Source: Desulfobacterales bacterium (lineage in GTDB: Bacteria; Desulfobacterota; Desulfobacteria; Desulfobacterales; C00003060). From it: a stretch of 59,071 bases of DNA. Under the pieces are notes generated by a model. The model searched no databases, was not told the origin of the DNA, and saw only the letters and a program-made list of their open reading frames with translations. The position numbers and the translations under genes are program-made. The stretch is taken from the NCBI GenBank assembly GCA_030616475.1, contig JAUWXF010000004.1, forward strand, positions 1-59,071, given 5' to 3'. Positions 1-59,071 of the stretch are shown one piece after another; position 1 is the stretch's first letter, and the number at the start of each line of letters is the position of its first letter.

Positions 1-24
1 AAAACGAACTTGTTGAAATTTCAT

Positions 25-97
25 TGTTTTTGTCATTGGAGCATTCTTATTTTTGTCATTGTTTCGGATTTCGAAATTCGGATTTCGAATTTTTGAC
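25..97. repeat. TTCGGATTTCG-type dispersed repeat (half copy)
   Basis: The stretch TTTTTGTCATTGTTTCGG followed by alternating TTTCGAAATTCGG units matches the right arm of the longer palindromic copies near 57216-57374 and 58801-58960. Only one arm is visible here. No transposase or terminal duplication is seen, so the mode of spread is unknown. Confidence 0.6.
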
Positions 98-213
98 CGA
101 AAACCTGGGGTTTTCGGTCAAGTACTATATAGCCTTCCAAAACGGTTCAGGATATAGAAAGCACCGAGCTTCCAGTTTTGAACCCCATTTCTTGACAAAT
201 AAAACACGAGACT

Positions 214-229
214 TGGCACGTTTTTCGCA
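214..229 (+). promoter_or_regulatory. Candidate sigma-54 promoter before export operon
   Basis: The sequence TGGCACGTTTTTCGCA has a perfect -24 element (TGGCACG) and a -12 element TCGC, one mismatch from TTGC. The GG and GC dinucleotides are 12 bases apart, the spacing required by RpoN. The predicted start of transcription is near 240, about 65 bases before the TTG start of the wHTH gene. Known: such promoters need an NtrC-type activator; one is encoded at 55776-57155. Confidence 0.5.
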
Positions 230-304
230 ACTCCCTTGAAAGAATCTTGACCACATCCTCTTGTTATGTTATGAGTAGAAAAATTACTCGTAAAGGGGTG
301 CAAA

Positions 305-853
305 TTGCAAAGTCTATTTTCAGGGTTGATATCCTCAAAAACCCGAATCAAGCTGCTTATCCGTTTTTTCTTTAATCCTAAGACGCGATCGTATCTTAGA
401 GAACTTGCGAAAGAATTTAGCGTCTCCAGCAACTCGGTCCGCGAGGAGCTCAACCAGCTTACCCATACTAAGCTACTGAAATCCGAAAGAAACGGGCGAC
501 AGGTCTTCTATATGGCAAATGAGGACCATCCACTGTTTCCTGAACTCAAATCTATGGTGAGCAAGGTCATGGGCATCGATCAGGTCATAGACGGTATCGT
601 TAATAGGCTTGGCGATTTAGAGCAGGCCTACTTGATCGACGATTACGCCGAGGGAAAGGATACGGGGATCATCGACCTCCTGTTAGTGGGCAACATTGAC
701 CAGTATCATCTAAACGATTTGAGCAGAAAAACCGAACGATACATTAAACGCAAGATCCGTTCCTTAGTCCTGAGTCGGCAGGAGTACAACAAGCTTCTCC
801 CTGAGCTGAAAAAGCGCCCTCGCGTATTGGTATGGGAAGCGAAGAAGGGATAA
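305..853 (+). CDS. wHTH regulator with degenerate nucleotidyltransferase-like domain
   Basis: The 182-residue protein has an N-terminal winged helix-turn-helix of the ArsR/MarR-like kind (about residues 10-75; SYLRELAKEF, then SNSVREELNQL as recognition helix). The C-terminal half resembles a minimal nucleotidyltransferase fold, but the usual GS and DxD residues are replaced (LIDDYAEGK, then GIIDLLLVG), so catalysis is unlikely. The start is TTG, chosen because AAGGGG sits seven to twelve bases upstream. It precedes the Wzm/Wzt exporter and probably regulates it; that role is inferred from position. It could also be autoregulatory only. Confidence 0.75.
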   Translation: MQSLFSGLISSKTRIKLLIRFFFNPKTRSYLRELAKEFSVSSNSVREELNQLTHTKLLKSERNGRQVFYMANEDHPLFPELKSMVSKVMGIDQVIDGIVNRLGDLEQAYLIDDYAEGKDTGIIDLLLVGNIDQYHLNDLSRKTERYIKRKIRSLVLSRQEYNKLLPELKKRPRVLVWEAKKG

Positions 854-1052
854 GCAGAAGGCTCGGGGTTAAACAAAAAGCGCGGCATTTCAAAAGGTTA
901 CATCGAAAACCGTCATGTAACTGAGGGGGCGGAGCTGGGTAGGAGTTATAGTTTTGGGTGGCCTTACTTGATCGAGTTTTTCTAGCGAGATGCTGCGAGG
1001 AGATCGCAACTGTCCAACCTCGATACTTGTGTGATAACGAGAAAGGGTTCCA

Positions 1053-1865
1053 ATGGAGACCACATCTCGGGCAACATACATACGCCACGTAGACCAAAAG
1101 ACAGAGTTTCATAAATTTTTCAATCTCCTATGGGCACTGGTCACGCGTGAACTCAAGGGGCGTTATCGCCGGTCACTCCTCGGCCCTGCCTGGGCAATTC
1201 TTCAGCCGTTGTTCTACATGGTCATTTTTACCTTTCTACGAGGGGTTCTTGATATTTCTAGCGAGGGCGTGCCTTACGTGATCTTCACTTACAGTGCCTT
1301 GGTGCCCTGGACCTTTTTTTCCAATGCGGTTTCCTGGTGTGGCCCGAGTGTCCTCACCAATGCAGGAATCGTCAAGAAAATTGCCATTGCGAGGGAGGTC
1401 TTTCCAACAGCTAGTGTAGTCACATCGCTAATAGACCTGTTGTTCTCTTCCATTATTTTGGCCGGGATGATGATCTGGTTTTGCGTGACTGTGGGCTGGT
1501 CTTTGCTGTGGTTGCCAGTTTTGGTTCTCCTAACGGCTCTGTTGGCTCTGGGTTTGGGTCTTGGGATTGCGGCACTGGGCACTTATAAGCGCGATATTAT
1601 CTTTGCTGTGCCTTTTTTAATGCAATTCTGGCTTTTGGCGACACCGATCATGTACCCGCTTGGTAAGGTTCCGGAGCGCTGGCAGTACTTCTACACCCTC
1701 AATCCCATGGTAGGGATTGTTGAAGGGTTCAGAAGCATAATGGTCAAGGGGATGTCACCTGATTTAGGGCTTTTGGGGGTCTCGTTAGTTGGTATTGTCG
1801 TGGTTTGGCTCGTGGCCTGGCCGCTCTTCCGCTACATGTCTCAATACTTTGCTGATGTCCTGTAA
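1053..1865 (+). CDS. wzm: ABC-2 polysaccharide export permease (Wzm-like)
   Basis: The 270-residue protein is an inner-membrane ABC-2 permease of the Wzm/TagG type, which moves lipid-linked O-polysaccharide to the periplasmic face. The family hallmark RELKGRYRRSLLGPAW is at the N-terminus (about residues 32-48), followed by about six hydrophobic segments; the length is normal for Wzm. An AAGGG ribosome site precedes the ATG. The ATPase gene follows after two bases, so the two are translated as a pair. Substrate cannot be read from sequence, but the downstream glycosyltransferases point to a surface polysaccharide. Confidence 0.92.
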   Translation: METTSRATYIRHVDQKTEFHKFFNLLWALVTRELKGRYRRSLLGPAWAILQPLFYMVIFTFLRGVLDISSEGVPYVIFTYSALVPWTFFSNAVSWCGPSVLTNAGIVKKIAIAREVFPTASVVTSLIDLLFSSIILAGMMIWFCVTVGWSLLWLPVLVLLTALLALGLGLGIAALGTYKRDIIFAVPFLMQFWLLATPIMYPLGKVPERWQYFYTLNPMVGIVEGFRSIMVKGMSPDLGLLGVSLVGIVVVWLVAWPLFRYMSQYFADVL

Positions 1866-1867
1866 TC

Positions 1868-3187
1868 ATGAGCGATGACACGATCATCAGGATAGAAGGC
1901 CTCTGGAAGCGCTACGGGCTCCCCTTGCCTGCTTTCGTACGTCAGGGCCATCGCTGGTTGCGCTCCTTGCGGGACAGCCAGAATCCCAAAGCCCAAACTC
2001 CAAATCCGAAATCCGAAATCCGAAATCCGAAATCGAGTGATGGTCCCTGGGCCCTGCGTGATATTGACCTGGAGGTGAAACGCGGCGAGACCCTCGGCAT
2101 CATTGGACGCAACGGTGCCGGAAAGAGCACGCTGCTCAAGGTGCTGGCCGGGGTGACGCCGCCGACACGGGGAAAGGTGGAAGTACGCGGACGAGTCTTT
2201 CCCATGATCGAACTGAATGCTGGCCTCCATATGGAACTGACCGGACGTGAGAACGTCTACCTGCTGGGCGCTGTGATGGGCCTGACACGGGCCGAGACGG
2301 AAGCCAAGATGAAAGAGATTGAGGAGTTCTGCGAGTTGGGGGAGTGGTTCGATAGGCCAGTGCGCAAGTATTCCAGTGGGATGCTGGCGCGGCTGGGGTT
2401 TGGGGTGGCAATGAATGTGGATGCAGAGATTTTGTTGATTGACGAGGTTTTAGCGGTTGGTGATTTGGCCTTTCAACGCAGGTGCTACAATCGCATTGAA
2501 AATCTTCGAGAGAAGGACGTAGCTACCATATTTGTCTCTCACAACATTCGCCAAGTCGAGCGCATTTGCGATCGAGTGGTACTTCTGGAAGAAGGTCAAA
2601 CAACGGCCGTCGGGAATGGAGAGGCTGTTCTACATTTGTATGTTGAACAAGCACACGAGCGCATATTGACGCAGAAAATTACCGAAGCTGGAGGGATTCC
2701 ACGAGCGGCAGGGACAGGCGACTTACGGGTTGCACAAGTCCAGGTTTTGAATGTTGATCATCTACCTTCGCAAGAACTTAGTATTTTCGAAGACATGACC
2801 GTTCACCTCGAACTTGAAGTTGTCAACCCTATTTGTAAACCGGTCATAGCATTCCAGATATACTCTGTGGATATGATATGTGTCGCCGCAATAAACAATA
2901 CGGGAACTGTTCGTCCGTCGTTTGAATCTGGTCGTGTCGTTGTGGAGTGCACCCTGTCGCAGCTTCGACTGATGCCCGGAATTTACAGCCTGTGTTTGAA
3001 GATTCGTGATGGAAATGAGGCACTCATTCTGACGGTCGATCAGTTAGCTCAGTTTCGGGTAACTGGCCAGTCTTTTGGGCTTATTCGCACAAGTGGTGGT
3101 TTCGTGCATGTTGAGGCTAACTGGCGTTTCGGCGGTTCTCAAAAACAAGATCTGTCCACTAAGACCGGGGACATTCATCATGCTTAG
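1868..3187 (+). CDS. wzt: ABC polysaccharide exporter ATPase (Wzt) with sugar-binding C-terminus
   Basis: The 439-residue protein is the ATPase partner of Wzm. Walker A GRNGAGKST is at about 80-88, the signature YSSGM at 168-172, Walker B ILLIDE at 188-193 and the H-loop histidine at 224. Residues about 265-430 form the beta-rich Wzt C-terminal domain that in other Wzt proteins recognises the modified glycan end, implying export coupled to a terminal modification such as methylation. Residues 38-57 are a proline/asparagine-rich segment encoded by tandem AAATCCG repeats, apparently a repeat inserted in frame into a variable loop before the nucleotide-binding core. The stop overlaps the next gene. 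Confidence 0.93.
   Translation: MSDDTIIRIEGLWKRYGLPLPAFVRQGHRWLRSLRDSQNPKAQTPNPKSEIRNPKSSDGPWALRDIDLEVKRGETLGIIGRNGAGKSTLLKVLAGVTPPTRGKVEVRGRVFPMIELNAGLHMELTGRENVYLLGAVMGLTRAETEAKMKEIEEFCELGEWFDRPVRKYSSGMLARLGFGVAMNVDAEILLIDEVLAVGDLAFQRRCYNRIENLREKDVATIFVSHNIRQVERICDRVVLLEEGQTTAVGNGEAVLHLYVEQAHERILTQKITEAGGIPRAAGTGDLRVAQVQVLNVDHLPSQELSIFEDMTVHLELEVVNPICKPVIAFQIYSVDMICVAAINNTGTVRPSFESGRVVVECTLSQLRLMPGIYSLCLKIRDGNEALILTVDQLAQFRVTGQSFGLIRTSGGFVHVEANWRFGGSQKQDLSTKTGDIHHA
1981..2035 (+). repeat. AAATCCG repeat tract inside wzt
   Basis: Tandem AAATCCG units inside the wzt reading frame match the intergenic family at 25-97, 57216-57374 and 58801-58960. The tract is read as a NPKSEIRNPKS-like segment and leaves the frame intact. 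The conserved Wzt motifs on both sides are undisturbed. Confidence 0.8.
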
Positions 3188-3968
3188 AAGGGTTGGAATT
3201 CTGCTGGATAGGATACGGTATCGTATCAACAAAAATCGTCTGAGCCGTGATCTGTGCTGTGGGTATAAGCCAAATGCCCTGGGACAAGTAGATGAAGCCA
3301 TGTTAAGTCACATGATAGATTTCACCGGTTTGAATCGCGGATACATTGAGTCATGCGTGTGCCGGAGACCAGGATACACATACGCTGACGAATTCCTGAC
3401 ACGCACGCCTCAGGATCATGCCGAGATCGAATGGTTCTACGTAACCAGTGAAAAATACATCTTCGGAAACATCATACATCGTCCATGGGCGATGATCAGC
3501 GAAATGATTGTTGGGGGGTCGGTCTTAGATTATGGGGCAGGTACTGGCACAGATATTCTGTCTTTGGCAAGGAAAGGCTATGAAGCTTATTACTTTGACA
3601 TCAACTTAGTTCAGCGAGAGTTTGTACAGTTTGCTTGTGAGAGAGAGGGGCTGTCTGTAACCTTCATACGACCTTACTTTAAGGGTAAATTCGATCCCAT
3701 TAGATGCATTCAAGGAACGTTCGACGCCATTATCACACGCAGTGTTTTGGAGCACGTACATTACTACTCGGATTTGATTAAGCATTTGGCATCCTGTCTT
3801 AACCCTGATGGGCTTTTCTTTGAGGCTTCGCGCTTTGGTGAGTCGGGCAAGGACCCCATGCATTTGGAAGAAGACCGACCAATACCCGAGATTATGGCAT
3901 ATTGCGGCATGAAACTTGTGCGTGATGAGTTTCCCCATCGTTGCTGGCGAAAAAAGGTCAGTGGATGA
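3180..3968 (+). CDS. Class I SAM-dependent methyltransferase
   Basis: The 262-residue protein has SAM-binding motif I VLDYGAGTGTD near residues 110-120, a following acidic turn (YFDIN), and a later LEHVHY segment typical of class I methyltransferases. The ATG at 3180 overlaps the end of wzt by eight bases, indicating translational coupling; the frame is open further upstream but that would lie inside wzt. Following a Wzt with a glycan-binding domain, it may methylate a sugar of the exported polymer, possibly at the chain end. Acceptor is not predictable. Confidence 0.8.
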   Translation: MLRRVGILLDRIRYRINKNRLSRDLCCGYKPNALGQVDEAMLSHMIDFTGLNRGYIESCVCRRPGYTYADEFLTRTPQDHAEIEWFYVTSEKYIFGNIIHRPWAMISEMIVGGSVLDYGAGTGTDILSLARKGYEAYYFDINLVQREFVQFACEREGLSVTFIRPYFKGKFDPIRCIQGTFDAIITRSVLEHVHYYSDLIKHLASCLNPDGLFFEASRFGESGKDPMHLEEDRPIPEIMAYCGMKLVRDEFPHRCWRKKVSG

Positions 3969-5053
3969 ATATCGCTTTTATATGGCATTGGTATAAACGA
4001 ACTAGTTCAGAGTTGGCTGGAGCTTTTGCTGCTGAAGATACTTTGATTAAAGCAATCGGGCGGTTGCTCGATGAAGGTTACCGGGCAGTCATTTTTGCAC
4101 TTGCCAAAGAACCTTATACCACTGGCCGTATTTTCAACGAGCGTCAGGGGACTTGGTACAGCCTTGTTTTTAATCGTGAAACACTGGTGAGTGATGTACG
4201 GTCGTTCGACCCAGACGTAGTCTTTGTCAACCATCACCCACGTGATTATGATGATATCCTGCAAGGAATAGCGGAACTGAGAGCCAAGAAGGTAATATAT
4301 TACAGCGCACCAATCACATTATCCCCCTTAACCAAAACGTTTGACGCTTTTCTAGTACATCACGCCTGTCAAGCGGGCGAGCTCGTCAATTTTGGAGTAG
4401 ATGCTTCCAAGGTCCACGTTGCCCCGAAGACTGCGGACCTCGATTGCTTTTGCCCGATAGAAGGAACAACTAAGAAATGGGATTGCATCTACCCAGCCCG
4501 TGGCCGTTTTGGGTATTGGAAGCGCATTGAACTGGCTGTGGAGGCCTGCGGTTTGATAGGTGCAACCATTGTGCTGCCTGGTGCCGAGATTCCTGGTACG
4601 TTGAACAGAAACCCGAGTCCAAAGCAACAGCGTCTGAGCAAGTATTTTCCTCGTTTGTGGCGAAAGTTGGCTCTCAGGATCGGCAAATTGCAGGGGTTTC
4701 CTTGGGTGACTACCTTAAGTTGGCGGGCCCCGGAGGAACTAAACATGTGCTACAACCAGTCCAGATGCCTGGTGATAACATCGGATGACACTGAAGTGGG
4801 ACCACGTGTTATTCCTGAGGCGGCTGCTTGTAACCTACCGATAGTGTGTTGTTCGGACAGCAGGGCCTGCGTATCACATGCAAGTGCTCTGGGTGGATAC
4901 ATTGCTGCTCCCAATCCTCGGGATGTCGCATCTAAGATAAAGATGGCGCTATCCACGACGCCGAATTCTAGAAAAAAGCTGATTGAGAAAGGACTGGATA
5001 CTTGGGTCATATATCGAGTCATTCGGGGACTCTTGGATGAGTGGAAACAATGA
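3965..5053 (+). CDS. Glycosyltransferase, GT-B fold (GT4-like)
   Basis: The 362-residue protein shows a divergent GT-B glycosyltransferase. The C-terminal half contains SDDTEVGPRVIPEAAACNLP, equivalent to the nucleotide-sugar binding E-x7-E region of GT4 enzymes, with a loop before it (ARGRFGYWKRIELAVEA) placed where GT4 proteins bind the donor phosphate. The start at 3965 was chosen for its ATGA overlap with the preceding stop. No signal peptide or membrane segment is evident, so it should act on the cytoplasmic face. Donor and linkage are unknown. Confidence 0.75.
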   Translation: MNIAFIWHWYKRTSSELAGAFAAEDTLIKAIGRLLDEGYRAVIFALAKEPYTTGRIFNERQGTWYSLVFNRETLVSDVRSFDPDVVFVNHHPRDYDDILQGIAELRAKKVIYYSAPITLSPLTKTFDAFLVHHACQAGELVNFGVDASKVHVAPKTADLDCFCPIEGTTKKWDCIYPARGRFGYWKRIELAVEACGLIGATIVLPGAEIPGTLNRNPSPKQQRLSKYFPRLWRKLALRIGKLQGFPWVTTLSWRAPEELNMCYNQSRCLVITSDDTEVGPRVIPEAAACNLPIVCCSDSRACVSHASALGGYIAAPNPRDVASKIKMALSTTPNSRKKLIEKGLDTWVIYRVIRGLLDEWKQ

Positions 5054-6135
5054 AAGTCATTTGGCACTTTTATGCAAATCAAGTCAATATGGGAGACTGG
5101 GCCAGTGCGTTAGGGATCCGTCAATTTTTATCAGCGAGTATACATGATAATGTTGGGTTTGTAGACCGCTTCTTGCTCCAGGAAGTCACGGATAGTGAAG
5201 TGGACGAGATAAACAGGAGGGCTGACCTTGTTGTTGTGGGTGGCGGCGGATTGTGGTTTCGCAAGGACTTGCCACTAGGGTGGTACTGGAATATTAAGCC
5301 AGAGCAACTACATGCACTTCGCTGTCCGATTGTTCTGTATTCGATTGGGTTGAATGACATAGAATACTTTAGGCCCGCAAGATGGGCTCTAGACCAACAT
5401 GCAATTGACGGAATTCTGCAGGTTGTGAACCGTGCTGCGCTGGTGGGTGTTCGAGATTATTGGACTTTGAATTGGCTGAAAAAACGCAATATATCTGATG
5501 CTTACCTGGTGCCCTGTCCGTCCATGTTTCTGGAGGGAGATACTGGCAAAGAACAGTTTGGTCAAGGTGATGTGATTGGAATCAATATTGCTTCTGTGGT
5601 CAGGCTTGCTGATAAGCGTTCATTCTTTGCGATGATAGAAAATTTGATAGGCTGGATTATGACAAACGGTTTTCGAGTCAGATATTTGTGTCATGATTCA
5701 CAACCACACAATGAGATCTTGCAATTGGCTGAGCGGTTTCCAGGAGATTTGATTATTCCACAAAGTCCTTTTGAGTTGCTGAGAGGGTATGCATCTGTCA
5801 AGATAGTAATTGGTATGAGGGCTCATTCAATACTTTTCGCCTTTAACCAAAACAGACCTATATTTGCGATAACATACAGCCGAAAGTGCGAGGCGTTCCT
5901 GAAACTCTTGGATGTGGAGAACTATTCGATAAAATGGTCGCCGTCTTTGCTATGGGCAGTATTTCCATTTATATGGAAATGGGCAGCTGGCCCACTTGCA
6001 CATAGAAAAGCTAAATCCAAGATATGTCGATTGGTTGAGAACGCATCAAAGGTTCAAAGTTCTTGGCAGTATTACCGAAATTTGTATCGAAGGTATAATG
6101 AGGAATTTGCAGCGCGAGTAGCGACTTTGCTTTGA
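5050..6135 (+). CDS. Polysaccharide pyruvyl transferase family protein
   Basis: The 361-residue protein matches the polysaccharide pyruvyl transferase fold: an N-terminal NMGDWASALG segment, VVVGGGGLWF at about residue 60, then LYSIGLN, a GVRDYWT segment, and a C-terminal IGMRAHSILFA that corresponds to the conserved G-x-R-x-H motif. Family members transfer pyruvate from phosphoenolpyruvate to glycans (CsaB, WcaK) or act as related transferases. The ATG at 5050 overlaps the previous stop as ATGA; GTG at 5041 is an alternative. It probably adds a negative charge to the polymer, but related proteins exist with other or unknown substrates. Confidence 0.78.
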   Translation: MKVIWHFYANQVNMGDWASALGIRQFLSASIHDNVGFVDRFLLQEVTDSEVDEINRRADLVVVGGGGLWFRKDLPLGWYWNIKPEQLHALRCPIVLYSIGLNDIEYFRPARWALDQHAIDGILQVVNRAALVGVRDYWTLNWLKKRNISDAYLVPCPSMFLEGDTGKEQFGQGDVIGINIASVVRLADKRSFFAMIENLIGWIMTNGFRVRYLCHDSQPHNEILQLAERFPGDLIIPQSPFELLRGYASVKIVIGMRAHSILFAFNQNRPIFAITYSRKCEAFLKLLDVENYSIKWSPSLLWAVFPFIWKWAAGPLAHRKAKSKICRLVENASKVQSSWQYYRNLYRRYNEEFAARVATLL

Positions 6136-6308
6136 TTCTATGCGTGTAAAAATGTCAAGTTGGTTGGACTATTTTCTTGACCTGATAGAATGCCAGCACG
6201 GCGCAAATGTCTACGTACCGCCTTGGATATTTTTTTCTCAAAGCTTTGAAGCCGTGACATACGGAACCCCGAACCCATCGATACCTGGTGCTAGTAATGA
6301 AGGGGACG

Positions 6309-7427
6309 ATGAATCAAGCGGATTGGGTTAGAAGTCTCAGAGATCGTTTGGCTGAGTTTCTACACATGCTTCAAGTACCTGGTCAACCTGGCCGCTTTCT
6401 GCCATGTGTCGATGGGCTCACCGAAGAGGGCGAGCAGGCTGAGTTAGGATTTAGCTGCTTCGCCATGAAGATCTACTACACTCTGGGGCTGTGGGAAAAG
6501 CTCCCTTCCGAGGAACAGGAAGCCTGGATCGCCTTCTTGAAGTCGTATCAGGTAGACGGCAAATCAGGGGGTGATCGTGTAACCCATAACGCCTTCATCG
6601 ATCGGCCAGTTATTAGCTATCTAACCTCCCAAGTTCCCGCCTACCATAGGTTTATCGACCGCTTCTTTCGTCATAATCAACTTACATATGTTCAGCGGGT
6701 TATCATCGCCGAAACAAAGCAAGCGACCGCCACCCTAGCGCAGGTTGGTGAGAGGGCCAAACGGCCTTATCGTGGCTTTCCATTTACGGCAGCGGATGTC
6801 AGAGACCATCTTTGGCGCTTCGACTGGACTAGGCCATGGGGAGCGGGGGGGCAAGCTTCTGCGCTCGTGGTGTTTCTTAAGACACATGCTCCCAAGTTTT
6901 TGGGACATGCCGAGGTTCATGAGCTATTGGATACCTGTGTCCAGTTTTTTAAGAGTCTTGCAGATTTACAAACAGGAGCCTATTTCAGAGGGAATGTGCC
7001 TGGGCACGGTGAACTCATCAACGGAGCCATGAAAGTGTTGACGGCGCTGGATTGGTTGGAAATGCCAATTCATTACCCTGAGAGACTGATTGATACTTGC
7101 CTGGCACGCCTGCCGTCCCCAGACGGCTGTCATTTGGTTGATGGGGTTTATGTTCTCTATCGCTGTTTGCAACAGACCCCGTACAAGGAGACGAAGATTC
7201 AAGACTACTGCGCGGAAGTGCTGGCTATGATCAAACAGCATCACAACCCAGACGGCGGTTTCTCTTATAACATTGGAAGAAGTGGGACACACTATTACGG
7301 TGTTCCAATTTCGCGAGGCCTTGCGGAGAGCGATGTACATGGAACATGTCTGCTTGCCTGGGCGGTGGCAATGATTCTTGAAATCCTGGAGAGCAATGTG
7401 GCCGGTTGGCGGGTGATTAGACCGTGA
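6309..7427 (+). CDS. Alpha/alpha-toroid protein of unknown function
   Basis: The 372-residue protein resembles the alpha/alpha-barrel of terpenoid cyclases and protein prenyltransferases: repeated helical pairs, a QTGAYFRG-like turn, PSPDGCHLVDGVYV, and HNPDGGFSYNIGRSGTHYYG followed by ESDVHGTCLLAWA. Such repeats place Asp/His/Tyr side chains in a central cavity. The DxDD motif of squalene-hopene cyclases is not seen and the protein is much shorter, so a cyclase call is not justified. The start is ATG 6309 with AAGGGG just upstream; ATG 6297 is possible. It overlaps the next gene (GTGA), so it belongs to the polysaccharide operon. A glycan lyase or epimerase with this fold is conceivable. Confidence 0.6.
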   Translation: MNQADWVRSLRDRLAEFLHMLQVPGQPGRFLPCVDGLTEEGEQAELGFSCFAMKIYYTLGLWEKLPSEEQEAWIAFLKSYQVDGKSGGDRVTHNAFIDRPVISYLTSQVPAYHRFIDRFFRHNQLTYVQRVIIAETKQATATLAQVGERAKRPYRGFPFTAADVRDHLWRFDWTRPWGAGGQASALVVFLKTHAPKFLGHAEVHELLDTCVQFFKSLADLQTGAYFRGNVPGHGELINGAMKVLTALDWLEMPIHYPERLIDTCLARLPSPDGCHLVDGVYVLYRCLQQTPYKETKIQDYCAEVLAMIKQHHNPDGGFSYNIGRSGTHYYGVPISRGLAESDVHGTCLLAWAVAMILEILESNVAGWRVIRP

Positions 7428-8515
7428 GCTTGAAGCGCATCTTTGGCCTATACAACCGACTGAATCGAGCACTCAGCAGTATTTGGACGAAGAGTATCTA
7501 TTATGTGACCGATAAAGCAAATTGGTCATTCTACTGGGATGGTTACTATATCACTTTGGGCTTAAGGGAACGTTTGGGTCTATGTGCGCACGTGATCGAC
7601 GACCCTTGGAGACTGAAAAGACAAATCATCCATTTCGGTGACCGTTATGCCTACCTCGGTGGCCCGTTCAGCAATCTTCATCCCTCAAACCACGTGTTTC
7701 TAACATGGTTTCACGGAGACCCCGCAGACAGCAACCCAGAGATGCAAAACCTCTTTGCAGCCCTTCCCGAAGCGGCTGGATATGTCGAAAAGATAGTTGT
7801 AACCTGTCGAATTTCGAGACAGGTTTTAGTCAACATTGGGATTCCAGAGAGTAAAATAACTACCATACCACTTGGCGTTGACTTGGCCAAATTCTTCCGC
7901 CCTACACAAGAGTATCGATTAGATACTCGAGACAAACTTGCAGTCCCAAAAGATGTTATTTGCATCGGTTCTTTTCAGAAAGACGGGGTGGGCTGGGAAG
8001 ACGGCCGCGATCCCAAGCTGGTTAAAGGTCCTGATGTGTTCTTAGAAGTAATTGAGAACCTCAACACTCACTATAAGAATCTATTGATATTGCTAACAGG
8101 GCCAGCGAGAGGATACGTGAAACAGGGGTTGGAAAGGTTAAGGGTTCCGTATATTCATCATTTCTTATCACACTATCAGGATATAGTTCGCTATTATCAT
8201 GCTCTTGATCTTTATATTATCACTTCGCGCTGTGAAGGCGGGCCAAAATCGTTGTTGGAGAGTTGGGCAACAGGCGTGCCGGTTGTTTCAACTAAGGTAG
8301 GGGTGGCGGCTGACATAATCCAGCACGGTAAGAACGGTTTGCTGGCAGAAACAGAAGATGTGAGAAGCCTAACAGACCATGCGACCGAGCTGATCGAAAA
8401 TGCTAGTTTGCGTGACGCATGCCGCCGACAGGCACTTGAGGACGTCAAACAATTCGATTGGCCCATAATAGCTGAACAGTATTATAAACAACTGTACCGC
8501 CCATTTTTAAAGTAA
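7424..8515 (+). CDS. GT4-family glycosyltransferase
   Basis: The 363-residue protein is a GT-B glycosyltransferase. The C-terminal domain carries the family signature SRCEGGPKSLLESWATGVPV (about residues 268-287), with the E-x7-E pattern that contacts the nucleotide sugar, and LGVDLAKFFRP, the usual junction before the second Rossmann domain. The start is GTG in a GTGA overlap with the toroid gene. An unusual loop FQKDGVGWEDGRDPKLVKGP lies where donor-phosphate residues sit. Likely one step of polymer assembly at the cytoplasmic face; donor and acceptor unknown. Confidence 0.87.
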   Translation: MSLKRIFGLYNRLNRALSSIWTKSIYYVTDKANWSFYWDGYYITLGLRERLGLCAHVIDDPWRLKRQIIHFGDRYAYLGGPFSNLHPSNHVFLTWFHGDPADSNPEMQNLFAALPEAAGYVEKIVVTCRISRQVLVNIGIPESKITTIPLGVDLAKFFRPTQEYRLDTRDKLAVPKDVICIGSFQKDGVGWEDGRDPKLVKGPDVFLEVIENLNTHYKNLLILLTGPARGYVKQGLERLRVPYIHHFLSHYQDIVRYYHALDLYIITSRCEGGPKSLLESWATGVPVVSTKVGVAADIIQHGKNGLLAETEDVRSLTDHATELIENASLRDACRRQALEDVKQFDWPIIAEQYYKQLYRPFLK

Positions 8516-8637
8516 TGCTGTAAAAGTACCGAGAGCTTCGAAAAACTCATTTGAACGACCATCATGAACTTTTTGGGGTACCCGTCCGGGCGAAGCGAAC
8601 GGCCCACTTTAGTGACGCAGGTGGAGGGCTGTTATAA

Positions 8638-9456
8638 ATGACCAAACGGGTCCACAAGGCAGCGCGACGTGTTGAAAACGGGCGACTGGCTTATTATTTG
8701 AAAGCTGCGAATGCCGGTTTTTGGGAGCGGCACTGGCAGCACCATTTTTCCCCTGAAATTTACCATCAGGCGGAGTTGGGCAGGCTGGGGGAGTTCGTTG
8801 AAAAACCTTTCACCCGTTGGCTGCCGCCTCAAGGGCGCATTTTGGAGGCGGGATGCGGTTTAGGACACTTGGTTCTAGCATTGAGGGCGCGAGGATATGA
8901 TGCGGAAGGTGTCGAAATGTCGTCGGCTGTGGTGGAATTGGTAAAACACTGCCGTTCAAATCTCCCTATTCGTTCCGGTGATGTGGCGTGCCTCAACGTG
9001 CCAGACGGGTATTACATGGGCTATATCTCACTCGGAGTTGTTGAGCACCGGAAGGAGGGCCCTGAGCCATTTCTAAAAGAGGCATGGCGCATCTTGAAAC
9101 CTGGGGGTGTCGCTCTGGTATCAGTGCCATGGTTCAACCCAATGCGCCTTTGGAAAGGACGCCTCGGGTTTTACCGAGGCGCTACCGATGGTCTCGGGTT
9201 CTACCAGTACGCGTTCCCTGAAGAGGAGTTTTGCGAGCTCATGAGCCACTGTGGATTCGAAGTCGTGAACAGCACAAGTTACGACTCGATAAAAGGCTTA
9301 AAAGATGAAATTATGTTGCTACGTTGTATGCTGGGGAGTCAGATCATCGGAGGATATGTTAAAAGTTTGCTTCAAGCCTTCCTCAAGCGTTGTCCGAAGC
9401 TTACACAACGTGTAGGACACATGCTGTTGGTGGTTGGGCGAAAGCCGGTCGAATGA
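8638..9456 (+). CDS. Class I SAM-dependent methyltransferase
   Basis: The 272-residue protein has motif I ILEAGCGLGHLV at about residue 67 and a post-motif LGVVEHRKEGPEPFLKEAWR segment, then LKPGGVALVSVPW, the classic Methyltransf_11/23 layout. A GGAGGG-like ribosome site lies about ten bases before the ATG. A 122-base spacer separates it from the preceding glycosyltransferase gene, one of the few gaps in this operon. It probably methylates a sugar or a lipid-linked intermediate of the same polymer. The acceptor cannot be read from sequence. Confidence 0.82.
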   Translation: MTKRVHKAARRVENGRLAYYLKAANAGFWERHWQHHFSPEIYHQAELGRLGEFVEKPFTRWLPPQGRILEAGCGLGHLVLALRARGYDAEGVEMSSAVVELVKHCRSNLPIRSGDVACLNVPDGYYMGYISLGVVEHRKEGPEPFLKEAWRILKPGGVALVSVPWFNPMRLWKGRLGFYRGATDGLGFYQYAFPEEEFCELMSHCGFEVVNSTSYDSIKGLKDEIMLLRCMLGSQIIGGYVKSLLQAFLKRCPKLTQRVGHMLLVVGRKPVE

Positions 9457-9460
9457 TTGA

Positions 9461-10582
9461 ATGATGGCGCTGGAAGATTTGCATCTTGCGCTGTTCTTCA
9501 CGAGAGGTATCTCGTTGAAGACCTGGGATGATATCGGGCTGCTGGATCGAGAGGTTGCGCTGTATCGAGCCCTGCGTTCGCACCTGCGAAGCATCTCGTT
9601 TGTTACCTATGGCGACGCCCGAGATCTGGTCTACGCCAAACGGCTGGACGGCATCAGGGTTGTCTGCAACAGATGGAAGCTGCCCAAGTGCTTCTATACT
9701 AGGCTTATCTCCCACCTGTATCCGATGTCATGGCGGGGAGAAGTGGTATTCAGGAGCAACCAGGTACGAGGCGCGGATATTCCCTTACGATCGGCCCTCC
9801 GCTTTGGGAAGAAATTTATCGCCCGTTGTGGGTATTTGCCTTCCAACATAGAAAGATGGCGTTACGGTGGAGTATCGCACGAGGTGCAAAGAGCGCAGCA
9901 GTTGGAGGCGAAAGTTTTTCAAGCTGCAGACCGAGTTGTCGTCACAACTGCTGCCATCCGTCAAACCATCGTCGAACGATATGGTGTTGAAAAAGAAAAA
10001 GTGCGTATCATACCCAATTACGTGGATACTCTGAGGTTTAGGCCTTTACCGGTTTCTAGGCAGAACAACCTGTTGTGCTGCGTGGGGCGTTTGGAAAAGG
10101 AAAAGAATATTCAATCATTGTTGGACGCTATCACCGGCTTAGATGTTGAGTTGGCTGTGATCGGTGGGGGTGACTTGAGGGAGGCATTGATAGCAAGAGC
10201 CCAAAAGAACAGATTGCCAGTTCATTTCTTGGGGAACGTGGCCAACGCGGAACTCCCTGCCTATTTGAACAAGGCCTCTGCATTTATCCTGCCTTCTCAC
10301 ATCGAGCATCATCCCAAGGCCTTGCTCGAAGCCATGGCGTGCGGGGTTCCCGTAATCGGCACAAATGTGCCCGGTATCAGGGAGCTTATTGCTCATGGTG
10401 AAACTGGTTATTTGTGTGATACATCGCCCGAAGGAATAAGCACAGCTATTCAAGATGTCCTGGCAGACGCTGATCTCCGAGCACGCATGGGCCGCAATGC
10501 AAGAGAGTTTGTGGTGGAGCACTTTGCGCTGGAAAAAATCGTAAAAATGGAGCTGGCTCTGTTGGAGGAGCTGGTGGAATGA
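9461..10582 (+). CDS. GT4-family glycosyltransferase
   Basis: The 373-residue protein is a GT-B enzyme: the middle PNYVDTLRFRP junction, the donor-site strand LLCCVGRLEKEKNIQSLLDA, and the signature EHHPKALLEAMACGVPVIGT with the E-x7-E pattern. Length and layout are normal for GT4. ATG at 9461 (second ATG at 9464) lies four bases after the methyltransferase stop. No membrane segment is evident. One step in polysaccharide assembly; sugar specificity unknown. Confidence 0.9.
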   Translation: MMALEDLHLALFFTRGISLKTWDDIGLLDREVALYRALRSHLRSISFVTYGDARDLVYAKRLDGIRVVCNRWKLPKCFYTRLISHLYPMSWRGEVVFRSNQVRGADIPLRSALRFGKKFIARCGYLPSNIERWRYGGVSHEVQRAQQLEAKVFQAADRVVVTTAAIRQTIVERYGVEKEKVRIIPNYVDTLRFRPLPVSRQNNLLCCVGRLEKEKNIQSLLDAITGLDVELAVIGGGDLREALIARAQKNRLPVHFLGNVANAELPAYLNKASAFILPSHIEHHPKALLEAMACGVPVIGTNVPGIRELIAHGETGYLCDTSPEGISTAIQDVLADADLRARMGRNAREFVVEHFALEKIVKMELALLEELVE

Positions 10583-10638
10583 AGGCCAATCGAAGACAAG
10601 CGATTGGTGACAAGACTGAAGTTTGAGGAATTACGACT

Positions 10639-11430
10639 TTGGCCATAATTCTAAGCCGGGCAGGTCATTTCATCGTATGCGGCACACGCGAGTTGATTAA
10701 ACACATCTTGATCCGGGGGATGTTGTGCTTATCTACTCGGCATTTAGAGCTTCTCATTAACCGGCTTGTGACCTGGCGGGTAGCAGCATTGCCGGCCGAT
10801 GAGGCCCTACGCTTTTTGTTTCGGCTGGACTCAGCGCTTTACCGACTTGAAGGTCAGAAGGCAATAGAATACGAAGGAGGCGTTCACACAAAGCACCGCC
10901 ATACAGGTTACCATGATTTCTTTGTAAGCAGGATTCGCCGGGATGAAAGGGTGTTGGACATCGGTTGCGGTGTTGGGGCGGTGGCGTACGATGTAGCAGA
11001 AAAAGCCGGTGCCCATGTTGTAGGCATAGATCTCGACCCCAACAACATTGCTAAGGCCCGAAACCGTTACAGCCATCCTCGAGTTGAATACCGTGTCGGC
11101 AACGTCCTGGAAGATGTTGTTGCTGGCCCCTTTGACGTTGTTATTCTGTCAAACATACTGGAGCACCTGCCGGAGCGTCCGGCATTTCTCCGTCATCTGA
11201 TAGAAGTGACTCAACCCTCACGAATCTTTATTCGTGTGCCCCTCTTCGAGCGAGACTGGCGCGTCCCCCTTAAGCAAGAGCTGGGTGTGGAGTGGCGGTT
11301 AGACTCGACTCACAAGACTGAATATACCCTGGAATCGTTCAATGAAGAAATAGCTACTGCCGGGTTAGCTGTTTCATACAAAGAGGTGCGGTGGGGAGAG
11401 ATTTGGGCAGAGGTGGTGCCGCATGAGTAG
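10639..11430 (+). CDS. Class I SAM-dependent methyltransferase
   Basis: The 263-residue protein has motif I VLDIGCGVGAVAYD near residue 99, acidic residue GIDLDPNNIAKAR, and the post-motif LSNILEHLPERPAFLRHL. It begins at a TTG (10639); the roughly 85 N-terminal residues are rich in hydrophobics and arginine and may contact acceptor or membrane. An alternative start further in is possible because the TTG has no clear ribosome site. The 3' end overlaps the next glycosyltransferase by eight bases. Probably a sugar O-methyltransferase of the locus. Confidence 0.8.
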   Translation: MAIILSRAGHFIVCGTRELIKHILIRGMLCLSTRHLELLINRLVTWRVAALPADEALRFLFRLDSALYRLEGQKAIEYEGGVHTKHRHTGYHDFFVSRIRRDERVLDIGCGVGAVAYDVAEKAGAHVVGIDLDPNNIAKARNRYSHPRVEYRVGNVLEDVVAGPFDVVILSNILEHLPERPAFLRHLIEVTQPSRIFIRVPLFERDWRVPLKQELGVEWRLDSTHKTEYTLESFNEEIATAGLAVSYKEVRWGEIWAEVVPHE

Positions 11431-12469
11431 GCCCAGGGTCAGCGTATTGATGAGTGTTTACAACGGTGAGCGCTACTTGCGCGAGTCAGTGGAGAGTATC
11501 CTGAACCAGACGTTCAAGGATTTTGAATTCATTATCGTGGACGATGCTTCCGAAGATGCCAGCCTTGAAATCCTCGAAACATATCGTAGGAAGGACACGA
11601 GGATTCGCTTAGTGCAAAACGCGAATAACATTGGGCTGACGAGTTCACTCAACAAGGTCATCCAAATGAGCCGTGGTGACTACCTCGCGCGGCAGGACGC
11701 GGACGATATCTCTGAGTCAGAGCGTCTGGTTTTTCAACTGCGCTTCCTAGAGGATTATCCAGACGTGGGAGTTTTGGGGACATGGGTGGCCTACGTTGAC
11801 AAACAAGGTCAACGAACAGGCATATGGCAAACTCCTACGACACCATCGCTGGTCAGGTGGTCCTTGTTTTTTGGCAATTCCATAGCACATCCGTCTGTAA
11901 TGCTCAGAAGTTCCCTGGTTGAGGGAGGCGTGGCCTATCGCCCTGAAATTTCATACGCGCAGGATTATGACCTGTGGGTCCGATTAAGTGCAAAGACCCA
12001 GCTTACCAACCTGCCGGAGATCCTTTATTTGAGGCGCGTTCACGAGGAGATGATAGGCGTTAAGCACTATGAGCAGCAGGATCAGACAGTCAGAGTGGTG
12101 ATGCGGCAAGCTATCATGAAAGTATTAGGAGAGGAAGTTTCGGATGTTCTAATTGGGAGACTCTGGCATTCAAGTCGGGGTGAACTTCTGCACACTCCTG
12201 CACACCTTGAAGCCGTAGCTACGCTCATTTTGGATCTTTATCGAATTTTCAGCACAAAGAATACGTTTGGCGCGGGTGAACTCGCAGAGGTGAAAAAGGA
12301 CGTTGTGCGCAGACTCAAAAACCTTGCCTTATCCCACGTAGGCCAACAGCCATCGGCTGCGTGCCGAGTTCTGTGGCAATCGATTCTCCTGGAGCGAGGA
12401 CTTCCCGTTACGACATGTCTTAAGATGATGTACAGATTTCTTGCAGCAAAGTTGAAGAACCTGCCATGA
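11423..12469 (+). CDS. GT2-family glycosyltransferase (GT-A fold)
   Basis: The 348-residue protein opens with VSVLMSVYNGERYLRESVES and IIVDDASEDASLEIL, the nucleotide-binding half of GT-A GT2 enzymes, then RQDADDIS, which supplies the metal-binding DxD. It is cytoplasmic by sequence. It starts inside the previous methyltransferase gene (8-base overlap) and ends in a four-base overlap with the next GT2 gene, so three products are probably translationally coupled. Likely adds a hexose to the growing polymer; donor unknown. Confidence 0.9.
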   Translation: MSRPRVSVLMSVYNGERYLRESVESILNQTFKDFEFIIVDDASEDASLEILETYRRKDTRIRLVQNANNIGLTSSLNKVIQMSRGDYLARQDADDISESERLVFQLRFLEDYPDVGVLGTWVAYVDKQGQRTGIWQTPTTPSLVRWSLFFGNSIAHPSVMLRSSLVEGGVAYRPEISYAQDYDLWVRLSAKTQLTNLPEILYLRRVHEEMIGVKHYEQQDQTVRVVMRQAIMKVLGEEVSDVLIGRLWHSSRGELLHTPAHLEAVATLILDLYRIFSTKNTFGAGELAEVKKDVVRRLKNLALSHVGQQPSAACRVLWQSILLERGLPVTTCLKMMYRFLAAKLKNLP

Positions 12470-13416
12470 TTCCCATATCGGCTATCATTTGTACCTATAA
12501 TCGATCAAAAATGCTGGCTGGGGCGTTGGAAAGCCTTGTTCAGCAGTCGCTAGATACCAAAGAGTATGAAATAATGGTTGTGGACAATGCCTCTATGGAT
12601 CAGACGCCAAGGGTTGTACGAACCTTCCAGGAAAAGTATTCAGAGCACACTATCAGTCGGATTTATGAACCCAAACAGGGGCTGGGATATGCTCGCAATG
12701 CCGCATTGAAGCATGCTCATGGAAAGTATGTGGCTTACCTGGACGACGATGCTAGGGCTAAGCGCGATTGGTTGAAGAAGGCAGTGGAGCTCTTTGAGAC
12801 TATCAAGCCCACGCCCATCTGCGTAGGGGGGCCTATCTGGCCATCTTATCGCGACGATAAACCGGCATGGTTCAAGGATGGATACGAGATAAGATCCTGG
12901 GGAGATAAGGCGCGCTTTCTTAACAAGGGTGAAGAGTTTTCGGGATCAAACATGATCTTTACAAAAGGCTTAATTGAGAAATACGGCGGCTTTGACGAGA
13001 GAGTCGGAATGGAGGGGAGACATTTATCCTTTGGGGAAGAAAGCAGCCTTTTTGAGAAGATCTGGAAATATAGGGGCGATGATACACATTTATTTTACTA
13101 CTGCCCTAAACTTATAGTTTATCACTCAGTTCCCGGTTACAAGATGACCGTTTCTTATCAACTAAGGAGGCGATTCGCCCAAGGACAAGCATGGCAACTT
13201 CGGCAGCCGCCTAAATCGATATGCTGCAAGTTTGGACTATCTGTCAGAGAGTTTGCTAATATTGTTTGGTTCTGTCTGCGGGGCATCGCCCGACGAAGAG
13301 AGTATGACCGATTTCAAAGCTGGATGGTCGAATGTTTTTCACCTGCTGCTTACCACGGAGGGCGTCTTTTACAAGTGCCGGGACTCATGATACGCCTGAA
13401 AAGTCGAGTAGAGTGA
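12466..13416 (+). CDS. GT2-family glycosyltransferase
   Basis: The 316-residue protein has ISAIICTYNRSKMLAGALES and VVDNASMDQTPRVV at the N-terminus and the metal site YLDDDARAKRDWL near residue 95, all standard for GT-A GT2 enzymes. A GFDERVGMEGRHLSFGEES segment matches the acceptor/catalytic-base region (E, D) of the family. ATGA overlap with the preceding gene. After its stop there is an 89-base gap and the next genes look richer in A/T, so this may end one transcription or acquisition block. Confidence 0.9.
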   Translation: MIPISAIICTYNRSKMLAGALESLVQQSLDTKEYEIMVVDNASMDQTPRVVRTFQEKYSEHTISRIYEPKQGLGYARNAALKHAHGKYVAYLDDDARAKRDWLKKAVELFETIKPTPICVGGPIWPSYRDDKPAWFKDGYEIRSWGDKARFLNKGEEFSGSNMIFTKGLIEKYGGFDERVGMEGRHLSFGEESSLFEKIWKYRGDDTHLFYYCPKLIVYHSVPGYKMTVSYQLRRRFAQGQAWQLRQPPKSICCKFGLSVREFANIVWFCLRGIARRREYDRFQSWMVECFSPAAYHGGRLLQVPGLMIRLKSRVE

Positions 13417-13505
13417 AAGAGTCCAGCACACGAAATGGCCTGCTGATGGTTTTGCAAAGCTCTCAGGCCGTTTTGAGAGTTCTGAGCTGGAAATAAGTTT
13501 AGATT

Positions 13506-14825
13506 ATGAAAAGGGTGCTAGTAATTACCTTTCCCTTTCCTCCAGCAGGAGGAGGAGGCGTACAGCGCACTGCAAAATATATGAAATATTTGCAGCATTT
13601 CGGATGGGAACCAATTGTTTTGACGGTGAAGGAAAAATATTATGATCTTGTCGATGAAACGCTGTTGAGTGATATTCCGAAGTACACCTATGTCTATCGG
13701 ACCCGAATGATAAACATCGATAAATTATCCAAGCGCTATATCCAGAGCGCAATGGGAGATAGCTTTTCCACATACAAGAGACCGGATTTTGGAGTGTCGA
13801 TATATCCCAGGGAAATGTTGACTTTTATTCTAAAAACATTATCGCACCATCTTATTGTTCCAGATTACCAAATTGGTTGGATTCCTTTTGCAGTATTTAA
13901 GGGGGTGGAACTTTGCAAATCATTCAAGCCTGATGTTATTTATGTCACGGCCCCCCCATATTCAAGCTACTTTATCGCCCTCTTGCTCCACATAGTTTTT
14001 TCAATTCCATTCGTTGTCGATATGAGAGACGCCTGGAGTCTCAATCCTTGGCTGATGAAAGAAAAAACGCGGCTGAAACAGCATATGGAGCTCCTTTTAG
14101 AACATTTAATTATCAGACATGCTAGCAAGGTAATTTGTGTTCTGGCCCCTATGTATAAAGACTATAAGGCGCATTATCCCGAATACTACAGAAAGTTTAT
14201 CACTATCACAAATGGATTTGATGTCGACGACTTCAAAGGAGTGGTACCTATCAAAAGAGACGGCAGATTTAATATTGTTTACACAGGAAGGCTGCCAGCC
14301 CGTTGTTCTTTATCCTCTTTTTTCAATGCAGTGAAATTATTAGAAAAGACTCAGCCAGAGTTGGTAAGCAATATTCACATCACTTTTGTAGGAGAACTGA
14401 GTAAGGATAAGGAAGATATGTTGACGGCTTTGAGTGTGAACAGATATGTAACCTGCGCGGGATATGTTTCGCACGCAAAGAGCATCTCATACCTGAAAGG
14501 AGCCGACGTATTGCTATTACTGGGCAGAGGCGAAAATGACCGTGCTATGTTACCAGGCAAGGTTTTTGAATATATTGCTGCGAGAAAACCGATATTGGCT
14601 TTGATGGATCCCCATTGCGCAACCGCAAGAATCGTTCGTCATGCACCCGATCACAGGATCATTGCCAATGAGGATCAGAACGCTCAGCTTATAGCTTCAG
14701 CATTGAAGGGTTTATATCGGCAGTATTTTAACAAGAAGGTGGAGTTCCCGCCTTCCAATGAATACTTATGTTATTCAAGACGGAATTTGACATATCAGCT
14801 TTCCCAGGCCTTCAATACGGTATGA
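13506..14825 (+). CDS. GT4-like glycosyltransferase
   Basis: The 439-residue protein starts with VLVITFPFPPAGGGGVQRTA, a glycine-rich loop found in FwbB/WbuB-like GT4 enzymes, and carries an IVYTGRLPA donor strand and a C-terminal RAMLPGKVFEYIAARKPILA corresponding to the E-x7-E region (with one acidic residue altered by drift). About 40 residues longer than most GT4 proteins. Codons look more A/T-rich than those of the genes before position 13416. It overlaps the next glycosyltransferase by four bases. Sugar specificity unknown. Confidence 0.83.
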   Translation: MKRVLVITFPFPPAGGGGVQRTAKYMKYLQHFGWEPIVLTVKEKYYDLVDETLLSDIPKYTYVYRTRMINIDKLSKRYIQSAMGDSFSTYKRPDFGVSIYPREMLTFILKTLSHHLIVPDYQIGWIPFAVFKGVELCKSFKPDVIYVTAPPYSSYFIALLLHIVFSIPFVVDMRDAWSLNPWLMKEKTRLKQHMELLLEHLIIRHASKVICVLAPMYKDYKAHYPEYYRKFITITNGFDVDDFKGVVPIKRDGRFNIVYTGRLPARCSLSSFFNAVKLLEKTQPELVSNIHITFVGELSKDKEDMLTALSVNRYVTCAGYVSHAKSISYLKGADVLLLLGRGENDRAMLPGKVFEYIAARKPILALMDPHCATARIVRHAPDHRIIANEDQNAQLIASALKGLYRQYFNKKVEFPPSNEYLCYSRRNLTYQLSQAFNTV

Positions 14826-15928
14826 ACCGCGTCAGGATCCTTTATTGTATAGACAATTTTGAGCCTGATGGAGCGCAACGGCAATTGGTGGATCTCGTAA
14901 GAAACATCGATCAAGCTCTATATGATATTTCTGTATATGGAATTCGTAGCGGTTCTCTGCGAAAAGAAATTGAGGCTTCGGGTGTTCCCGTAGACGTTAT
15001 CGGGAAATGTGGATGGTGGGAGTTTCCACTGGTTGTATATAAGATGCTGAAATATATCCGAAGGAAGAGACCCGCTATTTTGCAAAGCTCTTTGTTCTAT
15101 ACCAATTTTATATCAAGCTTGATTGGCAAATTACTGAGAGTTCCAGTTGTTATAAGTGTCCAACATATTATGTATGAGGATAATCTGTCATGCTGGATGA
15201 AATCATTTGCTTTGGTTACGACGAGGCTGTCAGATGTTACAGTGACTGTATTTAAAAAGGAGAGTATTTTTAACCGGCGTGTTCATGGAATCGTATCAAT
15301 CCCCAATGGTATTGATGTTAGGGGGTTCTATATTGAGATAGATAGAGATGAGTTGCGAAAGAGGTATGGGTTCACCCATGAAGATATAATACTATTTTCC
15401 GCGGGAAGGCTATCTCCACAAAAAGGGCACAAGTATCTTATTGAAGCGATTTCAATCTTGAAAAGGTCATGTTCTCAAATCAGACTTTTGATTGCAGGAG
15501 ATGGTGACTTGCGAATTCAACTTGAAGAGCTTGTGTCTCATTTAGGTTTAAGCTCAAACGTCATCTTTCTCGGCAGAAGGCAGGATATGCCGTTATTGTA
15601 CCAATTGAGCGACATTTTTGTTCTGCCGTCCGTTTACGAAGGATTCGGCTTAGTAGTGGCTGAGGCCATGGCGTCCCGAACACCGGTTATAGCCACGCAG
15701 GCTGTGAGCGTGACCAACCTGATAGAGGATAACAAAACTGGCTTTTTGGTACCAGTGAAGGATGCCGTGGCAATCGCGGAAAAGGTGAAATGGATCTTAG
15801 AGCATCCAACGCTTACACAAGATGTAGTCGATGCAGGTTACAAGAGAGTCGAATCGTCATTTTCCAGCGAATTAATGGCAAAACGATATATGGAGCTTTA
15901 CCAGGAATTACTGTCGAGGAAAACTTAG
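14822..15928 (+). CDS. GT4-family glycosyltransferase
   Basis: The 368-residue protein has the N-terminal loop NFEPDGAQRQLVDLVRNI, the inter-domain PNGIDVRGF, the donor strand LFSAGRLSPQKGHKYLIEAI and the signature PSVYEGFGLVVAEAMASRTP with both glutamates of E-x7-E. It is a textbook GT4 enzyme. The ATG at 14822 overlaps the preceding TGA; the open frame begins earlier but inside the upstream gene. It acts at the cytoplasmic membrane face in polymer assembly. Confidence 0.92.
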   Translation: MNRVRILYCIDNFEPDGAQRQLVDLVRNIDQALYDISVYGIRSGSLRKEIEASGVPVDVIGKCGWWEFPLVVYKMLKYIRRKRPAILQSSLFYTNFISSLIGKLLRVPVVISVQHIMYEDNLSCWMKSFALVTTRLSDVTVTVFKKESIFNRRVHGIVSIPNGIDVRGFYIEIDRDELRKRYGFTHEDIILFSAGRLSPQKGHKYLIEAISILKRSCSQIRLLIAGDGDLRIQLEELVSHLGLSSNVIFLGRRQDMPLLYQLSDIFVLPSVYEGFGLVVAEAMASRTPVIATQAVSVTNLIEDNKTGFLVPVKDAVAIAEKVKWILEHPTLTQDVVDAGYKRVESSFSSELMAKRYMELYQELLSRKT

Positions 15929-16060
15929 ATCCTATTGCCTGATGGACAAAAGATGAGATCGATTGCATGAAGCTGCCGAGGTCTCAGCCCTATTGAGCCC
16001 GCTAACGCGGTTTGTGAATTCAGAACGCAGTGGTTGTTGTAAGTAAATCTGAGGTCAAAG

Positions 16061-17074
16061 GTGAAAAGTGAATATCTTGTTTATTTGGTGTGCCCCAAAT
16101 GTGAAGGCGGCTTTGAAATAAGCAAAATATATGACATCAATAACGATGAAATCAGATCAGGACTATTATTGTGTTCAAGATGCGGTGCAAGCTATGAGAT
16201 TATCCGGAGCATACCGAGGTTCGTCCCAATAGAGAACTATGCATCCGGATTTGGGTTAGAGTGGACAAAACACAAAAAAACACAGTACGATACATACACC
16301 GGGCTCAAGTTGTCGGAACAAAGATTCTTTGAGGAAACAAAATGGGATAGGAATTTGCAGGGAGAAAGTATTTTGGAAGTAGGCAGTGGGGCTGGGAGAT
16401 TTACCGAACAAGCTGCCAAGACTGGCGCCTTTATTGTTAGCATGGATTACAGTTATTCTGTTGACACCAACTATGAGATGAATGGTCATAATGGAAATGT
16501 ATTTATCGTTCAAGCTGACATTTATTCAATGCCTTTTAAAAAGGCATTGTTTGACAAGCTGTTCTGCATGGGTGTTCTTCAACACACACCGGATCCATGT
16601 AAAGCATTTATGTCTCTTTTGCCTTATGTAAAGGATGGGGGTAGCTTGGTTATTGATGTTTATAAGAAAACGATATCCGTCTATCTGGCTGGCAAATATT
16701 ATGTGAGACCTCTCACTAGAAATATAGATCCAGAGAAGCTCTACAAATTGACAAAGAGATATGTAGACTTTATGTGGCCTATATGTTCTCAAATCAGAAG
16801 AATTCCTAAAGTTGGCAGGATGATTAATTGGGCACTATTAGTTGCTGACTACAGCAATCGCGGATTAAAAGGGCAACTTCTGAAAGAATGGGCATATCTG
16901 GATACATTTGACATGCTATCACCACACTATGATTATCCGCAGTCCATTCGAGCAGTGAAAAAATGGTTCCAGAAAGCTGGGTTGGCTGATGTTGAAGTTA
17001 AATATGGTTACAATGGCATAGAAGGGCGCGGAAGGGTTGTAAGAAGAAAAGCCTCTCTATCCAGTCAGGAATAG
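16061..17074 (+). CDS. SAM methyltransferase with N-terminal zinc ribbon
   Basis: The 337-residue protein begins with a Trm112-like zinc ribbon: CPKCEGG near residue 11 and CSRCGASYEI near residue 38 give four cysteines. Motif I ILEVGSGAGRFTEQAAKTG follows near residue 107, then a MGVLQHTPDP segment, as in glycan- and quinone-type methyltransferases. The GTG start at 16061 is supported by GAGG about seven bases upstream. A 132-base gap separates it from the previous gene. Gene composition is A/T-rich like 13506-15928. Likely modifies a sugar; acceptor unknown. Confidence 0.83.
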   Translation: MKSEYLVYLVCPKCEGGFEISKIYDINNDEIRSGLLLCSRCGASYEIIRSIPRFVPIENYASGFGLEWTKHKKTQYDTYTGLKLSEQRFFEETKWDRNLQGESILEVGSGAGRFTEQAAKTGAFIVSMDYSYSVDTNYEMNGHNGNVFIVQADIYSMPFKKALFDKLFCMGVLQHTPDPCKAFMSLLPYVKDGGSLVIDVYKKTISVYLAGKYYVRPLTRNIDPEKLYKLTKRYVDFMWPICSQIRRIPKVGRMINWALLVADYSNRGLKGQLLKEWAYLDTFDMLSPHYDYPQSIRAVKKWFQKAGLADVEVKYGYNGIEGRGRVVRRKASLSSQE

Positions 17075-17131
17075 AGCCATGGAGTCCACTCTATCACATA
17101 GTTTTATCCAGAAGGCTATGGAGCTGGGTTG

Positions 17132-19024
17132 ATGTGTGGTATTTGCGGTGCAGTAAATTTTGATCCGACGAGGCAAACTAGGAAGGAGTTAATCCTTCCA
17201 ATGATTCATGCCCTTCGTCATCGCGGCCCGGATGATGAAGGGTTTTTTTGTGATGAGAATGTAGCCTTTGGGCATCGCCGTTTGAGTATTATCGATCTTG
17301 AAGGTGGACACCAGCCGATCTTTAACGAAGACAAATCCGTTTGCGCCATAGTTAATGGTGAAATCTATAACTACCTGGAGCTAAGAAAAAACCTTGAAAA
17401 GGGCCATATTTTTTCGACACAGTCAGATTCGGAAGTTATAGTTCACCTTTGGGAAGAGTTTGGGGAAAAATGTGTTGACCATTTGCGTGGCATGTTTGCT
17501 CTTGCCGTATACGACATGAAGAGGAAGAAAGTCTTCCTGGCAAGGGATCGATTCGGCCAGAAACCGCTGGTATATGCCAATACGCCCCATGGCTTTTACT
17601 TCTGTTCAGAAATTTATCCACTAACCCAAATCCCTCATGTCGACACAAGCCTGTGTCACCGTGCCCTTGATGATTTTCTATCTCTGCATTACATCCCCGC
17701 ACCCGAAACAATTTACAATGGCATCAAGAAGCTTCAACCGGCCCACACACTCACCGCTTTTGCCGACGGTATAAAAATAAATAGGTATTGGTCGATCGAT
17801 CCGTTTAAAAAAAACGCAGATTCGTACAAGACCGCTGAAACGAAAGTTCATGATCTCCTTGAAGATTCAGTCAGATATCGCATGATAGCTGACGTTCCCG
17901 TAGGTGCATTCTCAAGTGGAGGCGTTGATTCGAGTATCATCATAGCATTCATTCGAAAGATCGAGCCTGTCGCAGACATACAAACCGTATGCATAGGATT
18001 TGATGAGCATCGCTATGATGAGAGGCCATTTGCAAGAGAAGTGGCCGAGAAGTTTGGAACGACTCACCATGAACATGTGGTGACACCGGATATCTCCGGA
18101 ATCCTTCCGCAGTTGGTGCGTTATTACGGAGAGCCTTACGGGGACGCCTGTGCTGTTCCCACATGGTATCTCAGCGAAGCCACGGCAAATCACGTAAAAG
18201 TCGCTCTGAGCGGAGATGGCGGAGATGAGATATTTGCGGGGTATAACCGCTTTGACAGCACAGGATTGGTTGAAATCTATCAGAAGCTTCCGGTGCTTGT
18301 TCGCAAACAAATCATTGAGCGCATGGCAAGAGCTTTGCCCAACGTGTCCTGGGGCGAAGGTTATGTCAGCCAGTTGAAACAGTTCATGGAGGGAGCCAGC
18401 CAACATTCGGCACAGCGTCTTACCTTAAGAAACTCCGTATTTTCTCCGGCTATGAAATGTCTGCTGTACACGGACAAGCTTAAAGAGTCTCTCGACGGAT
18501 ATAATCCGGCCGAACGTTTCTATTTAGCTCATGATGGCTTGAAGAATCTTTCCGAGACAGAAAAGCTTCAGCACATCGACTTGGGTATCTTTTTGCCGGA
18601 TGATATCCTGACCAAGGTAGATATTGCCTCTATGGCTCACAGCCTGGAAGTCAGATCTCCCTTTTTGGATCACAAACTCGCCGAATATGTCTTCAGTCTC
18701 CCTTTTGAATACAAACATAAGATATTTAGAAGGAAAAGAGTACTCAAGAAGGTGGGAGGGCAATTCTTTAACGCAGAGTTCTTGCACCGAAGAAAAAAAG
18801 GCTTCAGACTACCAATTGGGGAATGGTTCAGGACTTTACTTAAGAAACCCCTGCTTAACTGCTTGTATAACAGTCCCATATTTGTTGATTCCTCTTTGTT
18901 TGAACCAAGCGCTACGAAACAAATTTTCGATGAACATCAGTCTGGAAAAATTAATCATACAGATCGCCTGTGGGACTTGTGGTTTTTGGGAGAATGGTCC
19001 AAAGTCATGAGTTTCGGGCGGTAG
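17132..19024 (+). CDS. asnB: Asparagine-synthetase-type amidotransferase (AsnB)
   Basis: The 630-residue protein has the class II glutaminase domain starting at Cys2 (MCGICGAVNF), with HRGPDDEG, VNGEIYN and SDSEV, the residues that bind glutamine and form the oxyanion hole. The synthetase domain has PP-loop SGGVDSS near residue 257 and SGDGGDEIFAGY. Both sites look intact, so it should transfer glutamine nitrogen to an adenylated carboxylate. ATG 17132 was chosen because Cys2 must become the N-terminus; TTG 17129 is an artefact. In polysaccharide loci such enzymes can amidate uronic acids; asparagine synthesis is the alternative. Confidence 0.9.
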   Translation: MCGICGAVNFDPTRQTRKELILPMIHALRHRGPDDEGFFCDENVAFGHRRLSIIDLEGGHQPIFNEDKSVCAIVNGEIYNYLELRKNLEKGHIFSTQSDSEVIVHLWEEFGEKCVDHLRGMFALAVYDMKRKKVFLARDRFGQKPLVYANTPHGFYFCSEIYPLTQIPHVDTSLCHRALDDFLSLHYIPAPETIYNGIKKLQPAHTLTAFADGIKINRYWSIDPFKKNADSYKTAETKVHDLLEDSVRYRMIADVPVGAFSSGGVDSSIIIAFIRKIEPVADIQTVCIGFDEHRYDERPFAREVAEKFGTTHHEHVVTPDISGILPQLVRYYGEPYGDACAVPTWYLSEATANHVKVALSGDGGDEIFAGYNRFDSTGLVEIYQKLPVLVRKQIIERMARALPNVSWGEGYVSQLKQFMEGASQHSAQRLTLRNSVFSPAMKCLLYTDKLKESLDGYNPAERFYLAHDGLKNLSETEKLQHIDLGIFLPDDILTKVDIASMAHSLEVRSPFLDHKLAEYVFSLPFEYKHKIFRRKRVLKKVGGQFFNAEFLHRRKKGFRLPIGEWFRTLLKKPLLNCLYNSPIFVDSSLFEPSATKQIFDEHQSGKINHTDRLWDLWFLGEWSKVMSFGR

Positions 19025-19055
19025 CTCAGGTTTTGGCTATTGGAGGTTGATTGGT

Positions 19056-20150
19056 TTGAAAGTGGCTTTTGCTGCTGGATTGCTTGAAAATAAATTGGCA
19101 CAAAAGCTGGCGGCGTTGCAGGCAATGCCCGAGGTGCTGGAGATTGATTTATACCGCCGTCGCCCATTTACCGGGCGCAAGGTACGATGGATGGCTATGC
19201 CGCACCTTTGCACTCGCTTTGCTCCGCTGGGCGATCTATGGCGGTTCCTCACACTGCTCAAAAAGGCTGGAAGCTACGATGTCCTGATTGGATGTCACCA
19301 GCGGTTTCACGGCATATACGTTGCCCTGGCCGGGGTTTTGCGAAGGCGGGCGGTGATCCAGTTAACGATCACCGATCCCGGCTGGATAGAGAAAACTTTT
19401 CTGGGGGCTTGGTCGTTACAGCGGGCCAGTGCGGTCGGTTTTCGAGGACGAACTACACTGGAACACTTTAGATGGAAATATGGAAGAAAAAAACCCTTAT
19501 TCATTGCTCAAAATGTTTGGGATCCGCCAAAGCCAAGCGGCCACAGGAACAAGACCATTGACTTGTTGTACGTAGGCAATCTGATGGCATACAAAAACAT
19601 CCCCGCCTGGTTGCAAACGGCAGCGGAAGTGAAGCGTCGGCAAGGAAGACTTCGTGCGGTCCTGGTTGGTCAGAGGCCGGGAAGACGGCTTACGGTTTTG
19701 GCGAAGCGTTTGGGTCTATTGGATGATTTAAAGTTTACCGGCCCACTCTTTGGCAAAGATCTCGACCGACTTTACGCAGAATCACGCGTGCTTCTGCTGA
19801 CAAGTCTCTGGGAAGGCCTCCCCATGGCAGCCGCAGAAGCGATGGCAGCAGGACTCCCTGTCGTAGCTACCGATGTAGGTGACGTCCGTGAGCTGGTGAA
19901 GGACGGGGAGAACGGGTATTTGGTAGATGTAGGAGACGTCCATGGTGCGGCGACTGTGGCAACGCGATTGTTAAACGACGAGGCGTTGTATCAGCGTATG
20001 TCGGTGAATGCACGGAGATCGGCTGCAGATTTGGCCTCGAAAAGCACCCTCCAGTGTGCGGTCAAGACGTGGCGCCAAGTGTTTGTCGAAATGGGGTTGA
20101 TCAGAGAAAAAGCCTCTGTTGGTCCTTCGATTAAATGTGAGAACGAATGA
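19056..20150 (+). CDS. GT4-family glycosyltransferase
   Basis: The 364-residue protein carries the donor strand LLYVGNLMAYKNIPAWLQTA and signature TSLWEGLPMAAAEAMAAGLP with E-x7-E, followed by VGDVRELVKDGENGYLVDVG: a standard GT4 C-terminal domain. The N-terminal half is divergent. The TTG at 19056 fits best with GGAGG nine bases upstream; TTG 19047 and GTG 19062 are alternatives. Last gene of the plus-strand block; it faces the second asnB across a 282-base convergent spacer. Confidence 0.87.
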   Translation: MKVAFAAGLLENKLAQKLAALQAMPEVLEIDLYRRRPFTGRKVRWMAMPHLCTRFAPLGDLWRFLTLLKKAGSYDVLIGCHQRFHGIYVALAGVLRRRAVIQLTITDPGWIEKTFLGAWSLQRASAVGFRGRTTLEHFRWKYGRKKPLFIAQNVWDPPKPSGHRNKTIDLLYVGNLMAYKNIPAWLQTAAEVKRRQGRLRAVLVGQRPGRRLTVLAKRLGLLDDLKFTGPLFGKDLDRLYAESRVLLLTSLWEGLPMAAAEAMAAGLPVVATDVGDVRELVKDGENGYLVDVGDVHGAATVATRLLNDEALYQRMSVNARRSAADLASKSTLQCAVKTWRQVFVEMGLIREKASVGPSIKCENE

Positions 20151-20432
20151 CAACTTATTTCCAACCAATCGGGATCAGATGATCTGAAGCGTTTGTCTCG
20201 CTTGATAATTTGACATCTCGGAATTTCTACAACCTATTGTAGTCACTATCTTTTGGCGTCAGTTGCCTTTTGCTACCTTCCTGGAATACTGGGCACGGAG
20301 TGAAGCTTTGCGCTATGTTGGAATAGTGGGGAAAAAGCGGAAGTGTATCATTTTCTAATTGTCTTCATACCTCTCAACCCATTACTCCACCATTCCAATA
20401 TTCCAATTGGGGCGAAGCCCCTAAGTTCTGTC
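20151..20432. other. Convergent spacer with a GGGGC-GAA-GCCCC hairpin
   Basis: No gene is seen. Near 20409-20421 GGGGCGAAGCCCC can form a five-pair stem with a GAA loop and could stop transcription from either side, though it lacks a T-run. Just before it are CCATTACTCCACCATT and ATTCCAATATTCCAATT, short repeated words of the sort common in this genome's spacers. Confidence 0.5.
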
Positions 20433-22373
20433 TTATCCCATGTATGAGTCCAGCTCGAAGGAGGGCCCGGAAAAACTATTTCGGATGAACATATCGTGCC
20501 AGATGTGGAAGCCAAGCATCATCCATAAAGTAAAATAATGCCACCGCAGCCTCGGGTGGGGTCGATGTTCCAGAACCTTCTTGATGAAATCATAATTGAA
20601 CAATCCTAGCTCCTTGACCCGTCTGGGCGTCAGAACCCGTTGAGCCGCTTCCTTCAAGTCTTTTTGAAACTCGAAATAGGGGTTGAAAGCAAAACCCCAT
20701 TTTTTTTTGTGCAGGACGAATTCCGGTACGATACCCTGTATGGCCCTCTTGAAAATATACTTGGTCTTCATGCCTCGCATTTTCATACTAATCGGCAGTT
20801 GAGTTGCAAAGGAGACCAGGTCTCGATCTAAGAACGGCACACGCACCTCAAGGCCGTGTGCCATGGAGACCCGGTCTTCGTTCAAGAGAAAGTCGTCCAC
20901 GAGCTTGGTCTGAAATTCTGCCATGAGTGCCTGTTCCACGAAACTCCGATGCGGATCGGCAAAATATGACTCAAACACCGTTCGGGTGCGGCCGAGGTCT
21001 TGTTCCAACATGCGCGGCCCATAGAGATGGGACCACATATAGGGGTTATGGTCCCAAACATTTCTTACGATGGCATAATATTGGCATTTGTCCCCCAGAC
21101 TTAGCAGCATATGCCCGCCCCGGCGATATTCATCCAGGACCAAATTCTTCGAGCGCCTTCGCGAGTTGCGGAGGTGCTTGGAAAGTAGTTGCAGGACACC
21201 TCTGGTGAAGGAGGAAGGTATCCATCGGTGGAAGAACTCACTCGGTTTCATATATTGATAGGCCAGGTAACCAGCAAAGAGTTCGTCCCCCCCAAGACCC
21301 GATAGGGCCACCTTGGTAAAACACTTGGCATGTTTTGCCAACAGAAATCCCTGAACCACATTGATTTTGGGCTCTTCAACGTGCCAGAGCACTCCGGGCA
21401 GGCACTGAAGAGGCTTTGGATCAAGACTGAAGGGATGGTGCCGAGTGTGAAAGTAATCGGCAACCCGTCTTGCGTCTTCCAGTTCGTCTGTGGGCTCATT
21501 GAAACCAAGTGTGTACGTGTCTATCGGCTCCTGAGAGTAATCACGGTGGGTCATCGCCAGGATAGAAGAACTGTCGACCCCCCCGCTCAGGTAGACACCT
21601 ACCGGCACGTCAGCGACCAATTGGCGGGATACGGCTGCCTGCAAATGGTTCCTGATTCCCTCGATGGCTGAAGCCTCGGTAACCTGAGACCCGCCAAACC
21701 GGGTCATCTTCCAGTAGAATTTTCGGTGCAAACCCTGCTGGTCCACAACGGCATATTCTCCTGGCAAGAGTCGCTCTACGCCTTCAAACAATGTTTCTCT
21801 GCCGGGTACGTATCGGAGATTCATGAAATAATGAAGGGATTGCTTGTTGATTGTCGGCGACACCTTTTTGTCTGCTAAAATTGCTTTGATTTCAGAGGCA
21901 AACAGTACTCGGTTTTTGTCCTGATATATGTGTAGAGGTTTAACCCCGAAGTGATCTCGGGCTAATATCAATCTTTTTTGGCGGCTGTCCCACAACGCGA
22001 AGGCAAAGATGCCGTTTAATCTGTTAAACATATCCAGGCCAAGATCTTCATAGAGGTGTACTAAAACCTCTGTGTCGCTTGAAGTGGAAAACGTGTGACC
22101 ACGAGCCTTGAGGTCTTTGAAAAGTTCCTGGAAGTTATATATCTCGGCGTCACATGCAACGACAGCCGAGCCATCCTCATTTGACATGGGCTGGTGCCCG
22201 GTTTCAAGGTCAATGATACTCAGACGCTGGTGAGCCAACACCAGGTGTTCGTTTTCAAAAAGCCCCTTGTCATCCATGCCTCGATGTGCGATTGCTGCTG
22301 CCATGGCTCTTACCGTCTGAGCCGCTTGTGGCGTTTTGGTGTGAAAATGGTAGATCCCAGCAATCCCGCACAT
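20433..22373 (-). CDS. asnB: AsnB-type amidotransferase with altered glutaminase site
   Basis: The 646-residue protein starts MCGIAGIYHF (Cys2) and keeps the synthetase PP-loop SGGVDSSSILA and SGLGGDELFAGY. In the glutaminase domain the usual NGEIYN is CDAEIYN, so the oxyanion-hole Asn-Gly pair is Asp-Ala, and HRGPDD is HRGMDD. Glutamine hydrolysis may therefore be weak, and ammonia or another donor may be used. The ATG at 22373 puts Cys2 next to the start; the open frame extends further upstream but without cause. It is the last gene of a minus-strand unit after DUF354. Likely substrate is a sugar or lipid carboxylate rather than aspartate. Confidence 0.88.
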   Translation of the reverse strand: MCGIAGIYHFHTKTPQAAQTVRAMAAAIAHRGMDDKGLFENEHLVLAHQRLSIIDLETGHQPMSNEDGSAVVACDAEIYNFQELFKDLKARGHTFSTSSDTEVLVHLYEDLGLDMFNRLNGIFAFALWDSRQKRLILARDHFGVKPLHIYQDKNRVLFASEIKAILADKKVSPTINKQSLHYFMNLRYVPGRETLFEGVERLLPGEYAVVDQQGLHRKFYWKMTRFGGSQVTEASAIEGIRNHLQAAVSRQLVADVPVGVYLSGGVDSSSILAMTHRDYSQEPIDTYTLGFNEPTDELEDARRVADYFHTRHHPFSLDPKPLQCLPGVLWHVEEPKINVVQGFLLAKHAKCFTKVALSGLGGDELFAGYLAYQYMKPSEFFHRWIPSSFTRGVLQLLSKHLRNSRRRSKNLVLDEYRRGGHMLLSLGDKCQYYAIVRNVWDHNPYMWSHLYGPRMLEQDLGRTRTVFESYFADPHRSFVEQALMAEFQTKLVDDFLLNEDRVSMAHGLEVRVPFLDRDLVSFATQLPISMKMRGMKTKYIFKRAIQGIVPEFVLHKKKWGFAFNPYFEFQKDLKEAAQRVLTPRRVKELGLFNYDFIKKVLEHRPHPRLRWHYFTLWMMLGFHIWHDMFIRNSFSGPSFELDSYMG

Positions 22374-22572
22374 CTTTAGCCTACCCGCCTTTCTTCCTAC
22401 CTGATTTCCGATAAATCCCACCGTGCTGTATTGTCAGCATGATGGCTCTCTCCAGAACATTCCGCCAATTTCATAAGCCACACGGTTTTTCTCATCACAA
22501 GCCCAGAACGTAACGGTTCTCGGGGCACCACCTTGTCTTCAGTTCGATGACTTCCCTACTTTCTTGAGGGGA

Positions 22573-22635
22573 AGACAGGATTTACCCCGGTACGAAGGTT
22601 CCCACCTACGGGGCAGGCAGGATTTGATGGATTTT
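22573..22635 (+). repeat. GACAGGAT-CCCC/GGGG palindromic repeat, copy 1
   Basis: It begins GACAGGATTTACCCC and ends ACGGGGCAGGCAGGAT with GGATTTT after it. The CCCC and GGGG blocks with flanking bases can pair. Related copies lie at 50847-50914, 51867-51934 and 55113-55200. No coding sequence overlaps it. Confidence 0.75.
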
Positions 22636-22640
22636 CTTGC

Positions 22641-22689
22641 TGATCACTTTCCGGATGAAAGTGATCAAATGCAATCCGCCTGCGGCGGA
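22641..22689. repeat. Tandem perfect hairpins between DUF354 and asnB
   Basis: TGATCACTTTC (22641-22651) and GAAAGTGATCA (22657-22667) form an 11-pair perfect stem with a five-base loop. TCCGCC-TGC-GGCGGA (22675-22689) forms a second stem seven bases later. They follow directly on repeat copy 1. There is no long T-run on either strand, so they resemble REP-type palindromes or RNA-processing structures more than terminators. Confidence 0.8.
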
Positions 22690-22743
22690 AAGAACCTATT
22701 TTGTTTCGGACGTCCAAAGCGCATGGAGCAGATGGCGCAGAGC

Positions 22744-23859
22744 TCACCGGAATGTGGCTGTGGTTTGCCCTATGCCCTTTGGCTTTTGCATCGCCTCCCA
22801 GCGTCGGCGATAGCGATAAAGGCTTTTTGGATAGTTATCTATGAAATCTACTACAAATGCCGTAACATCAATGGAGTCGTCCAGCATTTTCTTTCTCTTT
22901 TTCTGCCATTGCTCACACAGGTCGGAACGACTCAGCAAATCGTCTATTTTTTTGAGCGCCTCATCTGTCTGTTTGTTCGTAAAATGATAGACAAGGCCAT
23001 AATTGCGCTCCTGTTCCAAGATATAGCCACGACTTGTGTCAGAAATAAATATCGCAGGAACCCCTATAGCAGCAGCTTCAGAGGCCATAGTAGCGCTTTC
23101 CCCGACAACCATAGTCGCATAGGCCATGACGTGATGGATTTGTTCGGGAGGAATGGAAGAAGAATATTTTTCAAGCTCTGGCGGCAAACGGCGTTCTGAA
23201 GTGATAAAAACCTTGCCGTGGTCAGAGAGCATGTCTATAAGCTTCCTTTTTTTTTGAAAAGACATCCCCTTCTGATGAAGATCATGGCCGGCTCCCCAGG
23301 AAACGAAACGAACTATGAAATACCGATCTGATGGCTCCAGGCGAAAGGCGGAAAGTACCTTCAGGTCTGGTTTAAAACGGTGAGGATGGAGATAGGCGAG
23401 TTCGTGATACCCTGGATAGCGTAGATGCCTAACACCCAATTTCGTTTTACTCTGATAACATTTGGGTGTACACAGGGCAGCAACAAGGGGATACGTTATA
23501 GCATTTGAAACAGTTGCATTTTCGGTGTCATAAAAAACTATGGCAGGCTTCCTTATCAGTTTGCTTACCTGCGAGATCCAGGTTCCCCCAATCGAAGTCA
23601 TTATGTCAGGCTTAAATCTACTGGCTAATTGCCATAGCCTGAAATCTCTTAAGAGCATTTCCTTCAAAAGACCGATAAGGCCATGTCCCGCCTTGCTAAT
23701 ACAGATTGCACTTATCCTGTATGCGCTGAGAAGATAATTGGTCATTTCCTTATCTCTGGAAACGACCAGCAACTCATGGCCTTTACTTTTCCAGATATTT
23801 ATCGCATGTCTAAAAAAATGAACGTGGGCAGGATGGCCTATTTCAATCAATAACCTCAT
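22744..23859 (-). CDS. DUF354 family protein (UDP-GlcNAc epimerase/GT-B-like fold)
   Basis: The 371-residue protein begins MRLLIEIGHPAHVHFFRHAI and continues with SIGGTWISQ, YDTENAT and GESATMASEAAAIGVPAIFI, all typical of DUF354, a family with a GT-B-like fold related to UDP-N-acetylglucosamine 2-epimerase. Its biochemical activity is not firmly established. ATG at 23859 is chosen; a GTG two codons upstream is possible. It lies between a membrane GT2 and the altered AsnB, as part of a three-gene minus-strand unit. A role in making or adding an amidated sugar is an inference from context. Confidence 0.82.
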   Translation of the reverse strand: MRLLIEIGHPAHVHFFRHAINIWKSKGHELLVVSRDKEMTNYLLSAYRISAICISKAGHGLIGLLKEMLLRDFRLWQLASRFKPDIMTSIGGTWISQVSKLIRKPAIVFYDTENATVSNAITYPLVAALCTPKCYQSKTKLGVRHLRYPGYHELAYLHPHRFKPDLKVLSAFRLEPSDRYFIVRFVSWGAGHDLHQKGMSFQKKRKLIDMLSDHGKVFITSERRLPPELEKYSSSIPPEQIHHVMAYATMVVGESATMASEAAAIGVPAIFISDTSRGYILEQERNYGLVYHFTNKQTDEALKKIDDLLSRSDLCEQWQKKRKKMLDDSIDVTAFVVDFIDNYPKSLYRYRRRWEAMQKPKGIGQTTATFR

Positions 23860-23883
23860 AATCACAGTAAATCTTCAAGTTAT

Positions 23884-23991
23884 AAAATCGCTTTGCGATT
23901 TTGTGTAACGCGGCGCCGACTTCGCCATAGTAGCCCTGGCTACGACGGCTGAATTCACCGCTGCAAAAAAGGAAATTCCTATACTATCAAG
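23884..23991 (-). repeat. Twin-hairpin AAATCGC / GCGGC repeat, extended copy
   Basis: AAAATCGC-TTT-GCGATTTT (23884-23902) is a perfect hairpin, followed by an ACGCGGCGCC segment and an extra GTAGCC/GGCTAC stem, then a tail AAGGAAATTCC and CTATACTATCAAG (23969-23991). The tail contains the TGA stop codon of the GT2 gene on the minus strand. Other copies: 51026-51093 and 54814-54854. Confidence 0.75.
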
Positions 23992-24862
23992 ATAGTTTAT
24001 CATGTTCACTCCTATCAAACCTCATCTGACAAATTTGCTCCGAAATTAGGCCCATCATAAATATCAAAATGGAAGTTGTGAAGAGAAGAGCACTCATATT
24101 GGTAAAACGCCCCCAGGCTATGTATGTATAAATGTAATATGATAACCCAAGAAGAAACATGAAGAAGCTTACTGGAAGAAATACGCGGAACGGCGAATAG
24201 AGGGTGCATATTTTGGTTATAATCATAAAGAATCTTACCCCATCTCGAAAAAATCTTATTTTACTTCTTCCGGTTTTTCGACTTTGAATATTGATAGGGA
24301 CATACTTCACACTTCTGCCATTTCTCAAAACCCCCAGTGTCAAAGTAGTCGGATAGGAATAAGTGTTGGGAAGGAGGTAAACAAAATGACGAGCGATGTC
24401 TGACTTTATGGCCCGAAATCCTGAGGTGAGGTCTAGAACAGGAAATTTGGCAACATAGGAGGCTAACCAGTTAAATATTTTGTTGCCCAGAGCACGCCCC
24501 CACGATGCCTGCTGGCGTATGGGCCTTGCCCCTACGACCATGTCATAGTCGGGAAAATAGTGCAGGATTTTCTCTATATCTGATGGGTCGTGCTGGCCAT
24601 CTCCGTCCATAAATACCAAAATTGCACCTGACGCCAGACGAATGCCACTTTTCGCGGCAGCTCCGTTGCCAATATTGTAAGGATGGCTATAAACGATGGC
24701 ACCTGCATCTTTGGCGACTGAGGCAGTGTTGTCAGTGGAGCCGTCGTCAACGACAATGATTTCAAAATCAGGATAGAGGGCCTTAATTTTATTAATGACC
24801 TGCGCAATTGTTTGGGATTCATTGTGCGCCGGCATAATTACAGAGACTTTAGCAGCAGCCAT
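23987..24862 (-). CDS. GT2 glycosyltransferase, polyprenyl-phosphate type, membrane-anchored
   Basis: The 291-residue protein has VSVIMPAHNESQTIAQVINK, VVDDGSTDNTASVAK and the metal site VFMDGDGQHDP, the pattern of dolichyl/undecaprenyl-phosphate mannosyl- or glucosyltransferases. Two hydrophobic segments at about 228-248 and 258-280 should anchor it in the inner membrane. Family members make polyprenyl-phosphate sugars used by periplasmic GT-C enzymes, many of which are encoded nearby. The stop codon and last bases lie in the twin-hairpin repeat. First gene of a minus-strand unit, divergent from the GT39-like gene at 25128. Confidence 0.88.
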   Translation of the reverse strand: MAAAKVSVIMPAHNESQTIAQVINKIKALYPDFEIIVVDDGSTDNTASVAKDAGAIVYSHPYNIGNGAAAKSGIRLASGAILVFMDGDGQHDPSDIEKILHYFPDYDMVVGARPIRQQASWGRALGNKIFNWLASYVAKFPVLDLTSGFRAIKSDIARHFVYLLPNTYSYPTTLTLGVLRNGRSVKYVPINIQSRKTGRSKIRFFRDGVRFFMIITKICTLYSPFRVFLPVSFFMFLLGLSYYIYTYIAWGRFTNMSALLFTTSILIFMMGLISEQICQMRFDRSEHDKLS

Positions 24863-25053
24863 GGCATCTAATCCCTTTACTTGCAGTCAATACTTCTTGC
24901 TCACAAGCATATATATTGTAACATTTTAGCCTCATGAAACAACCGGATTATAGGGAGCTCCAACGACCGCGTCTTCAAAGACCTAAATTATATTTAACAC
25001 TAACATATTTAAACGCACAAATCAAAAGATCAAGGCCATTGCAGATTATTTGC

Positions 25054-25082
25054 TTTACATATAAGCCTTTTCTTTCTATAAT
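25054..25082 (+). promoter_or_regulatory. Sigma-70-type promoter before the GT39-like gene
   Basis: TTTACA (25054-25059, five of six to TTGACA), a 17-base spacer and a perfect TATAAT (25077-25082) form a strong housekeeping promoter. The transcription start would be near 25089, about 40 bases before the ATG at 25128. The region upstream is A/T-rich. Confidence 0.7.
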
Positions 25083-25127
25083 TTCTTTTATGTGTCAGAA
25101 TAAAACAGGATCAGCAAATGGTAATGC

Positions 25128-26522
25128 ATGAGCATGCCGGATCACGCTACTTCGGACACCAGGCAGCCCGGCTCCTTATCTTATAAGAGGAAGGTGTCGG
25201 AAAAAACCATCGTCTTGCTGGCCGTCGTTACGGCCATTGCAATTATTCTTAGAATCGGATACGTCCACTTCACAACCATCGAAGATCCCGTCCGGGCCGA
25301 TGCCGGCCAGTATGTCATCTACGGATTGAACCTGGTCCAACACGGCACCTTTTCCAATGATTACCCGTCCCGGGCCCCGCGTCCGGACTCCTACAGGTCT
25401 CCCGGTTATCCTGCCTTCATCGCTCTTGCAATGCTGCTTGGCGGCAAGAACGCTTATCCCCTCATTCGCTATACCCAGGTCATGGCCGGCGGACTTATGG
25501 CGCCGCTCACGTTCTTTCTTGGCGTCATGTTTCTACCAGTATGGGGTGCGATGATCGCAGCGGTCCTCGTCGCCCTCAGTCCCCACCTCGTGGCATCCGC
25601 GAGTTATGTTTTGACGGAGACGCTCTTCGGCTTTGTATTCCTTTGCTCCCTTCTGCTCTTTTGTGGCGCAGTACGCAAGAGAAACCGTCTGCTCTTTGTT
25701 GCCTCCGGCGCGGGCTTTGGCTATGCCTACCTTATCAACGAAACCGCCCTTTTGATTCCTTTCATTTTTTTGGGGATCGCCCTCGCTTCGAATGGCAGAG
25801 GTTATCGACGGGCATTTCAATACCACCTCTTCCGCGGGGCCGCCTGGTTCCTCGTCGTGTTTTGCCTCTTCCCCATTGCGTGGATGATCCGCAACAAAGC
25901 GAATTTACCTCCCGGGGCGCCACAAACGATAAGCCGGGCCCTGGTGACCCTGACTCACGGGACCTATCCTGGATTTGTGTACAAAGATCCGCGCTACAAA
26001 TACTTCCCGTACAAAGAGGATCCCAAACAACCCGCCTACAGCGCATCGTTCAGTAATTTTGCCACGATCTTCTGGGAACGATTCCGGGTAAGACCAGTTC
26101 GCCACCTGACGTGGTATTTGCTTGAAAAACCTTATTATGTGTGGAGCTGGAATATCCTCCAGGGGGGAGGAGATGTCCACCTTTACCCCGTGGAGGAATC
26201 CTTTTACCATCGTGTGAGGGCCGCTAACGTGACCCGTGAACTCATGAAACATCTCCATCCTATAGTTTTGCTTCTGGCGCTTTTCGCATTTCCGTTGTTT
26301 TATCTCCAGCATCGCAGAAAAAGCAAGGGATTTTCCGTGACGGACACTCCCGTCCTGCCTCTTGTCACGTTGATGGTCTGCACGCTCATCCATATGATTT
26401 TTTTCAGCCTTCCCAGATACTCCATTCCATTCCGGCCGGAGCTTTATCTTTGCTCTTTGTGGACCGTTACAGTCCTGGTCCGTTCCAAGTACACTCGTTT
26501 CATGCGATTCTATAGCTTTTAA
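25128..26522 (+). CDS. GT39/PMT-like polytopic glycosyltransferase
   Basis: The 464-residue protein has about ten hydrophobic segments and the GT-C pattern at its first periplasmic loop: PVRADAGQYVIYGLNLVQHG with an acidic residue, then SYRSPGYPAFIAL. This matches the ArnT/PMT_2 class, which moves sugars from polyprenyl-phosphate donors to lipids or proteins. ATG 25128 follows the promoter at 25054-25082. It stands alone on the plus strand between the divergent GT2 unit, a possible donor maker, and the toxin-antitoxin region. Acceptor unknown. Confidence 0.82.
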   Translation: MSMPDHATSDTRQPGSLSYKRKVSEKTIVLLAVVTAIAIILRIGYVHFTTIEDPVRADAGQYVIYGLNLVQHGTFSNDYPSRAPRPDSYRSPGYPAFIALAMLLGGKNAYPLIRYTQVMAGGLMAPLTFFLGVMFLPVWGAMIAAVLVALSPHLVASASYVLTETLFGFVFLCSLLLFCGAVRKRNRLLFVASGAGFGYAYLINETALLIPFIFLGIALASNGRGYRRAFQYHLFRGAAWFLVVFCLFPIAWMIRNKANLPPGAPQTISRALVTLTHGTYPGFVYKDPRYKYFPYKEDPKQPAYSASFSNFATIFWERFRVRPVRHLTWYLLEKPYYVWSWNILQGGGDVHLYPVEESFYHRVRAANVTRELMKHLHPIVLLLALFAFPLFYLQHRRKSKGFSVTDTPVLPLVTLMVCTLIHMIFFSLPRYSIPFRPELYLCSLWTVTVLVRSKYTRFMRFYSF

Positions 26523-26646
26523 GATAATGTTTTGGGGGAATGCGCTCGCTTTTGCGGTTCAGGAATTGCGAATTTGAGAACAAGTTTATATTTGATCTCG
26601 TGAGGATTTGAAGACCCAACTTCTTTTTCTGAAAAACTATAGGAAC

Positions 26647-27297
26647 TCAAGTGTCACGGCTACTTTTGAGGGTCTCCAGGATGTTGTCTTGCTTGTCTTT
26701 TCTATATCGCCGCCCTTCAGTCAGAATTCTGGATAAATTCTTATCTCGCTTTATCAAACGAGCCAGATTCCTTGCTTTTTCCTTCTCCGAATCGGACATT
26801 ACCAAGAAAAGATTGCGAACATCTTCCTGATCTTGTGCACCACCTGCCATTAGCTTCATCGCTACCAGATAAGGCTTCGGGTATGCTTGAAGAGGGCCTG
26901 TTTGCGACGAATCCATGCTCCTGAGCCCATCGAGTTCCCATTTATAATTTGCTACCAATATGTCAAGCTTCTTAAACTGTTTTTCCGAATCTGTTATTAT
27001 TATCAAATCATGTTTTAGGGGATCAAATGGATCTTTAGATGCTTCAAAATCCTCTACGACGAACCCTTTCCCCAGGCTTTGCCTCAAAAAAGAGGCTAAT
27101 ACTTTGCAAAGATTGGTAAGGTTGCTTTTTTCGTCTCCACAGAAAAAAAGAACATCTACATCGAGAGTTGTTCTCGGTATACCGTGTAGAATAACGGCCT
27201 CGCCTCCGATAATGGCTGCAAGCCTGGTCATGTTTTTTTGTTCAGAAAAATTATCGATGCAATTTGTAACTATTTTCAATAAGTTTTTCATATGCAT
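26647..27297 (-). CDS. AbiEii-like nucleotidyltransferase (putative toxin)
   Basis: The 216-residue protein has IIGGEAVILHGIPRTTLDVD near residues 28-47, the GG-x-A...G-x-x-R-x-T-x-D-x-D signature of DUF1814/AbiEii-type nucleotidyltransferases, a later KKLDILVA acidic site and the helix AMKLMAGGAQDQEDVRNL typical of the family. AbiEii-like enzymes act as toxins, in studied cases by adding nucleotides to tRNA. Its start (ATG 27297, or ATG 27291) overlaps the end of a 63-residue gene by 47 bases, so the two are coupled. The partner is not a wHTH AbiEi, making this a non-standard pair. Confidence 0.75.
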   Translation of the reverse strand: MHMKNLLKIVTNCIDNFSEQKNMTRLAAIIGGEAVILHGIPRTTLDVDVLFFCGDEKSNLTNLCKVLASFLRQSLGKGFVVEDFEASKDPFDPLKHDLIIITDSEKQFKKLDILVANYKWELDGLRSMDSSQTGPLQAYPKPYLVAMKLMAGGAQDQEDVRNLFLVMSDSEKEKARNLARLIKRDKNLSRILTEGRRYRKDKQDNILETLKSSRDT

Positions 27298-27442
27298 CTT
27301 CTGGTGAAATGTTGTACATTTCAGCCATTCTCTCTAAAGTCTCATCCAGCCGCCTTTCTGCCTCCGCGGCCCTTTGTTCCGGGGTAAGCTTTAAGAAAGC
27401 TTCAATCATTTCAAGCCATTTTCTTTCCATTAAATGTGACAT
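27251..27442 (-). CDS. Small protein, putative antitoxin or partner of the nucleotidyltransferase
   Basis: The 63-residue protein begins MSHLMERKWLEMIEAFLKLT and continues with PEQRAAEAERRLDETLERMA, strongly charged and probably all helical, then MYNISPEDAYEKLIEN. I do not recognise a named family. The ATG at 27442 is preceded by GAGG at a five-base distance; an earlier ATG at 27475 is possible. It overlaps the AbiEii-like gene, which suggests a coupled antitoxin or chaperone. A related but decayed copy sits alone at 55376-55621. Confidence 0.65.
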   Translation of the reverse strand: MSHLMERKWLEMIEAFLKLTPEQRAAEAERRLDETLERMAEMYNISPEDAYEKLIENSYKLHR

Positions 27443-27473
27443 GGGAACCTCTTTAGATGCGTCGTAATAGTTC

Positions 27474-27532
27474 ACCGCAGAGGCGCAGAGACCGGTGGGG
27501 TTTTCTCTCTGCGGACTCCGCGCCTCTGCGGT
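27474..27532. repeat. ACCGCAGAGGCGC inverted repeat between TA modules
   Basis: ACCGCAGAGGCGC (27474-27486) and GCGCCTCTGCGGT (27520-27532) are perfect 13-base inverted arms around a 33-base middle that contains a further partial CAGAG/CTCTG pairing. It occupies most of the gap between hepT and the small partner gene. It may end the hepT transcript or be a mobile palindrome; it lacks a T-run. Confidence 0.8.
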
Positions 27533-27540
27533 TAATCATC

Positions 27541-27999
27541 TCAAAGTGTCCCATCGATGAATTCCGGGTGAGCATTTATCCATCTCTTAATGGCACCTGC
27601 AACATCCTCTATGTCTGAGAGCTGAGAAGAACATATCTCGTACAATTCCTTATCCGTAATTTCATGATAAAAATGGACCATCCTGTTTCTATATCCTGCC
27701 AGGGTTTTGAACCTCAGACTTTCCTGATTGTCTAAAATCGCTACCTCCTCTAAAACAGATCCGATTTCTTTATATTCGCTTACACCGCGTCCGAAGCCCT
27801 TGGCGAGGATATGCCTGCCTAAATCCATAAGGGCCTCAAGTGATCGTCTCAAGCAGGATTCCGCAGACCAGATATTTCTCTTGTCTTCGGTAAATGTCTC
27901 ATAATCGCTTAAGGGCAGAGACTCAATCTCCTTCATCATTCTGTTTATCCAATCCAGCCGATCAGCAACCACCCTTTTTGAAATCTTTCCCGGGCTCAT
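27541..27999 (-). CDS. hepT: HepT-type HEPN toxin
   Basis: The 152-residue protein is a DUF86/HepT HEPN-domain protein. The active-site motif R-x4-H-x-Y is present as RNRMVHFY near residue 107, preceded by an all-helical region with AESCLRRSLEALMDLGRHIL. HepT proteins are ribonucleases or RNA-targeting toxins, silenced when MntA adds AMP to the motif tyrosine. The start codon shares one base with the stop of the antitoxin gene (TAATG), so translation is coupled and antitoxin comes first, as usual for this system. Confidence 0.88.
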   Translation of the reverse strand: MSPGKISKRVVADRLDWINRMMKEIESLPLSDYETFTEDKRNIWSAESCLRRSLEALMDLGRHILAKGFGRGVSEYKEIGSVLEEVAILDNQESLRFKTLAGYRNRMVHFYHEITDKELYEICSSQLSDIEDVAGAIKRWINAHPEFIDGTL

Positions 28000-28424
28000 T
28001 AATTCTCCCCCATAATAAGAGAAATCCTTTCCCTCTCCAGTGGAGCCAGATCTCCGGCCCTCCTCAAGATGTAAAGGTCGTATTCATCCGCCTCATATTC
28101 ATCCTTGCAGTATATTCTCTCTCCCCGAATAACATTTGCCGCCAGGAAGGGATCCACTTCTGTAATAACCACGAGATCCACCCTATTAGCGGAAAAAAGA
28201 TCCTCCAGAGCCATACCCAAACGGACCTTCTCTTTAACTGAGAGCTGCCTTCCCGAAGAGGGCTTTACGCCTATGTCGACATCCGATAATGGAGAAATAG
28301 ACAGAGCAGACCTCTCTCTTTTTAGCCATTCAGCAACCTCTTGGGCATGGCTGCCAAAGGCGTAAATGATATCTAATCCAAACTTCTCGGCTATTTGACT
28401 CAATCTCTGTTTTCTTTCCGTCAT
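27999..28424 (-). CDS. mntA: MntA-type nucleotidyltransferase antitoxin
   Basis: The 141-residue protein is a minimal nucleotidyltransferase: YAFGSHAQEVAEW gives the GS motif and LSDVDIGV the DxD, with a third acidic position in RVDLVVITE. The spacing between GS and DxD is about 20 residues, longer than the usual ten or so, owing to an inserted EWLKRERSALSISP segment. MntA antitoxins AMPylate the HepT tyrosine. First gene of the pair, one-base overlap with hepT. Confidence 0.87.
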   Translation of the reverse strand: MTERKQRLSQIAEKFGLDIIYAFGSHAQEVAEWLKRERSALSISPLSDVDIGVKPSSGRQLSVKEKVRLGMALEDLFSANRVDLVVITEVDPFLAANVIRGERIYCKDEYEADEYDLYILRRAGDLAPLERERISLIMGEN

Positions 28425-28717
28425 CTCAATAGTTCTTCTTCGATAATAGTTCGGCTCCTAGACTGAGGGTTACAGTTTGCGGGACACCTTGTTCTGTTGT
28501 TTTGACAGGATTTACAGGACTTGAAGTTTAGGGCAACTACCTCCACCCTCAAGTCCGCTGCAGGCGAACGGTCCTCCAACCTCAATCCGGGGCGATCTAA
28601 GTTGTATACTACTTCAAAACAGGCTATGTGTCAATTGGATTGCGGAGCCGCATCGGCCCCCGACAATCAATAGTCGGTCAAGTAGGCTCACCTGCCGGGC
28701 GCTTTCTGCCCGTAAGA
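28425..28717. other. Spacer behind YfhO gene and before mntA
   Basis: I see no gene. Bases near 28498-28520 read GACAGGATTTACAGGACTTG, a partial match to the GACAGGAT repeat start seen elsewhere, without the CCCC/GGGG palindrome. No clear promoter for mntA was found by eye. Confidence 0.4.
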
Positions 28718-30970
28718 TCATGTGTTCGGGACATGCCGCTTTGGCCGCCACACCCAGAGGCCAATCATGACCAGACAAAGGCTGAAGAAGGAAATACGAA
28801 GTCCCCACACAAAAGATTGGGGTTGATATGTAAATACAATTTGGTGCATACCTGGTTCCAAGAAGACAGCCCTAAAGAACCCGTTGGCTCGAAAGAGTTC
28901 CCGCTCATCGCCATTGACAAACACTCGCCAGCCCGGATAAAAAGAATCGAGCAAAACCAGATATCCTCCAAGAGACTGGGCCGTTGCATTAACTTTATTA
29001 GGCCCTGCATAGGACATGTCCAAGACCTCGCCGCCTTCTCCATACATAAGGGAGACCTGGGAGCCCTTTTCCAAAACCACGTACTGCCGGGGATCAAACT
29101 GGTCTTTTAGAATCTCTTCAACCGCCCTGGCCCTGTCACGCACCATCTTGACTGCGGGCACCATGTAGGCACGTGGCAAGGCGCAGGGGAGTTGATAGAG
29201 ATTTTGTTGGATTCTTTTTAGCCTGCCCGCCCGTACTTCGCTTTCAATCGCCTCCGGCCCCATTGCTATGAGGTACCGTGTATTGGTCAGCTCAAGAAAC
29301 CGAATACGTTTTTTGAGATTCAACTTTTCGAGAAGTTCTGTAACAAGCCACTGGTACCGGGCCTCAGTCCCTCCGATTCCGTTGACATAGGAAATGTCGT
29401 AAAGTGTCCCGGTATTCGGCCACAAATAATGGCGCCAAAGATGTTGGAGAGAGAATGAAGATTGATGGCGGCGTTGGAGATTCCCGTAGGAATCAGTCTG
29501 AACGAAAATGCGCTCTGAATCTTTGTTCTTTCCCACAGTATGAACCAGCTTGGGCTCATCCGTATAGAACTCTTTAGGCACGACAGGATTAAAGGGCATG
29601 TGAGCTAATATGAGATCAACTGTAGAAACGACGACTACGAGTATGGAAAAGGTCGATTTGTTAAGTACTTTTTTGAAGAACAAGAAAATGCATAACAAAG
29701 AAACACAAACAAACAGAAAAAACCTGACACTCGGGGAGACGTAATCTAATGCAGGCAGTGAGCAAGATGTCCGAATGATTGCTCCGACAAGAAATAAGAC
29801 GACAAGGAAAACAAAAATTGAAATTACGCGCTTGTTGCCTCTGATGCCTCTTTCAAGAATGTAATCAAATCCAAAGGCGGCTAGAAAGGCTATGGAATAG
29901 GCACAAATGAACATAAACTTTTCCGGGAAACGGAAGGAGTTGGAAAATGGTATTGCTTTGTAAAGTAGAAAGAAGAGGGGGGTGTGCTTTCCAAGGGCCA
30001 ACGCGAGACTTACAAACAGGCACGCAGTCCAGAATTTTATGCGGGCATCTTTCACAAAAAGTATAGCAGATATGCTAAATACGAGGGGCATCAATCCGAA
30101 ATAATTACTTAAGAGCCAAGCAAATTGTTCTTTGCCGTAGATATCAAAGGAAGGAGGACTCAGTAATTGAAACAGTGCCAGAGGATTTAGAGAGAATTTG
30201 GTTGCCTCCTGGAAGTTAAAGCCTGTGGCCCTTATCGAATGTCTGAACATCTCCCAAGAGGGAAGCAGTTGGACTGTGACCAAGGCGATACCGACTATGC
30301 CAATGAAGGCCAGCACAATGCTGATCTTTGAAAGGTGTTGAAGCCAACCTGTTTGCCGATTGACGAGCAGGTTATAGGTAAATACCAATAGCAGAGTGAA
30401 CAAAAGCAGTTGGGGTTCGCCTCCTAAGAATTGGATGGCCAGAAATATGGCACCCAGAAGGCCATAGAAAAGAGTATGGCGACCACGACCCTTTTCAAAA
30501 CACAAAAAGACGGCAGGCAACCAGATGGCTGACTGGAGGTTATTCAGCACATTGGCTGTCGAAACAAGATAGCCTCCCAGGGTGAAGCACAAGGCAGCCA
30601 AACACGCTGCTGGGATAGAACAATTCCAGTGACGGGTAAGGGCGTATACGAGACAAGCCGCTATAATGTAATGCGTGATGATAAACATGTTCAAGGCATA
30701 CGGCATAGGCACCAGATAAAAAACGATAGACAAGGGATAGAAGACACCGGTCTGAATATCAGAGAGAAAGGGGGCGCCACAAAAAAGCTCGGGATTCCAC
30801 AGGGGAAGTTCTCCTTGACGCCAGAACTCGGCCAAAAAATGCTTCATGGGCATAAAGAGGAGCTGAATGTCTCTGAAAAAGAGCGTGTGATGTCCCAAAA
30901 GGGGGAGGAACAATACAAGAACGGACGCTGTCAGATAAAAGAAGGCACAAATTTCCATACTTTTTTTCAT
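28718..30970 (-). CDS. YfhO-family polytopic membrane protein
   Basis: The 750-residue protein is a YfhO-type GT-C-like membrane protein: WNPELFCGAPFLSDIQTGVF after the first helices, then twelve or so hydrophobic segments, and a soluble C-terminal beta domain with SFYPGWRVFVNG and FFRAVFLEPGMHQIVFTYQP. In Gram-positives YfhO adds sugars to teichoic acids at the outer face; here the acceptor is unknown. It follows the DUF2142-like gene by 17 bases and is last in a minus-strand unit that includes the TMTC-like genes. Two paralogues are at 41494 and 43825. Confidence 0.85.
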   Translation of the reverse strand: MKKSMEICAFFYLTASVLVLFLPLLGHHTLFFRDIQLLFMPMKHFLAEFWRQGELPLWNPELFCGAPFLSDIQTGVFYPLSIVFYLVPMPYALNMFIITHYIIAACLVYALTRHWNCSIPAACLAALCFTLGGYLVSTANVLNNLQSAIWLPAVFLCFEKGRGRHTLFYGLLGAIFLAIQFLGGEPQLLLFTLLLVFTYNLLVNRQTGWLQHLSKISIVLAFIGIVGIALVTVQLLPSWEMFRHSIRATGFNFQEATKFSLNPLALFQLLSPPSFDIYGKEQFAWLLSNYFGLMPLVFSISAILFVKDARIKFWTACLFVSLALALGKHTPLFFLLYKAIPFSNSFRFPEKFMFICAYSIAFLAAFGFDYILERGIRGNKRVISIFVFLVVLFLVGAIIRTSCSLPALDYVSPSVRFFLFVCVSLLCIFLFFKKVLNKSTFSILVVVVSTVDLILAHMPFNPVVPKEFYTDEPKLVHTVGKNKDSERIFVQTDSYGNLQRRHQSSFSLQHLWRHYLWPNTGTLYDISYVNGIGGTEARYQWLVTELLEKLNLKKRIRFLELTNTRYLIAMGPEAIESEVRAGRLKRIQQNLYQLPCALPRAYMVPAVKMVRDRARAVEEILKDQFDPRQYVVLEKGSQVSLMYGEGGEVLDMSYAGPNKVNATAQSLGGYLVLLDSFYPGWRVFVNGDERELFRANGFFRAVFLEPGMHQIVFTYQPQSFVWGLRISFFSLCLVMIGLWVWRPKRHVPNT

Positions 30971-30987
30971 AAGCCATGCCTGATGGA

Positions 30988-32841
30988 TTATTCCGTATTT
31001 GGCCCGGTTCGGTTATCTCTTGCTTTGGTGCTAATTTTTTTGAGCATTGACTCAAGTTGTACGCGAACATTTGGCGGCGCTTCGGGCAAGAGCCGGCGAA
31101 TTCGTTCTCCCGCATCATGGAAGCGCCTTATATCAATAAGGAGACTAATCTCCAAGAGCTGGGCCTCGGGAAAGTCAACTACAGCTTTGTTAAGGACGTC
31201 CAATGCCTTGTTAGGTTTTCCCAGTAATCGAAGAGAACGAGCGCACATCAAGCGTGACTCACGCTCATCGGCGCCTTTTTCAATGGCGCGACAGGCGTGA
31301 AAAAGAGCATTCTTCCAATCATGCCTTTGTGCGAAGTGTCTGTATGCTATGATATCACTTGAGCCGGTTGTATCGACATATGCAGAGGCTTTGAAAGAGC
31401 TTTGCGCGTAGTGGTCAGTAAAGGTAACGTAATCCAAATCGGGGCTGGATACCTCTTCGACCGGTTTGTACATAAGAATGTAATTGTAAAGGATCAAGAA
31501 ATTAACCGGGACGAGTATCAGCATCAAGCCTGCAAAAATAATGCTGAGAATCCTTTCCTTGTTAACCCGCCTTAAGAATTTCAACCCGCTCATTGCAAAA
31601 TGCATAGCCAGCAACGTGAAAGGCCACAGGTTCCAGACATGGCGAAGCTGCATACCGGTCCAGTGAATAGAGATACGGTATAAGCCGACAAACATGAAGA
31701 CAAATGAACTCAAGGCCAACATCATGTGCAGTGCATGTTCACGGGATTGCTCTCTGGACCTGACAAATGCCATTCGAACTCCCATGAGTACGTTCAGGAA
31801 AAACCAGATCACAAAGAATTGAAGCGAGGCAAACGGCAGGGTCAGGTGTTGCCAACAAAGATCGGCCAGGAAACGACCAGGAAATATCTTCGCCATAGCG
31901 GAGACGGTCGTATCAAAGGACAAGGGTGACGGGCGAACCAAACTGGGAGTGAGTATTTTGAGAAGACCTTCGCGAGTTGGGCTGCCATACCATATGATGC
32001 CGGAAATCAAGAAAGGGCCTGCCAGCAAAAGGACGGGCAAAAGAACAGCAGGCAACATTTTGAGGTAAAGCTTGCTTCGACGCCTATCAAGAATTGAGTC
32101 AAACACAAGAACAGGAAATAAGGCAGCGGCCGTCAACAGGATGGTCATTTTGGTCAGGAGCGCCAAGGCAAAGATGGTTCCGACAAGCAGCCCCTGTTTC
32201 CAAGACGGCCTATCGGCCCTTATGCAGTTCAGCACAGCAAGGATCAGGCCCAAGCTTAACATAAAAACAAGTGCGTCATTTGAAGCCACGGAGAATATTT
32301 GAAGGTTATTTGGCCAAAGGGCAGCTATAAGGAGAAGGATTCTTGTGCCCTGCGGATTTTCTGCCATTGCAAGGCGCAATATGCGAGCAAATATGACAAA
32401 TGCAGCAATCCCAAACAGAAGCGACAGTGTTCGGAAAAGACGAAGCGTTTTGCGAGGAGAATCGAATGGGAAAATTTCACCAGGATCATCATGGACTAGA
32501 AAAGGGCGGTTCGGGTTCTTGTCAGGGTTGATTGCCAAATGATCGGGAAACACTACTGGAAAGAACCTGGCGGTAAGGGCAGCTATGTGGTAGTATAACG
32601 GTGGGTGGTAGACTTCGATACCATATCGGCGCGGGGCAGATCGGTCAACAGGATGGATTTTCTTTGCCTCAAAGATTGCTTCAATATAGCGAAGGTGATC
32701 CGGTTCGTCAGCGCCTTCAAATGCCGGCATAAGTATGATGTAGAAGAGTAAGAAAAGGATGTATAGAACAAGTATAAAAGAAAACGAACCTATCGGTTTG
32801 ATCCGGACCTGGCAAAGCATTTTTGGACCTATCTTATACAT
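30988..32841 (-). CDS. Polytopic GT-C-like protein (DUF2142-like) with helical-repeat tail
   Basis: The 617-residue protein has a first periplasmic loop with AFEGADEPDHLRYIEAIFEA and YHPPLYYHIAALTARF, the DEPxH / PPLYY pattern of DUF2142-like or ArnT-like GT-C proteins, followed by about ten hydrophobic segments. The last 120 residues (RAIEKGADERESRLMCARSL, GKPNKALDVLNKAV) look like TPR-type helical pairs, a layout shared with the neighbouring TMTC-like proteins. Probably uses a lipid-linked sugar on the periplasmic face. Family assignment is by motif only. Confidence 0.72.
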   Translation of the reverse strand: MYKIGPKMLCQVRIKPIGSFSFILVLYILFLLFYIILMPAFEGADEPDHLRYIEAIFEAKKIHPVDRSAPRRYGIEVYHPPLYYHIAALTARFFPVVFPDHLAINPDKNPNRPFLVHDDPGEIFPFDSPRKTLRLFRTLSLLFGIAAFVIFARILRLAMAENPQGTRILLLIAALWPNNLQIFSVASNDALVFMLSLGLILAVLNCIRADRPSWKQGLLVGTIFALALLTKMTILLTAAALFPVLVFDSILDRRRSKLYLKMLPAVLLPVLLLAGPFLISGIIWYGSPTREGLLKILTPSLVRPSPLSFDTTVSAMAKIFPGRFLADLCWQHLTLPFASLQFFVIWFFLNVLMGVRMAFVRSREQSREHALHMMLALSSFVFMFVGLYRISIHWTGMQLRHVWNLWPFTLLAMHFAMSGLKFLRRVNKERILSIIFAGLMLILVPVNFLILYNYILMYKPVEEVSSPDLDYVTFTDHYAQSSFKASAYVDTTGSSDIIAYRHFAQRHDWKNALFHACRAIEKGADERESRLMCARSLRLLGKPNKALDVLNKAVVDFPEAQLLEISLLIDIRRFHDAGERIRRLLPEAPPNVRVQLESMLKKISTKARDNRTGPNTE

Positions 32842-32930
32842 CGATAATCATTCACCGAATTACTTAAATCAAGCTGATAGTCGAGTATATCTACCCCCTG
32901 CGCTTCATGTCACAACAATGGGCAAGAGTC

Positions 32931-34481
32931 TCATTGGGAGTTCCGCTGGCCAGTCACAGCAACTTCCAGGTTCTTTCGCGCCGATGTAAAGTTGGGATTA
33001 ATCCTTAATGCCTCGCGAAAATGGGCGACAGCCCCTGCTGTCTTCCCCTGCACGGCTAAGACAATGCCCAGATTGTTGTATGCAGGTGCATAGTCAGGTT
33101 TGATCCCCAGCGTCTCGGAATAATGCTCAATGGCTTCATCGAATTTCCCTCGCCGAGCCAAGGCAATTCCCATGTTGTTATGCGCCAGCCAGTTGTTAGC
33201 GGTTACATCGAGTGTATGTTCAAAGAGCGCAACGCTGTTTTGCCAATGTCGTACTTGCACCGTCGTGCAGATCATGAGGGCTGAAAGGAGTGCCCCTGTC
33301 GCCAAGATGAGCCCAATATTTCGATATCGCCATCTTGACAAAAGGTCGGGAACACTCCAGGCCATGATGATAAACAGACCGATCAGCGGTACATACGTAT
33401 ACCGATCAGACATGGCATGGCTGCCCACCTGCACCAGCCCAATAACAGGCACAAGGGTTCCGAGGTACCATAGCCATCCGGTTAGAAGATAGGGATGCCG
33501 CCGTGCCGCCCGAACCACCAGCCCGGATACACTCAGGAGCAATAAGCCCGCCCCCGCAGCCTGCCACATTGGCAGGCTACTGCCAGGATGTGGATAAAAA
33601 ACCGCCAGGTGGCGAGGCCAGATCATCTTTTCTATGTAACCGACGTAAGAAACCATCGCATTGGCGACACGGATATCAAGAGGAAGGACATCTAGAGATC
33701 TTACGGCCCCACCCCCTTGCTGGACAAGAAAAGTTACAACACCTGAGACTGCTGCAACGGCAAAAAATGGGGCTTTTTCCAAAACCAGACGAAAAATTAA
33801 AGACCTTTGATTGCTGAAATTTATTGATTCATGGCTTTGTGAGTTACTATCATCACTTGATTGTCCAAACTGAAAGCGGCCAAGGGGCCAGTAATCGAGC
33901 AAAAGCAGTACAAACGGCAACGTGACAAGCATGGGCTTGGCCATAAGGCCTAGGGCAAAGGATAGAAGGACCAGCAGATATCTATTAAGCCCTGGACGTT
34001 CAACATAACGGACGTAAACCCCCATCGCAAGTATCCAGAAAAAAGTGCTCAGGACATCCTTGCGCTCAGCCACCCACGCAACCGACTCCACGTGGAGGGG
34101 ATGCAGCGCAAACAAGGCGGCAACAAAGGCGCTTCGCCAGAGCGCCCCCGTCATCCGCTTAAGAACCACAAAAAGCAGGAGGGTATTTGCTATGTGAAGC
34201 AGCAGATTGGTGAAATGATGCCCGCCTGGATTCAACCCATAGAGCTCACAATCCAACATGTGCGATAGCCACGTCAACGGATGCCAATTGCCGACATGAG
34301 TGGTGGTGAGCGCCCAGACCAGCCCCTGATAGGTCAGACCGGCTTGCACATGGCTATTTCGGGTGACATACAGTTCGTCATCGAAATTGACAAACTCATG
34401 ATCTGCCAATTGCCAAAATACAACAAGGGCTGCCATGGTCAGAAGCAGGCTAATTAAGAGTTTTGAAAAATGGCAACGCAT
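32931..34481 (-). CDS. TMTC-like membrane glycosyltransferase with TPRs
   Basis: The 516-residue protein has a membrane domain with EFVNFDDELYVTRNSHVQ in the first loop (the DD pair is the GT-C catalytic position), GNWHPLTWLSHMLDCELYG and ALHPLHVESVAWVAERKDVL, as in TMTC-type O-mannosyltransferases. The C-terminal 90 residues hold about two and a half TPRs (NMGIALARRGKFDEAIEHY). Eukaryotic TMTCs O-mannosylate cadherins; bacterial ones are little studied. It starts one base after the stop of a paralogue, which suggests tandem duplication. Confidence 0.83.
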   Translation of the reverse strand: MRCHFSKLLISLLLTMAALVVFWQLADHEFVNFDDELYVTRNSHVQAGLTYQGLVWALTTTHVGNWHPLTWLSHMLDCELYGLNPGGHHFTNLLLHIANTLLLFVVLKRMTGALWRSAFVAALFALHPLHVESVAWVAERKDVLSTFFWILAMGVYVRYVERPGLNRYLLVLLSFALGLMAKPMLVTLPFVLLLLDYWPLGRFQFGQSSDDSNSQSHESINFSNQRSLIFRLVLEKAPFFAVAAVSGVVTFLVQQGGGAVRSLDVLPLDIRVANAMVSYVGYIEKMIWPRHLAVFYPHPGSSLPMWQAAGAGLLLLSVSGLVVRAARRHPYLLTGWLWYLGTLVPVIGLVQVGSHAMSDRYTYVPLIGLFIIMAWSVPDLLSRWRYRNIGLILATGALLSALMICTTVQVRHWQNSVALFEHTLDVTANNWLAHNNMGIALARRGKFDEAIEHYSETLGIKPDYAPAYNNLGIVLAVQGKTAGAVAHFREALRINPNFTSARKNLEVAVTGQRNSQ

Positions 34482-34482
34482 A

Positions 34483-36219
34483 TCAAGGTTTCTTCTGCAT
34501 GGTCAGAGCGATGTCCAGGTTGTGACGCGCCGCCGCATCGTCAGGTTCGATTCGCAGCGCCTCCTGATAATGGGCAATGGCTTCTGCGATATCCCCCTGC
34601 TCCATCAAAGCATTCCCGAGGTTGTTGTACACCTCTGCATCGTTTGGCTTGATCCGCAGCGCTTCTCGATAGTGGATAATGGCGGGTTCTGTTTCCCTTT
34701 GCTTAGCCAGAGCGATTCCAAGATTGAAATGTGCTTCAGCAAAATTGCGTTCAATCCGCAGCGCTTCCTGGAAATGTGCGATGGCTTCCGCTGTCTTCCC
34801 TTGTCCAGTCAAGGCGATTCCGAGGTTGTTGTGCGCCTTTGCGTTGTTGGGCTTCATCCGTAATGCCGCGTGATAATGGACAATAGCGCCTGCTGTCTTT
34901 CCTTGTGCCGCCAGAGCAAGCCCCATGTTGTTGTGCCCTGCACTGCTGCGAGGATTCACTTCCAACGCATGCTTGAATAACGTTATATTGCCGCTCCAGT
35001 GCTGTACCTGAAACGCGCTTTGGATTCCCAGCAATCCCAAAAACACAACACAAACTACAGGAACCAGGCTGCCTTTTATCCTTTCTCGATAAGAAGAAAG
35101 CAACCAGGCTAACGCCAGCGCCGGTCCCAACATGGATAGGTAAAGATAACGATCAGCTACTGTCGAGTAATCCTGGAAGCCAAAGGGCGTCAGTCCTAAC
35201 ACCGGGAGAAGGCCGACAGTAAATACTCCCGCAGCTACCAACAACCACTGCACGCGATTTCTCAACAGCCAAAAAACCGCGCCCAATGCGTAAGGAAGAA
35301 ATCCTGTGAGGAGAATCCAATCCTGCTGTAACACAAACTCGGGAGAACGTCCGTAGTCAATCCCTAACCTCGCCGGCATGAACAGTTTATAGAGGTAAAA
35401 AGCGAGTGCATCGCCTGCGACCAAAGGTCGAGCCCATAGTGGGGCAACAAACGTCACGGCTGTGTCCTGTGCAAATTTAGTTGCCAGGACGAACGGCACG
35501 GCCATGAACACCCAAAAAACTAACGGCAAATGCGAGTGGAATGAGGATCGAACATTGCTCTGTTTCAGTGCAAAATCAGCCAGCATCCACGCCATGATGG
35601 GAACAACTACTCCGGTGGGTTTTGCTAGTAATGCCATGACAAAAGCTACAGTTGCAAAAATATAGTTTTTCCTTGCAGGTCGGACATAACCCTCTGACCT
35701 GGCTCGCGCGTACTGCATGTATTGCCACACTGCCACCAGCGACAGGAGTCCGCAAAGCACATCTTTCATCCCGGTAACCCAGGCCACAGGTTCAACCTGG
35801 AGCGGATGCAAGGCAAACAGCATGGCCCCGCTGCACGCAGCCCAGTCATTTCCAACCAGCATCTTTAAAATGGCGAATACAACCAGTACGCTCAGCAGGT
35901 GAAACAGAAGGTTGGCGACATGAAAAATGCCCGGATCAAGTCTTGGTCCAGCTTTTTCTACTGTAGAAGACTGAGCAAAATAGGTTGTGCCTGCCCAAAT
36001 ACTATAGGTTAGTGGTATATACAGATTCTGATGCGGCTCTTTCCAGAAGTGCAGGACATTTGAGGCTGTAACCGGATTCAGATATGGATTTTCATACACA
36101 TTGAGTTGATCGTCCCAAACCACAAATTCGTGGCCACAAACCGGCCAAAACACGGCAAGCGTTATCCCAATGAGAAGCAATGCCATGAGGTGACGGCGCT
36201 GCATTTTTTCCTTTACCAC
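34483..36219 (-). CDS. TMTC-like membrane glycosyltransferase with TPRs
   Basis: The 578-residue protein is a paralogue of the next gene: EFVVWDDQLNVYENPYLN carries the DD pair, and ALHPLQVEPVAWVTGMKDVL the HPLxVE motif. The C-terminus has about four and a half 34-residue TPRs (NNLGIALTGQGKTAEAIAHF) encoded by very similar 102-base units between about 34500 and 34960. GTG 36219 has GGGAG upstream; ATG 36204 has AAAGGA and is equally possible. Likely polyprenyl-phosphate-dependent, with TPRs facing the acceptor. Acceptor unknown. Confidence 0.83.
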   Translation of the reverse strand: MVKEKMQRRHLMALLLIGITLAVFWPVCGHEFVVWDDQLNVYENPYLNPVTASNVLHFWKEPHQNLYIPLTYSIWAGTTYFAQSSTVEKAGPRLDPGIFHVANLLFHLLSVLVVFAILKMLVGNDWAACSGAMLFALHPLQVEPVAWVTGMKDVLCGLLSLVAVWQYMQYARARSEGYVRPARKNYIFATVAFVMALLAKPTGVVVPIMAWMLADFALKQSNVRSSFHSHLPLVFWVFMAVPFVLATKFAQDTAVTFVAPLWARPLVAGDALAFYLYKLFMPARLGIDYGRSPEFVLQQDWILLTGFLPYALGAVFWLLRNRVQWLLVAAGVFTVGLLPVLGLTPFGFQDYSTVADRYLYLSMLGPALALAWLLSSYRERIKGSLVPVVCVVFLGLLGIQSAFQVQHWSGNITLFKHALEVNPRSSAGHNNMGLALAAQGKTAGAIVHYHAALRMKPNNAKAHNNLGIALTGQGKTAEAIAHFQEALRIERNFAEAHFNLGIALAKQRETEPAIIHYREALRIKPNDAEVYNNLGNALMEQGDIAEAIAHYQEALRIEPDDAAARHNLDIALTMQKKP

Positions 36220-36241
36220 AACAAGGTCTCCCTGGACTTCC

Positions 36242-36898
36242 TCAGGCCTTGATCATACCGATCAGCCACAGGGTAAAGAACATCAAGGTAAGAGTTCCCC
36301 ATGCAATGGCCTGAGATGTCAAAAACCTCGCTTCTCGTTCGCCTTTATGTGCCGACAAAAGCAACCCGATGACGGAGCCGATCCATCCCAGAAAACCGAT
36401 TTCCACAATGATACTCCAAAAAGTACTTGGGCCTGTCGTCTCTTGACTAGTAGGTATCGATTTATCCGGGCCGGCAGAGCCACGCTGCGCTTCTCTGTTG
36501 TTCTGCTCAATTTCCATGAGTTCATTGATTTTAGCATCGCATTTCTTGATCCAGTCTTGCCTTGGTGTATAAAAGCTCCTTGAGGCATAGAAGCCTCGGC
36601 GTACAGTTCGGATGGCAATGAGAGCGAGTCGGATATCACCTTCTTGCTCGGCGCTGAGAGCTATTTCCCAGAGACGCTGAGCTGATTGGCGAACATAAGG
36701 ATTGAAAGGTACGTACCAATGGATGGAACGGTCGAAAAAGGTGATTGCCTTGATATATTGGTTTTCGTTCAGGTAAGCTTCTCCCTGATGATAGGCTTGC
36801 ATGGAACCGTAAAAGGCACGCGCCCACACCATCGTCAAGCCTATAACAATCAAACCAACAACCCAATGGACCGTCCTGAAGCGCATTTTCCTATTCAT
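36242..36898 (-). CDS. Membrane protein with TPR-like loop, unknown function
   Basis: The 218-residue protein has one N-terminal transmembrane segment (VHWVVGLIVIGLTMVWA), a periplasmic or cytoplasmic helical region with YHQGEAYLNENQYIKAITFF and EGDIRLALIAIRTVRRG, like a short TPR pair, and two C-terminal hydrophobic segments. I do not recognise a family. It precedes the TMTC-like pair by 22 bases, so it is likely an accessory subunit made with them. Confidence 0.6.
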   Translation of the reverse strand: MNRKMRFRTVHWVVGLIVIGLTMVWARAFYGSMQAYHQGEAYLNENQYIKAITFFDRSIHWYVPFNPYVRQSAQRLWEIALSAEQEGDIRLALIAIRTVRRGFYASRSFYTPRQDWIKKCDAKINELMEIEQNNREAQRGSAGPDKSIPTSQETTGPSTFWSIIVEIGFLGWIGSVIGLLLSAHKGEREARFLTSQAIAWGTLTLMFFTLWLIGMIKA

Positions 36899-37194
36899 CC
36901 CATTTATGAATGCTCTTCATGAATCGTGCCACTTCAGCCAAGTCTATACCGAATCCAGTCAAATCAGTTTGGGTATGATCAAAATTGCTTCCAGACCCCG
37001 TACAGTTGCACACATAAGTGCCTGGAGTCTTGTCACAATGAATGACACACATGTTTATCAGACAGAGTTAACTTATGCAACCAGTGGAAACAAAGGGCAG
37101 AAAACCCCTTGATATGCTCAATAGAAACTTGTATGGAGTAACCTTGGCACGGGTGATGCATCTTGAGTAATGACAAATAGAGCGAGGTCTTATC
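36899..37194. other. Divergent intergenic region
   Basis: This 296-base region separates the minus-strand TMTC operon from the plus-strand SDR operon. It holds the sigma-54-like promoter at 37145-37160. A GTGCCA at about 36926 faces the minus strand but lacks the matching -12 GC, so I do not call a minus-strand promoter. No gene is evident. Confidence 0.55.
37145..37160 (+). promoter_or_regulatory. Candidate sigma-54 promoter before SDR/DegT operon
   Basis: TGGCACGGGTGATGCA has a perfect -24 TGGCACG and a -12 ATGC, one mismatch from TTGC, with GG and GC 12 bases apart. The start of transcription would be near 37171; a GAGG ribosome site and the ATG at 37195 follow at fitting distances. An NtrC-type activator would be required. 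Confidence 0.5.
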
Positions 37195-38184
37195 ATGGAT
37201 CTAGAGGGTTTCGAGGGAAAAAATGTGCTTGTAACCGGAGGCCTTGGTTTTATAGGAAGCACCCTCGCACGAACGTTGGCTGACCTAGGCGCTTACGTGA
37301 TTGCGGTGGACAGCCTTATCCCTGAATACGGCGGAAGCTTATTTAACCTCAAAGGGTATGAAGACCGCATCAGAATAAATATTGCCGATGTTCGCGATGA
37401 ATTCAGCATGGCCTATCTGGTTCAGAGACAGGATTATCTATTCAATCTGGCCGGACAGACGAGCCACATTGATTCCATGCAGAATCCATATGTCGATCTC
37501 GACATTAATTGTCGGGCCCAGCTTTTTATCCTTGAGGCCTGCCGCAAATATAACCCCGCCATTAAGATTGTCTATGCCAGTACAAGGCAGATATATGGCA
37601 AACCGGATTTTCTTCCAGTTCATGAAGACCATATATTACACCCTACGGATGTAAATGGCATCAACAAGATGGCTGGGGAGTGGTACCATATTCTCTATAA
37701 TAATGTATACGGCATCCGGGCCTGTGCCCTGCGCCTGACGAATACATACGGCCCCCGTATGCGCATCAAAGATGCCCGACAAACTTTTCTCGGCATTTGG
37801 ATAAGAAACCTTATCCAGGACAAGCCGATTGAGGTCTGGGGGGATGGCCTGCAAATCAGAGATTTCAATTATGTAGATGACGTCGTCGATGCCATGCTTT
37901 TGGCAGCACTTTCTGATGATGCGAGTGGCAAAGTTTATAATCTCGGAAGCCCGGAACGTGTCAATCTTAAAGACCTAGCGGCCATAATGATCAGGATTTA
38001 CGGAGAAGGACGCTACCGAATCATGCCTTTTCCAAAGAATAGGAAGGCCATCGATATCGGGGATTATTATGCAGACTATGAGAACATCCGTCAGGCCCTC
38101 AACTGGAATCCAATAACAGGCCTTGAGGATGGCCTGGCCAAGACCCTTCATTACTATGAGGCTGAAATTAAGCACTATCTATGA
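37195..38184 (+). CDS. Extended SDR, nucleotide-sugar epimerase/dehydratase-like
   Basis: The 329-residue protein has the NAD-binding GGLGFIGS near residue 16, VIAVDSL, FNLAGQTSH and the catalytic-region serine/threonine in YASTRQIYG. At the Y-x3-K position the sequence is NGINK (DVNGINKMAGE), so the tyrosine appears to be Asn while the lysine stays. NTYGPRMR and FNYVDDVVDAM complete an extended-SDR pattern. It likely modifies a nucleotide sugar for the aminotransferase encoded next, with which it overlaps (ATGA). If the tyrosine is truly missing, chemistry may differ from GalE-type enzymes. Confidence 0.82.
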   Translation: MDLEGFEGKNVLVTGGLGFIGSTLARTLADLGAYVIAVDSLIPEYGGSLFNLKGYEDRIRINIADVRDEFSMAYLVQRQDYLFNLAGQTSHIDSMQNPYVDLDINCRAQLFILEACRKYNPAIKIVYASTRQIYGKPDFLPVHEDHILHPTDVNGINKMAGEWYHILYNNVYGIRACALRLTNTYGPRMRIKDARQTFLGIWIRNLIQDKPIEVWGDGLQIRDFNYVDDVVDAMLLAALSDDASGKVYNLGSPERVNLKDLAAIMIRIYGEGRYRIMPFPKNRKAIDIGDYYADYENIRQALNWNPITGLEDGLAKTLHYYEAEIKHYL

Positions 38185-39296
38185 TCCCTCAAAATAATCC
38201 TCTTGCAAATTACCTGACCCACAAACCTGCCATTGATGCAGCCATCAGCCGTGTCCTAACAAGGGGACACTATGTCTTGGGTGATGAAACCATCACCTTC
38301 GAGCAACAATTTGCCGATTACACGAATACAGAATATGCAGTCAGTGTGGGAAGCGGAACCGAGGCGCTTCATTTGGCACTTCGCGGATGTGGTGTTGGGC
38401 CTGGTGATGAAGTGATAACGGTTTCACATACAGCCGTGGCTACCATAGCTGCCATTGAGATGTGTGGTGCCGCTCCTGTGGTGGTGGATATAGATTCTGT
38501 TTCGTACACCATAGATCCACAGTATGTGGAAGGGGCCATCACCGAACGCACGAAGGCGCTTGTACCAGTACACCTGTATGGCCAGCCATCAGATCTGAAA
38601 CCCCTCGTTGAATGTGCAAGGCGTCATCATTTTTTTCTGATAGAAGACTGTGCCCAGTCCCACGGGGCACTCTATCACGGCCGCAAAGTGGGGGTATGGG
38701 GCGATGCAGGAGCGTTTAGTTTTTATCCGACCAAGAACCTGGGTTGCCTTGGAGATGGGGGCGCAGTGGTGACCAACAGTTCGGATCTTTATGATAAGCT
38801 CCTTGCCCTGCGTCAGTATGGATGGGACCAGGAGCGCATTAGCCGCGTGGCTGGGTACAACTCAAGGCTGGATGAGCTACAAGCCGCTGTATTACAAGTC
38901 AAGCTGCAACATCTTGACGAGAACAACCGAAAACGTCGCTCGGTTGCTCGTACTTATGGCCAGTTGCTGGATTCGTTAAACATAATTCTTCCGGCTGAAA
39001 TCCCAGGTTCTGCGCCTGTCTATCACCAGTATGTGATACGCTGTGAGGACAGGTCCACCCGCGATAACCTGAGGAAGTTTATGCTGCAACGAGGCATTCA
39101 GAGTGCTATCCACTACCCTGTCCCTGTTCATCTTCAACCGGCTTATATCAATCGCCTCGGGTCATACTGTTCATTTCCAGTGACCGAAAAGATCTGTGAG
39201 ACTATCATATCGTTGCCTATGTTTCCGGAGTTGACGCAGGAAGATCTTGACAAGATAACGACAGTGATTCGTCAATTTTTTCAGCAAACGGGCTAA
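38181..39296 (+). CDS. DegT/DnrJ/EryC1 sugar aminotransferase
   Basis: The 371-residue protein is a PLP-dependent nucleotide-sugar aminotransferase: VSVGSGTEALHLALRGCGVG, FLIEDCAQSHGALY with the PLP-binding aspartate, FSFYPTKNLGCLGDGGAV with the Schiff-base lysine, and YNSRLDELQAAVLQVKL. These enzymes turn 3- or 4-keto sugars into amino sugars using glutamate. ATGA overlap with the SDR gene strongly suggests a two-step pathway: oxidation by the SDR, then amination. Exact position on the sugar cannot be told. Confidence 0.92.
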   Translation: MIPQNNPLANYLTHKPAIDAAISRVLTRGHYVLGDETITFEQQFADYTNTEYAVSVGSGTEALHLALRGCGVGPGDEVITVSHTAVATIAAIEMCGAAPVVVDIDSVSYTIDPQYVEGAITERTKALVPVHLYGQPSDLKPLVECARRHHFFLIEDCAQSHGALYHGRKVGVWGDAGAFSFYPTKNLGCLGDGGAVVTNSSDLYDKLLALRQYGWDQERISRVAGYNSRLDELQAAVLQVKLQHLDENNRKRRSVARTYGQLLDSLNIILPAEIPGSAPVYHQYVIRCEDRSTRDNLRKFMLQRGIQSAIHYPVPVHLQPAYINRLGSYCSFPVTEKICETIISLPMFPELTQEDLDKITTVIRQFFQQTG

Positions 39297-39302
39297 GAAA
39301 TC

Positions 39303-39944
39303 GTGCTTCCTAAAATACCTCCTTACCTGCTTGAACTTTACAAACCTTTGTCAAATTGGGAATCATTTTATTTGCGAACGAGATGGAGGCTCTGCCCGTA
39401 TGAACTTGTCGAGTCGCTTCTTCCCCAAAGGGGCAAAATCCTTGACGTCGGGTGCGGGTATGGCCTTCTTGCGAATCTGATTGCCTCTAAATGTCGCGCT
39501 CGATCTGTTGTTGGTATCGACTTAAGCGCAAGCAGGGTACGTGTGGCAAAGCGCTCAGTGAAAGGCCGGAGCAACATCATGTTTCTTTATGGTGATGTTG
39601 AAAGCTTGGAAATAGCACAATATGACCTCGTGGTGATGACAGATGTATTGCATCACATGGATGAGAGCAAGGCAAAGATAGTGCTGGAAAGGATCAGCTT
39701 CAGCTTGCGTAGAAATGGGGTCCTCGTCATATTGGACGTTGAAAAGGAGCCTTTTTGGAAATTCTACATCACCTATGTGATCGATAGATTTCTCAATCCC
39801 GAGGGTCGATTGTATTATCGTTCCGTGCCAGAGATGGGGCGCTTGCTGCAAAGTTTTTCTCTGGCCGTTGAAAAGATTATCCCGGCCGACAAAGGTCTCC
39901 CCCTTTCGGACATCATATACCTATGCAAAAAGAAAAGGGATTGA
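39303..39944 (+). CDS. Class I SAM-dependent methyltransferase
   Basis: The 213-residue protein has motif I ILDVGCGYGLLANLIA near residue 45, VGIDLSASRV, and MTDVLHHMDESKA, a Methyltransf_11-type core with little extra sequence. GTG at 39303 lies six bases after the aminotransferase stop. It may N- or O-methylate the amino sugar made by the two upstream products; that is inference. Confidence 0.8.
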   Translation: MLPKIPPYLLELYKPLSNWESFYLRTRWRLCPYELVESLLPQRGKILDVGCGYGLLANLIASKCRARSVVGIDLSASRVRVAKRSVKGRSNIMFLYGDVESLEIAQYDLVVMTDVLHHMDESKAKIVLERISFSLRRNGVLVILDVEKEPFWKFYITYVIDRFLNPEGRLYYRSVPEMGRLLQSFSLAVEKIIPADKGLPLSDIIYLCKKKRD

Positions 39945-39960
39945 GGGATTGGGAAAACGT

Positions 39961-40698
39961 ATGGAGCCAAGAGAATATCAAATAATGTATGGAGCCGAAA
40001 AGTCCCATTGGTGGTACGAGGGGATGGCAGGTATCATTCGGACTGTCCTCAATACTCATTACCGGCCGGGTAGCAACTTGCGGATTTTGGATGCAGGATG
40101 TGGCCCAGGGGCCGTGATGGGATTGCTATCAGAATATGGAGACGTTACTGGTTTTGACATGTCGCCCCACGCAACTCGTCTCAGTCGGACAAGGGGCCAC
40201 CAACGGCTCGCCATTGCCTCGGCCATGGCCATTCCATTTGCGGATGAAACGTTTGATCTGGTCACTTCGCTTGATGTTTTATATTTTGTGAATGTTCAGG
40301 ATAGCGTGGTCCTGATGGAAATTGCCCGTGTTTTGGTCCCGAGAGGGAGGCTCATCCTGAGAGTTCCGGCATTTGATTGGTTGAGAGGGATTCATGACAT
40401 AAAGGTCTCGACCGGCCACCGGTAAACACTGACGGAACTATCGAGAAAAATCAAACAGAGTAGATTGCGACCTGAACTCATGAGTTATGTTAATACCATC
40501 CTCTTTCCGATGGTTGTTTTGAAACGACTGTGCGAGCGGTGGTTGCCCATGCAAACCGACTCGGATATTGCCATAGACCTCAAGTGGCTTGGTAAACTGT
40601 TCAAGCGTTGTCTGATTTTTGAGTCACACGTTATTACAAAGTGGTCTTTGCCATTCGGCCTTTCGATCATTGCCGTGGGCCGAAAAGATTATGGGTAA
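39961..40698 (+). pseudogene. SAM methyltransferase interrupted by in-frame TAA
   Basis: The first 154 residues hold the SAM fold (ILDAGCGPGAVMGLLSEYG, GFDMSP, TSLDVLYFVNVQD) and closely follow the intact homologue at 46143-46901. At 40423-40425 a TAA interrupts a segment aligned with HHRRRYTRKQ of that homologue; the same frame then continues as TLTELSRKIKQSRLRPELMS to 40698, matching its C-terminal half. One base change from a Tyr codon would explain it. The N-terminal product would lack the acceptor-binding part. It could be a true nonsense mutation or a sequence error. Confidence 0.75.
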
Positions 40699-41467
40699 AA
40701 AGTCTTGTGTGGTTGGGATGAAAAAACTGGCGAGCATTACTGCATTTTTTCCGGCATTCAATGATGCGGGAACAATTTCCAGTATGGTGATTAGCGCTTT
40801 GCTCACACTCCCGAAGGTCACCGATGACTATGAGGTTATCGTCGTAAACGATGGAAGCCAGGATTACACTGGAGAAATGTTAGAAGAGCTGGCAAGGGTT
40901 TACCCACAGGTCCGCATTGTCCAGCATCCAACGAATCAGGGTTATGGGGGCGCTCTTAGAAGCGGTTTTGCTGCGGCGACGAAGGAATGGATTTTCTATA
41001 CCGACGGGGATGCTCAATATGACCCGCGTGAACTTGTCAAATTGGTTCAAGCCCTTCGTTCGGATACTGATGTGGTTAACGGCTACAAGATTTCCCGTCA
41101 AGATCCTCTGCATCGTATTATCATAGGCAAGCTGTATCATCACATTGTCCGCCTGATGTTTGGATTTAAGCTCCGAGATGTAGACTGTGACTATCGACTC
41201 ATCAGGCGCAGAGTATTTAATGAGGTAAAACTTGAATCAACCTCCGGCACCATATGTTTAGAGATGGTGAAAAAGATTCAAGATTTTGGATATACCTTCG
41301 TGCAGGTCCCGGTGCACCACTATCATCGTGCTTACGGCAAATCCCAGTTTTTCAATTTTCGCCGTTTGCTTAGAACGGGGATGCAGTTAATCAAGCTTTG
41401 GTGGGAATTGGTTGCGAGAAGAAGCCACATGAGATTCAGGCCAAAGGGTAGGGGGCTTCGGTTATAG
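40691..41467 (+). CDS. GT2 glycosyltransferase, polyprenyl-phosphate type
   Basis: The 258-residue protein has SITAFFPAFNDAGTISSMVI, VVNDGSQDYTGEMLEEL and the metal site FYTDGDAQYDPRELVK, a pattern of dolichyl/undecaprenyl-phosphate glucosyl- or mannosyltransferases, with GYGGALRSGF between. No C-terminal membrane anchor is obvious. ATG 40691 overlaps the end of the interrupted methyltransferase frame by eight bases; ATG 40718 is an alternative. It directly precedes a YfhO-like gene and could supply that enzyme's lipid-linked sugar donor. Confidence 0.87.
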   Translation: MGKKSCVVGMKKLASITAFFPAFNDAGTISSMVISALLTLPKVTDDYEVIVVNDGSQDYTGEMLEELARVYPQVRIVQHPTNQGYGGALRSGFAAATKEWIFYTDGDAQYDPRELVKLVQALRSDTDVVNGYKISRQDPLHRIIIGKLYHHIVRLMFGFKLRDVDCDYRLIRRRVFNEVKLESTSGTICLEMVKKIQDFGYTFVQVPVHHYHRAYGKSQFFNFRRLLRTGMQLIKLWWELVARRSHMRFRPKGRGLRL

Positions 41468-41493
41468 GTTTGATTGGGCCAAAAGCCGTGTCG

Positions 41494-43824
41494 ATGACAA
41501 CTCATTTTAGTAAGAAGGATCTTATACCTTACGCTCTGTTGGTGGCTTTTTGCATGTTCCTTTTTAAGGACATCGTCATCGGGGGACATAGGCTTTTCGG
41601 AACGGATTTCATTGCTTTTTACCTTGGCATGAAGAACTTCCTGTATGACGAGATACTGACACATCATTCCATCCCATTCTGGAACCCTTACATCTTCGGC
41701 GGAATGCCGTTTTGGGCCCATTTTGAATCGACCATTTTTTATCCCCTCGGCTTTCTCTTTTGGATCATCTCACCCGACAGGGCTTATGGATATACAATGT
41801 TTATGCACCTATTGCTTGCAGGCGCCTTCATGTACACACTATCGAGATCCTTTCACATTAGTAGGGCCGGAAGCTTTGTGGCTGCCTCAGTTTTTGTGTG
41901 CAATGGTTTTGTTGTGGCTATCCTTTATCTGGGGCAGATGTGTCCGGTACAGAGTTACATATGGCTACCCTTGATAATATATTTTCTCAATCAGGCAGCA
42001 TCGTCGCAAAAACCCTATCTCAGCGCAGCAGTGGCTGGATTGCTTTGGGGTATTCAAATCTTGGCAGGTGCTCCCCAGGATGCATTTTACACCTTCTTGG
42101 CATCACTTCTGTTTTTGTTATACAGCATCAATCGTGATGTCAAGGCACACAGGAATGGCATAAACCTGTTGATTGTAGCATCACTCCTGTTTGTTATCGG
42201 AGTCGGTGTGGCTGGGATTCAGCTTGTTCCGGCCTTTGAATTGATGGGCCAATCAGTGCGTGCCGGGATGGATAGCTATGAAATGGTAACCAGTGCGTCC
42301 TATCCGCCTGAAGGGATCGTTACAACCGTCATGCCGCACTTTTTCGGCAGTTACACAAAAGGTAACTGTTGGGTTTCTGATATTCCTTGGAGTATCCCCC
42401 AGCAAAACCTTTATGTTGGGATTTTGCCGATCATTCTTCTTTTTTTCATGTCCTACCGTGGGTCGCACAACAGAAGAGTCATGGCCTTTGCTGCCAGCCT
42501 TGCCGTTATTGCCTTTGTTTTATCATTGGGCGGTCACACGCCTGTCTACAAATTGGTTTACCTCCTTCCAGGATTTGACAAATTTAGGGCCCCGTCCAAG
42601 ATTATAGTCTTGTGGGTATTTGCCTTTGGATTGCTGGCGGGAAAAGGAATGGACGACCTTTTTCGTCACAGCAAAGCCAGTCTTTCCTGGCGGGCAGGAC
42701 TGTCCCTGTGCGCTGTTGTATCTTTGGTATTGCTGGATGCGCTGTTTCACCTGGATAGATCGATTGTGACAAACTTTTTCGCGCCCTTTATCCTTGACGC
42801 AGCCATTCCAAACAAGATGGTTGAGGCTGCAGACATCATTTGCGGCGAATTTCATCGTCTTACTCTGTTTAGCGCCTTTCTTCTCCTAACAATACTTCTC
42901 TGGATACGTGGCGCCTTGAGCCCCAGGCTTAGCGCTGTTTTTTTATGTGCCTTTGTCCTGTTCGACCTTGGTTACACAAACAGGGGGGCGTTTCGACATA
43001 ATGACGAAGCCTACCATTCAATGGCGCAAACCAAGCAGGATCTCGACATGAGTATAGGAAAAGATAGGGAGCTGTACCGGGTTGGCAGCTACGTATCAAA
43101 CTTAGGACCCAATATTGAGATGTATCTCGGATACCAAACTGTCGGTGGATTCACGGCCCTTTTTTTGCACCGTTATTATGAATACATAAATCAGTATTTC
43201 GAAGGGCTACTTCCGGAAGGCTGGGCGTATTTTTTCTACGGACGCCATAAAAAGGCGATACTTATGGATCTGCTAAACCTGAAGTATGAGATTTCGTACG
43301 CTACAAGGGAATATACAGTGCGAAAAACTTACCTCCCTCGGACGTTCATTGTTCCGACGTGCAAGAGCTTCAGAAAAGAGGAGATATTGGATTATTTGAT
43401 CAAGCCCGAGTTTGCCCCGACTCAAGTTGTCCTGCTGGAAGAGGGGGTTAATCTATATAACCTTTCGGAACATTCTAGCCACGAGTCGAGGAAGCCAGGG
43501 TTAGCCAAAATTGTCTCGTATCTGCCTGACCACATAGTGGTTTCAACCAGCTCTTCCACACCAGGGTATCTATTTCTGAGTGAAATGTTCTATCCGGGCT
43601 GGAAGGCTTTTGTGGATGATCAACCTAAACGCATTTTGCGTGGGAATTACCTCTTTCGGGTGGTTCAACTTCCTGAGGGCCAGCACGTGGTCCGCTTCGT
43701 GTTTGATCCTTTGTCTATCAAGGTGGGCATTAGCATAACCATTATGACCTTGTTTGTAATAATAGGCGTCCTCGTTTATCACGTTGGCAGAAGAATTTCT
43801 TTACTGAATCGGCATAGGACCTAA
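41494..43824 (+). CDS. YfhO-family polytopic membrane protein
   Basis: The 776-residue protein matches YfhO: FWNPYIFGGMPFWAHFEST after the first helix, FVCNGFVVAILYLGQMCPVQ, about twelve hydrophobic segments, and a C-terminal soluble beta domain with EMFYPGWKAFVDDQPKRIL and GNYLFRVVQLPEGQHVV. ATG 41494 is preferred over TTG 41470, though neither has a strong ribosome site. Last gene of the plus-strand SDR/DegT unit; likely transfers a sugar from a polyprenyl carrier at the periplasmic face. It ends exactly where the convergent paralogue ends. Confidence 0.85.
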   Translation: MTTHFSKKDLIPYALLVAFCMFLFKDIVIGGHRLFGTDFIAFYLGMKNFLYDEILTHHSIPFWNPYIFGGMPFWAHFESTIFYPLGFLFWIISPDRAYGYTMFMHLLLAGAFMYTLSRSFHISRAGSFVAASVFVCNGFVVAILYLGQMCPVQSYIWLPLIIYFLNQAASSQKPYLSAAVAGLLWGIQILAGAPQDAFYTFLASLLFLLYSINRDVKAHRNGINLLIVASLLFVIGVGVAGIQLVPAFELMGQSVRAGMDSYEMVTSASYPPEGIVTTVMPHFFGSYTKGNCWVSDIPWSIPQQNLYVGILPIILLFFMSYRGSHNRRVMAFAASLAVIAFVLSLGGHTPVYKLVYLLPGFDKFRAPSKIIVLWVFAFGLLAGKGMDDLFRHSKASLSWRAGLSLCAVVSLVLLDALFHLDRSIVTNFFAPFILDAAIPNKMVEAADIICGEFHRLTLFSAFLLLTILLWIRGALSPRLSAVFLCAFVLFDLGYTNRGAFRHNDEAYHSMAQTKQDLDMSIGKDRELYRVGSYVSNLGPNIEMYLGYQTVGGFTALFLHRYYEYINQYFEGLLPEGWAYFFYGRHKKAILMDLLNLKYEISYATREYTVRKTYLPRTFIVPTCKSFRKEEILDYLIKPEFAPTQVVLLEEGVNLYNLSEHSSHESRKPGLAKIVSYLPDHIVVSTSSSTPGYLFLSEMFYPGWKAFVDDQPKRILRGNYLFRVVQLPEGQHVVRFVFDPLSIKVGISITIMTLFVIIGVLVYHVGRRISLLNRHRT

Positions 43825-46131
43825 TCATAGTCTATGGTGAGACGATCCACTTTTCCATTTCCAGAGGATGAACCACAGAGAACCAGCCAAGGTCAACGGG
43901 GATACTATCGCTCCTATGCGAAAAGGCCAGGAAACAAAGCGCAATTGGACCTCATGGGTTCCTCCGTCCAGAGGCACGACGCGAAACAGGTAGTTGCCAC
44001 GAAGAATTGGCACCTTTTTCCCATCTACCGTAGCTTCCCATCCAGGGTAGAATATTTCACTCAAAACAAGATAGCCTGCCTGGTTGGCTGAAGCCTTGAT
44101 TCGAATGGCTTCATTACCATAATGTGTAATGAGACAGGAGCCTTCAAAATCTTTCCCGTCGCAGACCGGAAGCATGAAGCGTCGGCATTCAGGTCCAAAT
44201 ATGACCGTCTTTGTGGGGTCGAAATTATCATTCATCATGAAGTCTAAGATTTTTTTGTCTGGCACAATGACAGCCTTCGGCACCATTGACGCCCTGGGCA
44301 TGTAGTCAGCTAATTTCAAAACCCCTGCATGGTCAATAATATTGTATTTCACATTCAACATTCGAATGAGATTGTTATCCAGGCTTCTCACGTACCGCAC
44401 ATTTACCGCCTCAGAGGCAGTGGGCATGTTCTGGCTCTTGTTGAGATAGGCAAGATACCTTTTCAATATTAAGGGGTCATATCCCTGAATATCGTGGTAG
44501 CCATACAAGAGGCCCTCATTTGGATCAAAGAAGCTTCCTGTGGTGACAATACGATACAATTCTTCGTCGGTTTTCATAAAGTGCAGCGAGTCCATTTTTT
44601 CTTTAGATAAGCTCAAATTGGTTGTTCTGACGAGGGGATTTGCAAAGGACCAAAGGTCTACTGTGGTCACCAAGAGAAAGGCAACGATCAGAGAGGTGGA
44701 CCCCAGTCGGTGCGTGCAACGCAAATGAAGCAATGCTGTAACAAGGATAAAGAAACCTGCTCCGGTGAAAAGGGAGAGCCGCACTGTTTCGTGCAACCTG
44801 GGTATCAAATCTGGCGTTAGCCCTGAGGGCCCGGTGATTCTGAACACATAGTTAAAAAAATTAACAGGCCACAAGAAAAAGGCCACTATCAGCCCGCCAA
44901 AGAATAAGAAACCAACACCCACCATTATCTTGTATGGGCTTGGATACGATTCGAGCCGACCTAAACCATTCAATCCCACTGCTGCCAGGACAGAAAGAGA
45001 GAAAACATACAGATAAATTATTTGTGCTGGAATGCGAAAATGACCAAGGCCGGGCAAGTGATATATAAACCGGTATAAAGGGTTATATCGCCCTAGAGAC
45101 AGAAAGAGAGACAACAGTAAGAGTAAGAGAAAAAAAAACTGCACCTGATGGGTTTGAGCCTCCTTCTTTAAAAAGCAGAGCAGCAACAGCGGGCCTATGC
45201 CCACATATGCACAAAGTTCCCAGAATTGCCAATATTCTGACGATTTCCAGTAGCTACCATTTGCAGGATTTCCAAAAAAGTTAGGCATCAGGAATGTCAC
45301 AAAATTGACAGGATCAAAGGAATCGGTTGTGGCAAACTCGTATGTGACGCCACGGGAACGGGTGGAGAGTTGGGTGAATTCGTATGTGGGCAAGAGTTGC
45401 ACGGCTGCCAGAGCGAAGCCAAATAGTATAATGATGAGCATGCCGCCGGAAAGCCTGAAAATGCTGCTCCTCTCACCACGTTTGAGCCTTATACCAATAT
45501 GATATCCGCCATAAAGAAGTAAAGCGACAATGGTATAAAAGGCAATTTGCGGGAAGCCGCCCAGGATTTGAATGCCCAGAAACAGACCTGCCAGCATGGC
45601 ATGTCTTAAGTGAAGGAACTTGAGAAACTTGTGGAGGTAGAAAAAGATAAGAGGAATCCATATATAGTTCTGAACAAAGGTTAGATGTCCGGCATACAGA
45701 TGAGCCATAAAGAATCCGTTATAGGTGAAAATAATGGCAGAGAGGAAGGCGCCTGCTTTATTGACGGAAAGAGAGCGGACAAAGACATACATGAATATCG
45801 AACCGAGGATGCAGTGGATTATGATGGTATATCCGTAAGCATACTCTGTCGGCATGATATAAAAAAGGAAACCAAGGGGATAGAACATGGATGCCTGAAT
45901 ATTGGCAATAAAAGGTGTGCCGGAGAAAACGTAGGGATTCCAGAATGGAAGTGCACCGCAAGCCGAAACGTAGTCTCGAATGAATGCTTTTACGGGATAA
46001 AAATACAAGACAAAGTCGGAGCCAAACAGAGGTTTGCCAGAGGATATGACTTTACAAAAAAATATCAGTACAGATATCGTGAGGAGAAAAATGGGAAGGA
46101 GTTCCGACAACGTTTTTCTGTATTTGGTCAT
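43825..46131 (-). CDS. YfhO-family polytopic membrane protein
   Basis: The 768-residue protein is a YfhO paralogue of the preceding gene: FWNPYVFSGTPFIANIQASM, TYNGFFMAHLYAGHLTFVQN, many hydrophobic segments, and a C-terminal beta domain with EIFYPGWEATVDGKKVPILR and YLFRVVPLDGGTHEVQLRF. ATG 46131 is chosen since the 30 residues before it in the open frame are non-membrane and overlap the upstream methyltransferase. It has no spacer at all to the convergent YfhO stop. Presumed GT-C glycosyltransferase; acceptor unknown. Confidence 0.85.
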   Translation of the reverse strand: MTKYRKTLSELLPIFLLTISVLIFFCKVISSGKPLFGSDFVLYFYPVKAFIRDYVSACGALPFWNPYVFSGTPFIANIQASMFYPLGFLFYIMPTEYAYGYTIIIHCILGSIFMYVFVRSLSVNKAGAFLSAIIFTYNGFFMAHLYAGHLTFVQNYIWIPLIFFYLHKFLKFLHLRHAMLAGLFLGIQILGGFPQIAFYTIVALLLYGGYHIGIRLKRGERSSIFRLSGGMLIIILFGFALAAVQLLPTYEFTQLSTRSRGVTYEFATTDSFDPVNFVTFLMPNFFGNPANGSYWKSSEYWQFWELCAYVGIGPLLLLCFLKKEAQTHQVQFFFLLLLLLSLFLSLGRYNPLYRFIYHLPGLGHFRIPAQIIYLYVFSLSVLAAVGLNGLGRLESYPSPYKIMVGVGFLFFGGLIVAFFLWPVNFFNYVFRITGPSGLTPDLIPRLHETVRLSLFTGAGFFILVTALLHLRCTHRLGSTSLIVAFLLVTTVDLWSFANPLVRTTNLSLSKEKMDSLHFMKTDEELYRIVTTGSFFDPNEGLLYGYHDIQGYDPLILKRYLAYLNKSQNMPTASEAVNVRYVRSLDNNLIRMLNVKYNIIDHAGVLKLADYMPRASMVPKAVIVPDKKILDFMMNDNFDPTKTVIFGPECRRFMLPVCDGKDFEGSCLITHYGNEAIRIKASANQAGYLVLSEIFYPGWEATVDGKKVPILRGNYLFRVVPLDGGTHEVQLRFVSWPFRIGAIVSPLTLAGSLWFILWKWKSGSSHHRL

Positions 46132-46142
46132 TCTGGGTGAGC

Positions 46143-46901
46143 TCAAGGCAACCCTCGGTTGGCTTTTTGAAGAGTCAACAAAAGAGAAACACCAAAGGGG
46201 AAATTGAAAAATTTGAGGCAACGAATCTCAGATACAAACAATGAGGTTAGGAGGGCGTTAATCCACCGTGGCAGACACATAAAGAAGTCAGACTGTGCTT
46301 TTGGTTTGTTGGATAAAAACTTTTTCAGCTTTCTCACTGCCAGGATTGGGAGGACAAGGGCCGTGTTGTAATAGCTGCTCTTTGTCACCCTACAATTGAG
46401 ATGGTTGACCTTTTTGAGGATCTGTTTTCGGGTATAGCGCCGTCGGTGGTGCAGGGCAACATCATGAGAACTCCACAACACGTTGAAGGCCGGTACCGTC
46501 AAGATAATATGCCCCCCCGGTTTGCAAACGCGAACCATCTCATTTAACAAGGTAGAATCATCGTCAAGGTGTTCCAATACGTCAAGGCATAAGATTGCTG
46601 AAAAACTGCCTCCCTTGAATGGAATGGATTGGCTGGCATCTGAACGAACAACGAGGTTCAAATCTCTTTTTCTCAAGAAGCGGATGGCTTCCGATGACAG
46701 TTCCATGCCGTAGGCAACGCCAAAGCTTTCCAAGAGTTTTAGTATAACGCCGGTTCCACACCCGATGTCGAGTATCTTCTCCTGCATTATGCCGTCCAAA
46801 GAGAACCCGTTTAAGACAGTTCTGACCAGAGACTGTTTGCCGATAAACCACCAGTACGATTGTTCAATGTCATACATGACCTTATATTCGTTTTTTTCCA
46901 T
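46143..46901 (-). CDS. Class I SAM-dependent methyltransferase
   Basis: The 252-residue protein has ILDIGCGTGVILKLLESFG, YGMELSSEA and LDVLEHLDDDSTLLNEMVRV, then TVPAFNVLWSSHDVALHHRR, a layout common in methyltransferases next to polyprenyl-phosphate glycosyltransferases. It is the intact homologue of the interrupted gene at 39961-40698. It overlaps the upstream GT2 by 20 bases and ends 11 bases before the YfhO gene, so GT2, methyltransferase and YfhO appear to work as one unit, mirrored in the other operon. Confidence 0.85.
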   Translation of the reverse strand: MEKNEYKVMYDIEQSYWWFIGKQSLVRTVLNGFSLDGIMQEKILDIGCGTGVILKLLESFGVAYGMELSSEAIRFLRKRDLNLVVRSDASQSIPFKGGSFSAILCLDVLEHLDDDSTLLNEMVRVCKPGGHIILTVPAFNVLWSSHDVALHHRRRYTRKQILKKVNHLNCRVTKSSYYNTALVLPILAVRKLKKFLSNKPKAQSDFFMCLPRWINALLTSLFVSEIRCLKFFNFPFGVSLLLTLQKANRGLP

Positions 46902-47631
46902 CGCCGCACTGTTTGTAAGTGTTTGTGAGATAATAATACTGTATCTGTAACATCTCGGTGAGTGTCCTAACGGAAGCTGATGCTACTTTAACTTTGGAGT
47001 CAAAAGAGTGATACCATTCTACGGGTATTTCGCCGATGGCATAGCCGAGTTTTTGGGCAAGAAAGATTATTTCGGCGTCATAGCCCCATCTTTCGATTCT
47101 TGATCGAGAAAAGATGTCCAAGGCAGCCTCTTTCTCGAATCCCTTTAATCCGCACGTAATATCAGAGACTCTCAAGCCGAGGCTCAGTTGTGCAAGCCTT
47201 CGAAAGACCCCTCCCAAGAACTGCCGCACAAGATGTTCACGAACTCTGAGAGATGACTGTGGCAGATGTCTTGATCCGATGACCATTGGAATACCACGTT
47301 CCAATCTTTTCAGACATCTACTGATAAAATGAACCGGCACAGCTAGGTCGGCATCGGTAGAGACAATATATTTCCCAGTAGCATCCAGAACACCACTTTT
47401 AACAGCATGTCCTTTGCCTTTGTTCAAGAGGCTATTCAAAAAACGCACTCGCTGGGTGTCTCGAACAATTTCTTCAATAATAGAGGCCGTATTGTCAGTG
47501 CTTCCGTCATTGACAAGGATAATTTCATAATCTTTTTTCAAAGTGTCGAGATACGCCTTGATGGTTTCAAGGTTTTTGTTCAGGCAACTTTCTTCATTAT
47601 AAAGGGGAATGACAAGAGACAAATAGCACAT
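46882..47631 (-). CDS. GT2 glycosyltransferase, polyprenyl-phosphate type
   Basis: The 249-residue protein has LSLVIPLYNEESCLNKNLET, LVNDGSTDNTASIIEEIV and the metal site STDADLAVPVHF, typical of dolichyl-phosphate glucosyltransferase-like GT2 enzymes (Alg5/DPM group). No anchor segment is clear. It is three bases after the DUF2723-TPR gene and overlaps the methyltransferase. Likely makes a polyprenyl-phosphate sugar for the adjacent YfhO or DUF2723 proteins; the sugar is not known. Confidence 0.88.
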   Translation of the reverse strand: MCYLSLVIPLYNEESCLNKNLETIKAYLDTLKKDYEIILVNDGSTDNTASIIEEIVRDTQRVRFLNSLLNKGKGHAVKSGVLDATGKYIVSTDADLAVPVHFISRCLKRLERGIPMVIGSRHLPQSSLRVREHLVRQFLGGVFRRLAQLSLGLRVSDITCGLKGFEKEAALDIFSRSRIERWGYDAEIIFLAQKLGYAIGEIPVEWYHSFDSKVKVASASVRTLTEMLQIQYYYLTNTYKQCGDGKKRI

Positions 47632-47634
47632 GGT

Positions 47635-49776
47635 CTATCGGATTTTGGATTTGCGGCTCACGCCTTGACACGAAGTGAAGCCTGCGCCAAAACAGTACGG
47701 ATTTTGGATTTTGGATTTATCAACAGTGCTCTGTTTCAGCCCGTGTTCTTTCAGAAACTTTTCGAGTTTCGGTTGGTTCACATTGATGGCCAGCGACTTT
47801 TGAAAGGCAACTACTGCCTCCTCCTCTTTTCCTTCATGGTAGAGGGCCAGACCGAGATTGTTATAATAGCCGTGATTTTCGGGACGCAGATCGATTGCCT
47901 TACGATAAGACCTTGCGGCTTTGTCATAATTACCAAGCTTTTGATAGTAATATCCCCAGTTGTTGTATACCCCGCTCAGGTCTTCATAATAGATTAAGGC
48001 TTTTTCCAACTCCAACCGAGCCTCCTCAAAAAAATCTCGATCTGTTAGAAAGACGGCAATATCAGAGTGGATGGTCGTGTCGTCATGCCCCACCGTGGAT
48101 GCCAACTGCATCGATTTCAGGCCGGAGTCCGGCTGGCCAGTCATAAAGAAGTATTTGCCCAGAGCAAAATGAAAATAGGCAGATACTTCCCGACTCATGA
48201 AATCTTTTTGAAACTGGTCATATATGCTTTCCGTAATGTAACGAGACCAGACGGTTTCTCCTGCGTCATGAGGCAATGGAGTAATGCTCGGCGTGACTTT
48301 GTAAAGAATGCCATATGGATACATGGTAAATTGGTTTGGGACAGAAACAATAGATGGGTTAAAGACGGCGAAATAGGTACTATCTCCGGCCTTTTCTATA
48401 ATGCGTTTTTCGACGACAGGTCTAAGCTGCTTCCATTTGCTGGAAGACTTTTCCTTGTATTCGTCTACATAAGGCATCTTAAAAAAAAGATTATGGCGGT
48501 CATAGAGTGTAACATCTTCTCGCATCCTTTCAACTATCCGACCGTAAGTGACAGGGAAGATGTTGTTGTCTCCATCCAGAAAGAGTGTTGCTCCGTTGTC
48601 TACGGTTCTAAAGATATTAAGGGCATGCTCGTAGGCCGTATAGTTGCGACTTTGGTTGCAAAGGTCATAATTGAAAGTGAGAGGTACCGCCGGCACTATG
48701 CAGGCGGCGATATTAACAGCTCTGAAGGTCATCTTGCCAACAGAGGAGTGTCGTCTTGCCGCCTCAAGGATACGGGCTGTCCCCGTGCCCACAAGAATGG
48801 CCAAGATGACGCAAGAGGGAAGACCAAAGGGTGTAATTTCAAGGGAAATAATGTTAAGGAAGACGCCGTAGACGAGATCAAAGAGAACAACTGCTACGAA
48901 GAATGTCTGCCAGCGGGCTGAGGGTAACTTCAGCCATCCCCACACGGCGAGAGGTAGCACAAGGCCAAACTGGCTTCCCACAAACCAGAGAATTTCCTTG
49001 GTGCGAAGCAGGTATTCAAATGAACTCTTGGTCAGGAGATAGCCTCCCCGATGAGCGCGGCCAGTCACATGTGCCAAGAATCGACTCAGCGTATTCGGGT
49101 CTCCCCAGTGGATAGCTGCCCCTGCATCGGTTCGAATTGGCAGATAGAGGTAAATAGAGAGGGCAAGAAGAAAGAAAACAGAGAGGAGAAGAAAGTTTTT
49201 CAAGTTTAAGAGTGTCTTACGATCAGCAGACAATATCAGGAAAAGCACCGCCGGGGCGAGCATGACCGTTTGCATATGGTTGCCGAAACTCAGTCCCGTT
49301 ATGAAAACGAAGAGGGCCAGCCGGCAAAACGTCCGCTTCTCATCCCACCACCAAAGGAGCCTTATCAGCAGCGCTACAAAAAAGGTGTGCAGGGTATAGA
49401 CTTCCGCACACACGGTTTGAGACCAAAATACTGGCGCAAAGGTCAAAACAAGAGACCCGACAAAGGCAGATACCCGAGAAAAAGTAGTCTTGAGTATGAA
49501 GGAGTAGACAAGCCATACAGTCAGGACAGCGAACACAGTTGACATGAGGTTCACTCGGAAGCCGATATTGCCGAGCGGAATGAGGCAAAAGAGTTTCCCA
49601 AGGAGGGCATAAAGGGGATAGCCACTATTATGGGGAATTCCAAGGCAAAATGCTGAAGCAGTGAATTCTCCGCTATCGCCTAGGTAGACAGTGGGACACA
49701 TGGTACTCAGATAGACCCCAAAGACTGATATGGCCAAAGCCGCTGGGATATAGTTGCGTAAAGAGTGACTCTCCAT
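47635..49776 (-). CDS. DUF2723 membrane protein with C-terminal TPRs
   Basis: The 713-residue protein has the DUF2723 first loop TVYLGDSGEFTASAFCLGIP followed by HNSGYPLYALLGKLF, where the acidic residues correspond to GT-C catalysis, about eleven hydrophobic segments, and a C-terminal TPR part (GVYNNWGYYYQKLGNYDKAA, GYYNNLGLALYHEGKEEEAV). The final 27 residues (from KSKIQNPYCFGAGF on) are encoded by repeat sequence and look unrelated to function. ATG 49776 is chosen; an open frame continues upstream into the next gene. Related DUF2723 proteins have been reported as protein O-mannosyltransferases. Confidence 0.82.
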   Translation of the reverse strand: MESHSLRNYIPAALAISVFGVYLSTMCPTVYLGDSGEFTASAFCLGIPHNSGYPLYALLGKLFCLIPLGNIGFRVNLMSTVFAVLTVWLVYSFILKTTFSRVSAFVGSLVLTFAPVFWSQTVCAEVYTLHTFFVALLIRLLWWWDEKRTFCRLALFVFITGLSFGNHMQTVMLAPAVLFLILSADRKTLLNLKNFLLLSVFFLLALSIYLYLPIRTDAGAAIHWGDPNTLSRFLAHVTGRAHRGGYLLTKSSFEYLLRTKEILWFVGSQFGLVLPLAVWGWLKLPSARWQTFFVAVVLFDLVYGVFLNIISLEITPFGLPSCVILAILVGTGTARILEAARRHSSVGKMTFRAVNIAACIVPAVPLTFNYDLCNQSRNYTAYEHALNIFRTVDNGATLFLDGDNNIFPVTYGRIVERMREDVTLYDRHNLFFKMPYVDEYKEKSSSKWKQLRPVVEKRIIEKAGDSTYFAVFNPSIVSVPNQFTMYPYGILYKVTPSITPLPHDAGETVWSRYITESIYDQFQKDFMSREVSAYFHFALGKYFFMTGQPDSGLKSMQLASTVGHDDTTIHSDIAVFLTDRDFFEEARLELEKALIYYEDLSGVYNNWGYYYQKLGNYDKAARSYRKAIDLRPENHGYYNNLGLALYHEGKEEEAVVAFQKSLAINVNQPKLEKFLKEHGLKQSTVDKSKIQNPYCFGAGFTSCQGVSRKSKIR
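47638..47720. repeat. ATTTTGGATTT-type repeat forming the gene's 3' end
   Basis: Two blocks of GGATTTTGGATTT flank a GTGAAGCCTGCGCC segment. The block is read as the C-terminal tail of the DUF2723 protein on the minus strand. Similar GGATTTTGGATT-like words occur in spacers of this window; this copy supplies the last codons of the gene. Confidence 0.55.
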
Positions 49777-49844
49777 GCTCAATATGTGCTTCAAGGATGG
49801 ATCATGCGCGTGTTGTGCCACGCCAGCCCGTGTGGTTTCACGGA

Positions 49845-50822
49845 TCAATCCCGCTTTCCAAGAAAAAGTGTCGTCGTGCTTCCGGAACCGAACAGTGAGA
49901 ACAAATTTGCAATGAAAAAGGCGACTCCTGTCAATGGCAGCAAGACTGACAGCCCCAGGGCGCTCCTCAAAGCATCTATGTCTCTGCAAGCTTTGTGCCT
50001 ATGCACTCCCCGTATGAGATTAAATGGATAGAGGCGGTCGAATCCAAGCATGCTGTATAGGTAAGACAGGGTATCAATCACGTTATATTCCTGTGAGAAA
50101 TGCTGGTGTCGAATGATACGGTATCCTTTGGTTTGGAGAAACGCGGCCAAGCGATTCATGTCAAAGTGGATCAAATGGCGAGGTAGATCTAGATGCAACC
50201 AGGACCGACCCGATAGACGACTCTGGAGGCTTTCCATGTGAGGTGCTGAAATGACTAAGATACCTTCGGGGGCAAGGAGGCGGCCAGCGATCTTTAAGGC
50301 TTTTCCGGGCTGGGGCAGATGCTCCAGGGAATGCCAGAAACAGATGGCCTGATACTGTTGGGGCAGTCGTTTAGCAGCCTGGTCTAATGTGCGGAAGATT
50401 TCTTGATTCAGGTTTTTTCGTGCCCGCACAGCAGCCACGGTATCCAGTTCAACTCCATCAACTTCATATCCCCAGCGTTTTAGAAATTTGAGCATCACAC
50501 CCCTGCCACAGCCCACGTCGAGGATACGGCCTGCTGGTACCAACCTCCGTATGGCTCTTGCGCGTAGGTATCGAAAGAATCGGACGATAGCTTCTACAGG
50601 ACCAAGAAATTTTCCCTCTCCAGAGCCGTAGTAATCTTCGTCATAATATCTTGCCAGGGTCTCAGGATCAGGCATAGGATTCAAAAAGGAAGTTCCACAC
50701 TCTGAACATTGATACAATGTCCAATTGCCTGGCATGATGCGCTGGTAGCCCGAGCGGGGACTGGTACTGTTCGATTCACATAGCGGGCAGACGGGATTGG
50801 GGGTTTGGGCAACTATTGTCAT
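49845..50822 (-). CDS. SAM methyltransferase with N-terminal zinc ribbon
   Basis: The 325-residue protein starts with a four-cysteine ribbon (VCPLCESNS near 12 and YQCSECGTSFLNPMP near 37), then a YYDEDYYGSGEGKF segment and motif I ILDVGCGRGVMLKFLKRWG near 98. SLEHLPQPGKALKIAGRLL follows. This layout is shared by many methyltransferases of cell-envelope loci. A hydrophobic stretch near the C-terminus (VLLPLTGVAFFIANLFSLF) may sit in the membrane. It leads the unit with DUF2723, GT2, methyltransferase and YfhO genes. Confidence 0.85.
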   Translation of the reverse strand: MTIVAQTPNPVCPLCESNSTSPRSGYQRIMPGNWTLYQCSECGTSFLNPMPDPETLARYYDEDYYGSGEGKFLGPVEAIVRFFRYLRARAIRRLVPAGRILDVGCGRGVMLKFLKRWGYEVDGVELDTVAAVRARKNLNQEIFRTLDQAAKRLPQQYQAICFWHSLEHLPQPGKALKIAGRLLAPEGILVISAPHMESLQSRLSGRSWLHLDLPRHLIHFDMNRLAAFLQTKGYRIIRHQHFSQEYNVIDTLSYLYSMLGFDRLYPFNLIRGVHRHKACRDIDALRSALGLSVLLPLTGVAFFIANLFSLFGSGSTTTLFLGKRD

Positions 50823-50846
50823 GAATCAATGTAGTGCTTTTTGTTA

Positions 50847-50914
50847 GACAGGATCTACCCCAGTGGAAGTAAAGGATAACTTCACGGGGCAGGCACGATT
50901 TCATGGATTTTTTT
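50847..50914 (+). repeat. GACAGGAT-CCCC/GGGG palindromic repeat, copy 2
   Basis: Starts GACAGGATCTACCCCAGTGG and ends TTCACGGGGCAGGCACGAT plus GGATTTTTTT. The arms CCCCAGTGGAAGT and ACTTCACGGGG pair with one-base bulges. The arm bases differ from copy 3 while pairing is kept, which supports a structured element. Confidence 0.78.
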
Positions 50915-50929
50915 GCTTTTTCCCTTTAT

Positions 50930-50970
50930 ACCCCCTCACCCTAACCCTCTCCCGCCAGGGGAGAGGGAAC
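50930..50970. repeat. CCCTCTCCC/GGGAGAGGG hairpin repeat
   Basis: CACCCTAACCCTCTCCC followed by GCCA and GGGGAGAGGG gives a nine-pair GC-rich stem (50945-50953 with 50959-50967). This word is a familiar dispersed repeat in several proteobacterial genomes. It lies between copy 2 of the GACAGGAT family and the twin-hairpin repeat, so three repeats sit end to end. Confidence 0.7.
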
Positions 50971-51025
50971 TATGACGGGGCTTGCGGGGAGCAAGCCGGT
51001 CAACTGTCTGTGCCGTCAAGTTATG

Positions 51026-51093
51026 AAATCGCTGCGCGATTTAATACGACGCGGCTACGCCGCTCAAGAAAAGGAAATTCCTATGCTATCAAG
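51026..51093 (-). repeat. Twin-hairpin AAATCGC / GCGGC repeat
   Basis: AAATCGC-TGC-GCGATTT (51026-51042) and GCGGC-TAC-GCCGC (51051-51063) are perfect stems, followed by AAGGAAATTCC and TATGCTATCAAG to 51093. The tail supplies the last ten codons (LDSIGISFS and stop) of the GT2 gene on the minus strand. Same element as at 23884-23991 and 54814-54854. Confidence 0.82.
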
Positions 51094-51831
51094 TTGGGTA
51101 AAGAGACGGTCTTTGCGTAATCCCCACCGGTGCAGCCGGAACGAAACTGACGTCTTGACAACTCCAATGCCGTATAAAATGGCCTTAGAGAAACTAATAG
51201 ACGAGGAATCTTCCATGTAGCGTGTGGGGCAAGTGACCTCGCCGATATTGAATCCTGCATATATGATCTGTGAAAGCATCTGGTTGTCAAAGACAAAATC
51301 GTCGTCATTCTTTTCTAATGGCAGTGTTTCCAGGACCTTCCTGGAAAATGCTCGATAACCCGTGTGATATTCGGACAGCTTGTACCCGAGCAGCAAGTTT
51401 TGGATGAGGGTAAGTACGCGGTTGGCCACATACTTATAATGTGGCATGCCTCCCCGTAACGCCCCCACACCGAGAATGCGGGACCCCAACACACAATCAA
51501 ACAGCCCCTCGGCTATGAGCGAAGCCATGGCAGTGATGAGCTTTGGCGTATATTGATAGTCAGGGTGGACCATGATAACAATATCTGCACCCAATTTGAT
51601 GGCTTCCCTGTAGCATGTCTTTTGATTGCCGCCGTAGCCACGATTCTTTGAATGGACGATGGTATTGATACCGAGAGACCGAGCGATTTCAGCTGTCCTG
51701 TCCAGGCTTTGATCGTCTACCAGAATGACGTCGTCCACGATTTCCCTTGGAACTTCTGCGTAAGTCTTTCGTAAAGTTCTTTCCGCGTTGTAGGCGGGCA
51801 TAACCACCACGATGTTTTTTCCTTTGAGCAT
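51064..51831 (-). CDS. GT2 glycosyltransferase
   Basis: The 255-residue protein has IVVVMPAYNAERTLRKTYAE, LVDDQSLDRTAEIARSLG, NRGYGGNQKTCYREAI and VHPDYQYTPKLITAM, where the metal site is HPD rather than DxD, a known variant clade of polyprenyl-phosphate-type GT2 enzymes. It ends in VSFRLHRWGLRKDRLF and a repeat-encoded tail of about nine residues. Upstream lies a 385-base repeat-rich spacer, so it may have its own promoter, or be carried with the downstream methyltransferase gene. Confidence 0.86.
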   Translation of the reverse strand: MLKGKNIVVVMPAYNAERTLRKTYAEVPREIVDDVILVDDQSLDRTAEIARSLGINTIVHSKNRGYGGNQKTCYREAIKLGADIVIMVHPDYQYTPKLITAMASLIAEGLFDCVLGSRILGVGALRGGMPHYKYVANRVLTLIQNLLLGYKLSEYHTGYRAFSRKVLETLPLEKNDDDFVFDNQMLSQIIYAGFNIGEVTCPTRYMEDSSSISFSKAILYGIGVVKTSVSFRLHRWGLRKDRLFTQLDSIGISFS

Positions 51832-51866
51832 TTAGCGAAGTCTCTCCTAACCTCGTGTTTTATTTA

Positions 51867-51934
51867 GACAGGATACACCCCAGTTAAATATGGTGGTTCA
51901 TTTAACGGGGCGGGCAGGATATACTGGATTTTTT
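51867..51934 (+). repeat. GACAGGAT-CCCC/GGGG palindromic repeat, copy 3
   Basis: Starts GACAGGATACACCCC, arms CCCCAGTTAAAT and ATTTAACGGGG pair with a single bulged A, ends GGGCAGGATATACTGGATTT. It is the cleanest palindrome of the family in this window. Confidence 0.82.
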
Positions 51935-52036
51935 CTTGGTTTCAGGAAACGGAATAGATGAAAAGAAATCATGTTAATCCTGTCAATCCTGTCGGCAAAA
52001 AGTTCTATCCGTGCGGTTAATTCCTAAATCTCTAAA

Positions 52037-52205
52037 TTCGCCCGCCTGCCACCCGCCTGCCAGCGCCACGCTCGCCTGGCAGCAAATGCCTGCACACATG
52101 GCACTGGCGGGCAGGCAATCCCTTAATTCCGGCACGTCCGCCTCACTCCGCCCGCCCGCCGCGCCTGAGCGCTCGCGATGGCGGGCAGGCTTGGCAGGAG
52201 GGCGG
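52037..52205. repeat. GCCCGCC/GGCGGGC-rich repeat block
   Basis: Several CCCGCCTGCCA and GGCGGGCAGGC words in both orientations can fold into nested GC-rich hairpins. The same words occur at 55215-55340, inside pyrC at 58608-58650 and at 58963-59055. No gene is seen in the 51832-52216 spacer besides this block and copy 3. Confidence 0.72.
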
Positions 52206-52216
52206 GTTTATCCGGG

Positions 52217-54298
52217 TTAGGATTTATATCCCGGCTTCACTCCCGTTTGGGACAAAATATTTCTAACAGTAGCTGCCTGGTTGTAGCCCGGATCTGTGGA
52301 CAATGCCTTATTCAAGTAAAACCTGGCCTGTCGAATATCCTTGAGGTGCTTCAGGTAGATCATGCCAAGGTTGTGCATTGCTTCAACATCCTTTGGATTA
52401 ATTTCAAGAAGCGTCTTGTATGTTTGGGCCGCCATTTCATACTGTCCGATCATATTGTAGGCAGTGGCGAGGTTAAACCGGGCTTCTTGATTCCCTGCAT
52501 CCATTTTTATCGCTTTTTGGAGCGTCGGGATCGAAAGATCGCAGCGTCCTTGCTTGGCCAATGCAAGTCCTAAGCTGCTGTATGCCTGGCTACACATAGG
52601 CCTTAGGGCGACTGCCTGTCTAAATGCCTTTACGGCATTGCTCAGGTCTTCCATCTCCATATAGAGAATTCCAAGGTTGTGATACGATGGACTAAAATTC
52701 GGATTGATCTTGATTGCCGCCCCATAATGTTTCAAGGCTCCGTCGTAATTTCCCTCTTTTTGGTCCAAACTCGCCAGGAGGTCATGTGCCATGTAGTTGT
52801 TGGGGTTGAGCCTCACGGCGCGGTTTAAATTCTGTCGGGCCAGATCGTGTTGCCCGGTCTCAAGGTACAGCGCCCCGATATTCGTATATGTTTCATCCGG
52901 ATACGGAGGTCTCAGCATCAAGGATTTTTCAAACGCGGTGATTGCGCGGTCGTATGACCTGGTATTGAGATAGCTGGTTCCAAGGTTGAAATGGGGCCGA
53001 TAATGGTTTGGGGATTTTTTTACCGCATCTTCCCAAAACGCTACAGGGTCGTTCCACAAGGCATTCCTTTGATACGTCCAAAATCCAAAAATGAGGATGA
53101 ATGCGGCTGCGACTGAAAAAACGAGCTTTGGTTTTTTGATGCCTTTAAACAAGATCCAGACCAAAGGCAGAAAAAAAAGCATGGAAGGAAGGTACACCCG
53201 ATGCTCGAAGGCCGGTTCTATGGAAGCGGCAAGGGCCTCTATTGCCAGATTGGCAAAAAACCAGATGATGCAAAAAGCGACGATGCGATATCGTTTGGCC
53301 GTTAGAATTGTTAAGACAAATAGAAGAAAAAAACCGGCAAATGAGAGCAGGGTGGTGAAAGGATTAAGCAGGCCGTGAGATACGACAATATCGTGATTAA
53401 GGGTGAGCCTGGACGGATGGGGATATATGAGAAGGCTGACATAGAGAAAGATAACACGCCCCTGGGTCAAAAACCTTTCCAAAGCCGTATATTGTCTGGG
53501 CTGCGAAATGGCGGTCACAAGGTCTAACGGACTGTAATGGTAGATGAGATAAACTGCGGCAAGCAGAACTGCGAATCCTGCTGCAAGATAGATGGCCGAT
53601 TTTTTTAGCCACGCCCTGTCTAAGTCTTGGAAAAAAAACCATTCATAGACGAATATTAGCACAGGCAGTGTTAATGCGATCTCTTTGGATGCCATGGACA
53701 AGGCCCAGCATAGGGCGGATAATCCAAAAAGGGCGATACGGGTGCGCATCTGTTGGGCCAGTCGGCCGTACAGGTAAGACAGGAATGAGCACAGGAAGAA
53801 TAGAGTCGCCATACCGGTCATGCGCTGAACAATGTACGTGACCGACTGAATCTGCAAAGGGTTGGCAAACCACAGGAGGCCGGCCATGGTCGCAGTATGT
53901 ACCGGATGCTTGCACCAGGGATGCCGGCCCGGCAGGGTGAGCGTTTTGAAGACAAAGAGGTAGAGGAGAATTCCGCTTAACACGTGAATGACGATGTTGA
54001 CCATGTGGTAGCCGGGCAGGCGAAGGCCTTGAAAATAGTAATTCAGGCCAAAGCTGAGGTTAGCCAGGGGCCGTCGAGGGAGGAAACTACTAGATGCACA
54101 GTTGACAAGTTCATGAATGGACAAAGAGTTAATGGCGTGGAGCCTGTCCCTTATATTGATGAAATCATCCAGGTAGAAGGGAGCTTGGAGGGTATGACCA
54201 TACAGGAGCAGGCCGATCAGGGGAAATAACAAAACCACCAGAATATGTGTGGACAGAAGAGTACTGGAAGAAGAGGTGCGTGGTTCCGGCATGGTCAT
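52217..54298 (-). CDS. TMTC-like membrane glycosyltransferase with about eight TPRs, next to pilA
   Basis: The 693-residue protein has a membrane domain with APFYLDDFINIRDRLHAINS (DD at the GT-C catalytic position), RRPLANLSFGLNYYFQG and FANPLQIQSVTYIVQRMTG, then from about residue 430 eight or so TPRs (NLGTSYLNTRSYDRAITAFE through YLKHLKDIRQARFYLNKAL). The start at 54298 is preferred because earlier ATGs follow the pilA terminator without a ribosome site, whereas AAGAAG precedes 54298. It lies directly downstream of pilA in the same direction, the position TfpO/PilO pilin glycosyltransferases hold in Pseudomonas and Acinetobacter. Pilin is thus a plausible acceptor; not shown. Confidence 0.83.
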   Translation of the reverse strand: MTMPEPRTSSSSTLLSTHILVVLLFPLIGLLLYGHTLQAPFYLDDFINIRDRLHAINSLSIHELVNCASSSFLPRRPLANLSFGLNYYFQGLRLPGYHMVNIVIHVLSGILLYLFVFKTLTLPGRHPWCKHPVHTATMAGLLWFANPLQIQSVTYIVQRMTGMATLFFLCSFLSYLYGRLAQQMRTRIALFGLSALCWALSMASKEIALTLPVLIFVYEWFFFQDLDRAWLKKSAIYLAAGFAVLLAAVYLIYHYSPLDLVTAISQPRQYTALERFLTQGRVIFLYVSLLIYPHPSRLTLNHDIVVSHGLLNPFTTLLSFAGFFLLFVLTILTAKRYRIVAFCIIWFFANLAIEALAASIEPAFEHRVYLPSMLFFLPLVWILFKGIKKPKLVFSVAAAFILIFGFWTYQRNALWNDPVAFWEDAVKKSPNHYRPHFNLGTSYLNTRSYDRAITAFEKSLMLRPPYPDETYTNIGALYLETGQHDLARQNLNRAVRLNPNNYMAHDLLASLDQKEGNYDGALKHYGAAIKINPNFSPSYHNLGILYMEMEDLSNAVKAFRQAVALRPMCSQAYSSLGLALAKQGRCDLSIPTLQKAIKMDAGNQEARFNLATAYNMIGQYEMAAQTYKTLLEINPKDVEAMHNLGMIYLKHLKDIRQARFYLNKALSTDPGYNQAATVRNILSQTGVKPGYKS

Positions 54299-54340
54299 GA
54301 CATGTGTTCTTCTTGACGAGAATTGTACAACTTGATTCAT

Positions 54341-54387
54341 AAAAAAAAGGAGATAAACCACTTGTGTTTAATGGCCTATCTCCTTTT
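54341..54387 (-). terminator. Rho-independent terminator of pilA
   Basis: On the minus strand AAAAGGAGATA (54387-54377) and TATCTCCTTTT (54355-54345) form a perfect 11-pair stem, with the T-run continuing to 54341. It begins 20 bases after the pilA stop codon and ends before the TMTC-like gene. It should stop most pilA transcripts and let some read through. Confidence 0.8.
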
Positions 54388-54407
54388 GGGCAGGTATATT
54401 CAACTAA

Positions 54408-54797
54408 TTAACTGGTGATCCCGCCATCTGCGCCCACTGTATAAGTCTTGTCGCCGGCACCATGGTACGAGGTGCAACCGAAGTTGCTCTGCGTGGCGTT
54501 TGCGCCGATGGTGACGGTAACGTCGGATGTGGGCCGGAAACCATAGGTGTATAGATCGTGGCTGGTGTCTGCTGTACCCGAGGCGATGGTACCGGTCGGA
54601 TAGTCAACGTAGTAGGCCATGGCTGAGGTATAGACGTTTTTTGCATCAGCATTGGCTGACGTGTCATAGGACCGCTTCCTGTAGCTGATAAAGTTCGGAA
54701 TAGCGATTGCTGCCAGGATGCCGATGATGGCAATAACGATCATCAGCTCAATCAGGGTAAAACCCTTTTCGTTCTTTTTTCTCAGTTTTTGTAACAT
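54408..54797 (-). CDS. pilA: Type IV pilin, major subunit type
   Basis: The 129-residue prepilin has a 12-residue basic leader and the cleavage site KG|FTLIELMIVIAIIGILA, with Gly at -1 and Glu at +5, so it is processed and N-methylated by PilD. The mature chain (117 residues) is serine/threonine rich, has a single cysteine and so no disulfide-bounded D-loop, and ends in ...GGITS with serine last. An AAAGGAGGA ribosome site lies seven bases before the ATG. A sigma-54-like promoter is about 150 bases upstream and twin hairpins lie in the predicted leader. No other pilus assembly genes are in this window. Confidence 0.95.
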   Translation of the reverse strand: MLQKLRKKNEKGFTLIELMIVIAIIGILAAIAIPNFISYRKRSYDTSANADAKNVYTSAMAYYVDYPTGTIASGTADTSHDLYTYGFRPTSDVTVTIGANATQSNFGCTSYHGAGDKTYTVGADGGITS

Positions 54798-54813
54798 GTT
54801 GAATCCTCCTTTA

Positions 54814-54854
54814 ATAAAATCGCGCTGCGATTTTATGAAATGCGGCTACGCCGC
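54814..54854 (-). repeat. Twin-hairpin repeat in the pilA leader
   Basis: ATAAAATCGC-GCT-GCGATTTTAT (54814-54836) is a perfect ten-pair stem and GCGGC-TAC-GCCGC (54842-54854) a five-pair stem. They lie one base upstream of the pilA ribosome site on the minus strand, inside the predicted 5' leader. They could affect mRNA stability or translation. This copy lacks the AAGGAAATTCC tail. Confidence 0.8.
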
Positions 54855-54951
54855 TTGAAATTAGTACCGCTTTGTGTTTCATTCACCCCCTTTCAGGTTT
54901 CGTTGAATTGGAAGGTCGTTATTGGAAAATCTTAAGTTGCCACCCTATTCA

Positions 54952-54966
54952 GCAAGATATATGCCA
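54952..54966 (-). promoter_or_regulatory. Candidate sigma-54 promoter of pilA
   Basis: On the minus strand TGGCATATATCTTGC has the -24 TGGCAT and a perfect -12 TTGC, with GG and GC 12 bases apart. Transcription would begin near 54941, giving a leader of about 143 bases. Known: pilA is driven by RpoN and PilR in many Proteobacteria; a PilR-like activator is encoded about 0.8 kb upstream. Confidence 0.65.
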
Positions 54967-55112
54967 TAATCCCTGAAAGAGGGTCGCGCTTGACAACCAT
55001 GTGATATTATGACTTATTTCAAAAACGCGTCCAGAAGAACCAGAGTCTGAGTGCCCTGAGATTCCAAAAAATGTCAGATGCCTGACGATTTTTGTTAGTC
55101 AAAAATATGTTA

Positions 55113-55200
55113 GACAGGATTAACCCCAGTACGATAGTCGCTACCTACGGGGCAGGCGGGGCAGGCCCCAGTTAAATAAGCTACGCATTTCACGGGGTAA
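55113..55200 (+). repeat. GACAGGAT-CCCC/GGGG repeat, compound copy
   Basis: Starts GACAGGATTAACCCCAGTAC, passes CTACCTACGGGGCAGG, then a second palindrome CCCCAGTTAAAT...ATTTCACGGGG. The usual GGATTTTTTT end appears only at 55354-55363, after a GCCCGCC block, so one repeat seems to be inserted into another. Lies in the 577-base spacer upstream of pilA. Confidence 0.68.
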
Positions 55201-55214
55201 ACAGCTCCAGTGAA

Positions 55215-55340
55215 ATAGGCTCCGCCCGCCTGCCATTGCAAGGCCCGCCCTCCTGCCAAGCCCGCCCGCCTCGCAAGCGAGAGCGTTGCGGGCAAGCGGA
55301 GCGAGGCGGACAAGGCACGAGCGGGCAGGCATTGCACGGG
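55215..55340. repeat. GCCCGCC/GGCGGGC-rich repeat block
   Basis: CCGCCCGCCTGCCATTGC, AAGCCCGCCCGCC, GCAAGCGAGAGCGTTGC and GCGGGCAGGCATTGC words give overlapping palindromes. Same family as 52037-52205, 58608-58650 and 58963-59055. It splits a GACAGGAT-type repeat. Confidence 0.7.
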
Positions 55341-55375
55341 ATGAAGATTTGAGGGATTTTTTTGGGGGGACTTCG

Positions 55376-55621
55376 TCAAGTGGTCGAGGGGTTGAGTGGA
55401 CTTGCAAATTTGTTGTAGGCAGATAAGAAGCAGGTAATTACTGGGTAGGCAAATCCGGTGGTTAAATGAGTGGAGAGTTTGAGAGAGATGTTATAGATTC
55501 GGGCCATCCTTTCGCGGGTCTCATCAAGTCGCTTTTCTGATTCAGCGGCCCTTTCTTCCGGTGTAAGCTTTAAGAAAGACTGGATCATTTCGAGCCATTT
55601 TTGTTCCATTAGATAAGACAT
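55376..55621 (-). pseudogene. Decayed copy of the small TA partner gene
   Basis: Residues 1-44 (MSYLMEQKWLEMIQSFLKLT, then PEERAAESEKRLDETRERMA, IYNIS) match the 63-residue protein at 27251-27442 closely. After NIS the sequence diverges into LKLSTHLTTGFAYPV, which shows no likeness to the original C-terminus, and no nucleotidyltransferase follows. A break or recombination after codon 44 is likely, leaving an orphan. It might still be made and act alone, so decay is inferred. Confidence 0.6.
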
Positions 55622-55667
55622 ACTTATCGCCGTCCCGGGCAAACCGAAGCCCACAAACATAAGTTTA

Positions 55668-55735
55668 TCACGAAAGCACGAAACTACGAAAAACCTAATA
55701 TCATTTCGTGTTTTCCATCTTTCGTGTTTTCGTGA
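55668..55735. repeat. TCACGAAA-CACGAAA inverted repeat
   Basis: TCACGAAAGCACGAAA (55668-55683) and TTTCGTGTTTTCGTGA (55720-55735) are inverted arms with one mismatch around a 36-base centre. Between the PilR-like gene's end and the decayed partner gene; no T-run beyond the stem, so terminator function is uncertain. Confidence 0.68.
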
Positions 55736-55775
55736 TTGTTTCTATAATTCTCTGCTAGAAATAATTCTATTGAGC

Positions 55776-57155
55776 CTATTCAAGCCCGAGTTTCTCCAGG
55801 CGGTACCGCAAAGAGCGAAAGCTGATCCCAAGGACCTCTGCGGCCTTCTGCTTGCCCCCCTGCGTCATTTCAAGGGCCTTCAACAGGTAACCACGCTCCG
55901 CATCGGCCAGCACAGCGTCCAAATCAAGGCCGGTTGTCGGGATATCAAAGTCCATGAGTTCGTATTTTTTTGCGCTTTTCTTTCCCCTCTTGTACGTGGA
56001 AAGGGCAAGGCTTTCGGGGAGAATGATGTTGGTGGTGGCCATGGCCACGCTTCGCTCGATCATGTTTTCAAGTTCCCTGGCATTTCCAGGGAAATCATAT
56101 CGCGCGAGCATGTCGAGGGCATACGATGAGAGCTTGTGGATTGATTTGCCCATCTCCCCGGCGTATTTTTCCAGAAAATGCTGCGCCAGGGACGGCAGGT
56201 CCTCTATCCTTTCCCGGAGCGGGGGGACATCAATATGGATAACGTTCAGGCGATAAAAAAGGTCTTCCCTGAAGTTTCCGGCAATCACCTCATCCTCCAG
56301 GTTCTTGTTCGTGGCTGTAATGATTCGCACATCTACCTGAACATCCCGCGTCTCTCCCACTGGCTTGAATGCCTTTTCCTGGACCACCCGCAGGATTTTA
56401 ACCTGGATGGCAGGCGTGAGCTCGGCGATCTCGTCCAGGAAGACAGTGCCACCGTCACTTGCCTCAAAAAGCCCCTTTTTGTGGTCAATCGCTCCTGTAA
56501 AGGCCCCTTTTCTGTGGCCAAATAGTTCACTCTCCATCAAAGTTTCCGGAATGCCGCCACAGTGAATGACCGTAAATGGTTTTTCGCATCTGGCGCTATT
56601 CTCGTGGATCGCCCGTGCGATCAACTCCTTGCCGGTGCCGCTCTCTCCGGTAATGAGCAAATTGGTTCGGGTGTCAGCCACCTGCTTAATGGTATTGTAG
56701 ATCTTCATCATGACCGGGCTGTTACCCACAATGCGCCCAAAGTGGTAAGTCTCTTTTAGTTCGGCATCCAGGATCTCCTTTTCGCGTTCAAGGGTCTTTC
56801 TCTCCAAGGCGTTTTTGATCGTCTGTTTGACCTCATCCACGTTAAAAGGTTTGGGAATGTAGTCATAGGCGCCCTCCTTCATGGCCTCCACTGCGGTTTC
56901 GGTGGTCGCAAATGCTGAAATCATGATGACCACGGTTTGGGGACGACGGCTCTTCGCCTCGCGCAGGACCTGGAGGCCGCCCACAGATCCCATTCTGATA
57001 TCGCAAAGGATCAGGTCGTAATTCATCTTCTCCAGCATGCGGACCGCCTTAGTGCCGTCCTCTGCACACTCGACGTCATATCCCTCTGATGTGAGCATGA
57101 CCTCGAGCATCTCGCGCATGCTCAGGTCATCATCTACAACGAGTAGGTTAGGCAT
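55776..57155 (-). CDS. pilR: Sigma-54-dependent response regulator, PilR/NtrC type
   Basis: The 459-residue protein has a receiver domain (VVDDDLSMREMLEVM; phospho-acceptor Asp52 in LILCDIRMG; Lys in YIPKPF), an AAA+ domain with Walker A GESGTGKE and the sigma-54 contact loop GAFTGA, and a C-terminal Fis-type HTH ending ISFRSLRYRLEKLGLE, as in PilR. It would activate RpoN promoters after phosphorylation. No sensor kinase such as PilS adjoins it. It is about 0.8 kb upstream of the pilA promoter and in the same direction. The PilR name rests on the C-terminus and on the pilA context. Confidence 0.85.
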   Translation of the reverse strand: MPNLLVVDDDLSMREMLEVMLTSEGYDVECAEDGTKAVRMLEKMNYDLILCDIRMGSVGGLQVLREAKSRRPQTVVIMISAFATTETAVEAMKEGAYDYIPKPFNVDEVKQTIKNALERKTLEREKEILDAELKETYHFGRIVGNSPVMMKIYNTIKQVADTRTNLLITGESGTGKELIARAIHENSARCEKPFTVIHCGGIPETLMESELFGHRKGAFTGAIDHKKGLFEASDGGTVFLDEIAELTPAIQVKILRVVQEKAFKPVGETRDVQVDVRIITATNKNLEDEVIAGNFREDLFYRLNVIHIDVPPLRERIEDLPSLAQHFLEKYAGEMGKSIHKLSSYALDMLARYDFPGNARELENMIERSVAMATTNIILPESLALSTYKRGKKSAKKYELMDFDIPTTGLDLDAVLADAERGYLLKALEMTQGGKQKAAEVLGISFRSLRYRLEKLGLE

Positions 57156-57215
57156 ATTGCAATAGACTTTCAGAAAAAAATTTTGGTTTTTGGATATGGA
57201 ACATGCCTAAAATAG

Positions 57216-57374
57216 ATCCGAAATTCGAATACCGAATATCGAAATCCGAAACAAATTCGAAATTCAAATTTTCAAAACTTAATTCTGAAAAGCTTCATAT
57301 AATTCTTTTGTTTTGGATTTTGTGCTTTGGTCATTTGTATTTGTTTCGTGCTTCGAATTTCGAATTTCGAAATT
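57216..57374. repeat. CGAAATCCGAA palindromic repeat, copy A
   Basis: A left arm with CCGAAATTCGAA, ATCCGAAACAAATTCG and a right arm with GTCATTTGTATTTGTTTCG, TGCTTCGAATTTCG can pair across the centre. It fills the spacer between pyrC and the regulator gene. A second copy follows on the other side of pyrC. Confidence 0.7.
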
Positions 57375-57427
57375 AAGCCTTTACTATACTCCAAAAACAT
57401 TTTCTTAAAAGCTATAGTCGTTATTGG

Positions 57428-58780
57428 TCATTCATCATCAAAGACTATCTTCCCTCCTACCATGGTCAAGACCGCCTTCCCTTTGAGCTCCCAGCCATTA
57501 AAGGGGGTGTTTTTGCTCTTGGACCGAAAGGTGTTGGCATCAACGGTGAATTTCTTTTCCAGGTCTATGATTGTGAGGTCCGCAGGGTTGCCGGGCTTCA
57601 GACCAATGTGGGCGAGATTGAGAATCCTGGCCGGGTTGATCGACATCTTGGCAATTAGGTCATTTAAGTCCATCAGACCCATCTCCACCAATTGCAAGCT
57701 CAAGGGCAGAGAGGTCTCGAGGCCGATCATGCCATTGGCAGCTTGATCGAACTCCAAATCCTTTTCAATACTGGTGTGTGGCGCGTGGTCGCTGGCAATG
57801 ACATCAATCGTACCATCGGCCAGCGCCACACGGATTGCGTCCCTGTCCTTAGCCGTGCGCAGGGGAGGGTGCACCCTGGCATTTGTGTCATAGTTGATGA
57901 CGGCATCTTCGGTCAGGGAAAAATAGTGGGGTGCAGTTTCAGCCGTAACCGGCAGTCCACGCGCCTTGGCCTCGCGGATGAGTCGTACTGAGCCTTCGGT
58001 ACTTACATGAGCAATATGCAGCGGTGCGCCTGTGAGTTCACACAGGGCAATGTCTCTGGCCACCATCACGGTCTCTCCGGCATTCGGTATACCTGGAAGC
58101 CCTAAACGGGTGGCCGTAGTCCCCTCGTTCATAACCCCGCTTGCCGTGAGATTTCGGTCCTCGCAGTGGGCGATGACCAAGAGCTCAAACCCTTTACTGT
58201 ACTCCAGGGCGCGCCGCATCAACTGAGCGTTCATCACCGGGTTGCCGTCGTCAGACACAGCCACGACACCGGCTGCCTTCAGCTCCCCGTAGTCAGCCAA
58301 GTTTTCCCCACGGAGTCCCCGGCTTATAGCGCCCACAGGATAGACACGGACGGTTTCAGCCATTCTTGCTTTCTTGAGGATGTAATCTGTCACTGATTGA
58401 TTATCATTGACCGGGTCTGTATTCGGCATGCAGCATATGGTTGCAAATCCCCCGTGGGCTGCCGCCAGACAGCCCGTTTCAATGGTTTCTTTATACTCGT
58501 GGCCGGGTTCACGCAGGTGGACATGCATATCAATAAGGCCGGGGGTCACAAGCTTGCCAGAGGCATTGATGATTGATGATTGATGATTGATGATTGATGA
58601 TTGCGGATTGCGCCCACCCGCCTCGCCTGAGCGAGAGCGATGGCGGGCAGGGATTGCGGATTGCGGATTTTCGATTGAAGCGATTTTTCCTTCCTCAATG
58701 ACGATATCGAACAGGCCGTCAATGCCCGTTTCCGGGTCAATGACGCGCCCGCCCTTAATTAAGTATCTTGAGTTTACCAT
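57428..58780 (-). CDS. pyrC: Dihydroorotase with repeat-encoded insert
   Basis: The 450-residue protein is a class I dihydroorotase, which closes carbamoyl-aspartate to dihydroorotate in pyrimidine synthesis. Metal ligands are visible: [10 protein letters not shown] near 84-93, HCED, HIAHVST and IASDHAPH. Between the N-terminal beta strand and GKLVTPG, residues 38-72 ([13 protein letters not shown]..., NHQSSIIN) are encoded by repeat DNA, about 25 residues more than expected. The conserved core is intact, so activity is likely retained. It starts with ATG 58780. A housekeeping gene among accessory ones, marking a probable edge of the surface-glycan region. Confidence 0.9.
58565..58669. repeat. 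Compound repeat inside pyrC
   Basis: Five GATTGAT-type units in tandem (about 58567-58602), a CCCGCCTCGCC...GGCGGGCAGG palindrome (about 58608-58650) and GATTGCGGATTGCGGATTT follow each other. All are read in frame in pyrC. The palindrome belongs to the GCCCGCC family; the others resemble the spacer repeats of this genome. Confidence 0.78.
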
Positions 58781-58800
58781 AACCTAACCCAGATAAACTG

Positions 58801-58960
58801 GAAATTCGAAGCACGAAATACGAAATACGAAACAAATTCAAATATCAAATTACCAAATGATCCAAACAGCAATTGCGTTTTCAAACGGGTACAAGATGGC
58901 AGAATTCAAAAGCGTTTTTGAGTTTTGGATTTTAGTCATTCGATATTGTTTCGGATTTCG
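58801..58960. repeat. CGAAATCCGAA palindromic repeat, copy B
   Basis: Left arm TTCGAAGCACGAAATACG and CGAAACAAATTCAAATATC, right arm TTTGGATTTTAGTCATTCG and TTGTTTCGGATTTCG, pairing imperfectly across an 80-base centre. Upstream of pyrC; with copy A it brackets the gene. Confidence 0.7.
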
Positions 58961-58962
58961 AC

Positions 58963-59055
58963 CTGCCCGCCATTGCCAGAGACCTGCCCGCCATTGCCGT
59001 GTGTGCAGGCATTGCAGATGTCCGGCGACCGTGGCGTTGGCAGGCGGGTGCCGGC
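58963..59055. repeat. GCCCGCC-type repeat block at window end
   Basis: Two CCTGCCCGCCATTGCC units are followed by GCAGGCATTGC and GGCAGGCGGGTG, the same vocabulary as at 52037-52205 and 55215-55340. No gene is seen between 58781 and the window end. Confidence 0.65.
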
Positions 59056-59071
59056 ACATAAGCTGAATGCT

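Follow-up and report, generated by a model that had tools for sequence, protein, structure and literature searches.

The DNA analysed, referred to here as the window, is a stretch of 59,071 nucleotides from a Desulfobacterales bacterium. Four genes follow one another on its minus strand in the order MntA, HepT, a small gene and a nucleotidyltransferase gene, with an inverted repeat between HepT and the small gene (Table 1). They had been predicted from the sequence as HepT, MntA, a small open reading frame (ORF) of 63 codons and an overlapping nucleotidyltransferase, and all of them exist where they were predicted. The modules are surrounded by genes for a family-2 glycosyltransferase, a 464-residue protein, YfhO and a protein with a weak PMT_2 match, and the description of the modules as splitting a set of glycosylation genes is a fair one. 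The same family-2 glycosyltransferase is also found near a small/enzyme pair or its remnant at two other loci (L077, 3284-4135, and L092, 4398-5171), and the copies in the window and in genomes G565 and G719 share 72-74% DNA identity.

Table 1. Positions of the genes, sequence elements and neighbours discussed in the text (window coordinates).
Feature	Position	Strand	Size	Remarks
mntA-like antitoxin gene	27999-28424	-	141 aa	Pfam Polbeta, 4.5e-11; NCBIfam MntA (NF047752), 56.8 bits against a cut-off of 60; GS-X22-DXD spacing
hepT toxin gene	27541-27999	-	152 aa	Pfam HepT-like, 1.3e-19; NCBIfam HepT (NF047751), 73 bits against a cut-off of 60; RX4HXY motif, as RNRMVHFY
Inverted repeat	27471-27535	.	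24-nt arms	Arms 27471-27494 and 27512-27535, 88% complementary; copy of a dispersed genomic repeat
Small gene, presumed antitoxin	27251-27442	-	63 aa	Three predicted helices; conserved with the enzyme
Overlap of small gene and enzyme gene	27251-27297	-	47 nt	41 nt with the enzyme start at 27291
MenT1-like nucleotidyltransferase gene, presumed toxin	26647-27297	-	216 aa	214 aa from 27291; family profile matches MenT1 in the PDB; sub-threshold DUF6036
Codons T44 to D46	27160-27168	-		T39 and D41 of MenT1; invariant in intact relatives
Stretch K148 to D159	26821-26856	-		K137 and D152 of MenT1; both invariant in intact relatives
Second small-gene copy, 3'-truncated	55481-55621	-	47 of 63 codons homologous	Region 55376-55660; no enzyme beside it; profile match 1.2e-17
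Family-2 glycosyltransferase	23987-24862			Neighbour
464-aa protein	25128-26522	+	464 aa	Neighbour; no Pfam match at 1e-5
YfhO	28718-30970			Neighbour
PMT_2 protein	30988-32841			Neighbour; weak match

The perfect 13-base inverted repeat that had been noticed between the modules is present, as the core of the 24-nucleotide arms, and belongs to the dispersed CCGCAGAGGCGCAGAG family. A search of the source genome (3.79 Mb in 360 contigs) finds 20 matches with two or fewer mismatches, as compared to one for the backwards control. As it is one among about 20 dispersed copies, the repeat is no special boundary, and a role as an operator was rejected on the same counts. Neither the repeat nor the position of the modules side by side appears to be more than incidental.

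The upstream module corresponds to the type VII system HepT/MntA, a known toxin-antitoxin pair in which MntA is the nucleotidyltransferase antitoxin (PMC7641770). The HepT protein of the window scores above the NCBIfam cut-off and carries the RX4HXY motif. MntA, however, scores slightly below its cut-off, and its GS and DXD elements are 22 residues apart, as they also are in G532 and G132, while the motif given in the same source is GSX10DXD, with 10 residues between them. A spacing of 21-22 residues is also seen in MntA relatives at loci L003 (1344-1766; deltaproteobacterial MAG record JAFDKF010000014.1), L066 (4371-4775) and L107, and the proteins with the long spacing may constitute a distinct MntA subfamily.

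The small gene begins with an ATG that is preceded by AAAGAGG. Over codons 1-48, outside the overlap, its dN/dS is 0.03-0.22 for those pairs where dS could be estimated, many pairs being saturated. The gene is not a chance ORF, and it is under strong purifying selection. The small proteins of its relatives share an FxKL...R motif (loci L002, L004 and L005-L008).

An AlphaFold2 model of the small protein, calculated from four sequences, predicts three helices with a pLDDT of 91.1. The sequence has no Pfam family above cut-off, DNA-binding families included, and no NCBIfam match, and its match in PADLOC is weak (E 0.0094). Searches with the model give nothing significant in Foldseek (best E 3.7) and Z scores of at most 4.2 in VIA-align. 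MenA1, the short antitoxin of the toxin MenT1, does not appear among the PDB matches of the small-protein profile (E <= 5) or in the Foldseek and VIA-align lists, though convincing matches are difficult to obtain for short helical proteins. Two candidate relatives were set aside. Kinship with ANTAR domains was suggested by fold matches to EutV and AmiR and by Pfam ANTAR (E 0.049, and 8.8e-4 for the G132 protein); both Pfam values are under the cut-off, and the likeness was taken as a generic helical resemblance. The PDB profile match to a designed repeat protein (E 9e-5) rests on three weak repeats.

The nucleotidyltransferase gene has a second ATG at 27291, which is favoured by its relatives as the start. 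A profile of seven relatives finds MenT1 as its best match in the PDB (8an4, E 1e-6, covering profile positions 10-182 of 203; also 8an5 and 8rr5). The only other match is a nucleotidyltransferase-like protein (5uvd, 2.1e-4). With the single window sequence, MenT1 is again the top match but at an E value of 0.33. Residues T39, D41, K137 and D152 of MenT1, numbered as the chain index of the PDB alignment plus one, align with T44, D46, K148 and D159 of the window enzyme and are identical in all 11 intact relatives. T39 is the residue that is phosphorylated in MenT1 (PMC11375011). The AlphaFold2 model of the enzyme, from three sequences, is poor (pLDDT 41.6).

In the original prediction the enzyme was called AbiEii-like, which holds in the broad sense, as four of the seven aligned family members weakly match Pfam AbiEii (best 8.1e-5). 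The window protein itself has no match to this family (PF08843) at E <= 1, and its only Pfam assignment is DUF6036, at 21.2 bits and below the cut-off of 23.6. A tblastn search of 72,556 plasmid and 50,697 phage records gave no match to the enzyme. In IMG/VR, no relative was found with seed patterns from the alignments of the enzyme or the small protein, patterns that can miss distant relatives.

The distribution of the small gene was followed with its protein profile in 294 genomes of the phylum, 389 of the class, 85 of the class of G132, and 5 and 10 of two further classes, sets that partly overlap. The matches at E <= 1.1e-8 define 22 loci; 14 weak matches at E > 1e-4 were left out. Both genes are intact at 11 of these loci (the window, G445, G132, G113, G083, G142, G010, the first copy in G466, G554, G719 and G725), and at every one of them the small gene lies upstream of the enzyme and overlaps its start. 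All enzyme relatives at 66-67% identity (L002, from Desulfobacteraceae MAG JAIFKL010000389.1, and L004) and at 35-38% identity (L005-L008) likewise have an overlapping small gene upstream.

The converse search, with the enzyme, was carried out in 297 phylum genomes (E <= 1e-30) and 389 class genomes (E <= 1e-12). An intact small gene is present at nine of nine distinct intact enzymes closely related to that of the window, in agreement with the prediction that a small helical partner is tied to the nucleotidyltransferase, and no intact enzyme without an intact small gene was found among the loci examined. In G563 there is an enzyme fragment only, and no small gene.

A small partner of this kind has a precedent. 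In the MenT1/MenA1 pair of Mycobacterium tuberculosis, an AbiEii-family toxin is combined with a short antitoxin that has no DNA-binding domain (PMC10435456). As described there, MenA1 is a helical protein of 68 residues, is encoded upstream of menT1 and blocks the active site of MenT1; overexpression of its first 32 residues is enough for neutralisation of the toxin. Since MenA1 is a short helical protein other than AbiEi, a small non-AbiEi partner is not outside what is known, contrary to what had been proposed for the window pair. In the literature searched for small antitoxins of AbiEii/MenT enzymes, MenAT1 (Rv0078B-Rv0078A) was the only such precedent recognised. The window pair shares with it a short helical protein (as predicted by the model) without a recognised DNA-binding domain, upstream of a nucleotidyltransferase of the MenT/AbiEii superfamily, as well as the same four catalytic residues.

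There are also differences between the two pairs. The small protein of the window has no detectable relation to MenA1, and its model has three helices, in comparison to the one long and one shorter helix described for MenA1 (PMC10435456). Judged by this comparison, the small protein looks MenA1-like in position, size and helical character, and its sequence suggests a family of its own. The type IV system AbiE (AbiEi/AbiEii) was compared as well. Its toxin belongs to the same broad nucleotidyltransferase superfamily, but the window partner has 63 residues and no Pfam family above cut-off, no AbiEi is present, and the enzyme falls below the Pfam cut-off for AbiEii.

A toxin-antitoxin reading of the pair is likely on these grounds. 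In its specific form, we think it fairly probable that the genes between 27442 and 26647 make up a chromosomal MenAT1-like module, with the enzyme as the toxin and the small protein as the antitoxin, the latter from a family not detectably related to MenA1.

The conserved pairing and overlap would equally fit any two-subunit enzyme, and the nucleotidyltransferase could then have a housekeeping or defence role, with the small protein as its subunit or activator; no described function of DUF6036 was found in the literature searched. However, the enzyme is patchy, being found at E <= 1e-12 in 6 of 389 class genomes, gene wreckage is frequent, and the module sits in an unrelated setting in G532. 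Patchiness, wreckage and a changed setting are what toxin-antitoxin modules usually show, unlike housekeeping genes, and for this reason we regard a subunit or activator role as unlikely.

The state of the two genes at the remaining small-gene loci bears on which partner would be the toxin. At five of the 22 loci the small gene is intact and the enzyme is not: it is frameshifted in G532 and G043, internally deleted in G486 and G602, and absent beyond the overlap in G329. The second copy in G466 is ambiguous, as the usual start codon of the small gene is lost there and the enzyme is deleted. This locus and G565 were excluded from the set of clear enzyme losses (n = 5) after a check of the start codons. 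Both genes are damaged at four loci, namely G565, where the 5' end of the small gene is broken, G451, G488 and the second copy in the window. In G705 the locus is cut by a contig end and the enzyme contains a stop. The locus in G486, of the same genus, that is orthologous to the second window copy (flank 95% identical) has the small gene at full length, and of the enzyme behind it only the two ends are left.

The wide occurrence of the small gene without the enzyme had been named beforehand as an observation that would refute the proposal for the pair. Five of the 22 loci, or six with the ambiguous one, do have an intact small gene in the absence of an intact enzyme, but enzyme remnants adjoin the small gene at four of the five and at the ambiguous one.

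A reversed assignment would make the small protein the toxin, with the nucleotidyltransferase neutralising it by modification in the way that MntA acts on HepT. In favour of this, the neighbouring MntA is a nucleotidyltransferase antitoxin from a known toxin-antitoxin pair (PMC7641770), and no function is assigned to the small protein. The persistence of intact small genes at five loci where the enzyme is broken or absent argues against such a reversal. This asymmetry is directional and not significant, because gene length alone would place five of five losses in the longer gene with a probability of 0.28 (0.774^5). Moreover, the PDB search places the enzyme nearer to MenT1, a toxin, than to an antitoxin of any kind, and the small protein appears to have no recognisable catalytic residues. 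A reversal of roles is quite improbable in our judgement.

The two modules are separable. MntA-HepT adjoins the small/enzyme pair, directly upstream, at 3 of the 22 loci: in the window; in G532 of the same genus, where the order is kept but the flanking genes of the window are missing at DNA level; and in G132, which belongs to another class. The shared order and strand at these loci might suggest one combined four-gene system, but this is the least probable of the readings, and very improbable: of the 11 intact small/enzyme pairs, 9 lack an MntA-HepT match in the flanking sequence retrieved, which for some of them is a short contig; among the 389 class genomes, 9 of the 11 MntA relatives are at loci where neither the small gene nor the enzyme was seen over the sequence examined; and the pair is missing from the orthologous MntA-HepT site in G486. 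Each module is also found alone, which bears out the description of the locus as two separate toxin-antitoxin-like modules back to back.

The orthologous site in G486 (L106, G486:C478) has the gene order YfhO-MntA-HepT, with MntA open and HepT internally deleted. A different short ORF, antitoxin-like and of 72 residues, follows HepT there, at the position of the small/enzyme pair in the window.

If the pair is a MenAT1-like module, its action can be sketched by analogy with MenT1, from which the toxicity, the assignment of the toxin, the tRNA target and the mode of binding are all taken over. The nucleotidyltransferase would be the toxin and would most likely add nucleotides to tRNA 3' ends, which would stop translation. 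The small helical protein would be made first from the same message, with its translation coupled to that of the enzyme through the overlap, and would inhibit the enzyme by covering the face that carries the active site. It may also drive auto-phosphorylation of the catalytic T44, an effect that MenA1 has on T39 of MenT1. MntA-HepT would then be an independent type VII module that came to sit beside the pair.

The arrangement appears to extend beyond the close relatives of the window pair. In the search of 297 phylum genomes, 29 enzyme loci (three of them short) have a readable ORF, and these were inspected for an upstream ORF of 40-100 codons on the same strand that ends within -100 to +30 nucleotides of the enzyme start. 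Such an ORF is present at 24 of the 29 loci, as compared to 13 of 47 ORFs of at least 180 residues in the window (Fisher P 2.7e-6, where the control ORFs were taken without a filter and are not all real genes, and where the enzyme loci, being related, do not count as independent). Since an upstream ORF of this kind is common by chance, as the control count shows, its presence at a single locus means little, and it is the conservation that carries the argument. The excess over the control suggests that small upstream partners are the rule in this branch of the enzymes, distant relatives included, which does not support the original prediction of a non-standard pairing at the window locus.

The sequences of these upstream ORFs seem to differ between sub-branches. 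Those of the 29 loci, all from one phylum, fall into five clusters with more than one member (9, 4, 3, 2 and 2) plus singletons. It is conceivable, though rather doubtful at present, that small overlapping helical antitoxins of several unrelated families are standard throughout the DUF6036/MenT1-like branch. If all of them lay a helix over the same face and triggered auto-phosphorylation of the same threonine, unrelated helices would be interchangeable inhibitors of one fold.

On the MenAT1-like reading, the arrangement known from M. tuberculosis also occurs in genomes of deltaproteobacteria, where the antitoxin comes from a family so far without annotation. The diverged partners provide a natural set for asking whether an unrelated helix triggers auto-phosphorylation of the toxin. 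The loci also record the decay of enzyme genes next to small genes that persist. In G486 this goes together with the same kind of loss in the known module, HepT being internally deleted and MntA open.

In G132 and G466, a further pair of genes is found beside the small/enzyme pair or what remains of it. One gene encodes a short protein and the other a nucleotidyltransferase of the AbiEii type (LAGGTALxLxLGHR), both labels having been assigned by eye. This further pair is located at 2134-3035 of L004, at about 10.1-10.9 kb of L074, and downstream of the small/enzyme pair in L092. The first gene of this pair is also present in G719.
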